From the NCBI RefSeq assembly GCF_009707545.1, contig NZ_WLYK01000001.1, positions 1,302,001-1,366,000 of the forward strand: a stretch of 64,000 nucleotides of DNA, written 5' to 3'. Below the pieces are notes generated by a model. That model was not told where the DNA came from. It made no database searches and was given only the letters and a program-made list of their open reading frames with translations. The DNA comes from Nakamurella alba (GTDB lineage Bacteria > Actinomycetota > Actinomycetes > Mycobacteriales > Nakamurellaceae). Shown here one piece after another: positions 1-64,000 of the stretch (within the stretch, counting starts at the first letter, position 1; each line of letters starts with the position of its first letter). The position numbers were made by a program, and so were the translations under genes.

Positions 1-1
1 C

Positions 2-913
<912 letters not shown>

Positions 914-934
914 GCCCGCCCGACACTCCGACCG

Positions 935-969
935 CCGGCCCCCGACCACCACAGGTGGTCGGGGGCCGG
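935..969 (+). terminator. Strong intrinsic-type terminator after ettA
   Basis: A perfect 16-bp inverted repeat (935-950 with 954-969) encloses a 3-nt loop, starting 21 nt after the ettA stop. It lacks a clear T-run, as is common in GC-rich actinobacteria. Confidence 0.85.
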
Positions 970-1302
970 TGCCGTTCACCGGCGAGCAGTGGCTGTGGGC
1001 CGCCGCGGACCCGGGGCACCGGCGGGTCACCCGGGCAGCGGTCGAGCATCTGCGCAACGTCGGGGGCATCCGTGACCCGCTCCGCGCAACGACCGTCCGC
1101 CCCGCCGCAACGAAGCACGGGCAACCATCCGGCGAACGTCCGGTGACCGGCGACGGCGGCGCACCGCCGCCACGCTGCGCTCGACAGTGCCGTGACTGCA
1201 ACCACTTTCCGAATCCACGCCGACGTCGTGGTTCAGGACTAGGCTCGTGGGTCGGACAGGGCAACGGCGCCCTGACGAGCAGGGAAGCGGAGCAGGGAGC
1301 AG
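970..1302. other. Gene-free leader region upstream of gdh
   Basis: No convincing gene is seen in this 333-nt stretch between the ettA terminator and gdh. It presumably holds the gdh promoter, but no clear -10/-35 pair was recognised. The purine-rich ribosome-binding site of gdh (gggag about 5 nt before the ATG) lies at its end. Confidence 0.5.
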
Positions 1303-4300
1303 ATGACGCAGACCCGGAACGACGCGGGCAGCAGCACGGACGGCAGCACCGAGGGCGACGGCGCCGGCCAGTCAGCCTCAGCGGCACCGAAGTCCTCCAC
1401 TGCGGAGGCGGCCCGGCGGCGGCCGGATCTCGCCCGGCTGATCGAGGTCTACTACCGGCACGTCCCGGCCGAGGACCGCCCGCGTGAACCGCAGGACGTG
1501 CTCGCCGTCGTCGAGGGTCACCGCCGGCTCGCCGCCCGCCGGCTGCCCGGCGAGGCCCGGATCCGGATCCACAACCCACCGGCCGCCGTCCCGGACCGTA
1601 CCGAGGAGGAGACCGCCCACCCCACCGGCTGGTCCGCCACCTCCACCGTCATCGACATCGTCAACGACGACATGCCCTACCTGGTGGACTCGGTGATCGG
1701 CGCGCTCACCGCCGCCGGTGTCCGGGTGCATCGCGTCCTGCACCCGATCCTGTCCGTGCGCCGGGACACCGACGGCTCCCTGCTCGAGGTCACCGGCGAG
1801 GCCCGGCGCCCGTCCAACGGCTTCACCGCGATGACCTCCGGCCTGCGACCCGGCGCGCCGGTGCCGACGGTCCCGCTGCGCGAGTCGTGGGTGCACGTCC
1901 TCATCGACCGGCTGTCCGACGCCGAGCGTGCGGAGGCGATCGAGGCCGAGCTGGTCGACGTCCTCGCCGCCGTCCGCGCCGTGGTGCAGGACACCCCCAC
2001 GATCATCGGCGCCGCCACCATGGCCGCCGCCGAGCTGCGCAACTCGCCCTCCCCACGCCCGGTGCAGGAGGTGTCCGAGGCCGGTGACCTGCTCTACTGG
2101 CTCACCGCCGGCAACCTCACCTTCCTCGGTTACCGCCTGGTCGAGGCGGGGGAGGAGGTCCCCGGGTCCGGCCTCGGCATGCTGCGCGAGGAGTCGCCCT
2201 ACGCCGAGGCGGTCATCCGGGACGAGGTGAAGGCCGGCCCGGAGGCCGGGCATCTCGTCCTGACCCAGCTGTCCCAGGGCGCCCCGATCAACCGGGAGAT
2301 CCCGCCGTTCGCCATCACCGTGCGCACCCTCGGTGCCGACGGCTCCGTGCATCGCGAGCACCACTTCTACGGCGTGCTCACCCCGCGCGCCCTCACCGCC
2401 GAGATCAGCGCCACCCCGGTGCTGCGCCGGATCGCCGAACGTGTGCTGGCTGCGCTCGACGCCGCCCCGGACACCTACACCGGCCAGCGTGCGATGGACC
2501 TGCTGTCGGTGTACCCGCGGGCCGAGTTGTTCTGGGCCGACCCGGATCTGCTGCTCACCGCCGTCAGCGGCGTGCTGCAGCTGTCCAGTCGGCGCCGGCT
2601 GCGCGCCTTCCTGCAGCCGGACCCCTACGGCCGCTTCGTGTCCGTGCTCGTCTACCTGCCCCGTGACCGGTGGACCACCGCCGCCCGGCTCGCCATGCAG
2701 CAGGTGCTGCTGGACGTGTTGCACGGCACCGGGATCCGCTACACCGCCCGGATCGGCGAGTCGCTGCTGGCCTTCGTGCACTTCACCGTCACCGTCGAGC
2801 CCGACCGCGCGGTGCACCTGGACGAGGCCGGCCTGGCCGACCTGCACCGCAAGCTCCGCTCCACCATCCGCACCTGGGAGGACCGGCTGGTCGCCGCGGT
2901 GGTCGGCGGCGGACCGGCCGGTGGCGACGAGGAGCTCGACACCGCAGGCGCTCTCAACCGCTACGCCGAGGCCTTCGACGAGTCCTACAAGGAGGACTAC
3001 TCCGTCGATGAGGCGGTCACCGACCTGGAGCGCCTGGACGCGCTGACCGGGCCGGACGACCTGGCCCTGCAGTTCTCCGTCCGCGAGGGCGGCGACCGTG
3101 CCCCGGACGAGCGGCGGCTCAAGCTGTACGTCGCCGGTGCCCGGGTCACCCTGTCCCGGGCGCTGCCGGTGCTGCAGAGCCTGGGCGCCGAGGTCATCGA
3201 CGAGAAGCCCTACGAGGTCCGGCGTTCCGACGGCACCAAGGCCCGCATCTACGACTTCGGCCTGCGCTTCGACGCGGCGAAGCTGCCGGTCGGCGACCAG
3301 ATCGGCGTGGTGCGGGCCCGGTTGTCCGATGCCTTCATCGCCGCGTGGCAGAACCGGGCGGAGGTCGACGGGTTCAACAACCTGGTGCTGGCCGCGGGGC
3401 TGGACTGGCACCAGGTTGCGGTGTTCCGGGCCTACGCCCGCTACCTGCGGCAGATCGGGACCCCTTGGACCCAGGGTTATCTCGAGCAGGTGCTGGCCGG
3501 CTACCCGGAGATCGCCACCGACCTGGCCGAGCTGTTCGCGATCCGGTTCGACCCGGACCGGTTCGCCGACGACGACGGCAACGCCACCGCCGGGCCGCAG
3601 CGGCTCGCCGCTGCCTCCGAGGTCACCGACCGGATCACCGCCGCCCTGGACGCGGTGACCAGCCTGGACGCCGACCGGATCATGCGCCAGTTCCTGGCCC
3701 TCATCACGGCCACCGCCCGCACCAACGCGTTCCGGGTCGGCGAGGACGGCGGACCCCGGACCTGCCTGACCTTCAAACTGCTCCCGCAGCTGATCCCCGG
3801 CGTACCGAAACCTGTTCCGGCATTTGAGATCTGGGTGTACTCGCCGCGGATCGAGGGCGTGCACCTGCGGTTCGGCCCGGTCGCCCGCGGCGGGCTCCGC
3901 TGGTCCGACCGGCCGGAGGACTTCCGCACCGAGATCCTGGGTCTGGTCAAGGCGCAGGAGGTGAAGAACGCGGTGATCGTGCCGGTCGGCGCGAAGGGCG
4001 GTTTCGTGCTGAAGCAGGCACCGGCCACCACCGGCGACCCGGCAGCAGACCGGGAGGCGCTGCAGGCCGAGGGTGTCGCCTGCTACCGGCAGTTCATCGC
4101 CGGCCTGCTCAACCTCACCGACAACCGGGTCGGCGGCGCGATCGTGCCGCCGGAGCGGACCGTCCGGCACGACGCCGACGACCCGTACCTGGTGGTCGCC
4201 GCCGACAAGGGCACCGCCACCTTCTCCGACATCGCCAACGGGGTGGCCGCCGACTACGGCTTCTGGCTGGGCGATGCCTTCGCCTCCGGCGGCAGCGTCG

Positions 4301-6303
4301 GGTACGACCACAAGGCGATGGGCATCACCGCCCGCGGCGCCTGGGAGTCGGTCAAGCACCATTTCCGCGAGCTCGGGATCAACACCCAGGAGCAGGATTT
4401 CACCGTCGTCGGTGTCGGCGACATGTCCGGCGACGTGTTCGGCAACGGCGTGCTGCTCTCCGAGCACATCCGGCTGGTCGCCGCCTTCGACCACCGGCAC
4501 GTCTTCGTCGACCCGACCCCGGACGCGGGCACGTCCTACGCCGAGCGGCGCCGGCTGTTCGACCTGCCACGCTCGTCATGGGCCGACTACGACACGTCGC
4601 TGATCTCGGCCGGCGGCGGGGTGTTCCCGCGCACCGCGAAGTCGATCCCGATCACCGGTGAGATGCGCGCCGCGCTCGGGATCGAGGACGATGTCACCTC
4701 TCTCGCCCCGGTGGACCTGATCCGCCGGGTGCTGCTGGCCCCCGTGCAGCTGCTGTGGAACGGCGGCATCGGCACGTACGTGAAGGCGTCCACCGAGCCG
4801 CAGACCGCGGCCGGCGACAAGTCCAACGACGCCGTCCGGGTCAACGGCGGCGAACTCCGTGTGCAGGTGGTGGGGGAGGGCGGCAACCTCGGTGTCACCC
4901 AGCTCGGCCGGATCGAGTTCGCCCGGGCCGGTGGCCGGATCAACACCGACGCCATCGACAACTCCGCCGGTGTCGACACCTCCGACCACGAGGTGAACAT
5001 CAAGATCGCCCTGCAGCCGGCTTTGGCGTCCGGGCAGCTCGGGATGGAAGAGCGCGACGAGCTGTTGGCGTCGATGACCGACGAGGTCGCCCACCTGGTG
5101 CTGGCCGACAACACCGCGCAGAACCGGGTGCTCGGGGTGTCGAGACACCATGCGGTGCCGATGCTCTCGGTGCACGCCCGGCTGATCGACTCGCTGGTGG
5201 CGGCCGGCCGGCTGGACCGGGCGCTGGAGTACCTGCCCAGCCGGGCGCAGATCGAGGCGCGAACGGCGGCCGGCGAATCGCTGACCTCCCCGGAGCTCTC
5301 GGTGCTGCTGGCCTACGTCAAGTCGGCGCTGTCCGAGGCGGTGCTGGCCTCCGACCTGCCCGACGACCCGGCCTTCGCCGGCGACATCTCCGACTACTTC
5401 CCGACCGCGATGCGCGGCGGGGACGAGGCCGCGGCGATCGAGGCGCACCCGCTGGCCCGGGAGATCGTCACCACGATGACCGTCAACGAGGTGGTCAACG
5501 GTGCCGGGATCACCTATGCCTTCCGGCTGGGCGAGGAAATCGCGGCCGACCCGACCGACGCGGTTCGCGCCTACCGCGTCGTCACCGAGGTGTTCGGGCT
5601 GCGCGAGCTGTGGCGGGACATCGCGGCCGAGGACAACCGGATCCCGGCATCCTCCCAGGACACGCTGTTCCTGGAGGTGCGCCGGCTGCTGGACCGGGCG
5701 GCGCGCTGGCTGTTGGCGAACCGACCCCGACCGCTGGACGTGCCGGCCGAGATCGATCGCTACCGCGACGCCGTCGCCGAACTGGCGCCGAAAATGCCGC
5801 GGCTGGTCCGTGGCGTCGAGCACGAGAACGTGCGCGCCGAGGCGGCGAAGCTGGTCGCCCTGGACGCGCCCGCCGACCTGGCCAACCGGATCGCCTACTC
5901 GCTGTACACCTACTCGGCGCTGGACATCGCGGACGTCGCCCGGGACAGCGGCCGGGACCTGGTGCGGACGGCCGAGCTCTACTACGAGCTGTCCGCCCGG
6001 ATGGACTTCGACCAGCTGCTGTCCGCAGTGACCGCGCTGCAGCGCGGCGACCGCTGGCACGCGCTGGCCCGGCAGGCGCTGCGGGACGACCTCTACCGGT
6101 CCATGCGGCTGCTCACCGCGGACGTGTTGACCGCCACCCCGGACGATGCCGACACCCTGGAGCGGATCCGGGAATGGGAGGTGCGCAAGGCCGGTGCACT
6201 CGCGCGAGCGCGCAGCACCCTCGGTCAGATCGCGGCCGGCTCGGCCGGCGACCTGGCCGCACTGTCGGTGGCGGCGAGCGAGGTGCGCACGCTGATCGGT
6301 TGA
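1303..6303 (+). CDS. gdh: NAD-specific glutamate dehydrogenase, large (about 180 kDa) type
   Basis: This 1666-residue protein has the length and layout of the bacterial L_180 NAD-GDH family (Bac_GDH), which deaminates glutamate to 2-oxoglutarate and ammonia with NAD+. A long N-terminal regulatory region (roughly residues 1-700) precedes the catalytic core. The core shows the substrate-binding stretch VPVGAKGGFVLK with Lys898 and, further on, VVGEGGNLGVTQLGR and IDNSAGVDTSDHEVN, all typical of the family. The C-terminal helical region runs to the end. The ATG follows a gggag motif. The order ettA-gdh-thioesterase-hypothetical matches Rv2477c-Rv2474c of M. tuberculosis (from memory). In mycobacteria this enzyme is controlled by the FHA protein GarA; no garA is in the window. 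The gene is intact, with no frameshift. Confidence 0.95.
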   Translation: MTQTRNDAGSSTDGSTEGDGAGQSASAAPKSSTAEAARRRPDLARLIEVYYRHVPAEDRPREPQDVLAVVEGHRRLAARRLPGEARIRIHNPPAAVPDRTEEETAHPTGWSATSTVIDIVNDDMPYLVDSVIGALTAAGVRVHRVLHPILSVRRDTDGSLLEVTGEARRPSNGFTAMTSGLRPGAPVPTVPLRESWVHVLIDRLSDAERAEAIEAELVDVLAAVRAVVQDTPTIIGAATMAAAELRNSPSPRPVQEVSEAGDLLYWLTAGNLTFLGYRLVEAGEEVPGSGLGMLREESPYAEAVIRDEVKAGPEAGHLVLTQLSQGAPINREIPPFAITVRTLGADGSVHREHHFYGVLTPRALTAEISATPVLRRIAERVLAALDAAPDTYTGQRAMDLLSVYPRAELFWADPDLLLTAVSGVLQLSSRRRLRAFLQPDPYGRFVSVLVYLPRDRWTTAARLAMQQVLLDVLHGTGIRYTARIGESLLAFVHFTVTVEPDRAVHLDEAGLADLHRKLRSTIRTWEDRLVAAVVGGGPAGGDEELDTAGALNRYAEAFDESYKEDYSVDEAVTDLERLDALTGPDDLALQFSVREGGDRAPDERRLKLYVAGARVTLSRALPVLQSLGAEVIDEKPYEVRRSDGTKARIYDFGLRFDAAKLPVGDQIGVVRARLSDAFIAAWQNRAEVDGFNNLVLAAGLDWHQVAVFRAYARYLRQIGTPWTQGYLEQVLAGYPEIATDLAELFAIRFDPDRFADDDGNATAGPQRLAAASEVTDRITAALDAVTSLDADRIMRQFLALITATARTNAFRVGEDGGPRTCLTFKLLPQLIPGVPKPVPAFEIWVYSPRIEGVHLRFGPVARGGLRWSDRPEDFRTEILGLVKAQEVKNAVIVPVGAKGGFVLKQAPATTGDPAADREALQAEGVACYRQFIAGLLNLTDNRVGGAIVPPERTVRHDADDPYLVVAADKGTATFSDIANGVAADYGFWLGDAFASGGSVGYDHKAMGITARGAWESVKHHFRELGINTQEQDFTVVGVGDMSGDVFGNGVLLSEHIRLVAAFDHRHVFVDPTPDAGTSYAERRRLFDLPRSSWADYDTSLISAGGGVFPRTAKSIPITGEMRAALGIEDDVTSLAPVDLIRRVLLAPVQLLWNGGIGTYVKASTEPQTAAGDKSNDAVRVNGGELRVQVVGEGGNLGVTQLGRIEFARAGGRINTDAIDNSAGVDTSDHEVNIKIALQPALASGQLGMEERDELLASMTDEVAHLVLADNTAQNRVLGVSRHHAVPMLSVHARLIDSLVAAGRLDRALEYLPSRAQIEARTAAGESLTSPELSVLLAYVKSALSEAVLASDLPDDPAFAGDISDYFPTAMRGGDEAAAIEAHPLAREIVTTMTVNEVVNGAGITYAFRLGEEIAADPTDAVRAYRVVTEVFGLRELWRDIAAEDNRIPASSQDTLFLEVRRLLDRAARWLLANRPRPLDVPAEIDRYRDAVAELAPKMPRLVRGVEHENVRAEAAKLVALDAPADLANRIAYSLYTYSALDIADVARDSGRDLVRTAELYYELSARMDFDQLLSAVTALQRGDRWHALARQALRDDLYRSMRLLTADVLTATPDDADTLERIREWEVRKAGALARARSTLGQIAAGSAGDLAALSVAASEVRTLIG

Positions 6304-6356
6304 CCGCCGGCGGCGCGGTCCGGCACCGTGGCCTGCACCTGGCAGGATGAACGCCC

Positions 6357-6773
6357 GTGACGAGCACCGGCCTGCGCTACTCCACCACCGTGCGCGTGCG
6401 GTGGTCCGATCTCGACGCGTTCGGGCACGTCAACAACGCCCGCACCGCCACCCTCCTGGAGGAGGCGCGGGTGGACTGGCTGTTCACCGAGGCGTCGAAG
6501 CAGGGGGCGAACCGGCTGACCGACGGGATCGTGGTGTCACGGCTGGAGATCCGTTACCTGCGGCCGATCACCTTCGGCGAGACCGTCACGGTCTCGATGG
6601 GCGTGACCGAGCTGCGCGCCGTGTCCACCACCATCGACTACCTGGTGCACGCCGACGACGTCCTCGCCGTCACCGCGTCCACCCAGCTGGTGCCGATGGA
6701 CCTGGAGGGCATGCGGCCCCGGCGCTGGGACGAGAACGAGCGCGGCTTCCTCGCCGGCTACCTGGGGACCTGA
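6357..6773 (+). CDS. Acyl-CoA thioesterase, 4HBT hot-dog family
   Basis: The 138-residue protein has the single hot-dog domain of the 4-hydroxybenzoyl-CoA thioesterase family: an N-terminal VRWSDLDAFGHVNNARTA motif (residues about 13-30) with the catalytic-type Asp followed by G-H-V-N-N, then strands such as ISRLEIRYLRP-like and TVTVSMGVTEL. Such enzymes hydrolyse acyl-CoA thioesters in the cytosol. The start is GTG, 53 nt after gdh, and the following gene starts 3 nt after its stop, so gdh, this gene and the next are probably co-transcribed. It corresponds in position to Rv2475c (from memory). The exact substrate is unknown. Confidence 0.85.
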   Translation: MTSTGLRYSTTVRVRWSDLDAFGHVNNARTATLLEEARVDWLFTEASKQGANRLTDGIVVSRLEIRYLRPITFGETVTVSMGVTELRAVSTTIDYLVHADDVLAVTASTQLVPMDLEGMRPRRWDENERGFLAGYLGT

Positions 6774-6776
6774 GAC

Positions 6777-7412
6777 ATGGCTGCGTTCACCCCCGCCACC
6801 ACCGCCGACCGCGACGACGCCGCCGCTTTCGCCGGACGCGCCGCGCGCTGGGACAACCAGGGCCCGGTGCGACTGCGCGCCGACGGCGACCTGGTCCGGC
6901 TGTGGGCGACCACGCCGTTCGACACCCTGGCCACCCGCGCGGTCACCGGCACGCTGGAGCCGCGCGACGTCACCGTGCACGCCGGCAACCTGCTGTCCGC
7001 GCTCGCGGTCGTCCGGGACGGCACCGTCGATCCCGGACCTGCGGTCGACGCCGCCTGGCGGGCACAGCTGCCGCCGGTCGCCGGCTGGGTCGCCGTGGAC
7101 ACCATCCCCGCCGAGGTGATCGGCCGGCTGTCCGACGACGGGGTGGCGCGCGCCCGGGCCAACCCGGGTCCGGCCGGCGGCGCCGGCACCGCGCTGCTGG
7201 ACAGCGAGGTGATGACCGTGCAGGGCAACGGGATGTCGGTGGTGATCACCATGCGGACGCTGTTCGCGCTGTCCGGCATGGGGTTCGCGCCGCCCACCCG
7301 CGGCGAGGTCATCCGGATCAGCGCCACCGACGCCTGGGTCCGGCTGGACGCCCGCTTCGGGGCGGTGGTGCGGCGGCGGCACGCGGCGCTGCCGCTGCTG
7401 TTCGCGCTCTGA
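6777..7412 (+). CDS. Conserved actinobacterial protein of unknown function (Rv2474c-like position)
   Basis: A 211-residue protein without signal peptide or clear membrane segment, starting 3 nt after the thioesterase stop and so probably translationally coupled to it. Its N-terminal part contains WDNQGPVRLRADGDLVRLWA, and a glycine-rich stretch (about residues 128-142) sits before a conserved-looking segment ending in the RRRHAALPLLFAL tail. I do not recognise a domain or catalytic motif. Its position after gdh and a thioesterase matches Rv2474c (from memory), which supports a real, conserved gene but says nothing firm about function. Confidence 0.75.
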   Translation: MAAFTPATTADRDDAAAFAGRAARWDNQGPVRLRADGDLVRLWATTPFDTLATRAVTGTLEPRDVTVHAGNLLSALAVVRDGTVDPGPAVDAAWRAQLPPVAGWVAVDTIPAEVIGRLSDDGVARARANPGPAGGAGTALLDSEVMTVQGNGMSVVITMRTLFALSGMGFAPPTRGEVIRISATDAWVRLDARFGAVVRRRHAALPLLFAL

Positions 7413-7433
7413 AACCGTCGAGGGCCTGACCTC

Positions 7434-8537
7434 TCAGCGGCGCGGGTCCTGCGGCAGCGCGACGAAGGTGTAGCCCTGCGCCTGCAGCTTCTCGATGATC
7501 TTCGGCAGGGCGGCCAGGGTCTGGGACCGGTCGCCGCCGGCGTCGTGCATCAGGATGATCGACCCCGGTGTGACCGTGCTCAGCACGTTGTCGACGATCT
7601 GCGCGACGCCCGGCTTCTGCCAGTCCTCGGAGTCGACCGCCCAGGCCAGCGGCAGGGTGCGGAAGTGCGCGAGCCGCTGGCGCAGCAGATCGGTGTGCCC
7701 CCAGTCGCCGCCCGGTGCCCGGTAGTAGGCCGGCTCCTGGCCGGTCGCCGCCTTGATGGCGTCCTGGGTCCGCTGGATCTCCCGGTCGATCACCGCCACC
7801 GGCTTGCCGGGCAGCTGCATGTCGTGGTCCCACGTGTGGTTGCACAGGGTGTGCCCGGCTTGGGCGATCCGCTGCTCGGTGCCCGGGTAGTCGGCGATCT
7901 GCTCGCCGATCTGGCAGAACGTCGCGGTGATCCCGTACCGCTCCAGGATGTCCAGCACCTTCCCGGTCTGCGGGCCGGGTCCGTCGTCGAACGTCAGGCT
8001 GACCACCTTGCCGCCGTCCACCCAGCCCATCAGGTGCTGGTACTGCCGGGGGAGCGGCCCGGCGGGGGTGGTGGTCGTGGTGGTGGGAGCCTTCGCGGTC
8101 GTCGGCGCGGTGGTCGTCGGCGCAGCGGTCGTCGTGGTCTTCGGAGCGGTCATGCCCGGTGCGGTGGTGGTCGGTGCGGTGGTGGTGGGCGCAGAGGTGG
8201 ACGGCGCAGAGGTGGACGGCGGGGTGGCGGTGGGTGCAGAGGTGGACGGTGTGACAGGTGTGGACGTCTCGGTGTCGGTCTCGGTGGGGACGGTGCCGAT
8301 GGTCAGGGCGGGCACGGTGACCACGACGGACGAGGTGGGCGCCGCCGGGTCACTGCTGGAAGGTTGATCGGTACCCGCCCCGGCCTCGGTGCTGCTGCCG
8401 GGCGTGCTGTCCAGTACCTGCGGCAGCACGATCGGCGCGTCCGCGGTGCGGCCGACCGCGAGCACGGTGACGGTGCTGCCGAGCACAACGGCGGTGACGG
8501 CGGCCAGCACGGCGAGCACCACCGAGGTTCGTCTCAC
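7434..8537 (-). CDS. Secreted or membrane-anchored polysaccharide deacetylase (NodB/CE4)
   Basis: The 367-residue protein starts with an N-terminal hydrophobic segment (about residues 8-28; signal peptide or anchor), followed by a long Pro/Thr/Ser-rich linker (to about residue 165) with many TTTAPTTTAP-like blocks, then a CE4 domain. The five CE4 motifs are visible: TFDDGP (motif 1, with the metal-binding and base Asp pair), NHTWDH (motif 2), RAPGGDWG (motif 3), an AVDSEDW segment (motif 4) and LMHDAGG (motif 5). Such enzymes remove N-acetyl groups from peptidoglycan or other surface glycans using a divalent metal. The linker suggests the catalytic domain reaches into the cell wall. It is convergent with the preceding operon and interrupts the mycobacterial gene order. 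Confidence 0.92.
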   Translation of the reverse strand: MRRTSVVLAVLAAVTAVVLGSTVTVLAVGRTADAPIVLPQVLDSTPGSSTEAGAGTDQPSSSDPAAPTSSVVVTVPALTIGTVPTETDTETSTPVTPSTSAPTATPPSTSAPSTSAPTTTAPTTTAPGMTAPKTTTTAAPTTTAPTTAKAPTTTTTTPAGPLPRQYQHLMGWVDGGKVVSLTFDDGPGPQTGKVLDILERYGITATFCQIGEQIADYPGTEQRIAQAGHTLCNHTWDHDMQLPGKPVAVIDREIQRTQDAIKAATGQEPAYYRAPGGDWGHTDLLRQRLAHFRTLPLAWAVDSEDWQKPGVAQIVDNVLSTVTPGSIILMHDAGGDRSQTLAALPKIIEKLQAQGYTFVALPQDPRR

Positions 8538-8633
8538 CTGTCACACCCTTCGCTGGAATCACTTCTGTCACATCAGTCCCGTTGGTCACAGGCTACGGAG
8601 GGACTGGTGGACCGTAGGGCTGCCGCGCCGATG

Positions 8634-8658
8634 TTGATCACCGGGGATCGGTGATCAA
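8634..8658. promoter_or_regulatory. Perfect 9-bp inverted repeat, possible operator upstream of the deacetylase
   Basis: TTGATCACC (8634-8642) and GGTGATCAA (8650-8658) are exact inverted copies separated by 7 nt, about 100 nt upstream of the deacetylase start. Related gatcggtgatc half-sites continue to about 8680. This fits an operator or a small hairpin; the binding protein is unknown. Confidence 0.35.
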
Positions 8659-8766
8659 CCGGATCGGTGATCATCCGGATCGGGTCGGGCTGGATCGGGT
8701 GAGTCTTGAACGGTGCGGCCGGACCGGCGGGCAGAACCGGCCGACGTCGGTTCGGGGAGTGGCTAC

Positions 8767-8901
8767 CGGCGGCGGATCGGAGAGGGGGCCAGTCGGCGGC
8801 GGATCGGGCAGCGGGCCAGTCGGCGGCCGATCGGGGCGCGGGCGGGCCGGCGGCGGATCGGGGAGTGGGCCTACCGGCGGCGCATCGGAGCCGATCAGGT
8901 C
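8767..8901. repeat. Tandem repeat, five units of 27 bp
   Basis: Units begin at 8767, 8794, 8821, 8848 and 8875, each with a cggcggcggatcgg-like head and exact 27-bp spacing; inner positions vary. The array ends at the 3' end of the AglA-like gene. The period is a multiple of 3, but none of the overlapping open frames looks like a real protein. Confidence 0.85.
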
Positions 8902-8904
8902 GAC

Positions 8905-9876
8905 TCAGGGGACGGGCGCCAGCCAGGCGGCGGCGTCGCCGGGAAGCCGGCCGAGATCGTCCAGCGGCACGGAGGTGAGGATCGGGTCGCCGGGCGGCAG
9001 CGGGACCGGGTGCGGACCGGTGTTCAGGACGCAGATGATCCCGCCGTCCGCACCGCGGAAGGCGAAGCAGTGGTCCGGAGCCCCGTACCACTCGATCCGC
9101 TCCGGCGGCAGGGACGGCCGATGCGATCGTTCCTCGACGGCATGGCGCAGCAGGGTCAGCGTCGAGGTCGGCGATTCCAGCTGGGCGGCCACCACGTGCC
9201 GGTGCCCGAACGCCGGCGCGGGCCCGCCGGCCACGGAAAAGCCGGTGCCCGGTTCGGTGTCGTCCCACGGCATCGGGACCAGGACGTCGGGGCGGCCGAA
9301 GGGGCGCACCGACTCGGCGTACGGACCGTCCGGCACCGCGAACACCGGCAGGCCGAGTTCGTCGCCCTGCAGCAGGCGCACCCGGCCGGGCAGGGCGAGC
9401 ACGACCAGCAGACCGGCACGGGCCCGCCGCTCCCCGAGATCCCGGTCGTCCCAGCGGCTCGCGAGCCTGCCGTCACCGGCGGTACTCAGCGTCCAGGTGG
9501 GCGCCGGGCCGCCGGCCAGCTCCGCGCGGATGGCCACACGCAACCGGTCGGCGTCGAAGGGTTGCGCCCCGAGGTCGGCGGGGCGGTCCGGGGCGGTGAG
9601 CGCGACCAGCCCGTGTCGCTGCAGGGCAGCGGTCCAGCTGTCGTCGGGGGCGCCGATCACATCGACCCCGTCGACACCGAGCAGTTCGAGGTAGCCGAGG
9701 TGGGAGATCAGCCCGGTGACGTCCCCGATGCCGTCGCCGTCGCCGTCGTGGAACGCGGGGAGCACCACCACGTACCCCAGCAGGGCGTCGGACTCCGGTG
9801 GCGCAATGTTCCCGCTCCCGGCTCCGCCATGCGGCGTCACGGGTGCGGTGCTGTTCACAGGATCCGATCCTGCCAC
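8905..9876 (-). CDS. Catalytically dead GH13 (AglA-like alpha-glucosidase) remnant
   Basis: The 323-residue protein is an alpha-amylase-family protein shortened in frame; AglA-type enzymes are about 540 residues. Retained are the first barrel strand region (YVVVLPAFHDGDGDGIGDV, about residues 35-53, with the Ca-site-like DGDGDG), the last barrel part (LLVVLALPGRVRLLQGDELG, about 156-175) and the C-terminal beta-domain (RPDVLVPMPWDD onward). The middle, which should carry conserved regions I-III with the Asp nucleophile and Glu acid, is absent. At region IV the usual N-H-D reads LSTAGDGR (about 130-137). The gene is continuous, with no stop or frameshift, so it may still be expressed as a binding or structural protein. 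It starts at a GTG and lies just downstream of glbO, as aglA does in mycobacteria (from memory). Confidence 0.75.
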   Translation of the reverse strand: MAGSDPVNSTAPVTPHGGAGSGNIAPPESDALLGYVVVLPAFHDGDGDGIGDVTGLISHLGYLELLGVDGVDVIGAPDDSWTAALQRHGLVALTAPDRPADLGAQPFDADRLRVAIRAELAGGPAPTWTLSTAGDGRLASRWDDRDLGERRARAGLLVVLALPGRVRLLQGDELGLPVFAVPDGPYAESVRPFGRPDVLVPMPWDDTEPGTGFSVAGGPAPAFGHRHVVAAQLESPTSTLTLLRHAVEERSHRPSLPPERIEWYGAPDHCFAFRGADGGIICVLNTGPHPVPLPPGDPILTSVPLDDLGRLPGDAAAWLAPVP

Positions 9877-9993
9877 CGCAGCGAGGTCGCCCGTTCCACT
9901 CCGGACGGACCCGAACGTCGGTCGGTGACGGGGCCACCCGACCGAGAACGGTTGCGGGTGAACCGATACGGCCGACTGTGTGGCCTGCGATGC

Positions 9994-10383
9994 TCAGACG
10001 TCGTGCAGCGAGTTCACCATGCTGTCGGCGGCCATCACGAAGTACTGCCACAGTGTGGCGCGCTGCTCCGGGGAGAGCGTGATGGAGTCCATGGCGTCGG
10101 CCATCGCCTTCAGCCAGGCGTCGCGCTCGGCGAGGCCGATCCGGAAGGGTGCGTGCCGCATCCGCAGCCGCGGATGTCCGCGTTGCTCGGAGTAGGTGCG
10201 TGGCCCGCCCCAGTACTGCTCGAGGAACATCCGCAACCGGACCTCGGCCGGGCCGAGGTCCTCCTCCGGGTAGAGGTCGCGCAGCACCGGGTCGGCCCGG
10301 ACGCCGTCGTAGAACCTCGCCACCAGGGTGTGGAAGGCGGGTCGGCCACCGATCTCGTCGTAGAACGACTGCGCTGCACTCAC
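9994..10383 (-). CDS. glbO: Group II truncated haemoglobin (trHbO)
   Basis: The 129-residue haem protein closely follows the mycobacterial GlbO pattern, including [20 protein letters not shown] and [15 protein letters not shown]. The key haem-pocket residues are present: Tyr25 (B10), Tyr38 (CD1), the proximal His77 (F8) and Trp90 (G8). These proteins bind O2 tightly and are linked to redox and NO chemistry near respiratory membranes. The frame is open further upstream, but the GTG at 10383 has a ggggag motif at the right distance and gives the usual family length; the upstream extension is Pro/Ser-rich and not family-like. It is divergent from the HNH gene and upstream of the AglA-like gene. 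Confidence 0.96.
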
Positions 10384-10449
10384 CCGTCCATTCTCCCCCG
10401 TGCGGACGAGGGCGCCGCCCGCCCCTGTCCCGGTCGCGGCGCTCATCCC

Positions 10450-10461
10450 GGACACGTGTCC
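10450..10461. promoter_or_regulatory. 12-bp palindrome in the glbO/HNH divergent promoter region
   Basis: GGACACGTGTCC is a perfect palindrome about 70 nt upstream of glbO and 90 nt upstream of the HNH gene; a second palindrome, ACAATTGT, lies at 10470-10477. Both could be operator half-sites for divergent control. No factor can be named. Confidence 0.3.
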
Positions 10462-10547
10462 CGAACAGCACAATTGTCTGGCCCCGGAGGCTGTGGACAT
10501 GTCTACTGGTGCCGTTGGTGGTTCCGGCACGAGGCTGGAGGTGCGGG

Positions 10548-11132
10548 GTGGCTGGACACGTGGCCGCGAAGACGGTGGAGCCGGTGGAGTCTGCGGAGAC
10601 CCCGGGCGCCGGCGTCCGTTCCACGGAGTTGCGGGCACTGCTGCTGAACGCCACGCACGAGCCGCTCGCCGTGGTGGCGGGGCGGCGGGCCCTGGTGCTG
10701 GTGCTGGCCGGCAAGGCCGAGTGCGTGCTCGAGCGGGACGGTGCCGAGCCGGTGCGGGCGCCGTCGGTCGCGCTGGCGGTGCCGGCGGTGCTACGACTGC
10801 ACCGCTACGTGCGCGTGCCCTACGTCGCGACGTTCCCGGTCACCCGGGCCGGGGTGCTACGCAGGGACCGTCGGAGATGCGCCTACTGCCGGGCGCCGGG
10901 GGACACGATCGATCACGTCGTTCCGCGCAGCCGCGGCGGTGCACATTCCTGGGAGAACTGCGTCGCCTGCTGCGTGCGGTGCAATGCGCGCAAGGCCGAC
11001 CGTTTGCTCGCCGAACTGGGATGGTCCCTGCCGATGCCGCCCGCGCCACCGCGTCGGGTGGGGGCATTGCGCATCGGGTGGGGCGAGGAGGCCGATCCGG
11101 CCTGGCAGCCCTGGCTGCAGACCGCTGCCTGA
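10548..11132 (+). CDS. HNH endonuclease
   Basis: The 194-residue protein has an HNH nuclease domain in its C-terminal half: [16 protein letters not shown], then [12 protein letters not shown], then [12 protein letters not shown]. This gives two CxxC zinc knuckles around the His-Asn-His-type beta-beta-alpha-metal fold. An N-terminal region (about residues 20-95; [16 protein letters not shown]) is typical of the actinobacterial subgroup found beside this locus (Rv2469c position, from memory). The GTG start at 10548 is chosen because a ggagg motif sits 6 nt upstream. Its biological target is unknown; such stand-alone HNH proteins may act in repair or defence. Confidence 0.9.
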
Positions 11133-11446
11133 GGGCTGTACGACCCGGCCTGACGGGGCCGGGGGACCGCTGCCGTCGGCTTTCGCGGACCCCTCGGGCT
11201 GCGGAACGTGACGATGCCGGCGCATGGTCCGCAGCTGCCCGACCGGGATCGGAAGGACATCGGGGAGGCATGCGCGCAGACAGGGTGGAGCAGAGGTGGG
11301 ACGGTGGTGCTCGCTGCGTCAGGGGTCGGAATCCGTTGCGGCGCCGGTCGTCCGACGGCCGTCGTGATCAGTTCCCTTGGCACGGCGCACTTCTGCCGTG
11401 CCGCCGGCGACGCGATCAGCCGGCGGTAAGGATCTCCGGTGGGAGA
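11133..11446. other. Gene-free stretch between the HNH gene and the small peptide gene
   Basis: No supported gene is seen. At its right end a 7-bp inverted repeat (gatctcc 11431-11437 with ggagatc 11442-11448, 4-nt loop) abuts the stop codon of the small minus-strand gene and could act as a weak terminator for it. Confidence 0.45.
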
Positions 11447-11599
11447 TCAGCCCATGCGGATGCCACGGCCCATGCGGATCCCGCGGCCCATGCGGATGCC
11501 ACGGCCCATGCGGATCCCGCGATCCACCTTCGAGTGAACGCCCTCGCCGGAAGCGAGATCGAAAGCGGCGGCGGAAACGAGGTTACGGGCGGCGTTCAT
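11447..11599 (-). CDS. Small 50-residue peptide with four RGIRMG repeats (unrecognised)
   Basis: An ATG at 11599 is preceded by an AGGAG ribosome-binding site 8 nt upstream and opens a 50-codon frame. The product begins MNAARNLVSAAAFDLASGEG (residues 1-20), continues VHSKVD, and ends with the hexapeptide RGIRMG four times in perfect series (residues 27-50), directly before TGA. The repeats differ only by synonymous codons (CGC GGG against CGT GGC, alternating), as expected if the peptide sequence is maintained or arose by 36-bp duplication. The layout, a non-repetitive N-terminal half and an identical multi-copy C-terminal half, resembles precursor peptides with leader and repeated core, but no maturase, protease or transporter dedicated to it is evident except the divergent MFS gene 600 nt away. 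It could also be a small basic RNA- or membrane-binding protein (each repeat has two Arg). Family unknown to me. Confidence 0.6.
   Translation of the reverse strand: MNAARNLVSAAAFDLASGEGVHSKVDRGIRMGRGIRMGRGIRMGRGIRMG
11450..11521 (-). repeat. 18-bp tandem repeat, four units (two alternating variants)
   Basis: Four 18-bp units in register with the reading frame of the small peptide gene. Variants alternate, so the array is also two identical 36-bp units. All differences between units are synonymous. Confidence 0.9.
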
Positions 11600-12216
11600 G
11601 AGAGGACTCCTGTCGTGGGGGTGCACCAGCGGTCGAGCGCTGTTGCGGAGAGTGACCAGTAGGACAAGGCTGGACTTCGATGGCCCGGAGCCGGTGGCCG
11701 TTGGTCCTGGTGAACCCCCGGCTTGACCAGAATGCTTGTCCTGGTGGACGATTCGGCGCGATTTCCGCCGGCTCCGGGCATAATCATAGGTGGCTCGGGA
11801 CAGGGGTTCCGTTTGTGCTGCCTGGTGTTTGTCACGGAACGTAATTGTTTCTGAGGCCGAATCGGTGGCGCCGCCCTTGCCATTCCTGGCCTTCGTTTTG
11901 AATCACTCTGACGCCGCGCCAGATCTTCGGCCAAGTTCACCCGAACGATTTTTTGACAGCTGTCCAAAGCTTCGCTGTGGACGCTGCGTGCGCGCGCCGT
12001 GTGGCGTTCCGGTGGTCCCGGGCAGACCATCGGTCGCAGGGTCAGCGCCCCACTCTTGATCGGCGGACGCGGTTGCGGTAAGCGTGTCGCGGGAACTGCG
12101 CCGAGGTTCCAGGATCATTCGGACGCACATTCCGGCCGGGTGAGATCCACCGGTAGCGTTTCGTCCCGAGTGTCCTGTTCGCGCGAGCGAGTCCCTTTCC
12201 CGGTGGAGGTCTGGCC
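11600..12216. other. Comparatively AT-rich gene-free region between divergent small gene and MFS gene
   Basis: This 617-nt stretch is visibly less GC-rich than its surroundings (especially 11750-11975) and no open frame in it has a good start or family-like sequence. It contains a consensus TTGACA hexamer on the plus strand (11953-11958) but no convincing -10 at the right spacing. It presumably carries the divergent promoters of the small peptide gene and of the MFS gene. Confidence 0.5.
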
Positions 12217-13608
12217 TTGACGGTGCGGCTCACCGGTCCCGGTGGGGCCACCGCCCCGCCGGCGGCGCTGCCTGGTGACTTCCTGCGGCTGCTGCTCGCC
12301 TGGTTCTCCTCGCTCACCGGCGACGGGCTGCGGATGGTGGCCCTGCCGCTGCTCGCGGCCTGGGTGTCGCCGACGCCCGGGGCGGTGGCCGCGGTCGCCG
12401 CCTTCACCTCGCTGCCCTGGCTGCTGGTCGCGGTGCCGGCCGGGGCGCTGGTGGACCGGATGTCGGCGGTGGTCGCGATCCGGGTCGCGCACGTGGTCCG
12501 CGCCCTCTGCACCCTCGGCCTGGTCGTCGCCGTGGAGACCGGTTGGTACGGCATCCCGGTGCTGTGCGCCTTCGGGTTCGTGCTGACGGCCGCGGAGACC
12601 TTCGCCGACGGCGCGGCGCAGACGATGATCGTGCGGATCGTCCCGCAGGCCCAGCTGGAGAAGGCGAACACCCGGTTCGCCGTCGTGGAGACCGTGGCCC
12701 TGGACCTGGTGGGCCCGCTCGTCGCCGGTGTGACCTTCGTGGTCGCCGGGTGGATCCCGTTCGCGCTGTCCGCCGCGGCGTTCGCGGTCGCGGCGGTGGT
12801 GGTCGGGCGGATCCGGGCCGGCCGGACCACTGCCGAGGACCGCGTGCTGTCCTCACTGCAGCGGGCCGCGGCGCTGCCGACCGCCGTGCCCACGGCCCCG
12901 CCCACAGATCCACCGACGAACCTACCGACCGATCTGCCCGTGGGGTTGCCGACCGGCCCCCGGCACCGGCGGGCGGCACCGGTGCGCGGGCCGCTCACGG
13001 GGGAGATCCGCGAGGGACTCCGCCGGCTCTTCGCCGACCCGGTGCTGCGCACCCTGGTGATCACCGTCGCGGTGCTGGCCGCCGCGGTCGCGGCCCAGGA
13101 CGGCGTACTGGTGCTCTACGCGACCGAGGACCTCGGACTGTCCCCGGAGCTCTACCCGACGCTGCTGGTGGCGATGTCGGTCGGGATCCTCGTCACCGCC
13201 CCGTTCGTCGGCCGGTGGGCCGACCGGTTCGGGCAGGGCCCGCTGATGGTCACCGCGATCGTCGCCACCGGGTCCGGGATCGTGCTGATGGGTCTGCTCC
13301 CGCACCCGGTGACCGGGTGGGCCTGCTACCTGCTGATCGGCGCCTCCGGGGTGACCTGGAACGTGCTGTCGGCGACCCGGCGGCAGCGTCGCACCCCGGT
13401 CGAGATGGCAGCCCGGGTGTCCTCGGCGTTCCGGGTGGTGGCGTTCGGGGCGGCGCCGGTCGGCAACGTCCTCGGCGGCGTGATCGGGCACCTCTGGGGT
13501 GTCCAGGCGGTGTTCCTGGTGGCCGGCGGGGCGATGCTGGTCACGGCGGCGTGTGCGGGCCGGTCCTTCTTCCGGCCGTTGCCGCCGTCCGATAGCGTGC
13601 ACGGGTGA
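12217..13608 (+). CDS. MFS transporter (multidrug-efflux-like)
   Basis: The 463-residue polytopic membrane protein alternates hydrophobic segments with short charged loops, including an early LVDRMSAVVAIRVAHVVRA loop of the MFS_3/MefA type. A long central hydrophilic loop with a TDPPTNLPTDLPVGLPTG low-complexity run (about residues 225-245) joins the two six-helix halves. Such proteins export drugs or small molecules by proton antiport. The TTG start at 12217 is chosen because a ggagg motif lies 7 nt upstream. The stop overlaps the GTG of the next gene (GTGA), suggesting co-transcription with ctaJ and the DUF5130 gene. Substrate unknown. Confidence 0.88.
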   Translation: MTVRLTGPGGATAPPAALPGDFLRLLLAWFSSLTGDGLRMVALPLLAAWVSPTPGAVAAVAAFTSLPWLLVAVPAGALVDRMSAVVAIRVAHVVRALCTLGLVVAVETGWYGIPVLCAFGFVLTAAETFADGAAQTMIVRIVPQAQLEKANTRFAVVETVALDLVGPLVAGVTFVVAGWIPFALSAAAFAVAAVVVGRIRAGRTTAEDRVLSSLQRAAALPTAVPTAPPTDPPTNLPTDLPVGLPTGPRHRRAAPVRGPLTGEIREGLRRLFADPVLRTLVITVAVLAAAVAAQDGVLVLYATEDLGLSPELYPTLLVAMSVGILVTAPFVGRWADRFGQGPLMVTAIVATGSGIVLMGLLPHPVTGWACYLLIGASGVTWNVLSATRRQRRTPVEMAARVSSAFRVVAFGAAPVGNVLGGVIGHLWGVQAVFLVAGGAMLVTAACAGRSFFRPLPPSDSVHG

Positions 13609-13832
13609 CGATTCTCGAGACGGTCGCGGTCTTCGTGGGAGGCCCGCTGGTCATCTACGCCGGCATCGCGGCTTTCACCGTGCTGCCGAACCGGGCCAAG
13701 GCCCGCCCCCGCTACACCCCCGGCCAGGCGTGGGACTACCCGCCGCAGTGGTGGGCCGGCGACACCCCGGTGCTCGCCGTCGACGCCCCCGGATCCGACG
13801 ACGCCAAGGGAGGCGCACGTGGCACATGGTGA
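13605..13832 (+). CDS. ctaJ: Small membrane protein, probable cytochrome aa3 oxidase subunit CtaJ
   Basis: The 75-residue protein has one N-terminal membrane helix (about residues 5-28), then a basic stretch and a motif WDYPPQWWAGD (about 43-53). That single-helix plus aromatic W-YPPQWW pattern matches my memory of CtaJ, an actinobacterial accessory subunit of the aa3 oxidase in the respiratory supercomplex, encoded near the Rv2468c homologue. It overlaps the MFS gene by 4 nt and the next gene by 14 nt. The main oxidase genes are not in this window, so the assignment rests on the motif and position. Confidence 0.65.
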   Translation: MTILETVAVFVGGPLVIYAGIAAFTVLPNRAKARPRYTPGQAWDYPPQWWAGDTPVLAVDAPGSDDAKGGARGTW

Positions 13833-14277
13833 GGTAGTGGCCGCCACCCAGGCCGTCACCCCCTGGAAGCCGGCAACCGTCGGGCCGGTCGGGTACACCG
13901 ACCTCCCGCTCGAGTCGCACGGCCTGGTCCTGCTGGACGAGGTCATCGCCGCCGCGGAAACCGCGACCGGGCTGCGGTTCTCGGCCTACCTCGGCGATCT
14001 CGGCACCGACACCCGGGCCACCGCGGAGTCGCTGCTGGACGGGCTCGGCGCCGACGCGCCGTATGCCGTGCTGGTCGCGATCTCGCCCGGGCAGCGCGCC
14101 GTGGAGATCGTCACCGGTGCCGCCGCCGCCCGCCGGCTCACCGACCGGGGCTCCCGGCTGGCCGTGCTCAACGTGGTCTCCCGGGCCGCGGACGGCGACC
14201 TGCTCGGTGCCCTGACCAACGGCATCCGCACCCTCGCCGACCAGGCCGGCATCCTGCCGGAACGGTCCGGCTGGTAG
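13819..14277 (+). CDS. DUF5130 (TPM-like) domain protein
   Basis: The 152-residue protein resembles the Rv2468c family (DUF5130), related in fold to TPM-domain proteins. Visible are a VLLDEVIAAAETATGLRFS helix and strand (about residues 37-55), SAYLGDLGTDTRATAESLL, and a C-terminal AVLNVVSRAADGDLLGALTNG region. There is no signal peptide or membrane helix in this copy. The GTG at 13819 has a gggagg site 5 nt upstream, located inside the end of ctaJ. The role is unknown; the overlap suggests function together with CtaJ or at least joint expression. A bidirectional hairpin follows. Confidence 0.8.
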   Translation: MAHGEVVAATQAVTPWKPATVGPVGYTDLPLESHGLVLLDEVIAAAETATGLRFSAYLGDLGTDTRATAESLLDGLGADAPYAVLVAISPGQRAVEIVTGAAAARRLTDRGSRLAVLNVVSRAADGDLLGALTNGIRTLADQAGILPERSGW

Positions 14278-14321
14278 TACCGGCCTTCCCGGCCCGCGCC
14301 CCCGGCCGACACGACGACAGG

Positions 14322-14351
14322 AGCCCGGCGCCCCACCTGGGGTGCCGGGCT
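14322..14351. terminator. Bidirectional terminator between the DUF5130 gene and pepN
   Basis: A 13-bp stem (14322-14334 with 14339-14351, one G-U/A-C imperfection) and a 4-nt loop lie between two convergent genes and can serve both. Confidence 0.8.
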
Positions 14352-14395
14352 CCTTGCCGTTGTCGGTGGAAGTCCTCGGTCGGTACGTCGGGGTG

Positions 14396-16981
<2,586 letters not shown>

Positions 16982-17231
16982 TCGTGGGTCGCCTTTCTGC
17001 TCCGTTGCCCGGGTCGTGGGAGGACCCGGTACTGGCGGCCCGCCGGGTCGGCGGCCGCGGGAACAAACCTAGTCCCGCGCCGGTTGCCGCAGGTACGCGC
17101 GCCGGACCGACCGGGCGGGACCCCGCACGAGGGCGGCCGGGACGACGGCGGCAGAATCGTGGCGGTCCGGCCGGCGGGCCGGAGCACGGCACAGACGACA
17201 CAGCACACCCAGCAGCCCCGAGGAGTTCCCG

Positions 17232-17855
17232 ATGACCGAGACCACCGCACCGCAGCGCGACCGGGCCGGGCTCTGGTTCGACCCGCTGTGCCCCTTCTGC
17301 TGGATCACCTCCCGGTGGATCCTCGAGGTGGAGAAGGTGAGGGACATCGACGTCGACTTCCACGTGATGAGCCTGGCCGTGCTGAACGAGGGCCGGGACC
17401 TGCCGGCCGAGTACGCGGAGATGATGAAGACCGCGTGGGGCCCGGTGCGGGTGCTGATCGCCGCCGCGCAGGAGAAGGGCGACGAGATCCTGGCGCCGCT
17501 CTACACCGAGATGGGCACCCGGATCCACAACGAGGACAACAAGAACCTGCCCGAGGTGATCGCGCAGTCGCTGGCCGCGCTGGACCTGCCGGCCGAGCTT
17601 GCGCAGGCCGCCGACACGGACGCCTACGACGAGGCGCTGCGCAAGAGCCACCACGCCGGGATGGACGCGGTCGGCCCGGACGTCGGCACCCCGACCATCC
17701 ACGTCAACGACACCGCCTTCTTCGGCCCGGTGATCAACAAGATCCCGCGCGGCGAGGAGGCCGGCAAGCTCTGGGACGCCACCGTCACCCTGGCCTCCGA
17801 CCCGCACTTCTTCGAGATCAAGCGCACCCGCACCGGGGGCCTGGACTTCAGCTGA
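17232..17855 (+). CDS. DsbA-fold oxidoreductase, mycothiol-linked Rv2466c-like family
   Basis: The 207-residue thioredoxin-fold protein carries an N-terminal active site CPFC (Cys20, Cys23) in [15 protein letters not shown], with a helical insertion and the cis-Pro loop GTPTI (about residue 155). This is the pattern of Rv2466c, a mycothiol-dependent reductase that reduces disulfides and some nitro compounds. There is no signal peptide, so it acts in the cytosol. It lies between pepN and rpiB, as Rv2466c does (from memory). The ATG has a gaggag-like site just upstream. Substrates in this organism are not known. Confidence 0.88.
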
Positions 17856-17939
17856 AACCCCGTCGCGACAGGCGGTCCCGCCCCGGAGCAGAATGATCAC
17901 CGGGAAGCCCACACCGGGTGCTGCAGGACGGAGTCGACG

Positions 17940-18422
17940 ATGACCGATGGACCGAAGGTGCCGCTCTCGCCGGACATGAGGTCCGGCCCGATGATCGTCG
18001 GCGTCGACGACCTGCCGAACTGCGGTCGCCCGCTGCGGGCGGCGGTGTTCCTGGCCCGCGCCGCCGGCCGGCAGGTGGTGCTGGTGCACGTCCGCAAGCG
18101 GGCGCTGCCGATGGTCGAGGGCTACGTGCCGATCCCCGAGGAGCTGGAGTCGGGGGAGCGGGCCGAGAAGGCGGTGGAGCAGCAGCTGCAGGCTGACCTG
18201 GCGGCCTCGCCGGACCTGGTGGGCGTGGACTGGGAGCTGGTGTCGGTCAGCGGCGAGGCCGCGACGGAGCTGATCCGGATCGCCGACGAGCGGGACGCCG
18301 CATGCGTCGTCGTCGGCAAACGGCACCGCGGTTTCGCCGAGGTGATCCACCGGATCACCGAGGGCTCGGTGTCCCGAGCGGTGGTCTCGGCGCACAAGTT
18401 CCCGGTGCTGGTCGTTCCCTGA
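17940..18422 (+). CDS. Universal stress protein (UspA-like)
   Basis: The 160-residue protein has one Usp domain: MIVGVDDLPNCGRPLRAAV at the N-terminus (about residues 19-37) with the Asp of the first strand, VVLVHVRKR, and a C-terminal ACVVVGKRHRGFAEVIHRITEGSVSRAVV stretch read in pieces: the G-2x-G-9x-G-S ATP-binding signature appears as GKRHRG...GSVSRAV. Many actinobacterial Usp proteins bind ATP and respond to hypoxia or stress. The ATG follows a ggag motif. It lies 26 nt before rpiB and may be co-transcribed with it. Confidence 0.88.
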   Translation: MTDGPKVPLSPDMRSGPMIVGVDDLPNCGRPLRAAVFLARAAGRQVVLVHVRKRALPMVEGYVPIPEELESGERAEKAVEQQLQADLAASPDLVGVDWELVSVSGEAATELIRIADERDAACVVVGKRHRGFAEVIHRITEGSVSRAVVSAHKFPVLVVP

Positions 18423-18448
18423 TCCGGGGCTGCTGTCAGACTGTCCGC

Positions 18449-18922
18449 ATGCGCGTCTACATCGGTTCCGACCACGCCGGTTTCGAGCTCAAGTCCCACC
18501 TCGTCGAGCACCTGACGACGTCCGGTCACGACGTGGTGGACATCGGGCCGCACGTCTACGACGCCCAGGACGACTACCCGCCGTTCTGCCTGGAGACCGG
18601 CCGCCGGGTGGTGGCCGACCCGGGCAGCCTGGGCATCGTGATCGGCGGGTCCGGCAACGGCGAGCAGATCGCCGCCAACAAGGTCGACGGGGTGCGGGCC
18701 GCGCTCGCCTGGTCCGAAGAGACCGCCTCGCTCGGCCGGCAGCACAACAACGCCAACGTCGTGGCGGTCGGCGCCCGGATGCACGACGTGCCCACGGCGA
18801 TCTCGTTCGTCGACATCTTCCTGGCCACACCGTTCTCCGAGGATCCGCGACACCAGCGGCGCATCGACATGCTCACCGCCTACGAGGCCGATCCCGGCCC
18901 GCAGCAGCTGCCGGCGACCTGA
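18449..18922 (+). CDS. rpiB: Ribose-5-phosphate isomerase B
   Basis: The 157-residue enzyme interconverts ribose 5-phosphate and ribulose 5-phosphate in the pentose phosphate pathway. It shows YIGSDHAGFELK at the N-terminus, the phosphate-binding GGSGNGEQIAANK segment, and RQHNNANVVAVGARMH. As in M. tuberculosis RpiB, the Cys of the enterobacterial CGTG motif is replaced by the GSGNGE version, in which a Glu acts as base. The ATG at 18449 matches the family N-terminus; the open frame upstream overlaps the usp gene. It holds the Rv2465c position (from memory). Confidence 0.96.
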   Translation: MRVYIGSDHAGFELKSHLVEHLTTSGHDVVDIGPHVYDAQDDYPPFCLETGRRVVADPGSLGIVIGGSGNGEQIAANKVDGVRAALAWSEETASLGRQHNNANVVAVGARMHDVPTAISFVDIFLATPFSEDPRHQRRIDMLTAYEADPGPQQLPAT

Positions 18923-18950
18923 GCCCTGCCTCCGGCCAGGCCCGTCCGGC

Positions 18951-19667
18951 TCAGTCCTTCTTGTCCGGACCGTTCCTGCGGTCCGGACGACGGCCCTGCT
19001 TCGACTGTCCGCGGGCACCCGCGAACGGGGTCGGCGGCACGTAGTGCCGGCGCACCAGCTGCACCTGCTCCTCCGCCTCGGCCATGTCCTCGGCGGTGGG
19101 CAGCGCGTACTCCCGCGCCCGGAGCGCGAGATCGACCGGCACCTGGGTGCTCCGGGTCGACACCAGCTCGGCCAGTGCCCGGTCCGGGTCGGTGCGCCGC
19201 CGCCGGTCGCCGGACCGCCGGTCGCCGGACGGCCGGTCGGTGGTCTGGCGGTCGGTCTGACGGCGGTCGGCGCCCGGCCGGTCCTGACCCGGCTTGTCCT
19301 GACCGGGCTTGTCCTGACCCGGCTTGTTCTGGCTCCGTTCCCGTCCCGCCGCGACGACCGTCGGCGTGGCCGGGTCTGCTGCGGGAGTGCCGGCGACGGC
19401 GTCGGGGGTGCGGTCCCGGCTCCGCCGCCGGCGGCGTCGGGAGTCGGCCGGCCCGCTTCCGTCGGCCGACCTGCTCCTGTCTGCCGGCTCGGGCGGGACC
19501 GCCGCCGACATCCCGGTGGATCCGGTCTGCTCGGTGGACCCGGTGTGCCCCCCGGGTCCGGTGCCTGGCACGTCCGACGGCGCGACGTCGGCGGCGGGCG
19601 GACCGGCCGGGCGCGAAGCGGCCCGCCGGCGGCGCGGTGCGGCCGGCGGTACCCCGGGTCCGGTCAC
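18951..19667 (-). CDS. Hypothetical basic, largely disordered protein
   Basis: About 238 residues if the GTG at 19667 is used, 31 nt after the phosphofructokinase stop; the start is uncertain and an in-frame ATG lies further inside. The N-terminal two thirds is Pro/Gly/Arg/Asp-rich with runs such as DSRRRRRRSRDR and the five-residue repeat GQDKP/GQDRP, followed by several Asp-Arg-Arg blocks. Only the C-terminal part (VDLALRAREYALPTAEDMAE and QVQLVRRHYVPPTPF) looks folded or conserved. Such charged proteins in actinobacteria often bind nucleic acid, but no domain is recognised. It probably shares a transcript with the phosphofructokinase gene. Confidence 0.6.
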   Translation of the reverse strand: MTGPGVPPAAPRRRRAASRPAGPPAADVAPSDVPGTGPGGHTGSTEQTGSTGMSAAVPPEPADRSRSADGSGPADSRRRRRRSRDRTPDAVAGTPAADPATPTVVAAGRERSQNKPGQDKPGQDKPGQDRPGADRRQTDRQTTDRPSGDRRSGDRRRRTDPDRALAELVSTRSTQVPVDLALRAREYALPTAEDMAEAEEQVQLVRRHYVPPTPFAGARGQSKQGRRPDRRNGPDKKD

Positions 19668-19698
19668 GGGCTCGTCCGCTTCGGTGTCGGTCGTGAGC

Positions 19699-20922
19699 TC
19701 AGTGCGCGGCGGCCGGCGTCGGCGCGGCCTGGCCGATGCCGTCGAGCAGCTCGGTGAACCACGGCGTGGTGAGGTCGAAGGCCTTGCCGCCCTTGATCCG
19801 GTCGAAGGCGATCGCGGTGAGCCGGTCGCCGTTCTCCTCGTCGTGCCCGATGACCCCGGGTTCACCGCGCATTGCGCAGTCCACCGCGTAGTCCGTCATC
19901 GACTTGATCAGGCGCAGGTCCTCGGCGTTGGCCGCGGCGGCCCGCGAGTAGTAGCCGGACTTCTGCACCATCACCTTCTCCGCGCCGAGCTGGGCGGCGA
20001 ACTGCTTGGCGAACCACTGGCCCGGATTGATGTCGTCCAGCCGGACGTGGCCGAACGGGTCCCGCGGCACCTCGGCGCCGGAGGCCTCGAGCTGCGCGAC
20101 GATGGTCTCCACACCGGCACCCTCGGACAGGAAGATGGTCACGTTGCCGACGGTGTCCATCACCCCGCGCAGCCGGGCCGCCTCGCCCTCGATGTCCAGC
20201 TCGGCCTCGGGCACGTACACGGCGTGCACGTCCCACGCCTCCCGGCTCAGGCCGATCTCCGGCAGCCACTGCTGGGTGTCCAGCCACTCGCGGTAGGAGC
20301 GGGCGGTGGCGGCGGTGAGCCAGCCGCAGTGCCGGCCCATCACCTCGTGCACGATCAGCATCCGGGAGCCGGAGTTGTGCTCTCCCACGATGTTCCGGGC
20401 GAACTGCGCGCCCTGCTCGGCGGCGGTCCAGGCACCCAGCGACTGCCGGATCGGGATCACGTCGTTGTCGATGGTCTTGGGCAGCCCGACCACGGTCAGC
20501 GCGTAGTCGTGTTTCGCCAGGAAGGCCGCGAGATCGGCGGCGGTGGTGTTGGTGTCGTCGCCGCCGATGGTGTGCAGCACGTCGACGCCGTCGGCGGTGA
20601 GCCGGTCGGCGGCGGCCTTCAGCGGGTCCTCGCCCTCGGCCACCAGCCCGCGCTTGACGAGGTCCTTGACGTTGGTGAGCTTCACCCGCGAATTGCCGAT
20701 CGGCGAGCCGCCGAACCGGTGCAGCAGACCGGCCTTCGCCCGGACCTCCGGTGTCACGGTGATCGAGTCGCCGGAGAGCAGGCCCTGGTAGCCGTGCCTG
20801 TAGGCGATGATCTCGACCTCGGGGGCCAGCTCGGTGTACCGCTCGATCAGCCCGCCGACGGCGGAGGAGAGGCAGGGGGCGAAGCCGCCGGCCGTGAGCA
20901 GGGCAACCTTGCGAACCGTCAT
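19699..20922 (-). CDS. pfp: Pyrophosphate-dependent 6-phosphofructokinase
   Basis: The 407-residue enzyme phosphorylates fructose 6-phosphate, most likely with PPi. The two diagnostic positions are of the PPi type: GGDDT (Asp122-Asp123) where ATP enzymes have GGDG/GGxG, and PKTIDND (148-154) with Lys in place of Gly. The N-terminus TAGGFAPCLSSAVGGLIERY is typical of this subgroup. MGRHCGWLT (substrate loop) is also present. The ATG at 20922 gives the family start MTVRKVALLTAGG; the open frame continues upstream but overlaps nothing conserved. The reaction is reversible and may serve glycolysis or gluconeogenesis. It follows benE by 52 nt on the same strand. Confidence 0.92.
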   Translation of the reverse strand: MTVRKVALLTAGGFAPCLSSAVGGLIERYTELAPEVEIIAYRHGYQGLLSGDSITVTPEVRAKAGLLHRFGGSPIGNSRVKLTNVKDLVKRGLVAEGEDPLKAAADRLTADGVDVLHTIGGDDTNTTAADLAAFLAKHDYALTVVGLPKTIDNDVIPIRQSLGAWTAAEQGAQFARNIVGEHNSGSRMLIVHEVMGRHCGWLTAATARSYREWLDTQQWLPEIGLSREAWDVHAVYVPEAELDIEGEAARLRGVMDTVGNVTIFLSEGAGVETIVAQLEASGAEVPRDPFGHVRLDDINPGQWFAKQFAAQLGAEKVMVQKSGYYSRAAAANAEDLRLIKSMTDYAVDCAMRGEPGVIGHDEENGDRLTAIAFDRIKGGKAFDLTTPWFTELLDGIGQAAPTPAAAH

Positions 20923-20974
20923 GTGGCAGATCCTCTTCCGGTCGGATCGGGGCGGGTGTGGTCCGCGGACGAAT

Positions 20975-22210
20975 CTAGTCGGTGCTGTCCGGCCCGGGCG
21001 GCGCCGCGGGGGCCGGTGGGGTGGGTGGCGCCGCACGGCGATGGGTGACGAGCAGGTAGAGCCCGCCGGCGACCAAAGCCCAGAAGGCGGCGCCGATGCC
21101 GCCGATGGTGAGACCGGAGGCGGCGACCAGGAAGGTGATGGCGGCGGCGTCGCGCATGCCGGGATCGGCGAGTGCGCCGGCCGCGGCGGAGGCGAAGGTG
21201 GCGATCAGCGCCAGGCCCGCGATCGCCGCCATGATGCCATCCGGTGCGGCCTGGGTGAGCGCGACGGCGGCGGCCGAGGCGGGACCGAGCACCACCAGGT
21301 ACAGCAGGCCGCAGGTGACACCGGCGATCCAGCGCCGGTCGCGATCGGGCCCGGCCCCCGGGCCGGCCGACAGTGCCGCGGAGATGGCGGCGAGGTTGAT
21401 GGCGTGTGCGCCGGTCGGCGCGCCGGCGGCGGTCGCGACGCCGGTGTACAGCAGGGCCGGCCCGAGCTTCGGTCGGTAGCCGTAGGTGGCCAGCACCGCC
21501 ATGCCCGGGATGTTCTGGCTGGTCATGGTGACCAGGAACAGCGGGACGCCGATCGCCACGATGCCGGCCGGGTCCCAGCCGGGGGAGATCAGCGTGAGCT
21601 GCGGCGCGAGGTGCGTCGGGTCGATCCGGGAGAACGTGCCGGACACGACCATCACCACCACCGCGACGGCGAAGGCGCCCGGCACCGCCCACCGGCGGGC
21701 GAACCGCATCAGCAGCAGCCAGGTGGCGAGTACCGGCAGGATCGCGGCCGGGCTGTGGGCGGCCGCGGTGATCGGCTGGGTGCAGAGCAGCAGCAGCACA
21801 CCGGCGAGCATGGCCTGGGCCAGCGGTCCGGGGATCAGCTCCACCAGCCGGCCCAGCGGCCGGACCAGACCGCAGAGGGCGATCAGGATCCCGGCCAGCA
21901 GGAACCCGCTCACCGCGGTGGAGAACCCGCCCTCCGGCGTCGATCCCGCGGCCAGCAGGGCCGCGCCCGGGGTGGACCACGCCATGGTGACCGGCATCCG
22001 CAGTTTCCAGGAGAACAGCAGCGAGCCCAGGCCCATGGTCAGGCAGAGCACCAGCAGTCCGGAGGCGGCCTGCTGGGCGGAGGCGCCGACGGCGGCCAGC
22101 CCGGTGAGCACCACGGCGAACGAACTGGTGAAACCGACCACCGCGGTCACCGCGCCGGCCACCACCGGGGCGGTCACCGACGGCCGCGCGGCGGGCAGGG
22201 GAGAGGTCAC
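20975..22210 (-). CDS. benE: BenE-family (benzoate/H+ symporter) transporter
   Basis: The 411-residue polytopic protein has about 12 hydrophobic segments and the BenE-family features: the N-terminal AVVGFTSSFAVVLTGLAAVG, the MPVTMAWSTPGAALLA segment (about residues 72-87), and FLVTMTSQNIPGMAVL (about 220-235), followed by GAPTGAHAINLAAISAA. The family imports benzoate or related aromatic acids by proton symport. No benzoate catabolic genes are nearby, so the substrate could differ. The start is a GTG at 22210. The C-terminus is a Pro/Ala-rich cytosolic tail. Confidence 0.88.
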   Translation of the reverse strand: MTSPLPAARPSVTAPVVAGAVTAVVGFTSSFAVVLTGLAAVGASAQQAASGLLVLCLTMGLGSLLFSWKLRMPVTMAWSTPGAALLAAGSTPEGGFSTAVSGFLLAGILIALCGLVRPLGRLVELIPGPLAQAMLAGVLLLLCTQPITAAAHSPAAILPVLATWLLLMRFARRWAVPGAFAVAVVVMVVSGTFSRIDPTHLAPQLTLISPGWDPAGIVAIGVPLFLVTMTSQNIPGMAVLATYGYRPKLGPALLYTGVATAAGAPTGAHAINLAAISAALSAGPGAGPDRDRRWIAGVTCGLLYLVVLGPASAAAVALTQAAPDGIMAAIAGLALIATFASAAAGALADPGMRDAAAITFLVAASGLTIGGIGAAFWALVAGGLYLLVTHRRAAPPTPPAPAAPPGPDSTD

Positions 22211-22297
22211 AGGTGGTCCTCACCGGTGTGCGGGACGGTGTCACCCGTCGGCATCCGGACCTGGTCCGAAGACGTTGCGGGAGCGGCGATCTGATGG

Positions 22298-22368
22298 AGC
22301 GGGCGACGAGAATCGAACTCGCGTCATCAGTTTGGAAGACTGATGCTCTACCATTGAGCTACGCCCGC
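22298..22368 (-). tRNA. tRNA-Gly(TCC)
   Basis: A 71-nt cloverleaf with a perfect 7-bp acceptor stem (GCGGGCG with CGCCCGC), D-arm, anticodon loop CTTCCAA reading TCC, and T-arm with GTTCGATTC. CCA is not encoded. It is divergent from tRNA-Pro, the pair found near tig also in mycobacteria (from memory). Confidence 0.97.
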
Positions 22369-22457
22369 ACGGCCGACCGGTCCTGCTCCGGCGGCGCGGA
22401 CAGCTTAACGCAGCCGGTACCCTGATCCGTGCCAGGTCCGCCCGCGCGGCCCGGCAC

Positions 22458-22531
22458 CGGGATGTAGCGCAGCTTGGTAGCGCGCCTGCTTTGGGAGCAG
22501 GATGTCGCAGGTTCAAATCCTGTCATCCCGA
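22458..22531 (+). tRNA. tRNA-Pro(TGG)
   Basis: A 74-nt cloverleaf with acceptor CGGGATG pairing CATCCCG, the proline-typical TGTAGCGCAGCTTGG D-arm, anticodon loop TTTGGGA reading TGG, and T-loop GTTCAAATC. The gene does not encode CCA; its last 12 nt start a short direct-repeat series. Confidence 0.97.
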
Positions 22532-22592
22532 CAGCGTTCACTGCTGTCGTCCCGACGGCTTTCACTTCTGTCGTCCCGACGGAACGGCGGCC
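22521..22592 (+). repeat. 24-bp direct repeats of the tRNA-Pro 3' end
   Basis: The block tgtcRtcccgac occurs at 22521-22532 (inside the tRNA), 22545-22556 and 22569-22580, exactly 24 nt apart; the intervening ttcact is also shared by the first two. A fourth isolated copy lies at 22847-22858 inside the next gene. This looks like a local tandem duplication of the tRNA end. Confidence 0.8.
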
Positions 22593-22628
22593 GCGTCGAA
22601 GTGCGCCGGGAAGGGCACTGTTCCCCGT

Positions 22629-23624
22629 ATGCGCAGCGTTGCCCGCTCCACCCGCCCTGGTCGTCCCCCGATCCGCCTCACGGCTGTCGTCGTGGCCGGC
22701 CTGTTGGTCCTCGGAGCGTGTGGGCGGGCCGCGGTCGGTGCCACCGACACCGGTGCGCCGGCGGTCACCTCCGCAGCGCAGTCGCCGTCCGCCGCGTCCT
22801 CGTCGGTCCCGGCCCCGAGCGCGGGCGTGGACCCCGGTACCGCTTCTGTCGTCCCGACTGTGCCGAGCGCGGCCGGGAACGTGACCGTGCCGCTGCCGGA
22901 GTGCCGGTCCGACCGGCTGCCGACCCGCACCGCGGGTGTGCTCACCTTCGCCACCTCGTCGCCCACCCGCGACCCGTGGTTCGGGCCGGATCCGGCCGAC
23001 GGCACGGGGCTGGACGGGCAGATCGCGCTGGAGGTGGCGGCCGCGCTGGGCTACCCCGCATCCGCCGTGCGCTGGGTGGTCGTCCCGGCGGCCGAGGCGA
23101 CCGCCCGCAGCGGCGAGTTCGACGCCGCCATCGACCGTTTCGTGATCCCGGACGGGGCCGGCGGTCCCGCCACCGCTGACTACAGCTCGGGGTACTTCGC
23201 CCTGAACGTGGTGGTCGTCGCCAGGGCCGGCAGCGCCGCGGCCGGGGTCGACTCGCTGGCCGGACTCGCCGCGCTCGGCACCCTGGGTGCGCCGCGCGCG
23301 GTCGCGAACGGGCTGCCGGCGGAGACCGGGCTGACCGTCGACGGGTTCACCGACGAGACCGGTGCGCTGTCGGCCCTGGACGCCGGGGACGTGCCCGCCG
23401 TCGTGATGGACGTCGACGACGCCCTCGCCCTCGACGACCCCGACCTGACCGTGGTCGGCGCCCTGCCCGACACCGGCACCACCCAGTCGCGCCAGTTCGG
23501 GTTCCTGCTCGCACCGGGCTCACCGCTCACCCCGTGCCTGTCCGCGGCGATCGACCTGCTGCGGGTGGAGGGCACGCTGGACGCCGTGGCCGACCGCTGG
23601 GTGCGGATCCCCGAACTGTCCTGA
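22629..23624 (+). CDS. Lipoprotein, family-3-like solute-binding protein
   Basis: The 331-residue protein has a lipoprotein signal (TAVVVAGLLVLGACG; lipobox LGAC, Cys about residue 34), a Ser/Ala/Pro-rich linker (about 40-85), and a periplasmic-binding-like fold: TAGVLTFATSSPTRDPWFG, then LDGQIALEVAAALGY, EFDAAIDRF, and a C-terminal DLLRVEGTLDAVADRWV typical of amino-acid ABC transporter binding proteins. Only one such protein is present; no permease or ATPase gene is nearby, so it may act with a distant transporter or as a sensor. The ATG is chosen because it starts the signal peptide. It is convergent with the serine hydrolase gene (14-nt gap). Confidence 0.8.
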   Translation: MRSVARSTRPGRPPIRLTAVVVAGLLVLGACGRAAVGATDTGAPAVTSAAQSPSAASSSVPAPSAGVDPGTASVVPTVPSAAGNVTVPLPECRSDRLPTRTAGVLTFATSSPTRDPWFGPDPADGTGLDGQIALEVAAALGYPASAVRWVVVPAAEATARSGEFDAAIDRFVIPDGAGGPATADYSSGYFALNVVVVARAGSAAAGVDSLAGLAALGTLGAPRAVANGLPAETGLTVDGFTDETGALSALDAGDVPAVVMDVDDALALDDPDLTVVGALPDTGTTQSRQFGFLLAPGSPLTPCLSAAIDLLRVEGTLDAVADRWVRIPELS

Positions 23625-23638
23625 CCCCGGCCGGCAGC

Positions 23639-25582
23639 TCAGGGCTTGCGCAGGTGGTCGTAGGCACCACCGGTGCCGGCCAGTTCGATGGTCCGCTGGT
23701 TGATCGCCACCACCGGCTGCACCCCGCCGTACGGCTCCCAGGACGGCACGTACCTGGCCGCCCCGCCGTTCACCACGACGATCGTGCCGCTGGGCCGGGC
23801 CTGCAGGAACGTGCCGTCGGCCGGGTGGAAGCGCAGGTGGTTCCAGTCGCCGCCGATGCCGGCGCGGCTGACCGCCACCGGGTCGATCTGCGTGGCCGGC
23901 CGCACCCCACCCAGCTCCGCCCAGGACGACACGTACAGCGGCGCCCCGCCGGCCACCCGGAAGACCGTGCCCGCGGCGTTGAGAAAGGTGCCGTCGGCGG
24001 GCAGCTGCTGCAGGTGGTTCCAGTCGCCGCCACGACCGGCGTTCCGGACCGCCGCCGGGTCGATCTGGGTCGCGGCGCGGACCCCGCCGAACGTCGTCCA
24101 CGACGACACGACGATCGGTGCGCCGCCGGCGACCCGGAACACCGTGCCTCCGGCGTTGAGGAAGGTGCCGTCCGCGGGCATCCGGCGCAGGTGGTTCCAG
24201 TCGCCGCCGATCCCGGCGTTGCGGACCGCGGCCGGGTCGATCTGGGTGGCGGCCCGCACCCCGCCGAACGGCGTCCACGACGACACGACGATCGGTGCGC
24301 CGCCGGCGATCCGGTAGACGGTGCCGCCGGCGTTGACGAAGGTGCCGTCGGCGGGCACCGGCCGCAGGTGGTTCCAGTCCCCGCCGATGCCGGCCCGGCT
24401 GATCGCCGCCGGGTCGACCCGGATCGTGGACCGGGGTGCGCCGAACGGCGTCCACGACGACACCACTATCGGTGCGCCGCCGGCCACCCGGTAGGTGGTG
24501 CGGCCGGCCGAGAGGAACGTGCCGTCGGCGGGCACGGCGTTCAGCGCGGCGAAGTCGGTGGTGCTGATGACCCGGACCGGTTGCACCCCACCGACTGTCG
24601 CCCAGGCCGACACCGGGATCGGCGCGCCGCCGGCCACCCGGTAGATGGTGCGGAACCCGCCGACCCGGATGAACTCGCCGTCCCGGACGGCGCCGCCGCG
24701 GGAGGCCTGGACCAGCCGGGCCGTGGTGGTCGCGGTGGCCCGGGCCGGATCGGCGTAGCTGGCGGCGAGCGTGAGCACCGCGACGAAGTAGCGGTCGGTG
24801 TAGCCGACCGAGTGCATGGCGTTCGACGGTGTGGTCCAGAAGCTGTCGTTGCCCCACCCCTGCTTGGACCCGTGCACGCCGGTCAACGCGTTGAGCCCGA
24901 AGTCCTGGTTGAACCCGTCGGACCCGAGCGCGGTGGTGCGGGCCATCACCGGGATCAGCCACGGCCCGACCAGCGGGTCCTTCGAGGCGCGGTAGAGGAA
25001 GGTCGTCATGTCCCGGGCGGTGATCCGCGCCGCGCCCCAGTGGCCCACCCGGTCGGTGGCGTTGGTGGTGCCGGTCATCCCGTAGCGGGCGGCCATCGAC
25101 GGGATGGCGCTGCTGGTGAACAGGGAGTTCGCGGTGCCGTCGTCGGAGTACTCGAGCATGTACGCCAGCCGGTCCCGGACATCGGCCGGTGTCTTGTTGT
25201 AGCCGCCGTAGAGCACCAGGTAGTAGGCCGCCAGCAGCAGTTTCATGATCGACTCGGACGCGACCTGGGACCGGGCGTTCGCCGTCTCGGACAGCACGGC
25301 GCCGGTGCTGCGGTCGATCACACTGACGTACTGCCGCACCCCGCGGGCCTGCGCCTGGGCGACGCCGGACGAGACCGCGGTGGCCGGCGACTGGACCGCC
25401 GCGACCTGCGGCAACGGTGCGAGCCCGGGGCCGCCGACGACCGGGGCCGGCCGGACCGGGGTACCGGCGGCCGGCAGCGGGAGCAGCGGCAGGACGAGGG
25501 AGAGGACCAGCAACAGGACCGCGCGGCGCCCGCGCCGTCCGGATCGCGGCAGGGCGGTCGTTCGGTTCACGCGCAGGCTCAC
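23639..25582 (-). CDS. Secreted serine hydrolase (beta-lactamase-like) with C-terminal tandem repeats
   Basis: The 647-residue protein begins with a signal peptide (RRAVLLLVLSLVLPLLPLP, about residues 20-38). A serine beta-lactamase/penicillin-recognising fold follows, with SIMK (Ser111, Lys114) as the SxxK active site and HGSKQGWG as a candidate for the third box; EYSDDGTANSLF lies between. From about residue 310 to the end there are about six repeats of near 50 residues built on PADGTFLNAGGTVFRVAGG, APIVVSSW, GGVRAATQIDPAAVRNAG and GGDWNHL. Such repeats are common in actinobacterial surface proteins and probably bind the cell wall. The GTG at 25582 is chosen to give a normal signal peptide; a second in-frame GTG lies 4 codons later. 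Confidence 0.8.
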   Translation of the reverse strand: MSLRVNRTTALPRSGRRGRRAVLLLVLSLVLPLLPLPAAGTPVRPAPVVGGPGLAPLPQVAAVQSPATAVSSGVAQAQARGVRQYVSVIDRSTGAVLSETANARSQVASESIMKLLLAAYYLVLYGGYNKTPADVRDRLAYMLEYSDDGTANSLFTSSAIPSMAARYGMTGTTNATDRVGHWGAARITARDMTTFLYRASKDPLVGPWLIPVMARTTALGSDGFNQDFGLNALTGVHGSKQGWGNDSFWTTPSNAMHSVGYTDRYFVAVLTLAASYADPARATATTTARLVQASRGGAVRDGEFIRVGGFRTIYRVAGGAPIPVSAWATVGGVQPVRVISTTDFAALNAVPADGTFLSAGRTTYRVAGGAPIVVSSWTPFGAPRSTIRVDPAAISRAGIGGDWNHLRPVPADGTFVNAGGTVYRIAGGAPIVVSSWTPFGGVRAATQIDPAAVRNAGIGGDWNHLRRMPADGTFLNAGGTVFRVAGGAPIVVSSWTTFGGVRAATQIDPAAVRNAGRGGDWNHLQQLPADGTFLNAAGTVFRVAGGAPLYVSSWAELGGVRPATQIDPVAVSRAGIGGDWNHLRFHPADGTFLQARPSGTIVVVNGGAARYVPSWEPYGGVQPVVAINQRTIELAGTGGAYDHLRKP

Positions 25583-25867
25583 TTCATCGTCGGGCGATCG
25601 GTCCGGCGATGGTAGGTGCGCGGCCGGACCACCCTCCGGTTCCCGCCCGCGGCGTGTCGCAACCAGGTGCAGATGTTCCTTCGCAACCGGGTGCAATTGC
25701 CCGGTCACCACCGGTGACGGCTCGGGGCATCCTTTCTCTCGCCTAGAATCGCTGTGGTCTGCGCCGATGATCCGTGCTGCCCCGGGGCCGTGCACGGGTC
25801 GGAACTGCAGGGCGGCGGCCACCCCCGACCGCCGCCCCGGCGATCCCACATCAAGGAGTCACAGCAC
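25583..25867. promoter_or_regulatory. Divergent promoter region of the serine hydrolase gene and tig
   Basis: No gene is seen in this 285-nt stretch. A TAGAAT hexamer at 25743-25748, about 120 nt before the tig start, is a good -10 candidate on the plus strand. The tig ribosome-binding site aaggag lies about 10 nt before its GTG. Confidence 0.4.
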
Positions 25868-27331
25868 GTGAAGAGCACTGTCGAGCACCTGAACCCGACC
25901 AGGGTCAAGCTGACCGTCGAGGTGCCGTTCGACGAGCTCCGCCCGCACTTCGACAAGGCCTACAAGGGTCTGGCCGGTCAGGTGCGCATCCCCGGCTTCC
26001 GGCCGGGGAAGGTGCCCGCACGGATCCTCGACGCCCGGCTCGGCCGCGGCGCCATCCTGTCCGAGGTCGTGAACGAGGCCGTCCCGATCAAGTACGGCGA
26101 GGCCGTCAGCGAGGCCAACCTGACCGTCCTCGGCCAGCCCGAGATCGAGGTCACCAAGATCGAGGACGGCGACTCGCTCGCCTTCACCGCCGAGGTCGAC
26201 GTCCGCCCCGAGATCACCCTGCCGGACGCCTCGGCGATCACCGTGCAGGTCGACGACATCGAGGTGACCGACGCCGACATCGACGAGCAGGTGGAGGCGC
26301 TGCAGGAGCGGTTCGCCACGGTGACCGCCGTCGAGCGGCCCGCCGCCGAGGGCGACACCGTCACGATCGACCTCTCCGCCACCGTCGGCGAGGAGGAGAT
26401 CGAGGACGCGAAGACCGAGGGGCTGACCTACACCGTCGGCACCGGCGACCTGGTCGACGGGCTGGACGCCGCCATCGGCGGGCTGACCGCGGGCGAGTCC
26501 ACCACCTTCGGCACCAAGCTGGTCGCGGGGGAGCACGCCGGTGAGGACGCCCAGGTCACCGTCACCGTCACCGGTGTCTCCGAGCGCAACCTGCCCGAGG
26601 TGGACGACGACTTCGCCCAGCTGGCCAGCGAGTTCGACACCGTCGAGGAGATGCGCGCCGACCTCACCGAGCGGATCCGCCGGGTGAAGAACGTCGAGCA
26701 GGGCAGCCAGGCCCGGGACAAGGTGCTGGAGGCGCTGCTCGAGGCCACCGACATCCCCGCCCCGGAGGGCATCGTGAAGGCGGAGTACGACGCCCGCCAG
26801 CACGACGCGGTGCACTCCTTCGACCACGACGAGGACGCGTTCAACGCCTACCTCGAGGGGGAGGGGCAGACCCGCGAGGAGTTCGACGCGGAGGCCCGTG
26901 AGGCCTCGGAGCAGGCCGTCCGCACCCAGCTGCTGCTGGACGCGCTGGCCGACCAGCAGGCCGTGCAGGTCTCCCAGGAGGAGTTCACCGAGCGGATCAT
27001 CTACAACGCGCAGCGCTTCGGCCTGGCCCCGGACGACTACTTCCGCCGGTTGCAGGAGGCCAACCAGCTCGGCTCGGTCATCGCCGACGTGCGGCGCGGC
27101 AAGGCCCTGGCCACCGCCGTGCAGCAGGCGACCGTCACCGATGCCTCCGGCGCGACCCTCGACGTGGCCGCGCTGTTCGGCATCGAGGACGCCCCGGAGC
27201 TCGAGGACGGCACCGTCGAGGGCTCTGTCGAGACCGTGGAGTCGGTCGAGGGCTCTGTCGAGACCGCTGAGGATGCTGCCGGCAGTTCCGAGGATGCCGA
27301 GAGCACCGAGAACGAGGCCGCCAAGGCCTGA
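25868..27331 (+). CDS. tig: Trigger factor (ribosome-associated chaperone)
   Basis: The 487-residue protein binds at the ribosome exit tunnel and helps nascent chains fold. The N-terminal ribosome-binding domain carries the signature GFRPGKVP (about residues 43-50), the middle FKBP-type PPIase domain spans roughly 150-245, and the helical C-terminal chaperone arms follow. The last about 55 residues form an acidic Glu/Ser/Val-rich tail containing the duplicated segment VEGSVET; many actinobacterial trigger factors have such tails. The GTG start has an aaggag site. It precedes clpP1-clpP2-clpX, the usual arrangement, with a terminator between. Confidence 0.97.
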   Translation: MKSTVEHLNPTRVKLTVEVPFDELRPHFDKAYKGLAGQVRIPGFRPGKVPARILDARLGRGAILSEVVNEAVPIKYGEAVSEANLTVLGQPEIEVTKIEDGDSLAFTAEVDVRPEITLPDASAITVQVDDIEVTDADIDEQVEALQERFATVTAVERPAAEGDTVTIDLSATVGEEEIEDAKTEGLTYTVGTGDLVDGLDAAIGGLTAGESTTFGTKLVAGEHAGEDAQVTVTVTGVSERNLPEVDDDFAQLASEFDTVEEMRADLTERIRRVKNVEQGSQARDKVLEALLEATDIPAPEGIVKAEYDARQHDAVHSFDHDEDAFNAYLEGEGQTREEFDAEAREASEQAVRTQLLLDALADQQAVQVSQEEFTERIIYNAQRFGLAPDDYFRRLQEANQLGSVIADVRRGKALATAVQQATVTDASGATLDVAALFGIEDAPELEDGTVEGSVETVESVEGSVETAEDAAGSSEDAESTENEAAKA

Positions 27332-27373
27332 CCGGCCCTGATCGGCAACGAGCAGCACCGAGCAACACAGCAC

Positions 27374-27411
27374 CGGACGGCCACGATTCCCACAGGGGTC
27401 GTGGCCGTCCG
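27374..27411 (+). terminator. Terminator after tig
   Basis: A perfect 13-bp stem (27374-27386 with 27399-27411) with a 12-nt loop, 42 nt after the tig stop. It separates tig from the clp operon. Confidence 0.8.
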
Positions 27412-27435
27412 CAGCTCCGGGACCAGCCCGGAAGG

Positions 27436-27453
27436 GTCCGCCGTCAGCGAACA
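27436..27453 (-). promoter_or_regulatory. Candidate ClgR box upstream of clpP1
   Basis: The minus-strand reading TGTTCGCTGACGGCGGAC fits the ClgR consensus I remember from corynebacteria (WNNWCGCYNANRGCGWWS) at all but one constrained position. ClgR activates clpP1P2 in actinobacteria. The site is about 130 nt upstream of the clpP1 start. The consensus is from memory. Confidence 0.5.
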
Positions 27454-27582
27454 GTCAGGGGTTCGGGCATCACCGCCGGACGCCCGTCGTTACTGTCGTG
27501 AGCACGGCACCCCGCCGGTTCGCCCACAGGGTGGTCCGCCGGGACCGGAAGTACGCAACGACGAGTCAGCCAGGAGACGTCA

Positions 27583-28293
27583 GTGAGCCATCGTCAGATC
27601 CCCAACGGCCTGCAGGCCGTGGAGCCGCTCGAGTCCGTCGCCCCTGGGCTCGGCCGGGCCGTGATGCGCGGGACCCCCGGGCTCTCGCTCTCCGACTCGG
27701 TGTCCGAGCGCCTGCTCCGCGAGCGGATCATCATCCTGGGGTCCGAGGTCCGGGACACCAACGCGAACGAGATCACCGCCCAGCTGCTGCTGCTCGCGGC
27801 GGAGGACCCGGAGCGGGACATCACCCTGTACATCAACTCGCCCGGTGGCAGCGTGACCGCCGGCATGGCGATCTACGACACGATGATGCTGATCGAGCCG
27901 GACGTGGCCACCACCGCGATGGGCCTGGCCGCCTCGATGGGCCAGTTCCTGCTCACCGCCGGTGCCCCCGGCAAGCGTGCGGCTCTGCCGCACACCCGGA
28001 TCCTGATGCACCAGCCGAGCGCGGGCGTCGGCGGTACCGCCGCCGACATCGCCATCCAGGCGGACATGCTCACCAAGTCCAAGCGTGAGCTGACCCTGCT
28101 GCAGGCGCAGCACACCGGCCAGCCGATCGAGCGGATCGAGGTCGACCAGGACCGCGACCGCTGGTTCACCGCGCAGGAGGCGCTGGAGTACGGCTTCATC
28201 GACAAGGTCGTCTCCCGCGCCTCGCAGAACAGCGTGAGCGGCGGCACGGACGCGGCCGAGAAGGCCGCCACCGAGCCCGACTCCGGCAACTGA
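27583..28293 (+). CDS. clpP1: ATP-dependent Clp protease proteolytic subunit, first of pair
   Basis: The 236-residue serine peptidase shows the Ser-His-Asp triad: Ser118 in GLAASMGQF, His143 in RILMHQPS, and Asp188 in the EVDQDRDRW segment; [16 protein letters not shown] forms the oxyanion and axial-loop side. In actinobacteria ClpP1 and ClpP2 rings pair to form one protease fed by ClpX or ClpC1. An N-terminal extension of about 30 residues precedes the conserved core. The GTG has a caggag site upstream. Its C-terminal 20 residues are Ala/Gly/Ser-rich. The clpP2 gene follows after 34 nt. A candidate ClgR site lies upstream. Confidence 0.95.
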
Positions 28294-28327
28294 CCCGCAG
28301 ACCACCAGAGAGCTGGAGACCGAGAAC

Positions 28328-28990
28328 ATGAGCAACCCCGCCGGTTACCCGAGCGGCGCGGCCCACGGGCACGCGCTGCACCTGCCGCAGTCGCGGTACA
28401 TCCTGCCGTCCTTCGTCGAGCGCACCAGCTACGGCGTCAAGGAGTCGAACCCGTACAACAAGCTGTTCGAGGAGCGCATCATCTTCCTCGGCGTGCAGAT
28501 CGACGACGCCTCGGCGAACGACGTGATGGCACAGCTGCTGACGCTGGAGTCGAGCGATCCCGATCGCGAGATCACCATGTACATCAACTCGCCCGGTGGC
28601 TCGTTCACCTCGATGACGGCCATCTACGACACGATGCAGTTCGTCCGCCCGCACATCCAGACGGTCTGCCTGGGCCAGGCGGCCTCGGCGGCCGCCGTGC
28701 TGCTGGCAGCCGGTTCCGCCGGACGCCGCCTGGCGCTGCCGAACTCGCGCATCCTGATCCACCAGCCGGCCACCGAGGGCGTCTACGGCCAGGTGTCCGA
28801 CCTGGAGATCCAGGCCCGCGAGATCGGCCGGATGAAGGCCACCCTCGAGGAGATGCTGGCCCGCCACTCCAACAAGTCGCCGGAGGAGGTCCGCCAGGAC
28901 ATCGACCGCGACAAGATCCTGACGGCCGCCGAGGCCAAGGAGTACGGCCTGGTGGACGACGTGCTGTCCTACCGCAAGATCGACGTCTGA
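28328..28990 (+). CDS. clpP2: ATP-dependent Clp protease proteolytic subunit, second of pair
   Basis: The 220-residue paralogue of ClpP1 has the triad Ser120 ([11 protein letters not shown]), His145 (RILIHQPA) and Asp191 (RQDIDRD). The N-terminus [18 protein letters not shown] is typical of actinobacterial ClpP2, which contributes the docking face for the ATPase in the mixed ClpP1P2 tetradecamer. It starts at an ATG preceded by gagctggag-like purines, 34 nt after clpP1, in the same operon. A long imperfect hairpin follows the stop, separating it from clpX. Confidence 0.95.
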
Positions 28991-29007
28991 TCCGGTTCCG
29001 GATCGCG

Positions 29008-29050
29008 GGCCGCACAACGTCGCCGGGGCTCCCGGCGGCGTCGTGCGGCC
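29008..29050 (+). terminator. Imperfect terminator hairpin after clpP2
   Basis: Arms of about 20 nt (ggccgcac... and ...gtgcggcc) pair with one mismatch and one G-U, starting 18 nt after the clpP2 stop. Confidence 0.65.
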
Positions 29051-29402
29051 TCCGCCGATCGGTGGGCCGGCCGGGCACCCTGGGTGACGGCATCGGTACC
29101 GATCGGTGCGACCGGCGGGACGACGCCTGCCGGGTCACCCGCCCGGGGTGGCGATTCACCCGGCGCAACGGACATATCCCCTGCCGCCGCCGCGGTCGGC
29201 CGCTACCCTGGTGGACGACCGGCAGGACCGGGCGGTACCCGGTTTCCGGCCCGTGTCGCGGCGCGCAATCCCGCGCCGCCGATGCGGACAGCAGGTACGG
29301 TCGGGCAGTACCGGGCACCGGACGCGACGAGTTCGCGGCCTGCCCCAACAGGACAACGCACCCGCCACGGGTTCGGTTCCGACGAGTGAGATCGAGAGGC
29401 AC
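29051..29402. other. Gene-free leader of clpX
   Basis: No gene is recognised in this 352-nt stretch. The frame of clpX is open upstream, but the family start is clearly the ATG at 29403, so the region is taken as a promoter and leader. A TACCCT hexamer (29205-29210) is a possible -10. Confidence 0.45.
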
Positions 29403-30671
<1,269 letters not shown>

Positions 30672-30742
30672 GCCAGTGCCTTCCCTCGGGAGGTCGCCGC
30701 TTGCAGGTCCGGCGGACGACCAACACCAGACGAAGCGCAGAC

Positions 30743-30778
30743 GAAGAAGCCCGGCCCCTTTCGGGGCCGGGCTTCTTC
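30743..30778. terminator. Strong bidirectional terminator after clpX
   Basis: A perfect 16-bp stem (30743-30758 with 30763-30778) with the loop tttc, followed by tcgtttctc. It lies between convergent clpX and the lipoprotein gene. Confidence 0.93.
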
Positions 30779-30853
30779 TCGTTTCTCGGGTGCCGCTGCC
30801 GCTGTGCCGCCGGTCGCGATGACCGGTGGCAGCAGGGGCGGGCCGACCGGGCG

Positions 30854-31516
30854 TCAGCCGGCGCAGTTGGCGTCGAGCCAGGCGGAGATCTTGTCCGTGG
30901 CCGCGGTGACCGTCGGGTCGTCGAGGATCGCGCCGGCCTCGGCCAGCGACTTGCCCTGGGCGTTCTTCGCGGCGGTCGCCAGGACCTCGAAGTCCGGCTT
31001 CAGCTCGTCCGGCACCGAGGCCATCGCGCTGTCGATCGCGGCGGTCAGCTCGGAGGCGTCGTAGGTGCCCTCGGTCCCGCCGAGCAGGCTGAGCAGGGAG
31101 AGGCTGATGGTGGCGTACGCGCCGGCCACGGTCAGGCAGTCGCCGCCGAAGCCCAGATCCGTCGGGATGCCGAGATCGGTGGGGATCCCCATGTCCGTGG
31201 GCACCCCGGTGTAGTCGGTGGCTCCGCCGCTGTCGGTGCTCTCGCCACCCTCACCGCCGTCCGTGGTCTCTCCGCCGTCGGTGCTCCCGCCCTCGGTGAC
31301 CTCTGTCGATCCGGGAGCCTCGGCACCGCCGCCGTCGCCGGTCGGCGCGGGGGCGTCGGTGGATCCTGCCGCTCCGGCGCCGGCGGTGGCTGCCGCGCCG
31401 TTGCCGGCCAGGTTCGGCAGGCCGATGGTCGGCGCCCCGCTCTGCGAGGACGAACAACCGGTAAGCGCCAGCGCGGCCGCGGCGGCGAGGACGACGAGGC
31501 GGGTGCGGATCGCCAT
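30854..31516 (-). CDS. Lipoprotein, paralogue A of a tandem pair
   Basis: The 220-residue protein has a lipoprotein signal (LAAAAALALTGCSS; lipobox LTGC, Cys about residue 21). A long Gly/Ser/Thr/Glu-rich linker ends with the short repeat IPTDLG (three times, about residues 103-120), and a small helical domain follows that starts GGDCLTVAGAYATISLSLL and ends KISAWLDANCAG. The two outer Cys probably form a disulfide. The next minus-strand gene encodes a protein with the same domain, so this is a tandem duplication. The ATG at 31516 has an aaggag site 6 nt upstream. Function unknown; surface exposure is inferred from the lipobox. Confidence 0.75.
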   Translation of the reverse strand: MAIRTRLVVLAAAAALALTGCSSSQSGAPTIGLPNLAGNGAAATAGAGAAGSTDAPAPTGDGGGAEAPGSTEVTEGGSTDGGETTDGGEGGESTDSGGATDYTGVPTDMGIPTDLGIPTDLGFGGDCLTVAGAYATISLSLLSLLGGTEGTYDASELTAAIDSAMASVPDELKPDFEVLATAAKNAQGKSLAEAGAILDDPTVTAATDKISAWLDANCAG

Positions 31517-31630
31517 GACAGGCTCCTTGATGCGTCGGCGGCGCAGTGCTCGCGCCGTGTCGGTGAAGAGGTTAGCCGTCACCCGGTGATACCCCGGGCG
31601 ATCCATCCGGCATCACTCTGACGCGCGAGG

Positions 31631-32161
31631 TCAGCCGCCGTTGCAGTGGGTCGCCACCCAATCCTCGACCTGACGCATGGCAGTGCTCATCACCGGGTCG
31701 TCGACCACCTTCTGCGCATCGACCACCGGCTGCCCGTCGACGGAGCGGACGGCCTCCCCGAGCGCCTGGAAGGTCGGGGCCAGCTCGGCGGGCAGCACCT
31801 CGATCGCCTGGTCGACGGCCACCAGCACCGGTGCCGCGTCGAAGTCGCCGGTCAGGTCGCCGGCGTAGAGGGCCTGCATCAGCAGGCCCGAGACGGATCC
31901 GTACGCGGAGGCGACCGTCATGCACGTGCCCTGGTCGCCGATGATCCCGCCGCCGGTGTCCTGCGTCGGCTCCTCGGTCGGGCCGGTCGGGCCCTCGGTG
32001 GGTTCGGTGCTGTCCTCGATCGTTGCGGGTCCTTGGCCGATCGGTCCGGCTCCGATCCCGATGCCGGGTGGCGGGTCGCCGGCATCACTGCCGCCGGTAC
32101 ACCCGGCGAGCACCAGTGCTGCAGTCAGCAGCGGGACGAGAACACCTGCACGGAAACGCAT
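31631..32161 (-). CDS. Lipoprotein, paralogue B of a tandem pair
   Basis: The 176-residue protein has a lipoprotein signal (LVPLLTAALVLAGCTG; lipobox LAGC, Cys about residue 20), a Thr/Glu/Pro-rich linker (TEPTEGPTGPTEEPT), and a C-terminal domain matching paralogue A: GTCMTVASAYGSVSGLLMQA, ALGEAVRSVDGQPV, DDPVMSTAMRQVEDWVATHC. The spacing of the two Cys is conserved in both. The ATG at 32161 is chosen because it starts the signal peptide, though its ribosome-binding site is weak. The open frame continues far upstream, but that part is not protein-like. Function unknown. Confidence 0.72.
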   Translation of the reverse strand: MRFRAGVLVPLLTAALVLAGCTGGSDAGDPPPGIGIGAGPIGQGPATIEDSTEPTEGPTGPTEEPTQDTGGGIIGDQGTCMTVASAYGSVSGLLMQALYAGDLTGDFDAAPVLVAVDQAIEVLPAELAPTFQALGEAVRSVDGQPVVDAQKVVDDPVMSTAMRQVEDWVATHCNGG

Positions 32162-32580
32162 CTGGAACACCTGACCGGATCTGCTGTCGGACCCGCGCCG
32201 AATCGCGGCACAGAGGAGTGCATGTCGCGAACGCGGTTGCGACACCTGGTGTGTCGCCGGGCAGCAGGAGCGGATGGCTCGGGCGGTGATACCGGACGGA
32301 TGCAACGGGTGAGCCGGGTCACGCCCGGGGTGATCGGTCGGGCCCGGAGTTCCCGACGCACTCCGGCGACGGTCACATTGGTTCCGGGCAGTGCGGAAGC
32401 TGGGCACGTTCGGGAGCGCTGTCGGGTGGCCAGGGAACGACACCACGGCAGGGCTGCTCAGCTGCGTCCGCACGTCGGCGGCCACCATGCGACAGTCACG
32501 GCAGGTCCGGGGACGCCGGATGCCGGGCACGTCACCGGGCGCGCAGTTCCCGCCGGTCACGCCATCGCGTGACGGGTCGC
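32162..32580. other. Gene-free stretch between lipoprotein B and the LLM oxidoreductase
   Basis: No supported gene. A plus-strand frame from an ATG at 32222 has a ggag site but an Arg/His-rich composition typical of non-coding GC-rich DNA, so it is not annotated. Confidence 0.5.
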
Positions 32581-33636
32581 TCAGACGCCGACCGGCGCGG
32601 TGCGGAAGGCCTCGGCAACCAGCTCGTAGGAGCGCAGTTTGGCCTGGTGGCCGTGCACCCGGGTGCTCACCATGAGCTCCTGCACCCCGAAGTCCTCGAC
32701 GAGCTCGCGGAGCCCGGCGGCCACCTGCTGCGGATCGCCGATCACCTCGGTGCTCTGCATCGCGGCGGTCAGGTCGAGTTCCTGCTGGGTCCAGGGGTAC
32801 TCGGCCGCCTCCTCCGGAGAGGGCGTGCGCTGCAACTGACCCCGGCGCAGCAACAGCATCGACAGCGCACCCGGCCGCGCCTGGTACTGCGCCTCCTCCT
32901 CGGTGTCGGCCGCGACCACGCTGACGCCGATCATCGAGTAGGGCTCGTCCAGCTCGTCGGAGGGCCGGAACGACTGCCGGTAGATGTCCAGCGCCGCAAG
33001 GGTGTTCCCGCCGGCGCCGGCGAAGTGGTGGGCGAAGGCGAACGGCAGGCCCAGCTTCCCGGCGAGCCGCGCGGACCAGTCGGAGGAACCGAGCAGCCAG
33101 ACCGGGACCGGCGACACCGGGGTGGCCTGGATCGCCGCGAAGGGATGGTTGTCGGGGAAGTCGCCGCGCAGGAAATGCCGGAGCTCGGTGAGCCGGTCGG
33201 CCATGTCCTCGTCGGGGTTCTGCATCCGGCGGCGCAGCGCGTAGGAGGTCAGCTGGTCGCTGCCCGGCGCGCGGCCGAGCCCGAGATCGATCCGGCCGGG
33301 GTGCAGCGCGGCCAGGGTGCCGAACTGCTCGGCGACCGCCAGCGGCGCGTGGTTCGGCAGCATGACGCCGCCGGAGCCGAGCCGGATGGAGTGGGTGGCG
33401 GCGCCGAGATGGGCCAGCAGCACCGGGGGAGCGGCGCTGGCGACCGCGGGGATCCCGTGGTGCTCGGCGACCCAGAACCGGGTGTAGCCCCAACGTTCCG
33501 CGGCCGCGGCGAGGGCGGTGGTGCTCTCCAGCGCTTCCCGCACGGTCTGCCCGGTTCCGACGCCGGCCAGGTCCAGCACCGAGAGCGGGACCGGGGAGGA
33601 GCCGAGTGTGCTGCCGGCGATCTGCGGGTTGCTCAT
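32581..33636 (-). CDS. LLM-class flavin-dependent oxidoreductase
   Basis: The 351-residue protein is a luciferase-like monooxygenase fold (TIM barrel, single chain). Family features are [20 protein letters not shown] near the N-terminus, [18 protein letters not shown] (about residues 52-69), [16 protein letters not shown], and [17 protein letters not shown] (about 110-126). It matches the type 1 LLM subgroup that takes FMNH2 or F420H2. The ATG at 33636 follows a ggagg site 7 nt upstream and gives the usual start; the upstream open frame is not conserved. The substrate cannot be inferred, and its neighbours (lipoproteins, fdhD) give no clear hint. Confidence 0.9.
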
Positions 33637-33851
33637 GGGTTCTCCTCCGGGCGCTGCGTACGACTGTCCTTCAGGTGCAACACGGTCGCTGCTGGGCGTG
33701 TTCCGGTTCCGGCGCCCCGGTTTCCGCCCCGCCCCCTGCATGGATCAAGAGCGTCCGCAGGTCATCGGAGGCAGGAAACGGGACGGAAGTGACAGGAGTC
33801 GCCGGGTTCGTCCCTGCGGAGCGACATGATCCACGCAGGGAAGGGGGCCGG

Positions 33852-34685
33852 TCAGGCGCCGCGGACGCGGTGGTGGCCGGTGTAGAGGTTGAAGCCGTCG
33901 TGGCGGGTGAAGCCGACGAGAGTCAGGCCCGTCGACTCGGCCAGCTCCACCGCCAGCGAGGAGGGCGCGGACACCGCGACCAGCACCGGGATCCCGGCCA
34001 GCACCGCCTTCTGCACCAGCTCGAAGGACGCCCGGGAGGAGGTCAGCAGCGCCCGGTCGCCCAGCGGCAACCGGCCCTCCAGCATCGCGGCGCCGATCAC
34101 CTTGTCGACCGCGTTGTGCCGGCCGACGTCCTCGCGCACGAACTCCAGGCGGCCGTCGGTGGTGGCCAGCGCAGCGGCGTGCAGACCGCCGGTAGTGCGG
34201 AACCCCTGCTGCCGTGGCCGCAGCAGCTCGGGCAGCCGGGCCAGCACGGCCGGGTCGAACACCGGACCGTCGACGGGCAGCGGGTACCGCTGCCGCTTCG
34301 CGAGGGCGTCGATGGAGGCGCTGCCGCAGACACCGCAGGCCGAGGTCGTGGTGAGCGACCGGGCAGCAGCGGCGACCGCGGCCGGGTCGGCGGCGGTGGG
34401 GGAGAGCGCGACGTCGAGCACGTTGTAGGTGTTGCGCCCTTGCTCGTCGACCCCGTCGCAGTAGCGCATGACCGTCACATCGGCACGGCCGGCGACGATG
34501 CCCTCGGCGTGCAGCAGGCCGTGGGCCAGCTCGATGTCATGACCCGGCGTGCGCATGGTGACGGTGAACGGCGCGCCGGCCACCCTGATCTCCAGCGGCT
34601 CCTCGCCCGCGACGCTGTCCGGGCGGCTGACGAAGCCGGTGCCGTTCCAGTGCCGGACCTTCGCCCGCGCGATCACTCGGCTCAC
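33852..34685 (-). CDS. fdhD: Formate dehydrogenase accessory sulfurtransferase
   Basis: The 277-residue protein transfers sulfur from a cysteine desulfurase to the molybdenum cofactor, which formate-dehydrogenase-like enzymes need. It has the catalytic loop CGVCG (Cys117, Cys120) and the conserved FVREDVGRHNAVDKVIG stretch with nearby TSSRASFELVQKA. The N-terminal EEPLEIRVAG is also typical. The start is a GTG at 34685. The likely client, an FdhF/YdeP-type molybdoenzyme, is encoded on the same strand 3.3 kb upstream, separated by unrelated genes. Confidence 0.95.
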   Translation of the reverse strand: MSRVIARAKVRHWNGTGFVSRPDSVAGEEPLEIRVAGAPFTVTMRTPGHDIELAHGLLHAEGIVAGRADVTVMRYCDGVDEQGRNTYNVLDVALSPTAADPAAVAAAARSLTTTSACGVCGSASIDALAKRQRYPLPVDGPVFDPAVLARLPELLRPRQQGFRTTGGLHAAALATTDGRLEFVREDVGRHNAVDKVIGAAMLEGRLPLGDRALLTSSRASFELVQKAVLAGIPVLVAVSAPSSLAVELAESTGLTLVGFTRHDGFNLYTGHHRVRGA

Positions 34686-34744
34686 CCCTGCAGCATCCCA
34701 GAACCGCGGGCCGGGCGGGTGCGCACGCCCGTAGCATCGGCCGC

Positions 34745-35296
34745 GTGCCCGCGCGACGGATCAAGATCACCGGTATCTCCGGATCCGGCAAGACCACCCT
34801 CGCCCGCCAGCTGTCGGTGACACTCGGTGTGCCGTGGATCGAACTCGATGCACTGCACCACGGACCCGACTGGACACCGGCGGATCCGGACGACTTCCGC
34901 GCCGAGGTGCTGGTGCTCACCGACGGTCCCGGCTGGGTCGTCGACGGCAACTACCGCACCCACCTGGCCGGGATCATCGACGACCGGGTGGACCTGCTGG
35001 TCGCGTTGGATCTGCCGCGGCCGGTGGTGCTGGTCCAGTTGCTCGCCCGCACGCTGCGCCGGATGGCCACCCGGGAAGAGCTGTGGAACGGCAACACGGA
35101 GCGGTGGCGGAACCTGCTGTGCACCGACCCGGAACAGAACATCCTGCTGTGGGCGCACGTGCACTTCGGCGCCCAGCGACGCCGGGCCCGGGAGGCGGAG
35201 CGGGCGTGGCTGTCCGACCGGACCGGTACTCCGGTCGTCAGATTGAGCTCGCGAGCGCAGACGCAGCGGTTCGTCGAGCACCTCGCCGGCCTCTGA
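34745..35296 (+). CDS. Small P-loop kinase-like protein (FlaR/topology-modulation type)
   Basis: The 183-residue protein has an adenylate-kinase-like P-loop: GISGSGKTTLARQL (about residues 10-23), WIELDALHHGPDW (31-43), then a Walker-B-like VVDGNY and DLLVALDLPRP. The sequence resembles proteins named topology modulation or FlaR-like, which are small nucleotide kinases of uncertain substrate. A Trp/Arg-rich segment (ELWNGNTERWRNLL) in the middle is characteristic of that group. The start is GTG at 34745, divergent from fdhD. It is cytosolic; no link to its neighbours is evident. Confidence 0.8.
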   Translation: MPARRIKITGISGSGKTTLARQLSVTLGVPWIELDALHHGPDWTPADPDDFRAEVLVLTDGPGWVVDGNYRTHLAGIIDDRVDLLVALDLPRPVVLVQLLARTLRRMATREELWNGNTERWRNLLCTDPEQNILLWAHVHFGAQRRRAREAERAWLSDRTGTPVVRLSSRAQTQRFVEHLAGL

Positions 35297-35319
35297 GGAC
35301 GCCGGACCGGCCTCAGGGG

Positions 35320-36165
35320 TCAGTGAACCTGCCGCCGACGCGCGAGCACCAGGAGGGAGCCGCCGAGAAGTGCTGCGACACCGGCGAACCCGAGCATGGA
35401 GCCGACGGGTGATCCGGTCGCGGCGAGCGACGGCCCACCGGCACCGGTACCCGCCGTGCCCGTCGGCGCCGCCAGACAGGAATCGACGGCCGCGGCGGGC
35501 AGGGCGCTCCACGGCACGCTGTCCAGCACGGCTCCGTCGACCGATAGGACCTCGAACCCGGCCGGCGATGCCGCCAGGGCGTCGGCACTGATCGGCCAGG
35601 TGAAGGTGGTGGGGTGGTCGAACGGTCCGATGACCCTCTCGGTGCCGGTCGTTCCCGCCGCCACGTCCGTGATCACCGGCGCGACCTGGTAGTAGTGCGT
35701 GGATTGCCAGGTCACCGGAACGGACACGGAGCACCCGGAGAGCACCGGGTCGCCGATGGTCGCTGCCGGTGGGAAATCGTCGGACGAGGATTCCGCGTAC
35801 ACGGTCACCATGGGATACCGGAAGGAATCGACGTACTGGTCGCAGATCCCGTGGACGTGCACCTCGTGCGCATAGTTGATGTCGAAGGACTTGCTCCAGC
35901 TGCCGTCCGCCGCGGGCTGCACGAACAATGTGCCCCTGTCCCCGGTTCCCTGCTCCTGGTCCCAGATCACGGCCAGGATCACCTGCACCGGCTCGTCACC
36001 GATCGGCAGGCACCCGGTCCCGGACACCGTGATGTCGGTGAAGGGATCGTAGAGCTCCTTGTCGGTGCTCATCGTCGGACCGGGGTCGGCGGCGGCCCCC
36101 TGCACCGGCCCGGCGACCAGCAGGCCCATGATCACGACAGCCATCAACGCTGCGACACGACGCAT
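35320..36165 (-). CDS. Cell-wall-anchored surface protein with LAATG sortase motif
   Basis: The 281-residue protein has an N-terminal signal peptide (ALMAVVIMGLLVAGPVQGA, cleavage near residue 25) and a classical C-terminal sorting signal: LAATG, then a hydrophobic helix (MLGFAGVAALLGGSLLVLA) and a positive tail RRRQVH. LAxTG is the motif of class E sortases in high-GC actinobacteria. The body looks like beta-sandwich domains, with two Cys pairs likely forming disulfides. There is no enzyme motif. The ATG has a ggtggga purine stretch before it. No sortase gene is in this window. Confidence 0.82.
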   Translation of the reverse strand: MRRVAALMAVVIMGLLVAGPVQGAAADPGPTMSTDKELYDPFTDITVSGTGCLPIGDEPVQVILAVIWDQEQGTGDRGTLFVQPAADGSWSKSFDINYAHEVHVHGICDQYVDSFRYPMVTVYAESSSDDFPPAATIGDPVLSGCSVSVPVTWQSTHYYQVAPVITDVAAGTTGTERVIGPFDHPTTFTWPISADALAASPAGFEVLSVDGAVLDSVPWSALPAAAVDSCLAAPTGTAGTGAGGPSLAATGSPVGSMLGFAGVAALLGGSLLVLARRRQVH

Positions 36166-36279
36166 TTCCCACCCCTTGATGCCGCGGTGCCCACAGCACC
36201 ACGTGAGCCCACACCGTAAAGGCTGTGTAAGGGTGGAAACAACCCGGACGCGCCGGCGACCGGCAATGGCGTCACCGCG

Positions 36280-36762
36280 TCAGCGGCGGACCATCCGGAT
36301 CTCCAGGATGCCCGAGGCGTCGAGCTGCTCCTCGCCGTCCGGGATGAAGTCGTGGTGGACGTAGAAGGCGGCGGCCCGCGGGTTGTCCCGGTAGACCCAG
36401 AGCGAGGCCGGCCGGTCGCCGAGCACGGCGTCGAGCAGGTCGTCGGAGACGCCGCTGCCCTGCTGACTCTGCCGCACGTAGATGGCGTACAGCTCGGTCT
36501 CCGCGGGCGGGTTCTCGTCGCGGCTCGGGCCGGCGATCGCGATCCCGATCACCTCACCACTCTCGGTCACGCCGAGCATGTGCACCGCGATCCCGGACTC
36601 GATCTCGACCCGCCGCCGCTCGGCCAGCTTGGCCACGTCCAGCCCGGCCAGCCGCTCGTCGTCCCACATGCCCGCATAGGCCTCGCGCCAGCAGGCGACG
36701 TGGCACTCGGTGAAGGCCAGGGCGTCCTCCGGCCGAGCCTCCCGCACGGTGTACGTGCTCAA
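36280..36762 (-). CDS. GNAT-family N-acetyltransferase
   Basis: The 160-residue protein has the GNAT fold: VREARPEDALAFTECHVACW at the N-terminus, GEVIGIAIAGPSRD (beta 2-4), ELYAIYVRQSQQGSGVSDDLL with the acetyl-CoA-binding Q/R-x-x-G-x-G loop (about residues 92-112), and LWVYRDNPRAAAFYVHHDF near the C-terminus. It acetylates an amine on a small molecule or protein. The TTG at 36762 is preferred because AGGAGG lies 5 nt upstream; an ATG 19 codons earlier lacks any ribosome-binding site. Substrate unknown. Confidence 0.87.
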   Translation of the reverse strand: MSTYTVREARPEDALAFTECHVACWREAYAGMWDDERLAGLDVAKLAERRRVEIESGIAVHMLGVTESGEVIGIAIAGPSRDENPPAETELYAIYVRQSQQGSGVSDDLLDAVLGDRPASLWVYRDNPRAAAFYVHHDFIPDGEEQLDASGILEIRMVRR

Positions 36763-36996
36763 TCCGGCCTCCTCGGCTCCGTCCCGGGTGCATCGCACAC
36801 TGATGTGTGTGCGCCGCACTGCGCACTCGTGATGCGCTGCACCAGGAGGGGATCCGGGCCGCCGGTGTCCGGCGGCACCACCCGCCCGTGATGCCTGCCC
36901 AGGCTAGTGCACAGTGAAGTCGGCGTTGTCCCAGCCCTCCCGCTGCGACCGGGCGGGAGCGGTGCCCGCTGCCGGGTGGGTGGCGGTCGTCGCAGG

Positions 36997-37878
36997 TCAG
37001 GCGGTGCCGGCGATGGCGTCGTACGCCGCGTTGGTGAGAGCGATCATTCTCTCCCGGCCCTCGGTGCCCTCGGAGTTGCCGCCGTTGACGAACACGGTCA
37101 GCTCCTCCCCGGTGCGCATGCAGGTCGGCCACACCAGGTCGTCGTCGGTCATCTCGGTGCCCTCGGCCGCCGTCCGGAGGTTGACCGCGACGCACTGCAC
37201 CTCGCCGAAGGACTGGACCTCCTGCCGGTTGGAGGCCAGCCCGAGGTCCGCCGGATCGGTGACCGGGCCGATCACCATGCCCGGCGCGTGCGCGCGGACG
37301 GCGATCACGCTGGGCAGGAACATCAGGTCGTCGGACCCGTAGGCCTGGAAACCCGCCCCCGCCCCGCCGAAGGCGGCCGAGTACGCCGCGACGGTCAGGT
37401 CGCGGGTGTGCTGCTGGGTGGTGCGCTGCCGATCGAGCTGCTCCGCCTTGGCGCCCTTCTTCTCCTGAACGGTGAGCAGGTCGTCGTAGCCGCCGACGGT
37501 GGCCGGCATGGCGATCGGTGTGGTGTCGGGATCGTCGGTGCCGCTACCGAACGACAGCACGTTGGTGAGCACCAGCACCGCCCCGGCGATCACCGCGACC
37601 ACCACGCCGATGGCGATCCCGGCCAGCAGCGGACCGCTCCGACGGGAGGCCGTGGCGGCCGCGGGTTGTCCGGCCGGGGCCGACGTACCGGCGCCCTGCT
37701 GCCCGTATCCCTGCTGCGGGTAGCCCTGTTGGGCGTAGCCCGAACCCCCCTGCCCGTAGCCCTGGCCCGCCTGTCCGTAGCCACCCGGCGGGTACGGCTG
37801 GGACTCCCGTGACCCCTGGGGCTGTCCCTGCGGGTGGCCCTGTGGCTGGCCGGGTCCTTGTCCGTACGGCGTCGTCAT
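36997..37878 (-). CDS. Single-pass membrane protein with Gln/Gly/Tyr-rich N-terminus
   Basis: The 293-residue protein starts with about 70 residues of low complexity (repeats of GYGQ, QQGYPQQGYGQQG and PQGHPQGQPQG), followed by one membrane helix (LLAGIAIGVVVAVIAGAVLVL, about residues 87-107) and an extracytoplasmic domain of about 180 residues with two Cys (EVQCVAV and WPTCMRTG). The topology is N-in, C-out. Such proteins are frequent in actinobacteria; the outer domain is not one I recognise. The ATG has a poor ribosome-binding site and a GTG 8 codons earlier is an alternative. Function unknown. Confidence 0.72.
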   Translation of the reverse strand: MTTPYGQGPGQPQGHPQGQPQGSRESQPYPPGGYGQAGQGYGQGGSGYAQQGYPQQGYGQQGAGTSAPAGQPAAATASRRSGPLLAGIAIGVVVAVIAGAVLVLTNVLSFGSGTDDPDTTPIAMPATVGGYDDLLTVQEKKGAKAEQLDRQRTTQQHTRDLTVAAYSAAFGGAGAGFQAYGSDDLMFLPSVIAVRAHAPGMVIGPVTDPADLGLASNRQEVQSFGEVQCVAVNLRTAAEGTEMTDDDLVWPTCMRTGEELTVFVNGGNSEGTEGRERMIALTNAAYDAIAGTA

Positions 37879-37951
37879 GGGGGTGAGGGTGCCATCCCGC
37901 ACCCCCGCACGTCCCCCGGTTGGCGGATTGTCCGGTTCGGTGTCGCCGCGG

Positions 37952-40255
<2,304 letters not shown>

Positions 40256-40356
40256 CCCCCCATCCTGCACCCGCGCCGCTCGCGCCGGTCGCACCCGGCC
40301 TCCCGACAGTCCGCCCATCCGGCCGTTACCGGTTCCTGACGGTGCGGGGTGGGAGC

Positions 40357-41145
40357 ATGGAGGGCGTGACGGTGTACCGCGACACGGGTGTGGTGCTGCG
40401 GGTCACGAAGCTCGGCGAGGCCGATCGCATCGTGACCCTGCTGACCCGTCGTACCGGAAAGGTGCGGGCCGTCGCGAAGGGCGTGCGCCGCACGAAGAGT
40501 CGTTTCGGCTCGCGGCTGGAGCCGTGCAGCCACGTCGACCTGCAGATCTACGCCGGCCGCAACCTCGACATCGTCACCCAGGCGGAGACGGTCGACCCGT
40601 TCCACGCCCGGCTCGCGGCCGACTACTCCCGCTACACCACGGCCACCGCGATGGTGGAGACCGCGGAGCGGCTGGCGGCGGAGGAGAAGGAGCCGGCGCT
40701 GCGGCTGTACCTGCTGCTGGTGTCGGCGCTGCGGGCGATGGACGAGACCGGCCGGGATCCGTCGCTGGTGCTCGACGCCTTCCTGCTCCGCGCGATGGCG
40801 CTGGCCGGTTGGGCGCCCGCGCTTACCGAGTGCGCCCGCTGCGGCACCCCGGGCCCGCACGCCGCCTTCCACGTCCCGTCCGGCGGCGCACTCTGCGCCG
40901 GCTGCCGTGGCCCGGGTGTGGCGCGGCCGGCGCCGGCGACCATCGGCCTGATGGCCGCGCTGGTCGGTGGGGACTGGACCGTGGCCGAGGCGGCGACCGG
41001 GCAGTGCCGGCGGGAGGCGTCCGGGCTGGTGGCCGCCCTGCTGCAGTGGCACATGGAGCGCGGTCTGCGGTCGCTGCCGCTGATCGACCGCGTCGAGCCG
41101 GCCGCGGCCGTGCAGGTCGCCTTCGACCTGCCGGTGGCCCCGTGA
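40357..41145 (+). CDS. recO: DNA repair protein RecO
   Basis: The 262-residue protein acts with RecF and RecR to load RecA on gapped DNA. The N-terminal OB domain contains [20 protein letters not shown] and the basic [20 protein letters not shown]. The C-terminal helical part carries a zinc site, CARCGTPG and LCAGC. Starts are ambiguous: GTG 40342, ATG 40357 or GTG 40366; the ATG is taken here. Its stop overlaps the uppS GTG, as in mycobacteria (Rv2362c-Rv2361c, from memory). Confidence 0.94.
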
Positions 41146-41951
41146 ACCGGGCCGTCCGCCCGCCGACCCCGCACCCGTCCGGCGCGGTGCCGCCGGCGAT
41201 CCCGCGGGATGCGGTGCCGCAGCACGTCGCACTGGTGATGGACGGCAACGGACGCTGGGCCAAGCAGCGCGGACTGCCCCGCACCGAGGGGCACAAGCGC
41301 GGGGAGGCCGCGCTGTTCGACGTGGTCGAGGGCGCGATCGAGCTGGGTGTCCGGCACCTGTCCGCCTACGCCTTCTCCACCGAGAACTGGAAGCGGTCGC
41401 CCGAGGAGGTCCGCTTCCTGATGGGCTTCAACCGCGACGTGATCCGGCGGCGCCGGGACGGCATGCACGAGCTCGGCGTCCGGGTGCGCTGGGCCGGCCG
41501 CCGGCCGCGGCTCTGGCGCAGCGTGATCAACGAGCTGGAGGTCGCCGAGGAGCTGACCGCCGGCAACGACGTGCTGACCCTGACCATGTGTGTGAACTAC
41601 GGCGGCCGGGCCGAGATCGCCGATGCCGCAAGGGCGATCGCCGAGCTGGCGGCACAGGGCCGGATCGACCCGCGCAAGGTGGACGAGAAGATGCTGGCCC
41701 GCCACCTCGACGAGCCGGACATGCCCGATGTCGACCTGTTCCTGCGGTCGTCGGGGGAGCAGCGGACCAGCAACTTCCTGCTGTGGCAGTCCGCCTACGC
41801 CGAGATGGTCTTCCTGGACACCCTCTTCCCCGACTTCGACCGCCGTGACCTGTGGCGGGCGTGCGAGATCTACGCCGGGCGGACACGCCGCTTCGGCGGG
41901 GTGCTGCCGGGTCCGACCGGCGACACCGCGAGTGGAGGAACGGCCGTATGA
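41142..41951 (+). CDS. uppS: Polyprenyl diphosphate synthase (cis-prenyltransferase, UppS type)
   Basis: The 269-residue enzyme extends farnesyl or related diphosphate with cis-isoprene units to make the lipid carrier for wall synthesis. Conserved regions are [16 protein letters not shown] (Asp34 of the first motif), [22 protein letters not shown], and [19 protein letters not shown]; the usual RTSGE is RSSGE here. The GTG start overlaps the recO stop by GTGA, so translation is coupled. It ends in ATGA shared with the next gene. It replaces the Rv2361c position (from memory). Confidence 0.95.
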
Positions 41952-42967
41952 CCGGCGTGCACACCGGCGCCCCCGCGGTGCCGGACACGGAGAAGAAGCC
42001 GTACCGGCCCGGATCGCTGGAGGTGCTGGGGCTGGTCCTGGTGCTGGCCATCGTCTTCCGCGGACCGCTGGCCGACTTCGTGGACCGGGTGCTGCCCAGC
42101 AGTTGGGCGACCATCTTCGTGGCGATCTGCGTGCAGGCCACCCCGTTCCTGGTGCTCGGCGTGCTGGTGTCCGGGGTGATCGCCGCTTTCGTGCCGGCCT
42201 CGTTCTTCCGGCGGGTGATGCCGAAGAAGGCGGCGCCCGCGGTCGCGGTCGCCGGCGTCTGCGGGGTCGCGCTGCCCGGGTGCGAGTGCGGGTCGGTGCC
42301 GATCGCCGACCGGCTGATGGACCGCGGCGTCCGGCCGTCGGCGGCGCTGGCGTTCCTGCTGTCCGCGCCGGCGATCAACCCGATCGTCCTGGTGGCGACC
42401 GCGGTGGCGTTCCAGGCCGAGCCGCGGATGGTGTGGGCCCGGCTGGTCGCCGGCCTGCTGACCGCCGTCGTCGTCGGGCTGATCTGGGAGAAGATCGGCC
42501 GACCGGAGTGGATGAAGCCGCGGCTGCGGGACCGCGACGAGGAGCAGCAGGGCAGCGGCTGGAAGGTGCTCGTGCCGTCGATGCGGTCCGACTTCACCCA
42601 GGCCGCCGGCTTCCTGGTCATCGGTGCGGCCGCGGCCGCCACGCTGAACACCGTGGTGCCGCGCAGCATCATGGAGCATGTCGGGTCGTCGATCCTGCTC
42701 AGTCTGCTGGTGATGGGGCTGCTCGCGGTCGTGCTGGCGCTGTGCTCCGAGTCCGACGCGTTCGTCGCGGCCTCCTTCTCGACCATCCCGGTCGTCGGGA
42801 AGCTTGTCTTCCTGACCGTCGGCCCGGCCGTGGACATCAAGCTGTTCGCGATGCAGTCCGGCACCTTCGGCCGCCGGTTCGCGGTGCGGTTCGCGCCGCT
42901 GACCTTCCTGGTGGCGATGGTGATCGCGGTGGGTGTGGGGCTGCTGTTCTGGGGCGGCTGGTCGTGA
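41948..42967 (+). CDS. UPF0718 (DUF318) permease, YcgR-like
   Basis: The 339-residue membrane protein has about eight hydrophobic segments and the family motif [17 protein letters not shown] (about residues 113-129), whose Cys pair may bind metal, plus [17 protein letters not shown] and [13 protein letters not shown]. In B. subtilis the pair YcgR/YcgQ belongs to the Zur zinc-starvation regulon (from memory), suggesting a role in metal handling. The ATG overlaps the uppS stop by ATGA and has a ggagga site, so it belongs to the recO-uppS operon. The next gene encodes the usual partner. Confidence 0.87.
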
Positions 42968-43034
42968 ACCCGGATCCTGGTCGTGAGCAGCTGGTCGGGC
43001 GGATGATGGTGACGGAACGGGAGCGGGTGAGCGG

Positions 43035-44141
43035 ATGAACAAGGAAGCGCAGTCGGTGATCGTCGTCCTGATGGGCGGCCTGCTGCTCTCGATCACCATC
43101 AGCGGCCGGTACACCTCGTACGTGCGGCCCGAGTTCGGCGTGCTGCTGATCATCTCCGGCGCGATCCTGATCGGCGTCGGCATCGTCTCGCTGGTCACCG
43201 CGGTACGCCGGGACGTCGCGAAGGAGAAGGCCCGCAAGGCGCTGCTCGCCGCGGTCCCGGCCGACGAGACCGCGCTCCGCGAGGGCCGGCCGTTCGCGAT
43301 GGCCGAGTTCACCGGCGTGCTGCGGACCCCCGCCGACAGCGCCGGAGTGGACGGTGGCGGGGCCGGCGGTGACAGCGGTGGCCGGCACCGGCAGGTCGAC
43401 GAGGGCGAGTTGCGGCCGGAGCCGCTGCCGGTCAGCGCCGCGGTGGTCGAGGCGGACCCTGAGGACCACCATCACGGCCACGACCACAGCCGGTCCAAGG
43501 CGCCCTGGTTGATCCTGGCGCCGGTGCTGGTGCTGCTGGTCGCCGCGCCGCCCGCGCTGGGTGCCGACGCGGTGGCCCGGTCCGCCGGGTCCCAGGCGGT
43601 GGCCGGACTCGAGGAGCTGGCAGCGACCGACTCCGGTTCCGGCTCGACGTCGGCGAACACCGACACCGGCGGCAAGGACGCGGCCGGCGGCGGTGGCGGC
43701 TACGCCTTCAACGACGGATCCGGACGCGGGGTCGGTACCGAGGCGTTCGCCCGGCAGCGGCCCACCATGCAGTTCGACCCGCTGCCGACCGGTGAGGACC
43801 CGGCGATCCCGCTGCGCGAGTTCGTGCTGCGCGCGCTGTACGACGGGGAGGACTCGGTGGTCGACACCCCGGTCACCGTCACCGGTTTCATCGCCCCCGC
43901 GGGCACCGGGTTCACCAGCGGCTACTCGATCGCCCGGCTGGTGATCAGCTGCTGCGCGGCGGACGCCAACCCGATGCAGATCCACGTCGACGGTGATGCC
44001 CCGCTGCCCACCGACACCTGGGTGACCGCCGTCGTCACCGCCGTGCCGGACACCGCGGGGCAGGACAACGGCTACGTGCCGACGGTGACGGTCACCTCGA
44101 TCACCCCGGTCGACCAGCCCTCGGATCCGTACGAGCACTGA
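43035..44141 (+). CDS. TIGR03943 (YcgQ/UPF0703-like) membrane protein with His-rich loop
   Basis: The 368-residue protein starts with two membrane helices (about residues 8-60), then a long hydrophilic region holding DHHHGHDH (about 143-152), a third hydrophobic segment (WLILAPVLVLLVAAPPALG) and an extracytoplasmic domain with the family motif ISCCAADANPMQIHV (Cys pair). The His cluster and Cys pair both point to metal binding, probably zinc. It follows the UPF0718 permease by 67 nt, a widely conserved pairing. The 3' end (encoding VDQPSDPYEH) lies in an 81-bp unit that is triplicated downstream. Confidence 0.87.
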   Translation: MNKEAQSVIVVLMGGLLLSITISGRYTSYVRPEFGVLLIISGAILIGVGIVSLVTAVRRDVAKEKARKALLAAVPADETALREGRPFAMAEFTGVLRTPADSAGVDGGGAGGDSGGRHRQVDEGELRPEPLPVSAAVVEADPEDHHHGHDHSRSKAPWLILAPVLVLLVAAPPALGADAVARSAGSQAVAGLEELAATDSGSGSTSANTDTGGKDAAGGGGGYAFNDGSGRGVGTEAFARQRPTMQFDPLPTGEDPAIPLREFVLRALYDGEDSVVDTPVTVTGFIAPAGTGFTSGYSIARLVISCCAADANPMQIHVDGDAPLPTDTWVTAVVTAVPDTAGQDNGYVPTVTVTSITPVDQPSDPYEH

Positions 44142-44351
44142 GCCGACGGCGGCTTCCCCTCAGCGGGCGCCGGGCACCTCGGACATCCGGTCGACCAGGC
44201 GTCGGATCCGTACGAGCACTGAGCCGACGGCGGCTTCCCCTCAGCGGGCGCCGGGCACCTCGGACATCCGGTCGACCAGGCGTCGGATCTGAACGAGCAC
44301 TGAGCCGACCGGCGGCGCACCGGGTCAGCGGGCGCCGGGCACCTCGGACAC
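44106..44351. repeat. 81-bp direct repeat, three copies, spanning the ends of two convergent genes
   Basis: Copies begin at 44106, 44187 and 44268 (ccggtcgacca...). The first two are nearly identical over 81 bp, the third has changes and 3 extra nt. Each copy contains the plus-strand tail of the TIGR03943 gene with its TGA and the minus-strand tail of the epimerase gene with its TGA. The third copy overlaps the true 3' end of the epimerase gene. Confidence 0.92.
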
Positions 44352-45215
44352 CAGGGCGTCGTGCAGGGTCTGGTGGGTGAAGGCGAACCCGGAGTCGGCC
44401 AGCACCACCGGCACCGCGCGCTGACCGCCGAGCAGTTCCTGGGCGAAGCCGCCGAGCACCAGCTCGAGCGCCGGGCCGGGCACCCACCAGGGGGTCGGCC
44501 GGTGCACGGCACGTCCGATGGCCGCGACGAACTCCTTGTTCCGCACCGGGACCGGTCCGGTCAGGTTCACCGGACCGGTGACGTCCGCGACCAGCAGGTG
44601 ACGCATGGCATCGATGTGGTCGGTGGCGGAGATCCACGGGCACCACTGGCGGCCACTGCCCAGCTTCCCGCCGAGGAACAGCTTGCTGACCAGCGACAGC
44701 TGTTTCAGCACACCGCCTTCGTGGCCGATGACCAAGCCGGTGCGCAGATGCACCACGCGGGTGCCGCCTTCGGACGCCGGGGCGGTGGCGGCCTCCCAGT
44801 CGCGGCAGATCCCGGCCAGGAACGTCGATCCCGGGCCGGCCGTCTCCTCCAGCACCTCGTCTCCGCGGTCGCCGTAGAAGCCGACCGCCGAGGCGTTGAG
44901 CAGCACCGGGACCCGGCGCGCGGCGCAGCCGCGGGCCAGCAGTTCGGTCGGCCGGACGCGGGAGGTGCGGATCAGCCGCCGGTAGTCGTCGGTCCAGCGC
45001 TTGTCGCCGACGCCGGCCCCGCAGAGGTTGACCACCGCCGCGGCGCCGTCCAGGACCGAGTCGTCGAAGGACCCGCTGTCGGGGTCCCACTGCACCTGGC
45101 CCTCAACGGGTGGGCGGCGGACCAGTTCGACGACGTCGTGCCCCGCGGCGCGCAGCGCGGAGGTCAGCCGGCTCCCCAGGAACCCGCTGACCCCCGCCGC
45201 CACGATGCGAGACAC
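44325..45215 (-). CDS. TIGR01777-family NAD(P)-binding epimerase-like protein
   Basis: The 296-residue protein is an extended short-chain dehydrogenase/reductase. It has an N-terminal Rossmann motif GVSGFLGSRL (about residues 8-17), VVNLCGAGVGDKRW, NASAVGFYGDRGDE (Tyr of the YxxxK region is absent or shifted) and GPVNLTGPVPVRNKEFV (about 215-231), all typical of the TIGR01777 (SulA/YfcH-like) family. A C-terminal region PWWVPGPALELVLGGFAQELL completes it. The start is GTG, 4 nt after sucB, so it is probably translated from the lpdA-sucB transcript. It corresponds to Rv2216 beside dlaT (from memory). Reaction unknown. Confidence 0.9.
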   Translation of the reverse strand: MSRIVAAGVSGFLGSRLTSALRAAGHDVVELVRRPPVEGQVQWDPDSGSFDDSVLDGAAAVVNLCGAGVGDKRWTDDYRRLIRTSRVRPTELLARGCAARRVPVLLNASAVGFYGDRGDEVLEETAGPGSTFLAGICRDWEAATAPASEGGTRVVHLRTGLVIGHEGGVLKQLSLVSKLFLGGKLGSGRQWCPWISATDHIDAMRHLLVADVTGPVNLTGPVPVRNKEFVAAIGRAVHRPTPWWVPGPALELVLGGFAQELLGGQRAVPVVLADSGFAFTHQTLHDALVSEVPGAR

Positions 45216-45219
45216 GGTC

Positions 45220-47070
45220 TCAGAGCCCCAGGTCGCCCTCGAACTCGCCGGCCTCGATGCGCTTCTTGACCACCTGCAGGAACCGGGAGGCGTCCGCCCC
45301 GTCGATGTTCCGGTGGTCGTACGACATCGCCAGGTAGGCCATGGACCGGATCGCGATGACGTCGTTGCCGTCGGCGTCGCTGATCACCGTCGGGCGCTTG
45401 ACGATCGCGCCGGTGCCGAGGATCGCCGACTGCGGCGGCACGAAGATCGGGGTGTCGAAGAGTGCCCCGACCGATCCGGTGTTGGTGATCGTGAAGGTGC
45501 CGCCGGACAGGTCGTCCGGGGTGATCTTGTTGTCGCGGGTGCGGGACGCGAGATCGGCGATCTTGCGGGCGATCCCGCCGAGGTTGAGGTCCTCGGCCTG
45601 CTTGACCACCGGCACCACCAGGCCGCGCGGGGTGTCCACCGCGATGCCCAGGTTGACGTTGCCGTGGTAGGTGATCTCCTTCAGGTCGTCCGACAGCGAG
45701 GAGTTGATCACCGGGTACACCCGGAGCGCCTCGACCGCGGCCTTCACGAAGAACGGCAGGAAGGACAGCTTGACGCCCTCGCGGGCCTCGAAACCGGCCT
45801 TGGCCTTGGCACGGAGCGCCGCGACCCGGGTCACGTCGACCTCGATCACCGTGGTCAGCTGGGCGGCCGTCTGCAGGCCGTACAGCATGTTCTTGGCGAT
45901 CGACTGGCGGATGCGCGGCAGCTTCTGGGTGGTGCCGAGCAGCGCGGTCGCCGCGGCGTCCGGCTTCGGCGCACCGCCGCTCTTGGGTGCGGCGGCAGGG
46001 GCTGCCGCTGCGGCCGGTGCCGGGGTCTCGGCGGCGACCTTCGCGGCCTTCGCCGCCTCGGCGGCGGCGAGGACGTCCTCGCGCCGGATCCGGCCACCGA
46101 CCCCGGTGCCCTTCACCGACCCCAGGTCCACGCCGTTGTCGGCCGCCAGCTTGCGGATCACCGGGGTGACGTAGACGCCGGCCGGCTCCGCGGCCTTCGG
46201 CTGCCAGGACGCCGCAGGTGCGGCGGCTGCGGGAGTGGCGGCTGCGGCTGCCGGTGCGGCGGCGTCGGGCTGGGTGGTGGGCGCCGGGGGAGCGGGAGCG
46301 GGAGCGGGAGCAGGTGCCTCGGCCTTCGGCTCCGGCTTCGGTGCCGGCGTGGGTTCCGGCTTCGGCTCGGGCTTCGGCTCCGGCGCGGGCTCTGCCGCCT
46401 TCGGCTCCGGGGCGGCCGCGGAGGCGGCACCGGCATCGCCGATGACAGCGAGCTTGCCGCCCACCTCGACGGTCTCGTCCTCGCCGACGCTGATCTCCAG
46501 CAGGGTGCCGGCGACCGGCGACGGCACCTCGGTGTCGACCTTGTCGGTGGAGATTTCGACCAGCGGCTCGTCCACGGCGACCTCGTCACCGACGGCCTTG
46601 AGCCAGCGGGTGACTGTGCCCTCGGTGACGGACTCGCCCATCGCGGGCAGCGTGACCTCGGTGCCGGACGCGGCCGGGGCGGTGCCGGCGGCGGGCTTCT
46701 CGGCCGGTGCCTCGGTCTCGGTGGACGGCGCCTCGGCCGGGGTGCTCTCCTGCGCCTCGGGGACGGCCTCCGGCTCCGGCTCGGGCTCGGCCGCGGGGGC
46801 CTCGGCGGCGGGCGCCTCGGCCGCTGCGCCGGACCCGTCACCGATGACGGCCAGCTCGGCGCCGATCTCGGCCGTCTCGTCCTCCTGGACGACGATCTTC
46901 TCGAGCACACCGGCCACCGGGGACGGGATCTCGGTGTCGACCTTGTCGGTGGAGACCTCGAGCAACGGCTCGTCGACCGCGACCTCGTCACCGACGGCCT
47001 TCAGCCAGCGGGTGACGGTGCCCTCGGTGACGCTCTCGCCGAGCGCCGGCATCTGTACGGAGTGGGACAT
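45220..47070 (-). CDS. sucB: 2-oxoacid dehydrogenase E2 component (dihydrolipoamide acyltransferase, SucB/DlaT type)
   Basis: The 616-residue E2 has two lipoyl domains (about residues 1-80 and 140-220), each with a modified Lys in STDKVDTE (first Lys43), joined by long Ala/Pro/Glu-rich linkers. The E3-binding domain follows ([18 protein letters not shown], about 315-332), and the C-terminal catalytic domain ends with [10 protein letters not shown] carrying the active His and Asp. In mycobacteria the homologue DlaT serves both pyruvate dehydrogenase and the peroxiredoxin reductase system. The gene lies 36 nt downstream of lpdA. The ATG is preceded by an agagga stretch. Confidence 0.95.
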
Positions 47071-47106
47071 TCCTCTGCTACCTCTTCCAGAATTCCGGGC
47101 GGCCGG

Positions 47107-48477
47107 TCAGTTGTGCACGTGCAGCGGCTTGCCGGCCAGGGCCAGCATGGCCTCGCCCAGCGCCTCGTACTGGGTCGGGTGGGCGTGGATCAGCGGGGCG
47201 ACGTCCTCCGGGTAGGCCTCCCAGCCGACGATCAGCTGCGCCTCGCCGATGACCTCGCCCATCCGCGCACCCACCACGTGGATACCCACGATCGGCCCGT
47301 TCTTCACCCGGACGACCTTCACGCCGCCCGCGGTCTTGAGGATGTTCGACTTCGGGTTGCCGGCCAGGTCGTAGACGAAGGTGTCGATCTCGCCGTGCAC
47401 CTCCTGCGCCTTGGCCTCGGTGAGCCCGACGGAGGCGATCTGCGGGTCGCAGTAGGTGATCTTCGGGATGTCCGCGTCCGGGATGACCTTCGGGTTCAGC
47501 CCGGCGATGTCCTCGGCGACGAAGATGCCGTGCTGGAAGCCGCGGTGCGCCAGTTGCAGGCCGGGGACGATGTCGCCGATCGCGTAGACGTTGGGCAGGT
47601 TGGTGCGCAGCCGCTCGTCGGTGATGACGAAGCCGCGGTCCATGGTGACGCCGGCCTCCTCGAAGCCGCAGCCGGCGGTCGATGGGCCACGGCCGACGGC
47701 GACCAGCAGGAGGTCGGCGGACAGGGTCTCGCCGGTCTCCAGGGTGACCGTGACGCCGGAGTCGTCCTGGGTGACCGAGGAGAACTTCACGCCGGTCTTG
47801 AAGCCGATCTTGCGCTTGCGGAAGGCGCGCTCCAGGTGCTTCTGCGCCCACGGGTCCTCGGCCGGGACCAGGCTCGGCAGCGCCTCGACGATGGTCACCT
47901 CGGTGCCGAAGGAGGCCCATACGGAGGCGAACTCGACGCCGATGACGCCGCCGCCCAGCACGATCGCCTTCTCCGGGATCCACTCGAGGCCGAGCGCCTG
48001 CTCGCTGGTGATGACCCGGCCCTCGATGGCCAGCCCGGGCAGGCTGCGCGAGTAGGAACCGGTGGCCAGCACGACGTTGGTACCGATGTAGCGGTCCTCG
48101 CCGACCACCACGGTGTTCGGGCCGACGAAGGTGCCGGTGCCCTCGACGATGGTGATGCCGCGAGACTTGACCAGGCCGGTCAGGCCCTTGAACGCGCGGG
48201 TGACGACGCCGTCCTTGTACTTCAGCAGGCCCGGGACGTCGACGCCGTCGAAGGAGGTCTTCAGGCCGAGGGCCGCGCCGTCCTTCGCCTCGTCGGCGAC
48301 CTCGGCGGCGTGCAGCAGCGACTTCGTCGGCACGCAGCCGCGGTGAAGGCAGGTGCCGCCGAGCTTGTCCTTCTCGACGAGCACCACCGAGGACCCCAGC
48401 TCGGAGGCGCGCAGGGCCGCCGCGTACCCGGCCGACCCTCCGCCCAGAACAACAAGATCGACCGTGGTGTCTGACAT
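47107..48477 (-). CDS. lpdA: Dihydrolipoamide dehydrogenase (E3)
   Basis: The 456-residue flavoenzyme reoxidises dihydrolipoamide on the E2 with NAD+. It shows the FAD-binding VVLGGGSAGYAAALRASELG, the redox disulfide GGTCLHRGCVPTK (Cys43, Cys48), the NAD-binding GGGVIGVEFASVW, the second FAD motif NVYAIGDIV, and the C-terminal HAHPTQYEALGEA with the His-Glu pair. The ATG at 48477 gives the family start; the open frame extends upstream without conservation. With sucB downstream it forms the E3-E2 part of a 2-oxoacid dehydrogenase; the E1 gene is elsewhere. Confidence 0.96.
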   Translation of the reverse strand: MSDTTVDLVVLGGGSAGYAAALRASELGSSVVLVEKDKLGGTCLHRGCVPTKSLLHAAEVADEAKDGAALGLKTSFDGVDVPGLLKYKDGVVTRAFKGLTGLVKSRGITIVEGTGTFVGPNTVVVGEDRYIGTNVVLATGSYSRSLPGLAIEGRVITSEQALGLEWIPEKAIVLGGGVIGVEFASVWASFGTEVTIVEALPSLVPAEDPWAQKHLERAFRKRKIGFKTGVKFSSVTQDDSGVTVTLETGETLSADLLLVAVGRGPSTAGCGFEEAGVTMDRGFVITDERLRTNLPNVYAIGDIVPGLQLAHRGFQHGIFVAEDIAGLNPKVIPDADIPKITYCDPQIASVGLTEAKAQEVHGEIDTFVYDLAGNPKSNILKTAGGVKVVRVKNGPIVGIHVVGARMGEVIGEAQLIVGWEAYPEDVAPLIHAHPTQYEALGEAMLALAGKPLHVHN

Positions 48478-48774
48478 CGGTGACCGAACTCCTCGCGCAT
48501 CGTTAGCAGCTTGTCCACCCCGGATGCCCGGATCGCGGGCACGCGGGTGCGGGCTCCATCTTGGCACTACGCTCCGACACGCGCGGAGCGGGTGGACCCC
48601 GGACGCTGCGCTCGTGGCGAAACCGGCCTCCGGTACGCCGGAAGTGTGGTGGCGTTGCGCCTGCCGGTCGGGCTGCCACACGTCCGCGTGGTTCCGGGGG
48701 AAGATGGACGCAACGGACACGGCGGGTATCCCAGGGGCGGTCGCCCGGTGGCGGCGGAGGCAGGCGGAGGAATC

Positions 48775-49107
48775 ATGGGGATGTTCGGGCTCGGCAAGAA
48801 GCGATCCGAGCGCAAGGAGACCAGGGAGCGGCTCGACTCCTGGGTGCAGGAGCGCCGCGGCGTCGAGGTGTTCGTGGAGCCGAAGACCGCGGTGACCGGG
48901 GTCAGCATGGTGCTCGTCGCGCACGACGGGGAGTTCACCCGCCGCCTCGTCGACACCCCCGCCAAGGCCCGTGACTTCGCCCGTGACCACGGCCTGCCCA
49001 TCTACGACGCGACCGTCGTCGGCTATCCCCAGCGCATGCGCGACTATTCCCGCCGCACCACCCTCCTCGCCCGAAGGGCCGAGCAGGAGCGGTTGGACGG
49101 GCGGTAG
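48775..49107 (+). CDS. Small conserved actinobacterial protein of unknown function
   Basis: The 110-residue cytosolic protein starts with a basic segment (MGMFGLGKKRSERKETRERL) and then a region WVQERRGVEVFVEPKTAVTG and LVAHDGEFTRRLVDTPAKAR, ending in LPIYDATVVGYPQRMRDYSR. I recall similar small genes next to lpd/sucB in other actinobacteria, sometimes labelled oxidoreductase, but see no cofactor or catalytic motif. The ATG has a perfect ggagg site 6 nt upstream, so expression is likely. It is divergent from lpdA; the long gene-free repeat region follows it. Confidence 0.7.
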   Translation: MGMFGLGKKRSERKETRERLDSWVQERRGVEVFVEPKTAVTGVSMVLVAHDGEFTRRLVDTPAKARDFARDHGLPIYDATVVGYPQRMRDYSRRTTLLARRAEQERLDGR

Positions 49108-49179
49108 GTCGTCGGCGGTCATCCGGGGTTCGTCGCCGGGTTGGAGATGCCGGACGGTGTCCCTTCGGCCCGACGGGCA

Positions 49180-49600
49180 GCAGGGTGACGGTTCGCCACG
49201 CAGTTGAACTGCGCCCGGGACAGGAGCAGTTGTCCGGTGGAGCGGCCGGGTGGCTGCCCGGGAGGGGTGTTGAGTTGAACTGCGCCGGGACGGCTGCCGG
49301 TACGAACAGGCGGGGTCGGTCAGCCGGCCGGCGGTTCCCGGTTGGTGCTGAACCGCGCCCGGACCAGAGCTGGTAGACGGGCGGCCGGGTGACGGTTCGC
49401 CGCAGAGTTGAATTGCGGCCAGACCAGGGCCGGTAGGCGGGCGATCCGGCGGGCGGCCGGGTGACGGTTCGCGACGGTGTTGAACTGCGGCCGGGACAAG
49501 GGTCGGTGGGCGGGTGGTGCCGTCGTGTTGCCGGGTGGCGGTTCGTGGGTGTTCTGAACTGCGCCCGGACAGCGGCGGGTAGGAACGGGTGGGGTTGGTC
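49180..49600 (+). repeat. Dispersed-type tandem repeat family A, six copies
   Basis: The core GTTGAACTGCGCCCGGGACA occurs at 49203 and with changes at 49274, 49347, 49407, 49479 and 49553, with steps of 60-74 bp. A companion block gggtgacggttcgc precedes most cores by about 20 nt. Unit length is not a multiple of 3, arguing against a protein repeat. Confidence 0.8.
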
Positions 49601-49895
49601 CGCCGGCCGGCGGTCGAGGGGGTTCAGCTCCGCAGGTGTTTCGGTTCCGGGGCCGTCTGCCTACCGTCTGTGTGGCCAGGCGGACCGGGAACTCGCCATC
49701 TCCACGCTGCGCTCCTCCAGGGCATCGAAATGTCACCGCCCACGGGTCGGGTCCGGGCACTCCCGGCCTTCGTTGGCCGAAAATCCGTGCGACGGACGGA
49801 ATTTGGGCCAACGAGCGGCAGCGGAGATGATCAGGGCCGGATTCCCTGTCGTGCACGGCCAAGGAAGGACGATGACCACAGGTCCTTCCGTTGGC

Positions 49896-49932
49896 GGTCC
49901 TTCTGGCTACACGTGGTGTAGCCACAAGGACC
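49896..49932. promoter_or_regulatory. 37-nt inverted repeat with 17-nt arms
   Basis: GGTCCTTCTGGCTACAC and its near-perfect complement (49916-49932) flank the 3-nt loop gtg; only the C-C pair in mid-arm fails. It would form a stable RNA hairpin or a cruciform-type operator. No T-run follows and it is not next to a gene end. Confidence 0.7.
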
Positions 49933-50004
49933 GGGAAGGAGATCGCACAGAGCTCGACCTGCTTACCCGACCGACCTCCGGGCTCGAGAACCCGGCCACC
50001 GCAG

Positions 50005-50360
50005 CACGTTCCCGCGGTTCAGGGCAATCGGTAAAGCCGACCGCCGCGACCGCAATCCCGGCTCGACAACCCGGCCACCGCAGGCCATTCCCGCTGGTCA
50101 TGGCAATCGGTGAACCCAACCACCCACTGACCGCAGGCCAGCTCGACGACCTGGTCCCCGGTGGTCAGGGCGATCGTTGAACCCGACCACCCACTGACCG
50201 CAGGTCGGCCCGACAACTTGGCCTCCGCCCGCCATTCCCGCTGGTCAGGGCAATCGGTGAACCCGACCACTCACTGACCGCCAGGCCGGCTCGCGAACCC
50301 AGCTACCGCAGCACATTCCCGCTGGTCAGGGCGATCGTTGACCCGACCACCCCGCTGACC
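50005..50360 (-). repeat. Tandem repeat family B, five copies of about 80 bp
   Basis: The core agggcRatcg and its surroundings (cattcccgctggtc before, gtgaacccgaccac and cactgaccgcaggc after) recur at 50021, 50100, 50167, 50247 and 50328, with steps of 79, 67, 80 and 81 bp. Each unit has ggtcag and ctgacc as an internal inverted pair. The copies end about 75 nt before the pepA stop. Confidence 0.85.
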
Positions 50361-50433
50361 CCAGGCCGGCTCGAGAACCCGGCGGGCCCGGCTGGTCGGA
50401 GTGGGAAGCACACCCACCCCGACCACCCGAACC

Positions 50434-51891
50434 TCAGGAACTAAGGTCCTCGAGCACCGCGAGGAGGGTGCGGACGGGGACGCCGGTGGCGCCTTGGGGC
50501 TGGTAGCCGTAGGTGCTGCCGGTGTTGTAGGCCGGTCCGGCGACGTCGAGGTGGGCCCAGGGCAGGCCGTCGGGGACGAAGGCGGCGAGGTAGTGGCCGG
50601 CGGTCAGCATGCCGCCGACCCGGTTCCAGTTGACGTTCTGCAGGTCGGCGATGGGGGAGTCGAGTCCCTCGCGCAGCTCCGGCGGCAGCGGCATGGCCCA
50701 GCCGCCCTCCCCGACCTCCCGGGCGATCTGTGCCACCCGGTCACGCAGCCCCTCCTCGCCCATGATCCCCATCGTCCGGTTGCCCAGTGCCACCACCTGC
50801 GCGCCGGTCAGCGTCGAGGTCTCGATGAGATAGTCGGGCTCCTCCTCGGACGCTCGGACGATGGCGTCGGCCAGCACCAGGCGGCCCTCGGCGTCGGTGT
50901 TCAGCACGTGCACGGTCTTCCCGCCGTAGTGGCGCAGCACGTCGCCGGGCCGGTAGGAGGTGCCGGACACCAGGTTCTCGGCCAGCGCCGCCCAGGCGGT
51001 CACCGCGACCGGCAGCTCCAGCGCCGCCGCGCCGATCACCGTCGCGACCACCGCTGCGGCGCCGGACATGTCGCTGGTCATGTTCTCCATGCCCTGGGCC
51101 GGCTTGATCGACAACCCGCCGGAGTCGAAGCAGATGCCCTTGCCGACCAGCGCCACGGAGGTGACCGCGTCGGCCGGGGTGTAGGCGATGCGGACCAGTC
51201 GCGGCGGCCGGGAGGATCCGGAGCCGACGGCCAGGATCCCACCGAAACCTTCGTCCGCCAGCTGCTTCTCGTCCCAGATCGTGACCTCGAGACCGGCCTC
51301 GCCGGCCGCGGTCGACGCGCGCGCGGCGAACACCTCGGGCGGCAGGTCGTTGGGCGCGGTGTTGACCAGGTCGCGTGCCAGCAGCACGGCCTCGGCGGTG
51401 ATCAGCGCGGTCCGCAGCTCCGCCTTCGCCGCCTTGTCGTTGCGCGGGACGGCCAGCACCACGGTCCCGACCGGTGCCTTGGCCGGCTCCTTGTAACGAT
51501 CGAAGACGTACCCGCCGAGCAGGTGACCCTGCGCGGCTGCGGCGAGGTCGACGGACCCCAGCGTCGACACCGCCCGCTTCAGGCCGGCCAGCGAACGGGT
51601 GACGATCCCCGCGGACTTCCGGACCGTCTCCGCACCGGCGGGCGTCCCGGCCGCGTCGGCGTCGCCGAGCCCGATCCCGACCAGTCGCCCGGCGCCGACG
51701 ACACCCGCCCCGCCCGTGACGGTCACCTCACCGGCCTTGCCGGTCGCGCCCACCACGGCCAGCGCTGCCGCGGCAGCGGCGAACCGCTCGTCGGTCGCGA
51801 CCGGGCCGTCCTCGCCCTTGTACAGCCCGACGACCAGCGCATCCGCGCGCGCTGCGGTCGGGTCGGCGGAGGACAGGGTCAGCTCGGTCAT
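50434..51891 (-). CDS. pepA: Leucyl aminopeptidase (M17 family)
   Basis: The 485-residue hexameric metallopeptidase releases N-terminal residues from peptides, some conjugated to glutathione-like thiols. The C-terminal catalytic domain carries the two-metal site: [16 protein letters not shown] (Lys and Asp), [11 protein letters not shown], and the M17 signature [12 protein letters not shown] (about residues 335-346), followed by [13 protein letters not shown]. The N-terminal alpha/beta domain is Ala-rich. The ATG at 51891 gives the usual start. It is divergent from gcvT, as Rv2213 and Rv2211c are neighbours in mycobacteria (from memory). Confidence 0.95.
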
Positions 51892-51973
51892 GACGGGGAG
51901 GACTCCTTCAGGGTCGGTGCGGGTGGTCGGCGCGACGCGGGGACAGTGCCGCCGGGCCGATAACGTGCTCATC

Positions 51974-53095
51974 ATGCATACCCCAGGGTCCCCGGACGCA
52001 CTGCTCACCTCACCCCTGCACGAGGCGCACGTGGCACTCGGCGCGACCATGGCGCCCTTCGGGGGCTGGGAGATGCCGATCTCGTACGCGGGCGGCGGCG
52101 TCGTCGCCGAGCACACCGCGGTGCGCGAGGCCGTCGGCGTCTTCGACGTCTCCCACCTGGGCAAGGCCACGGTCACCGGACCGGGTGCGGCCGGCTTCGT
52201 CAACCGCTGCCTGACCGCCGACCTGCGCAAGATCGGCCCGGGCAAGGCGCAGTACACGCTCTGCTGTGACGAGTCGGGCGGGGTGATCGACGACCTGATC
52301 GCCTACGTGGTGTCCGACGACGAGGTCTTCCTGGTGCCCAACGCGGCGAACACCGCCGCGGTCGTCGCGGTGCTGCAGGCCGCTGCGCCCGACGGCATCG
52401 AGGTGGTCGGACGGCACCGCGAGTTCGGGGTGATCGCGGTGCAGGGCCCGCGGTCCGCGGAACTGGTCGCCGCCGTCGGACTGCCGACCGACCTGGACTA
52501 CATGGGCTGGGCCGACGGCACCTACGACGGGCTGCCCGTCCGGGTCTGCCGCACCGGGTACACCGGCGAGCACGGCTACGAGCTGCTGCCGGCCTGGGAC
52601 GTGTCGCTGCCGCTGTGGAACGCGCTGCTGGAGAAGGCGGCGGACCTCGGTGGACGGGCCGCCGGGCTGGGCGCCCGGGACACCCTGCGCACCGAGATGG
52701 GCTACCCGCTGCACGGGCAGGACCTCGGCCCGGACATCAGCCCGGTACAGGCCCGCGCCTCCTGGGCGGTGGGTTGGAAGAAGGACGAGTTCTTCGGCCG
52801 CACAGCGCTTCTCGCCGAGCGGGAGAACGGCCCGGTACGCACCCTGTGGGGTCTGCTGGCGCTGGGGCGCGGGGTGATCCGGCCGCACATGTCGGTCGTC
52901 GACGCCGCCGGCACGGCCATCGGCGAGACCACCTCCGGCACCTTCTCGCCGACGCTGCAGCAGGGGATCGGGCTGGCGCTGCTTGATACCGTCGCCGGGC
53001 TCACTGAGGGTGACGAGATCGCCGTCGACGTACGTGGCCGCTCTCTGCCGGTGCGCGTGGTCAAGCCGCCCTTCGTCCCGTCGCACGTCCGATGA
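51974..53095 (+). CDS. gcvT: Glycine cleavage system T protein (aminomethyltransferase)
   Basis: The 373-residue enzyme transfers the methylene group from the lipoyl-bound aminomethyl intermediate to tetrahydrofolate. Family marks are [19 protein letters not shown] and [17 protein letters not shown] in the N-terminal part, [14 protein letters not shown] (about residues 193-206) and [19 protein letters not shown] (about 230-248), which hold the folate-binding Asp/Glu/Tyr set. The ATG at 51974 is used; a GTG three codons earlier is possible. No clear ribosome-binding site is seen. Genes for the H and P proteins are not in this window. It overlaps the next gene by ATGA. Confidence 0.95.
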
Positions 53096-54057
53096 CCGGC
53101 CTGCCCCGGGTGCTCGTCACCCGCCGTGCGCTGCCCGGCACCGGACTCGACCGGCTGCTGGCCGCCGCCGAGGTGGTGCAGCCCATCGTCGAGCCGCCGT
53201 CGCCGACCGACCTGCAGGCACTCGCGCCCGGCGCGACCGTGATCCTCGCGCCACCCACCGACCCGGTCGACGAGGCGCTGCTCGACGCCGCCGGCCCGGG
53301 ATTGAGACTGGTCGCGGTGATCGGCGCCGGCTACGACCTGGTCGACCGGAAGGCGTTGCGGGACCGCGGGATCGCGCTGACGAACACCCCGGACGTGCTC
53401 GCCGAGACCACCGCCGACCTCACCTTCGGGCTGGTGCTGTCGGCCCGGCGCCGGCTGACCGACGCCGAGCGGGCGCTGCGCGCGGGGGAGTGGACCGGGT
53501 TCCGGATGGACGGTTTCCTCGGGCAGGACGTGCACGGCGCGACGCTCGGGATCATCGGGTACGGGCAGATCGGCAAGGCCGTGGCCCGCCGCGGCACCGG
53601 GTTCGGGATGCGGATCCTGCACCTGCAGCGGGCGTCCGCGCCGAGTGACTCCATGTCGACCGCGGTCGACATGGACACCCTGCTCGCCGAGTCGGACGTG
53701 CTGTGCCTGACCGTGCCGCGCACGCCGGACACCCGGAACCTGATCGGGGCCGCCGAACTGGCCCGGATGAAGCCGACGGCGACCCTGGTCAACACCGCCC
53801 GCGGCGGGATCGTCGACGAGGCGGCCGTGCTTGAGGCGCTGCGCGCGGGGCGGCTGCACTCGGCCGGCCTCGACGTCTTCGACACCGAGCCGCTGCCGGT
53901 GCCGGGATCGCCGCTGCTGGAGGAGATCCCGGGTCTGGTGCTGCTGCCGCACATCGGGTCCGCGACCGAGGCGACGCGGGCCGCGATGGTGGACAAGGCC
54001 GTCGACAATGCGCTGGCGGTGCTGGCCGGCGGGGAGCCGCTGACGCCGGTCGGCTGA
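53092..54057 (+). CDS. D-2-hydroxyacid dehydrogenase (glyoxylate/hydroxypyruvate reductase type)
   Basis: The 321-residue NAD(P)-dependent enzyme has the catalytic set Arg ([10 protein letters not shown]), Glu ([10 protein letters not shown]) and His ([10 protein letters not shown]), and the Rossmann motif GIIGYGQIG (about residues 152-160). The region [19 protein letters not shown] and [20 protein letters not shown] is typical of glyoxylate or hydroxypyruvate reductases (GyaR/GhrB). The ATG overlaps the gcvT stop, so it is translationally coupled to gcvT. That pairing fits glycine-serine-glyoxylate metabolism. The true substrate could be another 2-keto acid. Confidence 0.9.
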
Positions 54058-54209
54058 CCCTGCGGGTGCCGCAGGTTGGCTGGCGGACGCAGCTCGCCGC
54101 GATCCTGAGGAGCCGTTCGGCCGGCAACGACCGATGGCACGGCCGCCCCGGCCCGATGGCACGGCCGGCCACGGCCCAAGAACACAGTAGGACGTCCGAG
54201 AATCGGGTT

Positions 54210-54221
54210 TATCCTGTGCGG
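54210..54221 (+). promoter_or_regulatory. Candidate -10 element for a leaderless ilvE transcript
   Basis: TATCCT (54210-54215) ends 6 nt before the GTG at 54222, the usual distance to a transcription start, and no ribosome-binding site precedes the GTG. The -35 is not clear. This suggests, but does not prove, a leaderless mRNA. Confidence 0.4.
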
Positions 54222-55322
54222 GTGACGGCTACATCGACCAACTTCGCGCGGCTCCCGCATCCCAATCCGGTGTCCGACGAGCGGCGCGCCGAGATCATCG
54301 CGGCGCCCTCCTTCGGCAAGTACTTCACCGACCACATGGTGCTCATCGACCACGTGGACGGGCGCTGGCAGGATCCGCGGGTCGTACCGTACGGGCCGTT
54401 CACCCTGGACCCGGCGTCGATGGTGCTGCACTACGCGCAGGAGATCTTCGAGGGGTTGAAGGCCTACACGCAGCCCGACGGCCGGATCGCCTCGTTCCGC
54501 CCGCAGGCCAACGCCGCCCGGCTGGCCGCCTCGGCCGACCGCCTCGGCATGCCGCGGCTGCCGGAGGAGCTGTTCATGGCCTCGCTGCGCGAGATCGTCT
54601 CGGCGGACCGGGCCTGGGTGCCCACCGGCGAGGAGGCCTCGCTCTACCTGCGGCCCTTCATGTTCGCGAACGAGGTCGGCCTCGGGGTGCGCCCGTCGAA
54701 CCGATACCTGTACTCGGTGATCGCCTCGCCGGCCGGTCCGTACTTCTCCGGCGGCATCAACCCGGTCAGCGTCTGGTGGTCGCACGACTACGTGCGGGCC
54801 GCGCCGGGTGGGATGGGCGCCGCGAAGACCGGCGGCAACTACGCCGCTTCGCTCGCCGCCCAGGCCGAGGCCGCCGAGAAGGGCTGCGACCAGGTGGTGT
54901 GGCTCGACGCGATCGAGCGCCGCTACGTCGAGGAGATGGGCGGGATGAACCTGTTCTTCGTCTTCGGCGAGGGCGACGACGCCGAGGTGGTGACGCCGGA
55001 GCTGTCCGGGTCGTTGCTGCCCGGCATCACCCGGAGCTCGCTGCTGCGGCTGGCCGAGGACCTCGGCCACAAGGCCACCGAGCGCAGGATCTCCACCGAT
55101 GAGTGGGCGGAGCGCGCCGCCAACGGCGAGCTCACCGAGGTCTTCGCCTGCGGGACGGCCGCGGTGATCACGCCGGTCGGCTCGGTGAAGCACCAGGGCG
55201 GTGCCTTCGACATCAACGGCGGCGCGACCGGCCCGATCACGCTCAAGCTGCGCGAGGAGCTCGTCGCCCTGCAGCGCGGCACCCGCCCCGACCCGCACGG
55301 CTGGATGGTCCACCTGGACTGA
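54222..55322 (+). CDS. ilvE: Branched-chain amino-acid aminotransferase
   Basis: The 366-residue fold-type IV PLP enzyme catalyses the last step of Leu, Ile and Val synthesis. The PLP Lys202 lies in [13 protein letters not shown]; other family marks are [16 protein letters not shown] (about residues 70-85), [19 protein letters not shown], and [12 protein letters not shown]. The C-terminus [16 protein letters not shown] carries the phosphate-binding GTAA. The GTG at 54222 is chosen to match the family N-terminus. It follows the hydroxyacid dehydrogenase by 164 nt and probably has its own promoter. A strong terminator follows. Confidence 0.96.
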
Positions 55323-55339
55323 GGTCCGCGAAGTCGACC

Positions 55340-55376
55340 GCGACCGCCCCCTGGCCATCGGTCAGGGGGCGGTCGC
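55340..55376 (+). terminator. Terminator after ilvE
   Basis: A perfect 14-bp stem (55340-55353 with 55363-55376) with a 9-nt loop, 17 nt after the ilvE stop. Confidence 0.88.
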
Positions 55377-55620
55377 ATGTCCGGCCCGCCGGCGAGGTGC
55401 TGTTCCCGCTGCCGTCGAGGAGGTCCTCCGGGGATCTGCCGTTGCAGTTCCACGGACGACAACGAGCGTCGTCCCGAGGCCACGGAACGGCACCGGAGGT
55501 CGGTCGACCTGGGGCAGGGCGAGGAATCGCAGCACCCCGGGGACGACGAAAGAGCGGCAGGTCGGTGACCTGCCGCTCTTCTTCGTTCGATCGGCCGCCT
55601 CACGGGCGGCCGCAAGGGGA
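55377..55620. other. Gene-free spacer between ilvE and rpmB
   Basis: No gene is recognised. Besides the rpmB terminator hairpin (55551-55579), the stretch shows nothing beyond GC-rich sequence. Confidence 0.5.
55551..55579 (-). terminator. Bidirectional terminator downstream of rpmB
   Basis: A perfect 13-bp stem (55551-55563 with 55567-55579) with a 3-nt loop; on the plus strand it is followed by tcttcttcgtt, on the minus strand by ttcgtcg. It lies 41 nt past the rpmB stop. Confidence 0.9.
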
Positions 55621-55812
55621 TCAGCCCCGGACGACCTTGCCGGCCTTCAGGCACGAGGTGCAGGCGTTGATCTTCTTCACGGTGCCGGGGGCGACCTGCG
55701 CCCGCACCGGCTGGATGTTCGGGTTCCAACGACGGTTGGTCCGACGGTGGGAGTGGGACACGCTCATCCCGAAGCCCGGGCCCTTGCCACAGACGTCACA
55801 CACGGCAGCCAC
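55621..55812 (-). CDS. rpmB: 50S ribosomal protein L28 (zinc-binding form)
   Basis: The 63-residue ribosomal protein has the L28 core [21 protein letters not shown] followed by NPNIQPVRA. It keeps both CxxC pairs, CDVC near the N-terminus and CTSC near the C-terminus, so it is the zinc-containing (C+) form rather than the zinc-independent paralogue induced by Zur. The start is GTG with gaggaagtgag upstream. Its divergent neighbour is the DAK-like gene, as in other actinobacteria. Confidence 0.96.
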
Positions 55813-55991
55813 GATCGGCTCACTTCCTCATCGGACGGAGCCACCGACCCATCGGGCGGAACGTCCGTCATCTACTTGTACAAGACATGGATGCAGCCCG
55901 GCCGGGGACCGGGCAACCGTTCCAGACTACCGACAGTGCGCCGACCGGCCAAATCCCACCGACCGGGGGTGTCGCGGGGCACGATGGTCGG

Positions 55992-56855
55992 GTGGACGTG
56001 CTCGACCCGGGAACCGTACAGCGCTGGTTCGAGGTCGCCCTCGACGGTACCGACCAGGCCCCGCACCTGCGGATCCGGCCGACGGCCGACGAGCGGGCGG
56101 CCCTGGAATCGGCACGCTACGGGCTGCTCGCCGCGTTGGACGGGCAGGAGGTCATCGTGGCCGATCCGGCCGGCGGATCCGGACTGCTGCGGTACCTCAC
56201 CGGTCTGGTCGCCGGTGTCGCGCAGGCCCGCCTCACCGACGCGTACCAGGACGGCACGGCGGCGCCCCTGCACCTGGTCGCCGGGATGATCGCCGGCGCC
56301 GCCGCGCTCGGTGCCGGCCCGACGTCAACCGACGCGGCCGTGCGGACCGGTGAGTCCGTGGCCAGCGCCGTGCCGACGGTGTCCGAGTCCGCGCACCGCG
56401 CCGGCGTCGCGGCCGCCGAGGCGGTGATCACCGGGGCCGATCTCACCGAGATGGCCCGGGTGGCCGAGCAGGCGTCACGGCAGGGCTGGCTGCCCACCGA
56501 GGACCTGCCCGAACTGCGACTGCACCTGCTGCTCGCCCAGCTGCTCGGCGCGCTCGCGGTCGGCGCGGCCGGGACCGCCGGCCACCGCACCGGTCCGGAC
56601 TCCACCAGTTGCGGCGGCTTCCCGGGCGACAACTGCGGCGTGCCGTTCCCGGCCGAGGTGACCTTCACCCTGCACGGCGACCCGGCCGCGGCGGAGGCGC
56701 TGCGGGTCGAGCTGTCCGGGGTCGCCGAGGTCCAGCTGTGGGTGGAGGGATCCCGCCAGCTGTTCCACCTGCACACCGAGGACCCGGGTCCGGTGGTCGA
56801 GCAGGCCTATCTGATGGCGACACCGTTCGACCTGCGGATCACGCTGCGCGACTGA
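55992..56855 (+). CDS. Degenerate DAK/FakA-like (DegV-partner kinase type) protein
   Basis: About 287 residues. In actinobacteria a DAK2-domain protein of about 550 residues usually sits between rpmB and recG. Here the gene in that slot keeps family-like ends: the N-terminal VDVLDPGTVQRWFEVALDG, a helical GGSGLLRYLTGLVAGVA (about residues 61-77), LPELRLHLL, and a C-terminal VQLWVEGSRQLFHLHTEDPG that matches the family's VHVHTDDPG-type end. The nucleotide/metal motif with its paired Asp (DGDTGTN type) that should follow the N-terminal helix is missing, so a kinase activity is unlikely. There is no frameshift or stop. The GTG at 55992 is chosen by similarity; an ATG at 55887 would add 35 unconvincing residues. 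Confidence 0.6.
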   Translation: MDVLDPGTVQRWFEVALDGTDQAPHLRIRPTADERAALESARYGLLAALDGQEVIVADPAGGSGLLRYLTGLVAGVAQARLTDAYQDGTAAPLHLVAGMIAGAAALGAGPTSTDAAVRTGESVASAVPTVSESAHRAGVAAAEAVITGADLTEMARVAEQASRQGWLPTEDLPELRLHLLLAQLLGALAVGAAGTAGHRTGPDSTSCGGFPGDNCGVPFPAEVTFTLHGDPAAAEALRVELSGVAEVQLWVEGSRQLFHLHTEDPGPVVEQAYLMATPFDLRITLRD

Positions 56856-56974
56856 ACACCTGTCGCAGCGGCCGCAAAGTTGGAAAGGGGACACGCCGCC
56901 GGGTGAGTTCGCCCCGGCTGCGCGCCGGGTAAGGATCGGGCAGGCAGTGTGGCCGTCGACCCAGGGAGCTCACC

Positions 56975-59029
56975 ATGGCCGGATCCGTCCCCATCCATCC
57001 CGGACGTCGGCGCGCGCGCCGGGCGGCAGTCACGGCCGGGGCGGTGATGGCCCTGGTGCTCGGCAGCTCGCCGGAGGTGCTCGCGGCACCGCCGGCCCCG
57101 GAGTCCACCCCGCAGCCCGCACCCGCCGCCGCCGCCGCACTGCCGGCCTTGCAGGTCACCGAGCTGATCACCGGCCTCAACCAGCCGTGGGACCTGACCT
57201 TCACCCCCGACGGCACGATGATCTACAACCAGAAGTCGGGCCCGGTCCGCGCGAGGCTGACCAACGGCACCACCCGCCCGGTGTCGATGAACCAGGACGA
57301 CCTGTGGGTGTCCGGCGAGACCGGCCTGATGGGGATGGTGGTCGACCCGGGCTTCCGGACGAACCGGTACTTCTACACCTGCCAGGGCTGGGAGTCCGGG
57401 GACAACCACGACGTCCGGGTGATCAAGTGGCAGATGAACGCCGGCTACACCGGCGCCTCCCGGGTCGGCAACCCGATCCTCACCGGCATCGGCGCCACCA
57501 GTGGTCGGCACGGCGGGTGCCGGCTGCGGTTCGACCGCAACGGCCTGCTGTACATCGGCACGGGTGACGCCGCGGTCGGCACGTGGCCGCAGGACCGCGA
57601 GGTCCTGAACGGCAAGGTCCTGCGGATCACCACCACCGGCGCCGCTGCCCCCGGCAACCCGTACTACAACAGCAGCAACGCGGTGACCCGGCGGATCTTC
57701 ACCTACGGCCACCGCAACGTGCAGGGCCTGGCCCTGCGGCCCGGCACCAACGAGATGTGGTCGGTGGAGCAGGGCACCGGGCGCGACGACGAGGTCAACA
57801 AGCTCGGCGCCGGCCGGAACTACGGCTACAACCCGGTGCCCGGCTACAACGAGAGCGTCCCGATGACGGACCTGTCGCTGCCGAACGCCACCGCCGCGGT
57901 GTACACGACCGGGGATCCGACACTGGCCCTGTCCGGCGGCACCTGGCTGACCGGTGCGCAGTGGGGATCGCTGGACGGCGCGTTCGTCGCCGCTGCGCTG
58001 AAGGACACCTCGCTGCGCGCGCTCACCATCACCGCCGCCGGCACACTCGTGTCGCAGCAGTCGATCCCGCAGCTGGACAATTCCTACGGGCGCCTCCGCT
58101 CACCGCAGCTCGGCCCGGACGGCGCGCTGTACGTGACCACCTCCGACGGTGACGGGCAGGACCAGATCCTGCGCGTCGTCCCGCAGCGCACCACCGGCGA
58201 CAGCAGTTGCCTGGGCAGCCGGACCTCGCCCACCGCGCCGGTCGGGGCGGTGCGTACGGCCACCGGCTACTACGCGTTCGTGGTCGCCACCGACCGGACT
58301 GTGCGCTACAAGAACGTCGACCTCGCCGGCGCCTTCGTGAACCTGGGCGCACAGGTCATCTACGGGCCGTCCGCGACCAGCTGGGACAACCAGCGCATCG
58401 ACCTGTTCGCGATCGCCGGCGACCGGAGCGTGCTGCACAGGTGGCGGATCGGCAGCACCTGGTCGGCCTGGGAGAACCTGGGGTTCAAGGCGTACAGCGC
58501 CCCCGCGGCGATGTCGACCGGTGACCGCCGGCTCAACGTCTTCGCCCGTGGCGCCGACGGTGCGCTCTGGATGAAGCGGTTCGACGGCAGCGCGTGGTCG
58601 GCGTGGACGAAACTCGGCGGCGGCCTGTCCGGCTCACCCGGGGCGCTGTCCGGCACGAACGCCCGCGTCGGTTTCCGGCACCCGAACGGCAAGCTGTACG
58701 AGATGACGTTCGGCGCCAACGGTCTGCCCTCCAGCGGCTTCGTCGATCGCGGGTTCGGCATCTGCACGGCACCCGGCTACTCCGGTTCCGGGGCGTACCT
58801 GGCCCGCAGCTACGTGCGCAGCGACCGGACCGTCGACGTCGGCAAGAACGGGATGAACTACGGCCTGCGCGGCGGCATCACCGGGGCGGTGGCGCTGACC
58901 ACCGGCACCAGCGCCTACGGGTTCGCGGCCTTCGGGCGCGGCACCAACGGCGCGCTGTACATGGTCGACGCCCGTACCGGAGTCCCGGGTGTCGGCTGGC
59001 GCAGCCTCGGCGGGAACCTGTTGCAGTAG
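56975..59029 (+). CDS. Secreted PQQ-type sugar (glucose/sorbosone) dehydrogenase with C-terminal lectin-like propeller
   Basis: The 684-residue protein has a signal peptide (AAVTAGAVMALVLGSSPEVLA, about residues 16-37). The sugar dehydrogenase domain follows: LNQPWDLTFTPDGTM, GETGLMGMVVDPGF, GRHGGCRLRFDRNGLLYIGT-like segments, FTYGHRNVQGLALRPG (about 243-258) and WSVEQGTGRDDEVN, the known family marks. From about residue 410 a second domain has repeated blades (LFAIAGDRSVLHRWRIGSTW, VFARGADGALWMKRFDG, FAAFGRGTNGALYMVD), like a fucose-binding-type or PLL-like propeller. The ATG has a gggag site 6 nt upstream. It probably oxidises sugars or glycans outside the cell. It interrupts the rpmB-recG neighbourhood. 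Confidence 0.87.
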   Translation: MAGSVPIHPGRRRARRAAVTAGAVMALVLGSSPEVLAAPPAPESTPQPAPAAAAALPALQVTELITGLNQPWDLTFTPDGTMIYNQKSGPVRARLTNGTTRPVSMNQDDLWVSGETGLMGMVVDPGFRTNRYFYTCQGWESGDNHDVRVIKWQMNAGYTGASRVGNPILTGIGATSGRHGGCRLRFDRNGLLYIGTGDAAVGTWPQDREVLNGKVLRITTTGAAAPGNPYYNSSNAVTRRIFTYGHRNVQGLALRPGTNEMWSVEQGTGRDDEVNKLGAGRNYGYNPVPGYNESVPMTDLSLPNATAAVYTTGDPTLALSGGTWLTGAQWGSLDGAFVAAALKDTSLRALTITAAGTLVSQQSIPQLDNSYGRLRSPQLGPDGALYVTTSDGDGQDQILRVVPQRTTGDSSCLGSRTSPTAPVGAVRTATGYYAFVVATDRTVRYKNVDLAGAFVNLGAQVIYGPSATSWDNQRIDLFAIAGDRSVLHRWRIGSTWSAWENLGFKAYSAPAAMSTGDRRLNVFARGADGALWMKRFDGSAWSAWTKLGGGLSGSPGALSGTNARVGFRHPNGKLYEMTFGANGLPSSGFVDRGFGICTAPGYSGSGAYLARSYVRSDRTVDVGKNGMNYGLRGGITGAVALTTGTSAYGFAAFGRGTNGALYMVDARTGVPGVGWRSLGGNLLQ

Positions 59030-59037
59030 AGGCGCTC

Positions 59038-59808
59038 TCAGGAAGGCAGGACGGTGCCGCCGGGTGGCAACAGCCCGGCGGCCACCAGCTCCACGGTGAC
59101 CAACACCGCGGTGCTCTGCACCAGCAGCAGCCCGAACAGCACCAGCAGCTGGGTCGCGCCGGCCTGCCAGGCCGACGCGCCGGCCAGCAGCACGCCGACG
59201 AACGCGCCGGGCAGGGTGACCAGTCCGACGGTCCTGGTCTGGTCCAGGCCGGGGACCAGCGCCAGCGCGGCGGCCGGCCGCCCGACCAGCCGCACCGCAT
59301 CCCGCCGGACCAACCCGATCGACAGCGCGGCCTCGTACTCGCCGCGCCGGTCGTGCAGCTCCTCGGTGAGCCGGCGGCCGGCCAGCGAGGTGGCTGTCAT
59401 CGCGCCACCGATGAGGATCCCGGCGGACGGCAGCAGGGCGACGGGGGAGAGCGGGAGCGCGCCGCTGGCCAGGATCAGCGAGAGTGTGGGCAGCACTGCG
59501 ACCGCGATCGGTAGCGCCGTCCACCAGCCGCGACCACGTACCGACCCGGTGATCCGCCGCGCGGAGGTGCCCGCCGCGACGGCCGTCATCAGCAGCAGGA
59601 AACCCGCGGTGGCCCAGATCGACCGCAGCACCAGCCCGATCACCGCGCTGACCGCGGCCAGCTGCAGGACGGCGCGGACCGCCGCGGTCAGCACGTCCCG
59701 CCATCGGCCGACCCCGGAGAAACGCACGACCAGGGCGGCGAGTCCGGCCAGCACCACGAGCACGACCGCCAGCGCGGGACCGAGCAGCACGGACCCGGTG
59801 CTGTTCAT
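59038..59808 (-). CDS. fetB: FetB/YbbM-family (UPF0014) ABC transporter permease
   Basis: The 256-residue membrane protein has about seven hydrophobic segments and the UPF0014 motifs: RAVLQLAAVSAVIGLVL (about residues 45-61), GAMTATSLAGRRLTEEL (about 136-152), RDAVRLVGRPAAALALVPGLDQTRTVGL read in parts, and LVTLPGAFVGVLLAGASAW. In E. coli FetAB exports iron under oxidative stress (from memory). No ATPase partner (fetA) is adjacent, so the pair may be split. The ATG follows the family start. It is convergent with the sugar dehydrogenase gene (8-nt gap) and divergent from recG. Confidence 0.87.
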   Translation of the reverse strand: MNSTGSVLLGPALAVVLVVLAGLAALVVRFSGVGRWRDVLTAAVRAVLQLAAVSAVIGLVLRSIWATAGFLLLMTAVAAGTSARRITGSVRGRGWWTALPIAVAVLPTLSLILASGALPLSPVALLPSAGILIGGAMTATSLAGRRLTEELHDRRGEYEAALSIGLVRRDAVRLVGRPAAALALVPGLDQTRTVGLVTLPGAFVGVLLAGASAWQAGATQLLVLFGLLLVQSTAVLVTVELVAAGLLPPGGTVLPS

Positions 59809-59910
59809 CCGCCGAACCTAGGGCATCGCACCGCCCGTCGGTCCCGACCTTCCACTCCGTCGTCCACACGCACCGCTGCCTGCCGCCGACTGTCGCCCGG
59901 GGTCGGCAGA

Positions 59911-62184
59911 ATGACCCGCATGGGCTCCGCGACCGACATGGCCACCCCGCTGCGGCACGTGGTGGGCGCGCGTCTGGCCAACCAGTTCGAGGACAAGCTC
60001 AAGATCGTCACCGTCGGGGGCCTGCTACGCCACTACCCCCGCAAGTACGACAAGCGCGGTGACCTCACCGATATCAGCAAGCTGAAAGAGGGTGAGAAGG
60101 TCACTGTCTGGGGCACGGTCCGCCGGGCCGACACCCGATACCCGGGACCCGGGTCCAAGGTCCGGTCGATCACGAAGGTGACCGTGTCGGACGGCAAGAC
60201 GGACATCACCTGCACCTTCTTCAACCAGCCCTGGATGTCCAAGCAGCTCAGCCCGGGGACGAACGCCATGTTCGCCGGGACGGTCGGGAAGTTCAACGGC
60301 GAGTCCCAGCTGTCCTCGCCGCAGGTGATGATCGTCGGGCACGAGAACGACACCACGCTCGGCGACCCCGATCTCCGATCGGTGGGTCGCTCGAAGGCCA
60401 AGGACCAGCTGGCGACCATCGAGGAGTTTCCTGGCGGGTCGATCCCGGTCTACCCGGTGTCCGAGGGGATCAGCATCTCGGTCGTGCAGTCGGCGGTGCG
60501 TATGGTCCTGGACCAGCTCGACGAGATCCACGACCCGCTGCCGTCCTCGTTCCGGGAGCTGCACGACCTGGTTGGTCTGGACTCCGCGCTGCGCAACATC
60601 CACCGGCCGCAGTCGGACGAGGACCTGGAGAAGGCGAAGAAGCGACTGCGCTACGACGAGGCGCTGTCGGTCCAGCTGGTGCTGGCCCGGCGCCGGGAGC
60701 TGGCCCGGCAGTACCCGGCCGAGCCGTGCCCGCCGCGGCCGGACGGCCTGCTCGCCGCGTTCGACAAGAACCTGCCGTTCACCCTGACCGCCGGTCAACA
60801 GGGGGTGGGCGAGGAGATCACGAAGGACCTGTCGACCATCCACCCGATGAACCGGCTGCTGCAGGGGGAGGTCGGGTCCGGCAAGACCGTGGTGGCGCTG
60901 CGCGCGATGCTCCAGGTGATCGACAACGGCCGGCAGGCCGTGCTGCTCGCGCCGACCGAGGTACTGGCTGCGCAGCACGCGCGGTCGCTGCGGCACGTGT
61001 TGGGTCCGTACGCCCGCGGCGGCGAGCTCGGTGCGCCGCCGGAGGCGATCGCCATCACCCTGCTGACCGGGTCGATGACGGCGAAGGCGAAGCGACAGGC
61101 GTTGCTGGACATCGTGTCCGGGCAGGCCGGCATCGCGGTCGGCACCCATGCGCTGCTGTCGGAGGGCGTCTACTTCGCCGGTCTCGGGCTGATCGTGATC
61201 GACGAGCAGCACCGGTTCGGTGTGGAGCAGCGCAACGTGCTCCGGCAGCGGCATCCGGAGGGCAACCCGCCGCACGTGCTGGTGATGACCGCCACCCCGA
61301 TCCCGCGCACGGTGGCGATGACGGTGTACGGGGACCTGGAGGTGTCCAACCTGATCGGGCTGCCGCGCGGGCGGTCGCCGATCGCCACCACGGCGGTGCC
61401 GGCGAAAGCCCGGCCGGGCTGGGTCGACCGGGCCTGGGAGCGGGTGCACGAAGAGGTCGGCAAGGGCCACCAGGTGTACATCGTGTGCCCGCGAATCGGT
61501 GACGACGACGAGGGCGAGGACGACGGGGAGACCCACGAGCCACCGGACGAGAACGGTGAGGAGGAGAAGCGCCCGCCGCTGGCCGTGCTCGCCGTGGCGC
61601 GGGAGCTCGCCGAGGGCCCGCTGCACGGGTTGCGCATCGGGATCCTGCACGGCCGCATGCCGCCGACCGAGAAGGACGCCGCCATGCGCGCTTTCACCAA
61701 CGGCGAGACCGAGGTGCTGGTGTCGACGACCGTCATCGAGGTCGGTGTCGACGTGCCGAACGCCACGATGATGGTGGTGCTGGACGCCGAACGGTTCGGC
61801 ATGTCCCAGCTGCACCAGCTCCGTGGCCGGGTGGGACGCGGGAGCGCACCGGGCATCTGCCTGCTGATCACCGAGTACGGTCAGCGCTCGCCGGCGATGC
61901 AGCGGTTGGAGGCGGTGGCCTCGACGCTGGACGGATTCGAACTGGCGGAGAGGGATCTCGAGCTGCGCAGGGAGGGGAACGTGATCGGGACGAGCCAGTC
62001 CGGCAACCGTTCCGGCCTACGTCAGCTGGTGCTGAAGGACCACCGGGAGACCATCGAGCTGGCCCGCGTCGACGCGACCCGGCTGGTCGACGCCGACCCG
62101 TCCCTGGCGCTGTACCCGGGACTCGCCGACATGGTCCGGTCGCTGATCGGCGACGACCAGCAGGATTTCCTGGAGATGGGCTGA
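59911..62184 (+). CDS. recG: ATP-dependent DNA helicase RecG
   Basis: The 757-residue helicase remodels stalled replication forks and Holliday junctions. The N-terminal wedge and OB region contains LLRHYPRKYDKRGDL and GTVRRADTRYPGPGS-type strands. The helicase core has Walker A GEVGSGKTVVALRAML (about residues 317-332), the DEQH box in VIDEQHRFGVEQR, VMTATPIPRTVAM (motif III), and the motif VI region LHQLRGRVGRGSAPG. An acidic insertion (DDDEGEDDGETHEPPDE, about 531-547) sits inside the second helicase lobe. Three ATGs lie in frame at 59911, 59920 and 59938; the first is taken. rsmD follows after 1 nt. Confidence 0.95.
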   Translation: MTRMGSATDMATPLRHVVGARLANQFEDKLKIVTVGGLLRHYPRKYDKRGDLTDISKLKEGEKVTVWGTVRRADTRYPGPGSKVRSITKVTVSDGKTDITCTFFNQPWMSKQLSPGTNAMFAGTVGKFNGESQLSSPQVMIVGHENDTTLGDPDLRSVGRSKAKDQLATIEEFPGGSIPVYPVSEGISISVVQSAVRMVLDQLDEIHDPLPSSFRELHDLVGLDSALRNIHRPQSDEDLEKAKKRLRYDEALSVQLVLARRRELARQYPAEPCPPRPDGLLAAFDKNLPFTLTAGQQGVGEEITKDLSTIHPMNRLLQGEVGSGKTVVALRAMLQVIDNGRQAVLLAPTEVLAAQHARSLRHVLGPYARGGELGAPPEAIAITLLTGSMTAKAKRQALLDIVSGQAGIAVGTHALLSEGVYFAGLGLIVIDEQHRFGVEQRNVLRQRHPEGNPPHVLVMTATPIPRTVAMTVYGDLEVSNLIGLPRGRSPIATTAVPAKARPGWVDRAWERVHEEVGKGHQVYIVCPRIGDDDEGEDDGETHEPPDENGEEEKRPPLAVLAVARELAEGPLHGLRIGILHGRMPPTEKDAAMRAFTNGETEVLVSTTVIEVGVDVPNATMMVVLDAERFGMSQLHQLRGRVGRGSAPGICLLITEYGQRSPAMQRLEAVASTLDGFELAERDLELRREGNVIGTSQSGNRSGLRQLVLKDHRETIELARVDATRLVDADPSLALYPGLADMVRSLIGDDQQDFLEMG

Positions 62185-62185
62185 G

Positions 62186-62761
62186 ATGACCCGGATCGTG
62201 GCCGGACGGTTCGGCGGCCGGGTGCTGAGCACCCCGAACGGGACCACCACCCGCCCTACCAGCGAGCGGGTGCGGGCGGCTCTGGGCAATGCACTGGAGT
62301 CCACCGGTGGGCTCGCCGGGGCGCGGGTGCTGGACCTCTACGCCGGGTCCGGCGCACTCGGGCTGGAGCTGGTGTCCCGCGGCGCCGCGTCCGTCGACCT
62401 GGTGGACAGCGACCGGGCCGCGTTGACCGCGGCCCGGGAGAACGTGCGCCGGCTGGACCTGGCCGATGCAGTGCGGGTGGTCCCGGCCTCCGCGCTGGCC
62501 TTCGCCGGCGGACCGCATCCGCAGCCGTACGACATCGTGCTGGCCGATCCGCCCTACGACCTGGCCGGCCCGGACCTCACCGCCGTACTGGCCGCTCTGG
62601 TCGCCGCCGGTGGCTGTGCGCCGGGGGCGGATGTCGTCATCGAGCGGTCGGTGCGGTCCGGGGACCTCGACTGGCCGCCACCGCTGACCGCGAGGCGCGA
62701 GAAGCGCTACGGCGACACGGTGCTGCACTGGGGCGAGGCGCCGGGCGTCGGGCCTGCCTGA
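62186..62761 (+). CDS. rsmD: 16S rRNA (guanine966-N2)-methyltransferase
   Basis: The 191-residue SAM-dependent methyltransferase shows VAGRFGGRVLSTP at the N-terminus, TRPTSERVRAALGNAL (about residues 22-37), the SAM-binding VLDLYAGSGALGLELVSRG (about 49-67) and the catalytic DPPY in VLADPPYDL (about 117-125). It methylates G966 in helix 31 of 16S rRNA. The ATG is 1 nt after the recG stop, so the two are one operon, and coaD follows closely as in most actinobacteria. Confidence 0.95.
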   Translation: MTRIVAGRFGGRVLSTPNGTTTRPTSERVRAALGNALESTGGLAGARVLDLYAGSGALGLELVSRGAASVDLVDSDRAALTAARENVRRLDLADAVRVVPASALAFAGGPHPQPYDIVLADPPYDLAGPDLTAVLAALVAAGGCAPGADVVIERSVRSGDLDWPPPLTARREKRYGDTVLHWGEAPGVGPA

Positions 62762-62825
62762 TCCGCCGGGAGCCGTGCCGGGGCGGGGGACCCGGGGTCT
62801 GACCTGCCTGTTACCGTCCGGAACC

Positions 62826-63305
62826 ATGACACACGCGGTGTGCCCGGGCTCCTTCGACCCGCCCACGCTGGGGCATCTGGACGTGATCGGCCGGGTGGCC
62901 GGACTGTTCGACACGGTGACGGTGGCCGTGCTGGTCAACCCCAACAAGAGCGGGATGTTCCCGGTCGCGGAGCGGCTGGAGCTGCTGGCGGGGGTGACCG
63001 CCGAGTGGCCGAACGTCCGGGTGGACTCGTTCAGCGGGCTGCTCGTCGACTACTGCCGGGAGCGCGACATCAGCGCCATCGTGAAGGGCATCCGGGCCGT
63101 CTCGGACTTCGACTACGAACTGCAGATGGCCCAGATGAACCACGGGCTGACCGGTGTCGACACCCTGTTCCTGCCGACGAACCCGCAGTACTCGTTCCTG
63201 TCCTCCTCGCTCGTCAAGCAGGTGGCCGAGTTCGGCGGCGACGTGAGCGAGCACGTCCCGGCCCCCGTGCTGACCGCGCTGCTGGCCAAGCTCGGGCGAG
63301 CCTGA
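62826..63305 (+). CDS. coaD: Phosphopantetheine adenylyltransferase
   Basis: The 159-residue hexameric enzyme makes dephospho-CoA from 4'-phosphopantetheine and ATP. The nucleotidyltransferase motif CPGSFDPPTLGHLDVIGR (about residues 6-23, with the TxGH signature) is present, together with VKGIRAVSDFDYELQMAQMN (about 85-104) and the C-terminal YSFLSSSLVKQVAEFGGDV. The ATG at 62826 gives the family start. Together with recG and rsmD it forms the conserved cluster Rv2973c-Rv2966c-Rv2965c (from memory). Confidence 0.97.
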   Translation: MTHAVCPGSFDPPTLGHLDVIGRVAGLFDTVTVAVLVNPNKSGMFPVAERLELLAGVTAEWPNVRVDSFSGLLVDYCRERDISAIVKGIRAVSDFDYELQMAQMNHGLTGVDTLFLPTNPQYSFLSSSLVKQVAEFGGDVSEHVPAPVLTALLAKLGRA

Positions 63306-63402
63306 CCCGGTTGGCCGCCGCCCGTTGGCAGACTGGCCGGGGGAGCGGGCCGGCACCAGGATCGGCGGGCTCCGGGTTCGGAAGCGCAGAGGAGTTGTTC
63401 AG

Positions 63403-64000
63403 GTGTACCGGGTTTTCGAGGCACTCGACGAACTGGTGACGATCGTCGAGGAAGCACGCGGTCTGCCGATGACGGCGTCCTGCGTGGTGCCCCGCGGTGA
63501 CGTCCTCGAACTGCTCGACGACGTCCGGGACGCGTTGCCCGGCGAGATGGACGACGCACAGGACGTCCTGGACAACCGCGACGGCATGCTCGCCGAGGCG
63601 AAGGACAGCGCGGACCGGACCGTCACCGACGCGCAGAACGAGGCCCACCGGCTGGTCGCCGCCGCCCGCGCCGAGGCCGACGCCACCGTCGCCGGCGCAC
63701 AGACCGAGGCCGACCGGCTGGTCGACGAGGCCACCGCCCGCGCCGAGGCGATCCTGGCGCGGGCGCAGGCCGACGCCGACCGCACCATCCAGAACGGCCA
63801 GGACCAGCACGACGCCCTGGTCTCCCGCGGTCACGGCGAGGCCGAGCGGCTGGTCGCCGCCGGCCGGGCCACCTACGAGCGGTCCGTCGCCGACGGCCGG
63901 GCCGAGCAGGCGCGGCTGGTCTCCCAGTCCGAGGTCGTGCAGGCCGCGCACCTGGAGTCGGCGCGGATCGTCGACGAGGCGCACGGCGAGGCCGACCGGA
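63403..64000 (+). CDS. sepIVA: SepIVA (DivIVA-like cell-division protein), N-terminal part
   Basis: The frame is open from a GTG at 63403 to the window edge (199 codons visible). The N-terminus YRVFEALDELVTIVEEARGL followed by PMTASCVVPRGDVLELLDD matches the mycobacterial SepIVA (Rv2927c) start almost residue for residue, as I remember it. Downstream is a long coiled coil with regular Ala/Glu/Asp/Arg heptads (ADRTVTDAQNEAHRLVAAAR and similar repeats). SepIVA is a septum-associated factor needed for late division and polar growth in mycobacteria. A gaggag site lies 8 nt upstream of the GTG. It follows coaD as in related genomes. Confidence 0.92.
   Translation, partial: MYRVFEALDELVTIVEEARGLPMTASCVVPRGDVLELLDDVRDALPGEMDDAQDVLDNRDGMLAEAKDSADRTVTDAQNEAHRLVAAARAEADATVAGAQTEADRLVDEATARAEAILARAQADADRTIQNGQDQHDALVSRGHGEAERLVAAGRATYERSVADGRAEQARLVSQSEVVQAAHLESARIVDEAHGEADR

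Follow-up and report, generated by a model that had tools for sequence, protein, structure and literature searches.

Tiny bacterial genes carrying one repeated hexapeptide that varies between species and stays alike within a gene

A short reading frame in the window, by which we mean the whole stretch of 64,000 nucleotides that was analysed, ends in four copies of the hexapeptide RGIRMG. The locus raises the question of whether such a frame is a gene or a chance product of GC-rich DNA and, if it is a gene, whether its conserved property lies in the repeat, in the part before it or in the neighbouring genes.

The reading frame between the HNH and MFS genes

The frame and the features around it are located as follows.

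11447..11599, minus strand: 50-codon ORF, with ATG at 11599, codons to 11450 and the stop TGA at 11449-11447
11522..11599, minus strand: non-repetitive N-terminal 26 codons, the longest such part among those read, not conserved in relatives
11450..11521, minus strand: four RGIRMG units with an 18-nt period
11607..11611, minus strand: Shine-Dalgarno sequence AGGAG, 7 bases before the ATG
11431..11448, minus strand: 7-bp hairpin without mismatches, GATCTCC-CACC-GGAGATC, which overlaps the stop codon and has no T run, read from the sequence
11401..11426, minus strand: second hairpin, CCGCCGGC...GCCGGCGG, with the longest stem (8 pairs)
11903..11908, minus strand: GAGTGA, second copy of the upstream element
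11937..11942, minus strand: upstream element GGGTGA, 343 nt before the ATG
10632..11132, plus strand: HNH endonuclease gene, convergent neighbour and conserved flank
12217..13608, plus strand: MFS_1 transporter gene, divergent neighbour

The product is MNAARNLVSAAAFDLASGEGVHSKVD followed by (RGIRMG)x4, and the minus-strand frame with its AGGAG site, ATG and terminal repeat was exactly as the preliminary description had given it from the sequence. That description had also stated that the units differ only at synonymous third positions, and we found two such sites (CGC/CGT and GGG/GGC). The array is better described as a 36-bp unit duplicated exactly, with 100% identity in TRF. With only two third-position differences between copies, coding is weakly supported by the window on its own, and it is the relatives that supply the evidence. 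Elsewhere in the window, tandem repeats of about 81, 72 and 80 bp were observed at 44106-44350, 49378-49583 and 50157-50380, and about four copies of a 177-bp repeat at 23805-24539.

The surroundings had been called gene-free and relatively AT-rich, and both points held: no recognisable gene other than the small ORF was found in the gap between the HNH gene (ending at 11132) and the MFS gene (starting at 12217), and GC content was 0.62-0.68 in the 500-base segments starting at 11250, 11500 and 11750, compared with 0.69-0.78 in the remaining segments of the 8-16 kb interval. Scans of this gap gave no Rfam match, no sigma-70 promoter and no minus-strand terminator, and the hairpin at 11431..11448 was absent from the terminator output. 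The protein had no match in Pfam, NCBIfam, PHROGs or PADLOC, and a PDB sequence search with its repeat part returned one match, to a ribosomal protein (E 3.9), which was taken as chance.

Related small genes at two loci

Members in the genus were reached by a search of relatives in all six frames with this one peptide as query, which drew attention to G007, by a profile search of 17 genomes and by reading the HNH-flanking gaps. The search for homologues with the 50-residue query, proposed at the outset as a check, recovered true relatives together with many chance matches. A short ORF of the same layout was present in the HNH-side gap in 11 of the 17 genus genomes (10 of the 16 besides the window's), in all cases on the strand convergent with the HNH gene, and no such gene was found in the other six. 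The members of this group, f1, which we take to fit Nakamurellaceae, are listed by genome.

G000: (RGIRMG)x4, in the genus gap
G007: MSES(RGTRVG)x7, with its own Shine-Dalgarno sequence, between MFS and HNH genes
G008: (RGARIG)x6, in the genus gap
G009: (RGCRIG)x2
G004 and G010: RGTRVG(FGTRVG)x5
G013: two tandem genes, each (RGSRIG)x5
G012: four tandem genes with RAVRVG, including one HAVRVG and one RAIPVG (G012d) among the units
G015: two tandem genes with RGTRIG, with N runs inside both repeat arrays
G001: dispersed units, RGGRFGF three times, with Ser/Thr/Ala-rich spacers
G006: dispersed units, three RGVRVG of which the first and second are followed by F, with differing spacers and a weak Shine-Dalgarno sequence (AAAGG)

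Clear Shine-Dalgarno sequences precede the genes of the genus relatives except that of G006. An orthologue of the MFS gene adjoins the small gene in 10 of the 11 genomes, and an amidase gene takes its place in G012, where four copies of the small gene are arranged head to tail (L071 ~7900-8900; G012:C2:522017-522803). Among the genomes without the gene, G002, G005 and G016 have an HNH orthologue and no MFS orthologue, with no repeat ORF in the 1.5 kb read, and in G003, G011 and G014 the HNH homologues are all distant (39-48% identity), so the locus was not identified in these three. Terminator-like stems are weak in the genus, a stem of 9 or more pairs following the stop in only 2 of 14 cases. 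These comparisons indicate that the window ORF is more than chance and that the gene is real, with position, frame and layout conserved in the genus, as had been supposed when it was described as an overlooked coding gene.

The element G[AG]GTGA[ACT] was found 430 to 150 nt upstream in all 11 genus members with the gene, compared with a mean of 0.96 and a maximum of 5 in dinucleotide shuffles, for a pattern that was chosen after seeing the sequences. Two copies are 34-35 nt apart in six of the 11 genomes and 45 nt apart in a seventh, and four genomes have a single copy. Because the element is kept in G012, which is without the MFS gene, it probably belongs to the small gene rather than to the MFS gene. 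The GGGTGA-type direct repeats may resemble the sites of OmpR-family response regulators.

Outside the genus, profiles run against 397 genomes of the order gave matches in 25 genomes. Short ORFs, all belonging to a second group (f16, which we take to fit Geodermatophilaceae), accounted for 13 of the 22 inspected genomes and long frames for nine; the match in G068 was not a short ORF, and the matches in G263 and G279 lay outside the inspection. All 13 ORFs were located at one other locus, where the small gene follows a YajQ-like gene and a Tad-like gene (or no called gene in the latter's place) and precedes a GAF-GGDEF-EAL gene on the same strand. The GGDEF-EAL protein was therefore used as an anchor in 112 genomes, of which 106 had it, and 105 upstream regions were read from 104 of these 106 (G761 has two; G777 and G786, with the anchor present, and one of the two G774 anchors were left out; G778 and G780 offered just 366 and 346 bases). 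A counterpart was found upstream of the GGDEF-EAL gene at 102 of the 105 loci: 93 by a pattern requiring a Shine-Dalgarno-led ORF with at least two consecutive R..[KRMS]W. units, in which residues 2, 3 and 6 are free and the Shine-Dalgarno sequence is itself a search condition, and nine by eye among the 12 remaining regions, where G043 has one clear unit and G060 is irregular. One bacterial family has the small gene at almost all loci read, and in a genus of another family 11 of 17 species carry it.

The pattern-found ORFs lie at a similar distance from the anchor in 92 of 93 cases, that of G751 being about 1 kb further up, and contain two units in 26 genes, three in 44, four in 20 and five in three. 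Their unit is R-x-x-[KR]-W-x, with 59 distinct units among the 93 genes. R1 and W5 occur in 93/93, as the pattern requires, and K or R at residue 4 in 89/93; residue 2 is mostly G, residue 3 takes fourteen amino acids between species, and residue 6 is G, S, T, N or A. The two G761 loci differ at residue 4 (RTARWG and RTAKWG).

Profile searches over the class and the phylum (394, 394 and 396 genomes) gave no short-ORF member beyond G000 and G031 among the inspected matches; in most genomes scoring was confined to the best 20-21 candidates, which leaves absence elsewhere unproven. The remaining inspected matches looked like long or decayed frames and were set aside, as were a Winogradskya repeat from a contig scan, which lies inside a longer frame, and five partial matches from a plasmid search, including four in Agrobacterium that lie under large adhesin genes; the plasmid matches were taken as low-complexity.

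The surroundings of the f16 genes bear on two readings of the small gene. Within 120 nt after the stop, 62 of 92 cases have a stem of at least 9 pairs, compared with 45 of 318 shuffles, so that the gene looks monocistronic there. The 5' region contains, by eye, a TTGCC-N17-CAATGT-like promoter followed by a strongly conserved leader; about 120 nt upstream of the ORFs (L185-L282) this leader reads GCGGTCCG..ACGACGCTCTGCCCCCGCG..GCTGCCGC before the Shine-Dalgarno sequence and is extremely conserved. No pair covariation was detected in the region despite this conservation, and a structured 5' RNA was rejected on that ground. Six f16 loci gave no Rfam family above the gathering score other than tRNA, and in the window's genus the 5' signature gave nothing more than short matches of the kind expected by chance. 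Lying at different loci and without a common leader signature, the f1 and f16 genes may descend from a common ancestor or may have arisen alike.

A leader peptide or attenuator, whose translation would control a downstream gene, might be suspected from the strong conservation of the f16 5' region and the position of the ORF ahead of the GGDEF-EAL gene on the same strand. However, the next downstream gene in the genus, where a regulated gene would be expected, is the convergent HNH gene, and the lack of covariation and the frequent stem after the f16 stop argue in the same direction, though attenuators also have terminators. We regard this reading as very unlikely, and the family is probably not an attenuator. 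The GAF-GGDEF-EAL neighbour likewise suggests a peptide that binds or sequesters c-di-GMP, Arg-rich as in CleD, and short Arg-rich peptides suffice for such binding in Cle proteins, as the consulted part of PMC5677366 reports. The Cle motif described there has a conserved Asp at its C-terminal end, whereas the hexapeptide units have no acidic residue, and no GGDEF-EAL-type neighbour is found among the window proteins scanned; we therefore see very little prospect for a role of this kind.

Identity of the copies within a gene

All units fitting the pattern are identical in 90 of the 93 f16 genes. The pattern fixes residues 1, 4 and 5 in f16, and residues 1, 2, 4 and 6 in f1, so only the free residues test this identity, and we compared the codons of adjacent units. 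In f16 (93 arrays, 186 pairs), synonymous and non-synonymous differences were in the ratio 289:5, with 13, 8 and 286 differences at codon positions 1, 2 and 3, and 31 of the 186 pairs were identical in DNA. At residues 3 and 6, left free by the search pattern, the ratio was 82:2 (binomial p ~2e-45 against a neutral synonymous share of 0.26, a guide only, as related genomes are non-independent). The f1 genes (14 arrays, 52 pairs) gave 77:4, with 2, 4 and 79 differences at the three codon positions and 25:0 at residues 3 and 6, of which the pattern here holds residue 6 constant; residue 3 alone gave 9:0 in 12 of these arrays. The decoys, 37 arrays (137 pairs) that are a choice among chance matches, of arbitrary register and trimmed at the point where residue matches drop below 4 of 6, gave 58:121, with 99, 56 and 93 differences at the codon positions and 13:41 at residues 3 and 6. 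These counts cover neither the G015 genes, with their N runs, nor the nine f16 genes found by eye unless already caught by the pattern.

Departures from identity are few within the counts, with one odd unit each in G201, G151 and G761a (f16) and in G004, G010 and G012a (f1). Others fall outside the pattern and the counts: G012d contains RAIPVG and G765 PGNRWG, the last unit of G363 is shifted, the array of G782 is broken, and several f16 genes have a first unit that lacks R1.

Two simple accounts of this pattern fail. A residue 3 that was merely unconstrained would differ freely within genes, which is not seen. Copying by slippage or gene conversion would make synonymous sites alike too, and it was rejected as the cause of unit identity because these sites have diverged; single arrays of G110 and G228 use TCN as well as AGC for the serine at residue 3. 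The ratio of 82:2 at residues 3 and 6 in f16, set against 13:41 in the decoys, thus points to selected identity of the copies, and on this codon evidence selection keeps the copies in a gene alike, whatever the unit. The members with dispersed units point the same way, as G001 and G006 carry identical units 14-17 residues apart with unlike spacers between them. So do the tandem paralogues, which share their unit although their N-termini differ (two genes in G013; four in G012, with the two odd units); in the two genes of G015 the unit is common to both as far as the N runs allow reading.

Non-synonymous changes in the repeats of relatives had been named as evidence against the gene. Between species they are indeed seen, as the unit changes freely; within a gene they hardly ever occur. 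As judged from these alignments, this split between free change across species and near-fixity within a gene is itself the real finding, a substitution pattern that would be a direct sign that the hexapeptide is read by something. Chance low-complexity frames in GC-rich DNA are common, and the inspected profile matches outside the two families were of that kind, but synteny, frame and the synonymous pattern contradict such an origin for the small genes; chance is already refuted for the family, and we consider it next to impossible.

What the repeats may do, and the nearest known designs

Taken together, the sequences place the window ORF in a family of stand-alone mini-genes that mostly encode 2-7 copies of one short cationic unit, of the general form R-G-x-[RK]-hydrophobic/W-small, preceded by an N-terminus that is short, polar and variable. 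The repeated core-like part noted at the start is present in the window ORF and in its relatives. The 'leader-like half' proposed along with it did not survive the comparison, as the N-terminal part shrinks to 2-4 residues in relatives (MS, MNE, MNTQ, MSTQ, MSAA and MSES) and is unconserved across the family; what is conserved is the repeat pattern.

The identical repeats suggest that the repeated peptide is the working product. The reading we favour, while giving it a little less than an even chance, is a multi-copy peptide gene in which the unit itself would be the functional entity, read by a co-evolving partner such as a protease, receptor or binding protein. If a partner reads the unit, all copies must match, and a change of unit would spread to all of them. 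In the simplest version the copies would be cut apart into identical peptides; in the next simplest they would stay joined and be presented as a multivalent ligand. No protease, modifying enzyme or receptor adjoins the small gene among the neighbours scanned at both loci (HNH, MFS, DUF5130, M1 peptidase and globin in the window; YajQ-like, Tad-like and GGDEF-EAL in f16), which bears out the early remark that no maturation enzyme is adjacent. The MFS protein was considered as a general partner and rejected, since it is absent beside the gene in G012 and has a close orthologue in the genus only, among 61 genomes. By eye, the family proteins have no hydrophobic N-terminal signal segment.

Repeat identity could instead be selected for structural reasons. 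The strongest structural rival is a miniature left-handed beta-helix, folded or as an amyloid-like solenoid, in which each hexapeptide would form one side of a coil and the stacking of like residues would select identity. Three of the 10 genus proteins scanned pass the Pfam Hexapep cut-off of 27 bits (PF00132; G007 with 28.3, G008 with 36.1 and G013a with 28.1), and AlphaFold models the seven-unit G007 protein as a hexad solenoid with two strand residues per hexad (best pLDDT 90, pTM 0.60). In Foldseek this model superposes on hexapeptide-repeat proteins, namely carbonic anhydrases and acetyltransferases, at 0.6-1.3 A, with TM 0.75-0.84 in the ten best rows. However, the best Foldseek E-value is 0.32, the five G007 models span pLDDT 90 to 42, and a perfect repeat modelled from a single sequence readily comes out as a solenoid. 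The window's protein and those of G001, G004, G006, G010 and two of G012 fall below the Hexapep cut-off, none of the 11 f16 proteins scanned has a match, and the window protein, itself unmatched in Pfam, is modelled as helices (pLDDT 73, pTM 0.34). A continuous hexad coil, which most other members would allow, is interrupted by the spacers in G001 and G006, and 26 of the 93 f16 genes have two units only. Geodermatophilus obscurus does make an extracellular functional amyloid according to the available part of PMC3035280, which we count in favour of the beta-helix, and overall we judge such a fold possible but unlikely.

An uncut, disordered, intracellular binder of RNA, DNA or protein, RGG-like with Arg plus aromatic 'stickers' and acting through avidity, seems to us about as doubtful as the beta-helix. 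The units combine Arg or Lys with Trp, Val, Ile, Met or Phe and small residues, as a binder would, genes with fewer than two units are rare among those read, and no export signal is apparent by eye. Avidity alone, however, leaves unexplained why copies within a gene match at residue 3, where 14 alternatives are used between species.

Returning to a unit read by a partner, a more specific and distinctly less probable form is a leaderless stand-alone precursor, built like that of yeast alpha-factor, whose several copies of a species-specific hexapeptide would serve as a self-recognition signal or ligand. Unit and co-evolving receptor or protease would change together, and dozens of peptide types would result in two actinobacterial families. 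If the unit is excised, bacteria would have in these genes a minimal design for multicopy peptide signals; if it folds, the products would be among the smallest beta-helices. Some 60 natural unit variants are offered for exchange tests.

The family has no entry of its own in Pfam (21 members scanned), NCBIfam (11 scanned) or PHROGs (window protein only). Tiny bacterial genes with one repeated hexapeptide are undescribed so far in the literature searched by title and abstract start, with most subscription journals and preprints out of reach. Bacterial multi-core RiPP precursors contain repeated core-like units, and such units are common to both. In contrast to those precursors, the genes described here have no conserved leader, the N-terminus being of 2-26 residues, no adjacent modifying enzyme and no transporter common to all members; on the unconserved N-termini and the missing neighbour, a classical RiPP was rejected, a distant enzyme being possible. 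Hexapeptide-repeat proteins follow the motif [IV]-G-x-x-[STAV]-x, and the left-handed beta-helix of PF00132 shares the period of six, with several units readable in that motif; here there are at most about two coils and no enzyme domain, and the window and scanned f16 proteins are unmatched. Leaderless bacteriocins of Actinomycetota are short and leaderless, as here, and the portion of PMC11580447 that was available mentions no tandem hexapeptide architecture among them; the presence of the small gene at 102 of 105 f16 loci would also be unlike an accessory bacteriocin.

Fungal KEPs, including the yeast alpha-factor precursors, are described in the accessible part of PMC7329392 as carrying several copies of a short peptide per precursor, with highly diverse repeats, and almost all pheromone members are without a modifying-enzyme gene nearby. 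They have a signal peptide and Kex2 processing, neither of which was seen here, where the units mostly abut and the hosts are bacteria. As far as that source portrays them, these Kex2-processed repeat proteins are the nearest known design, with identical copies within a gene and diversity between species, as in the small genes described here.
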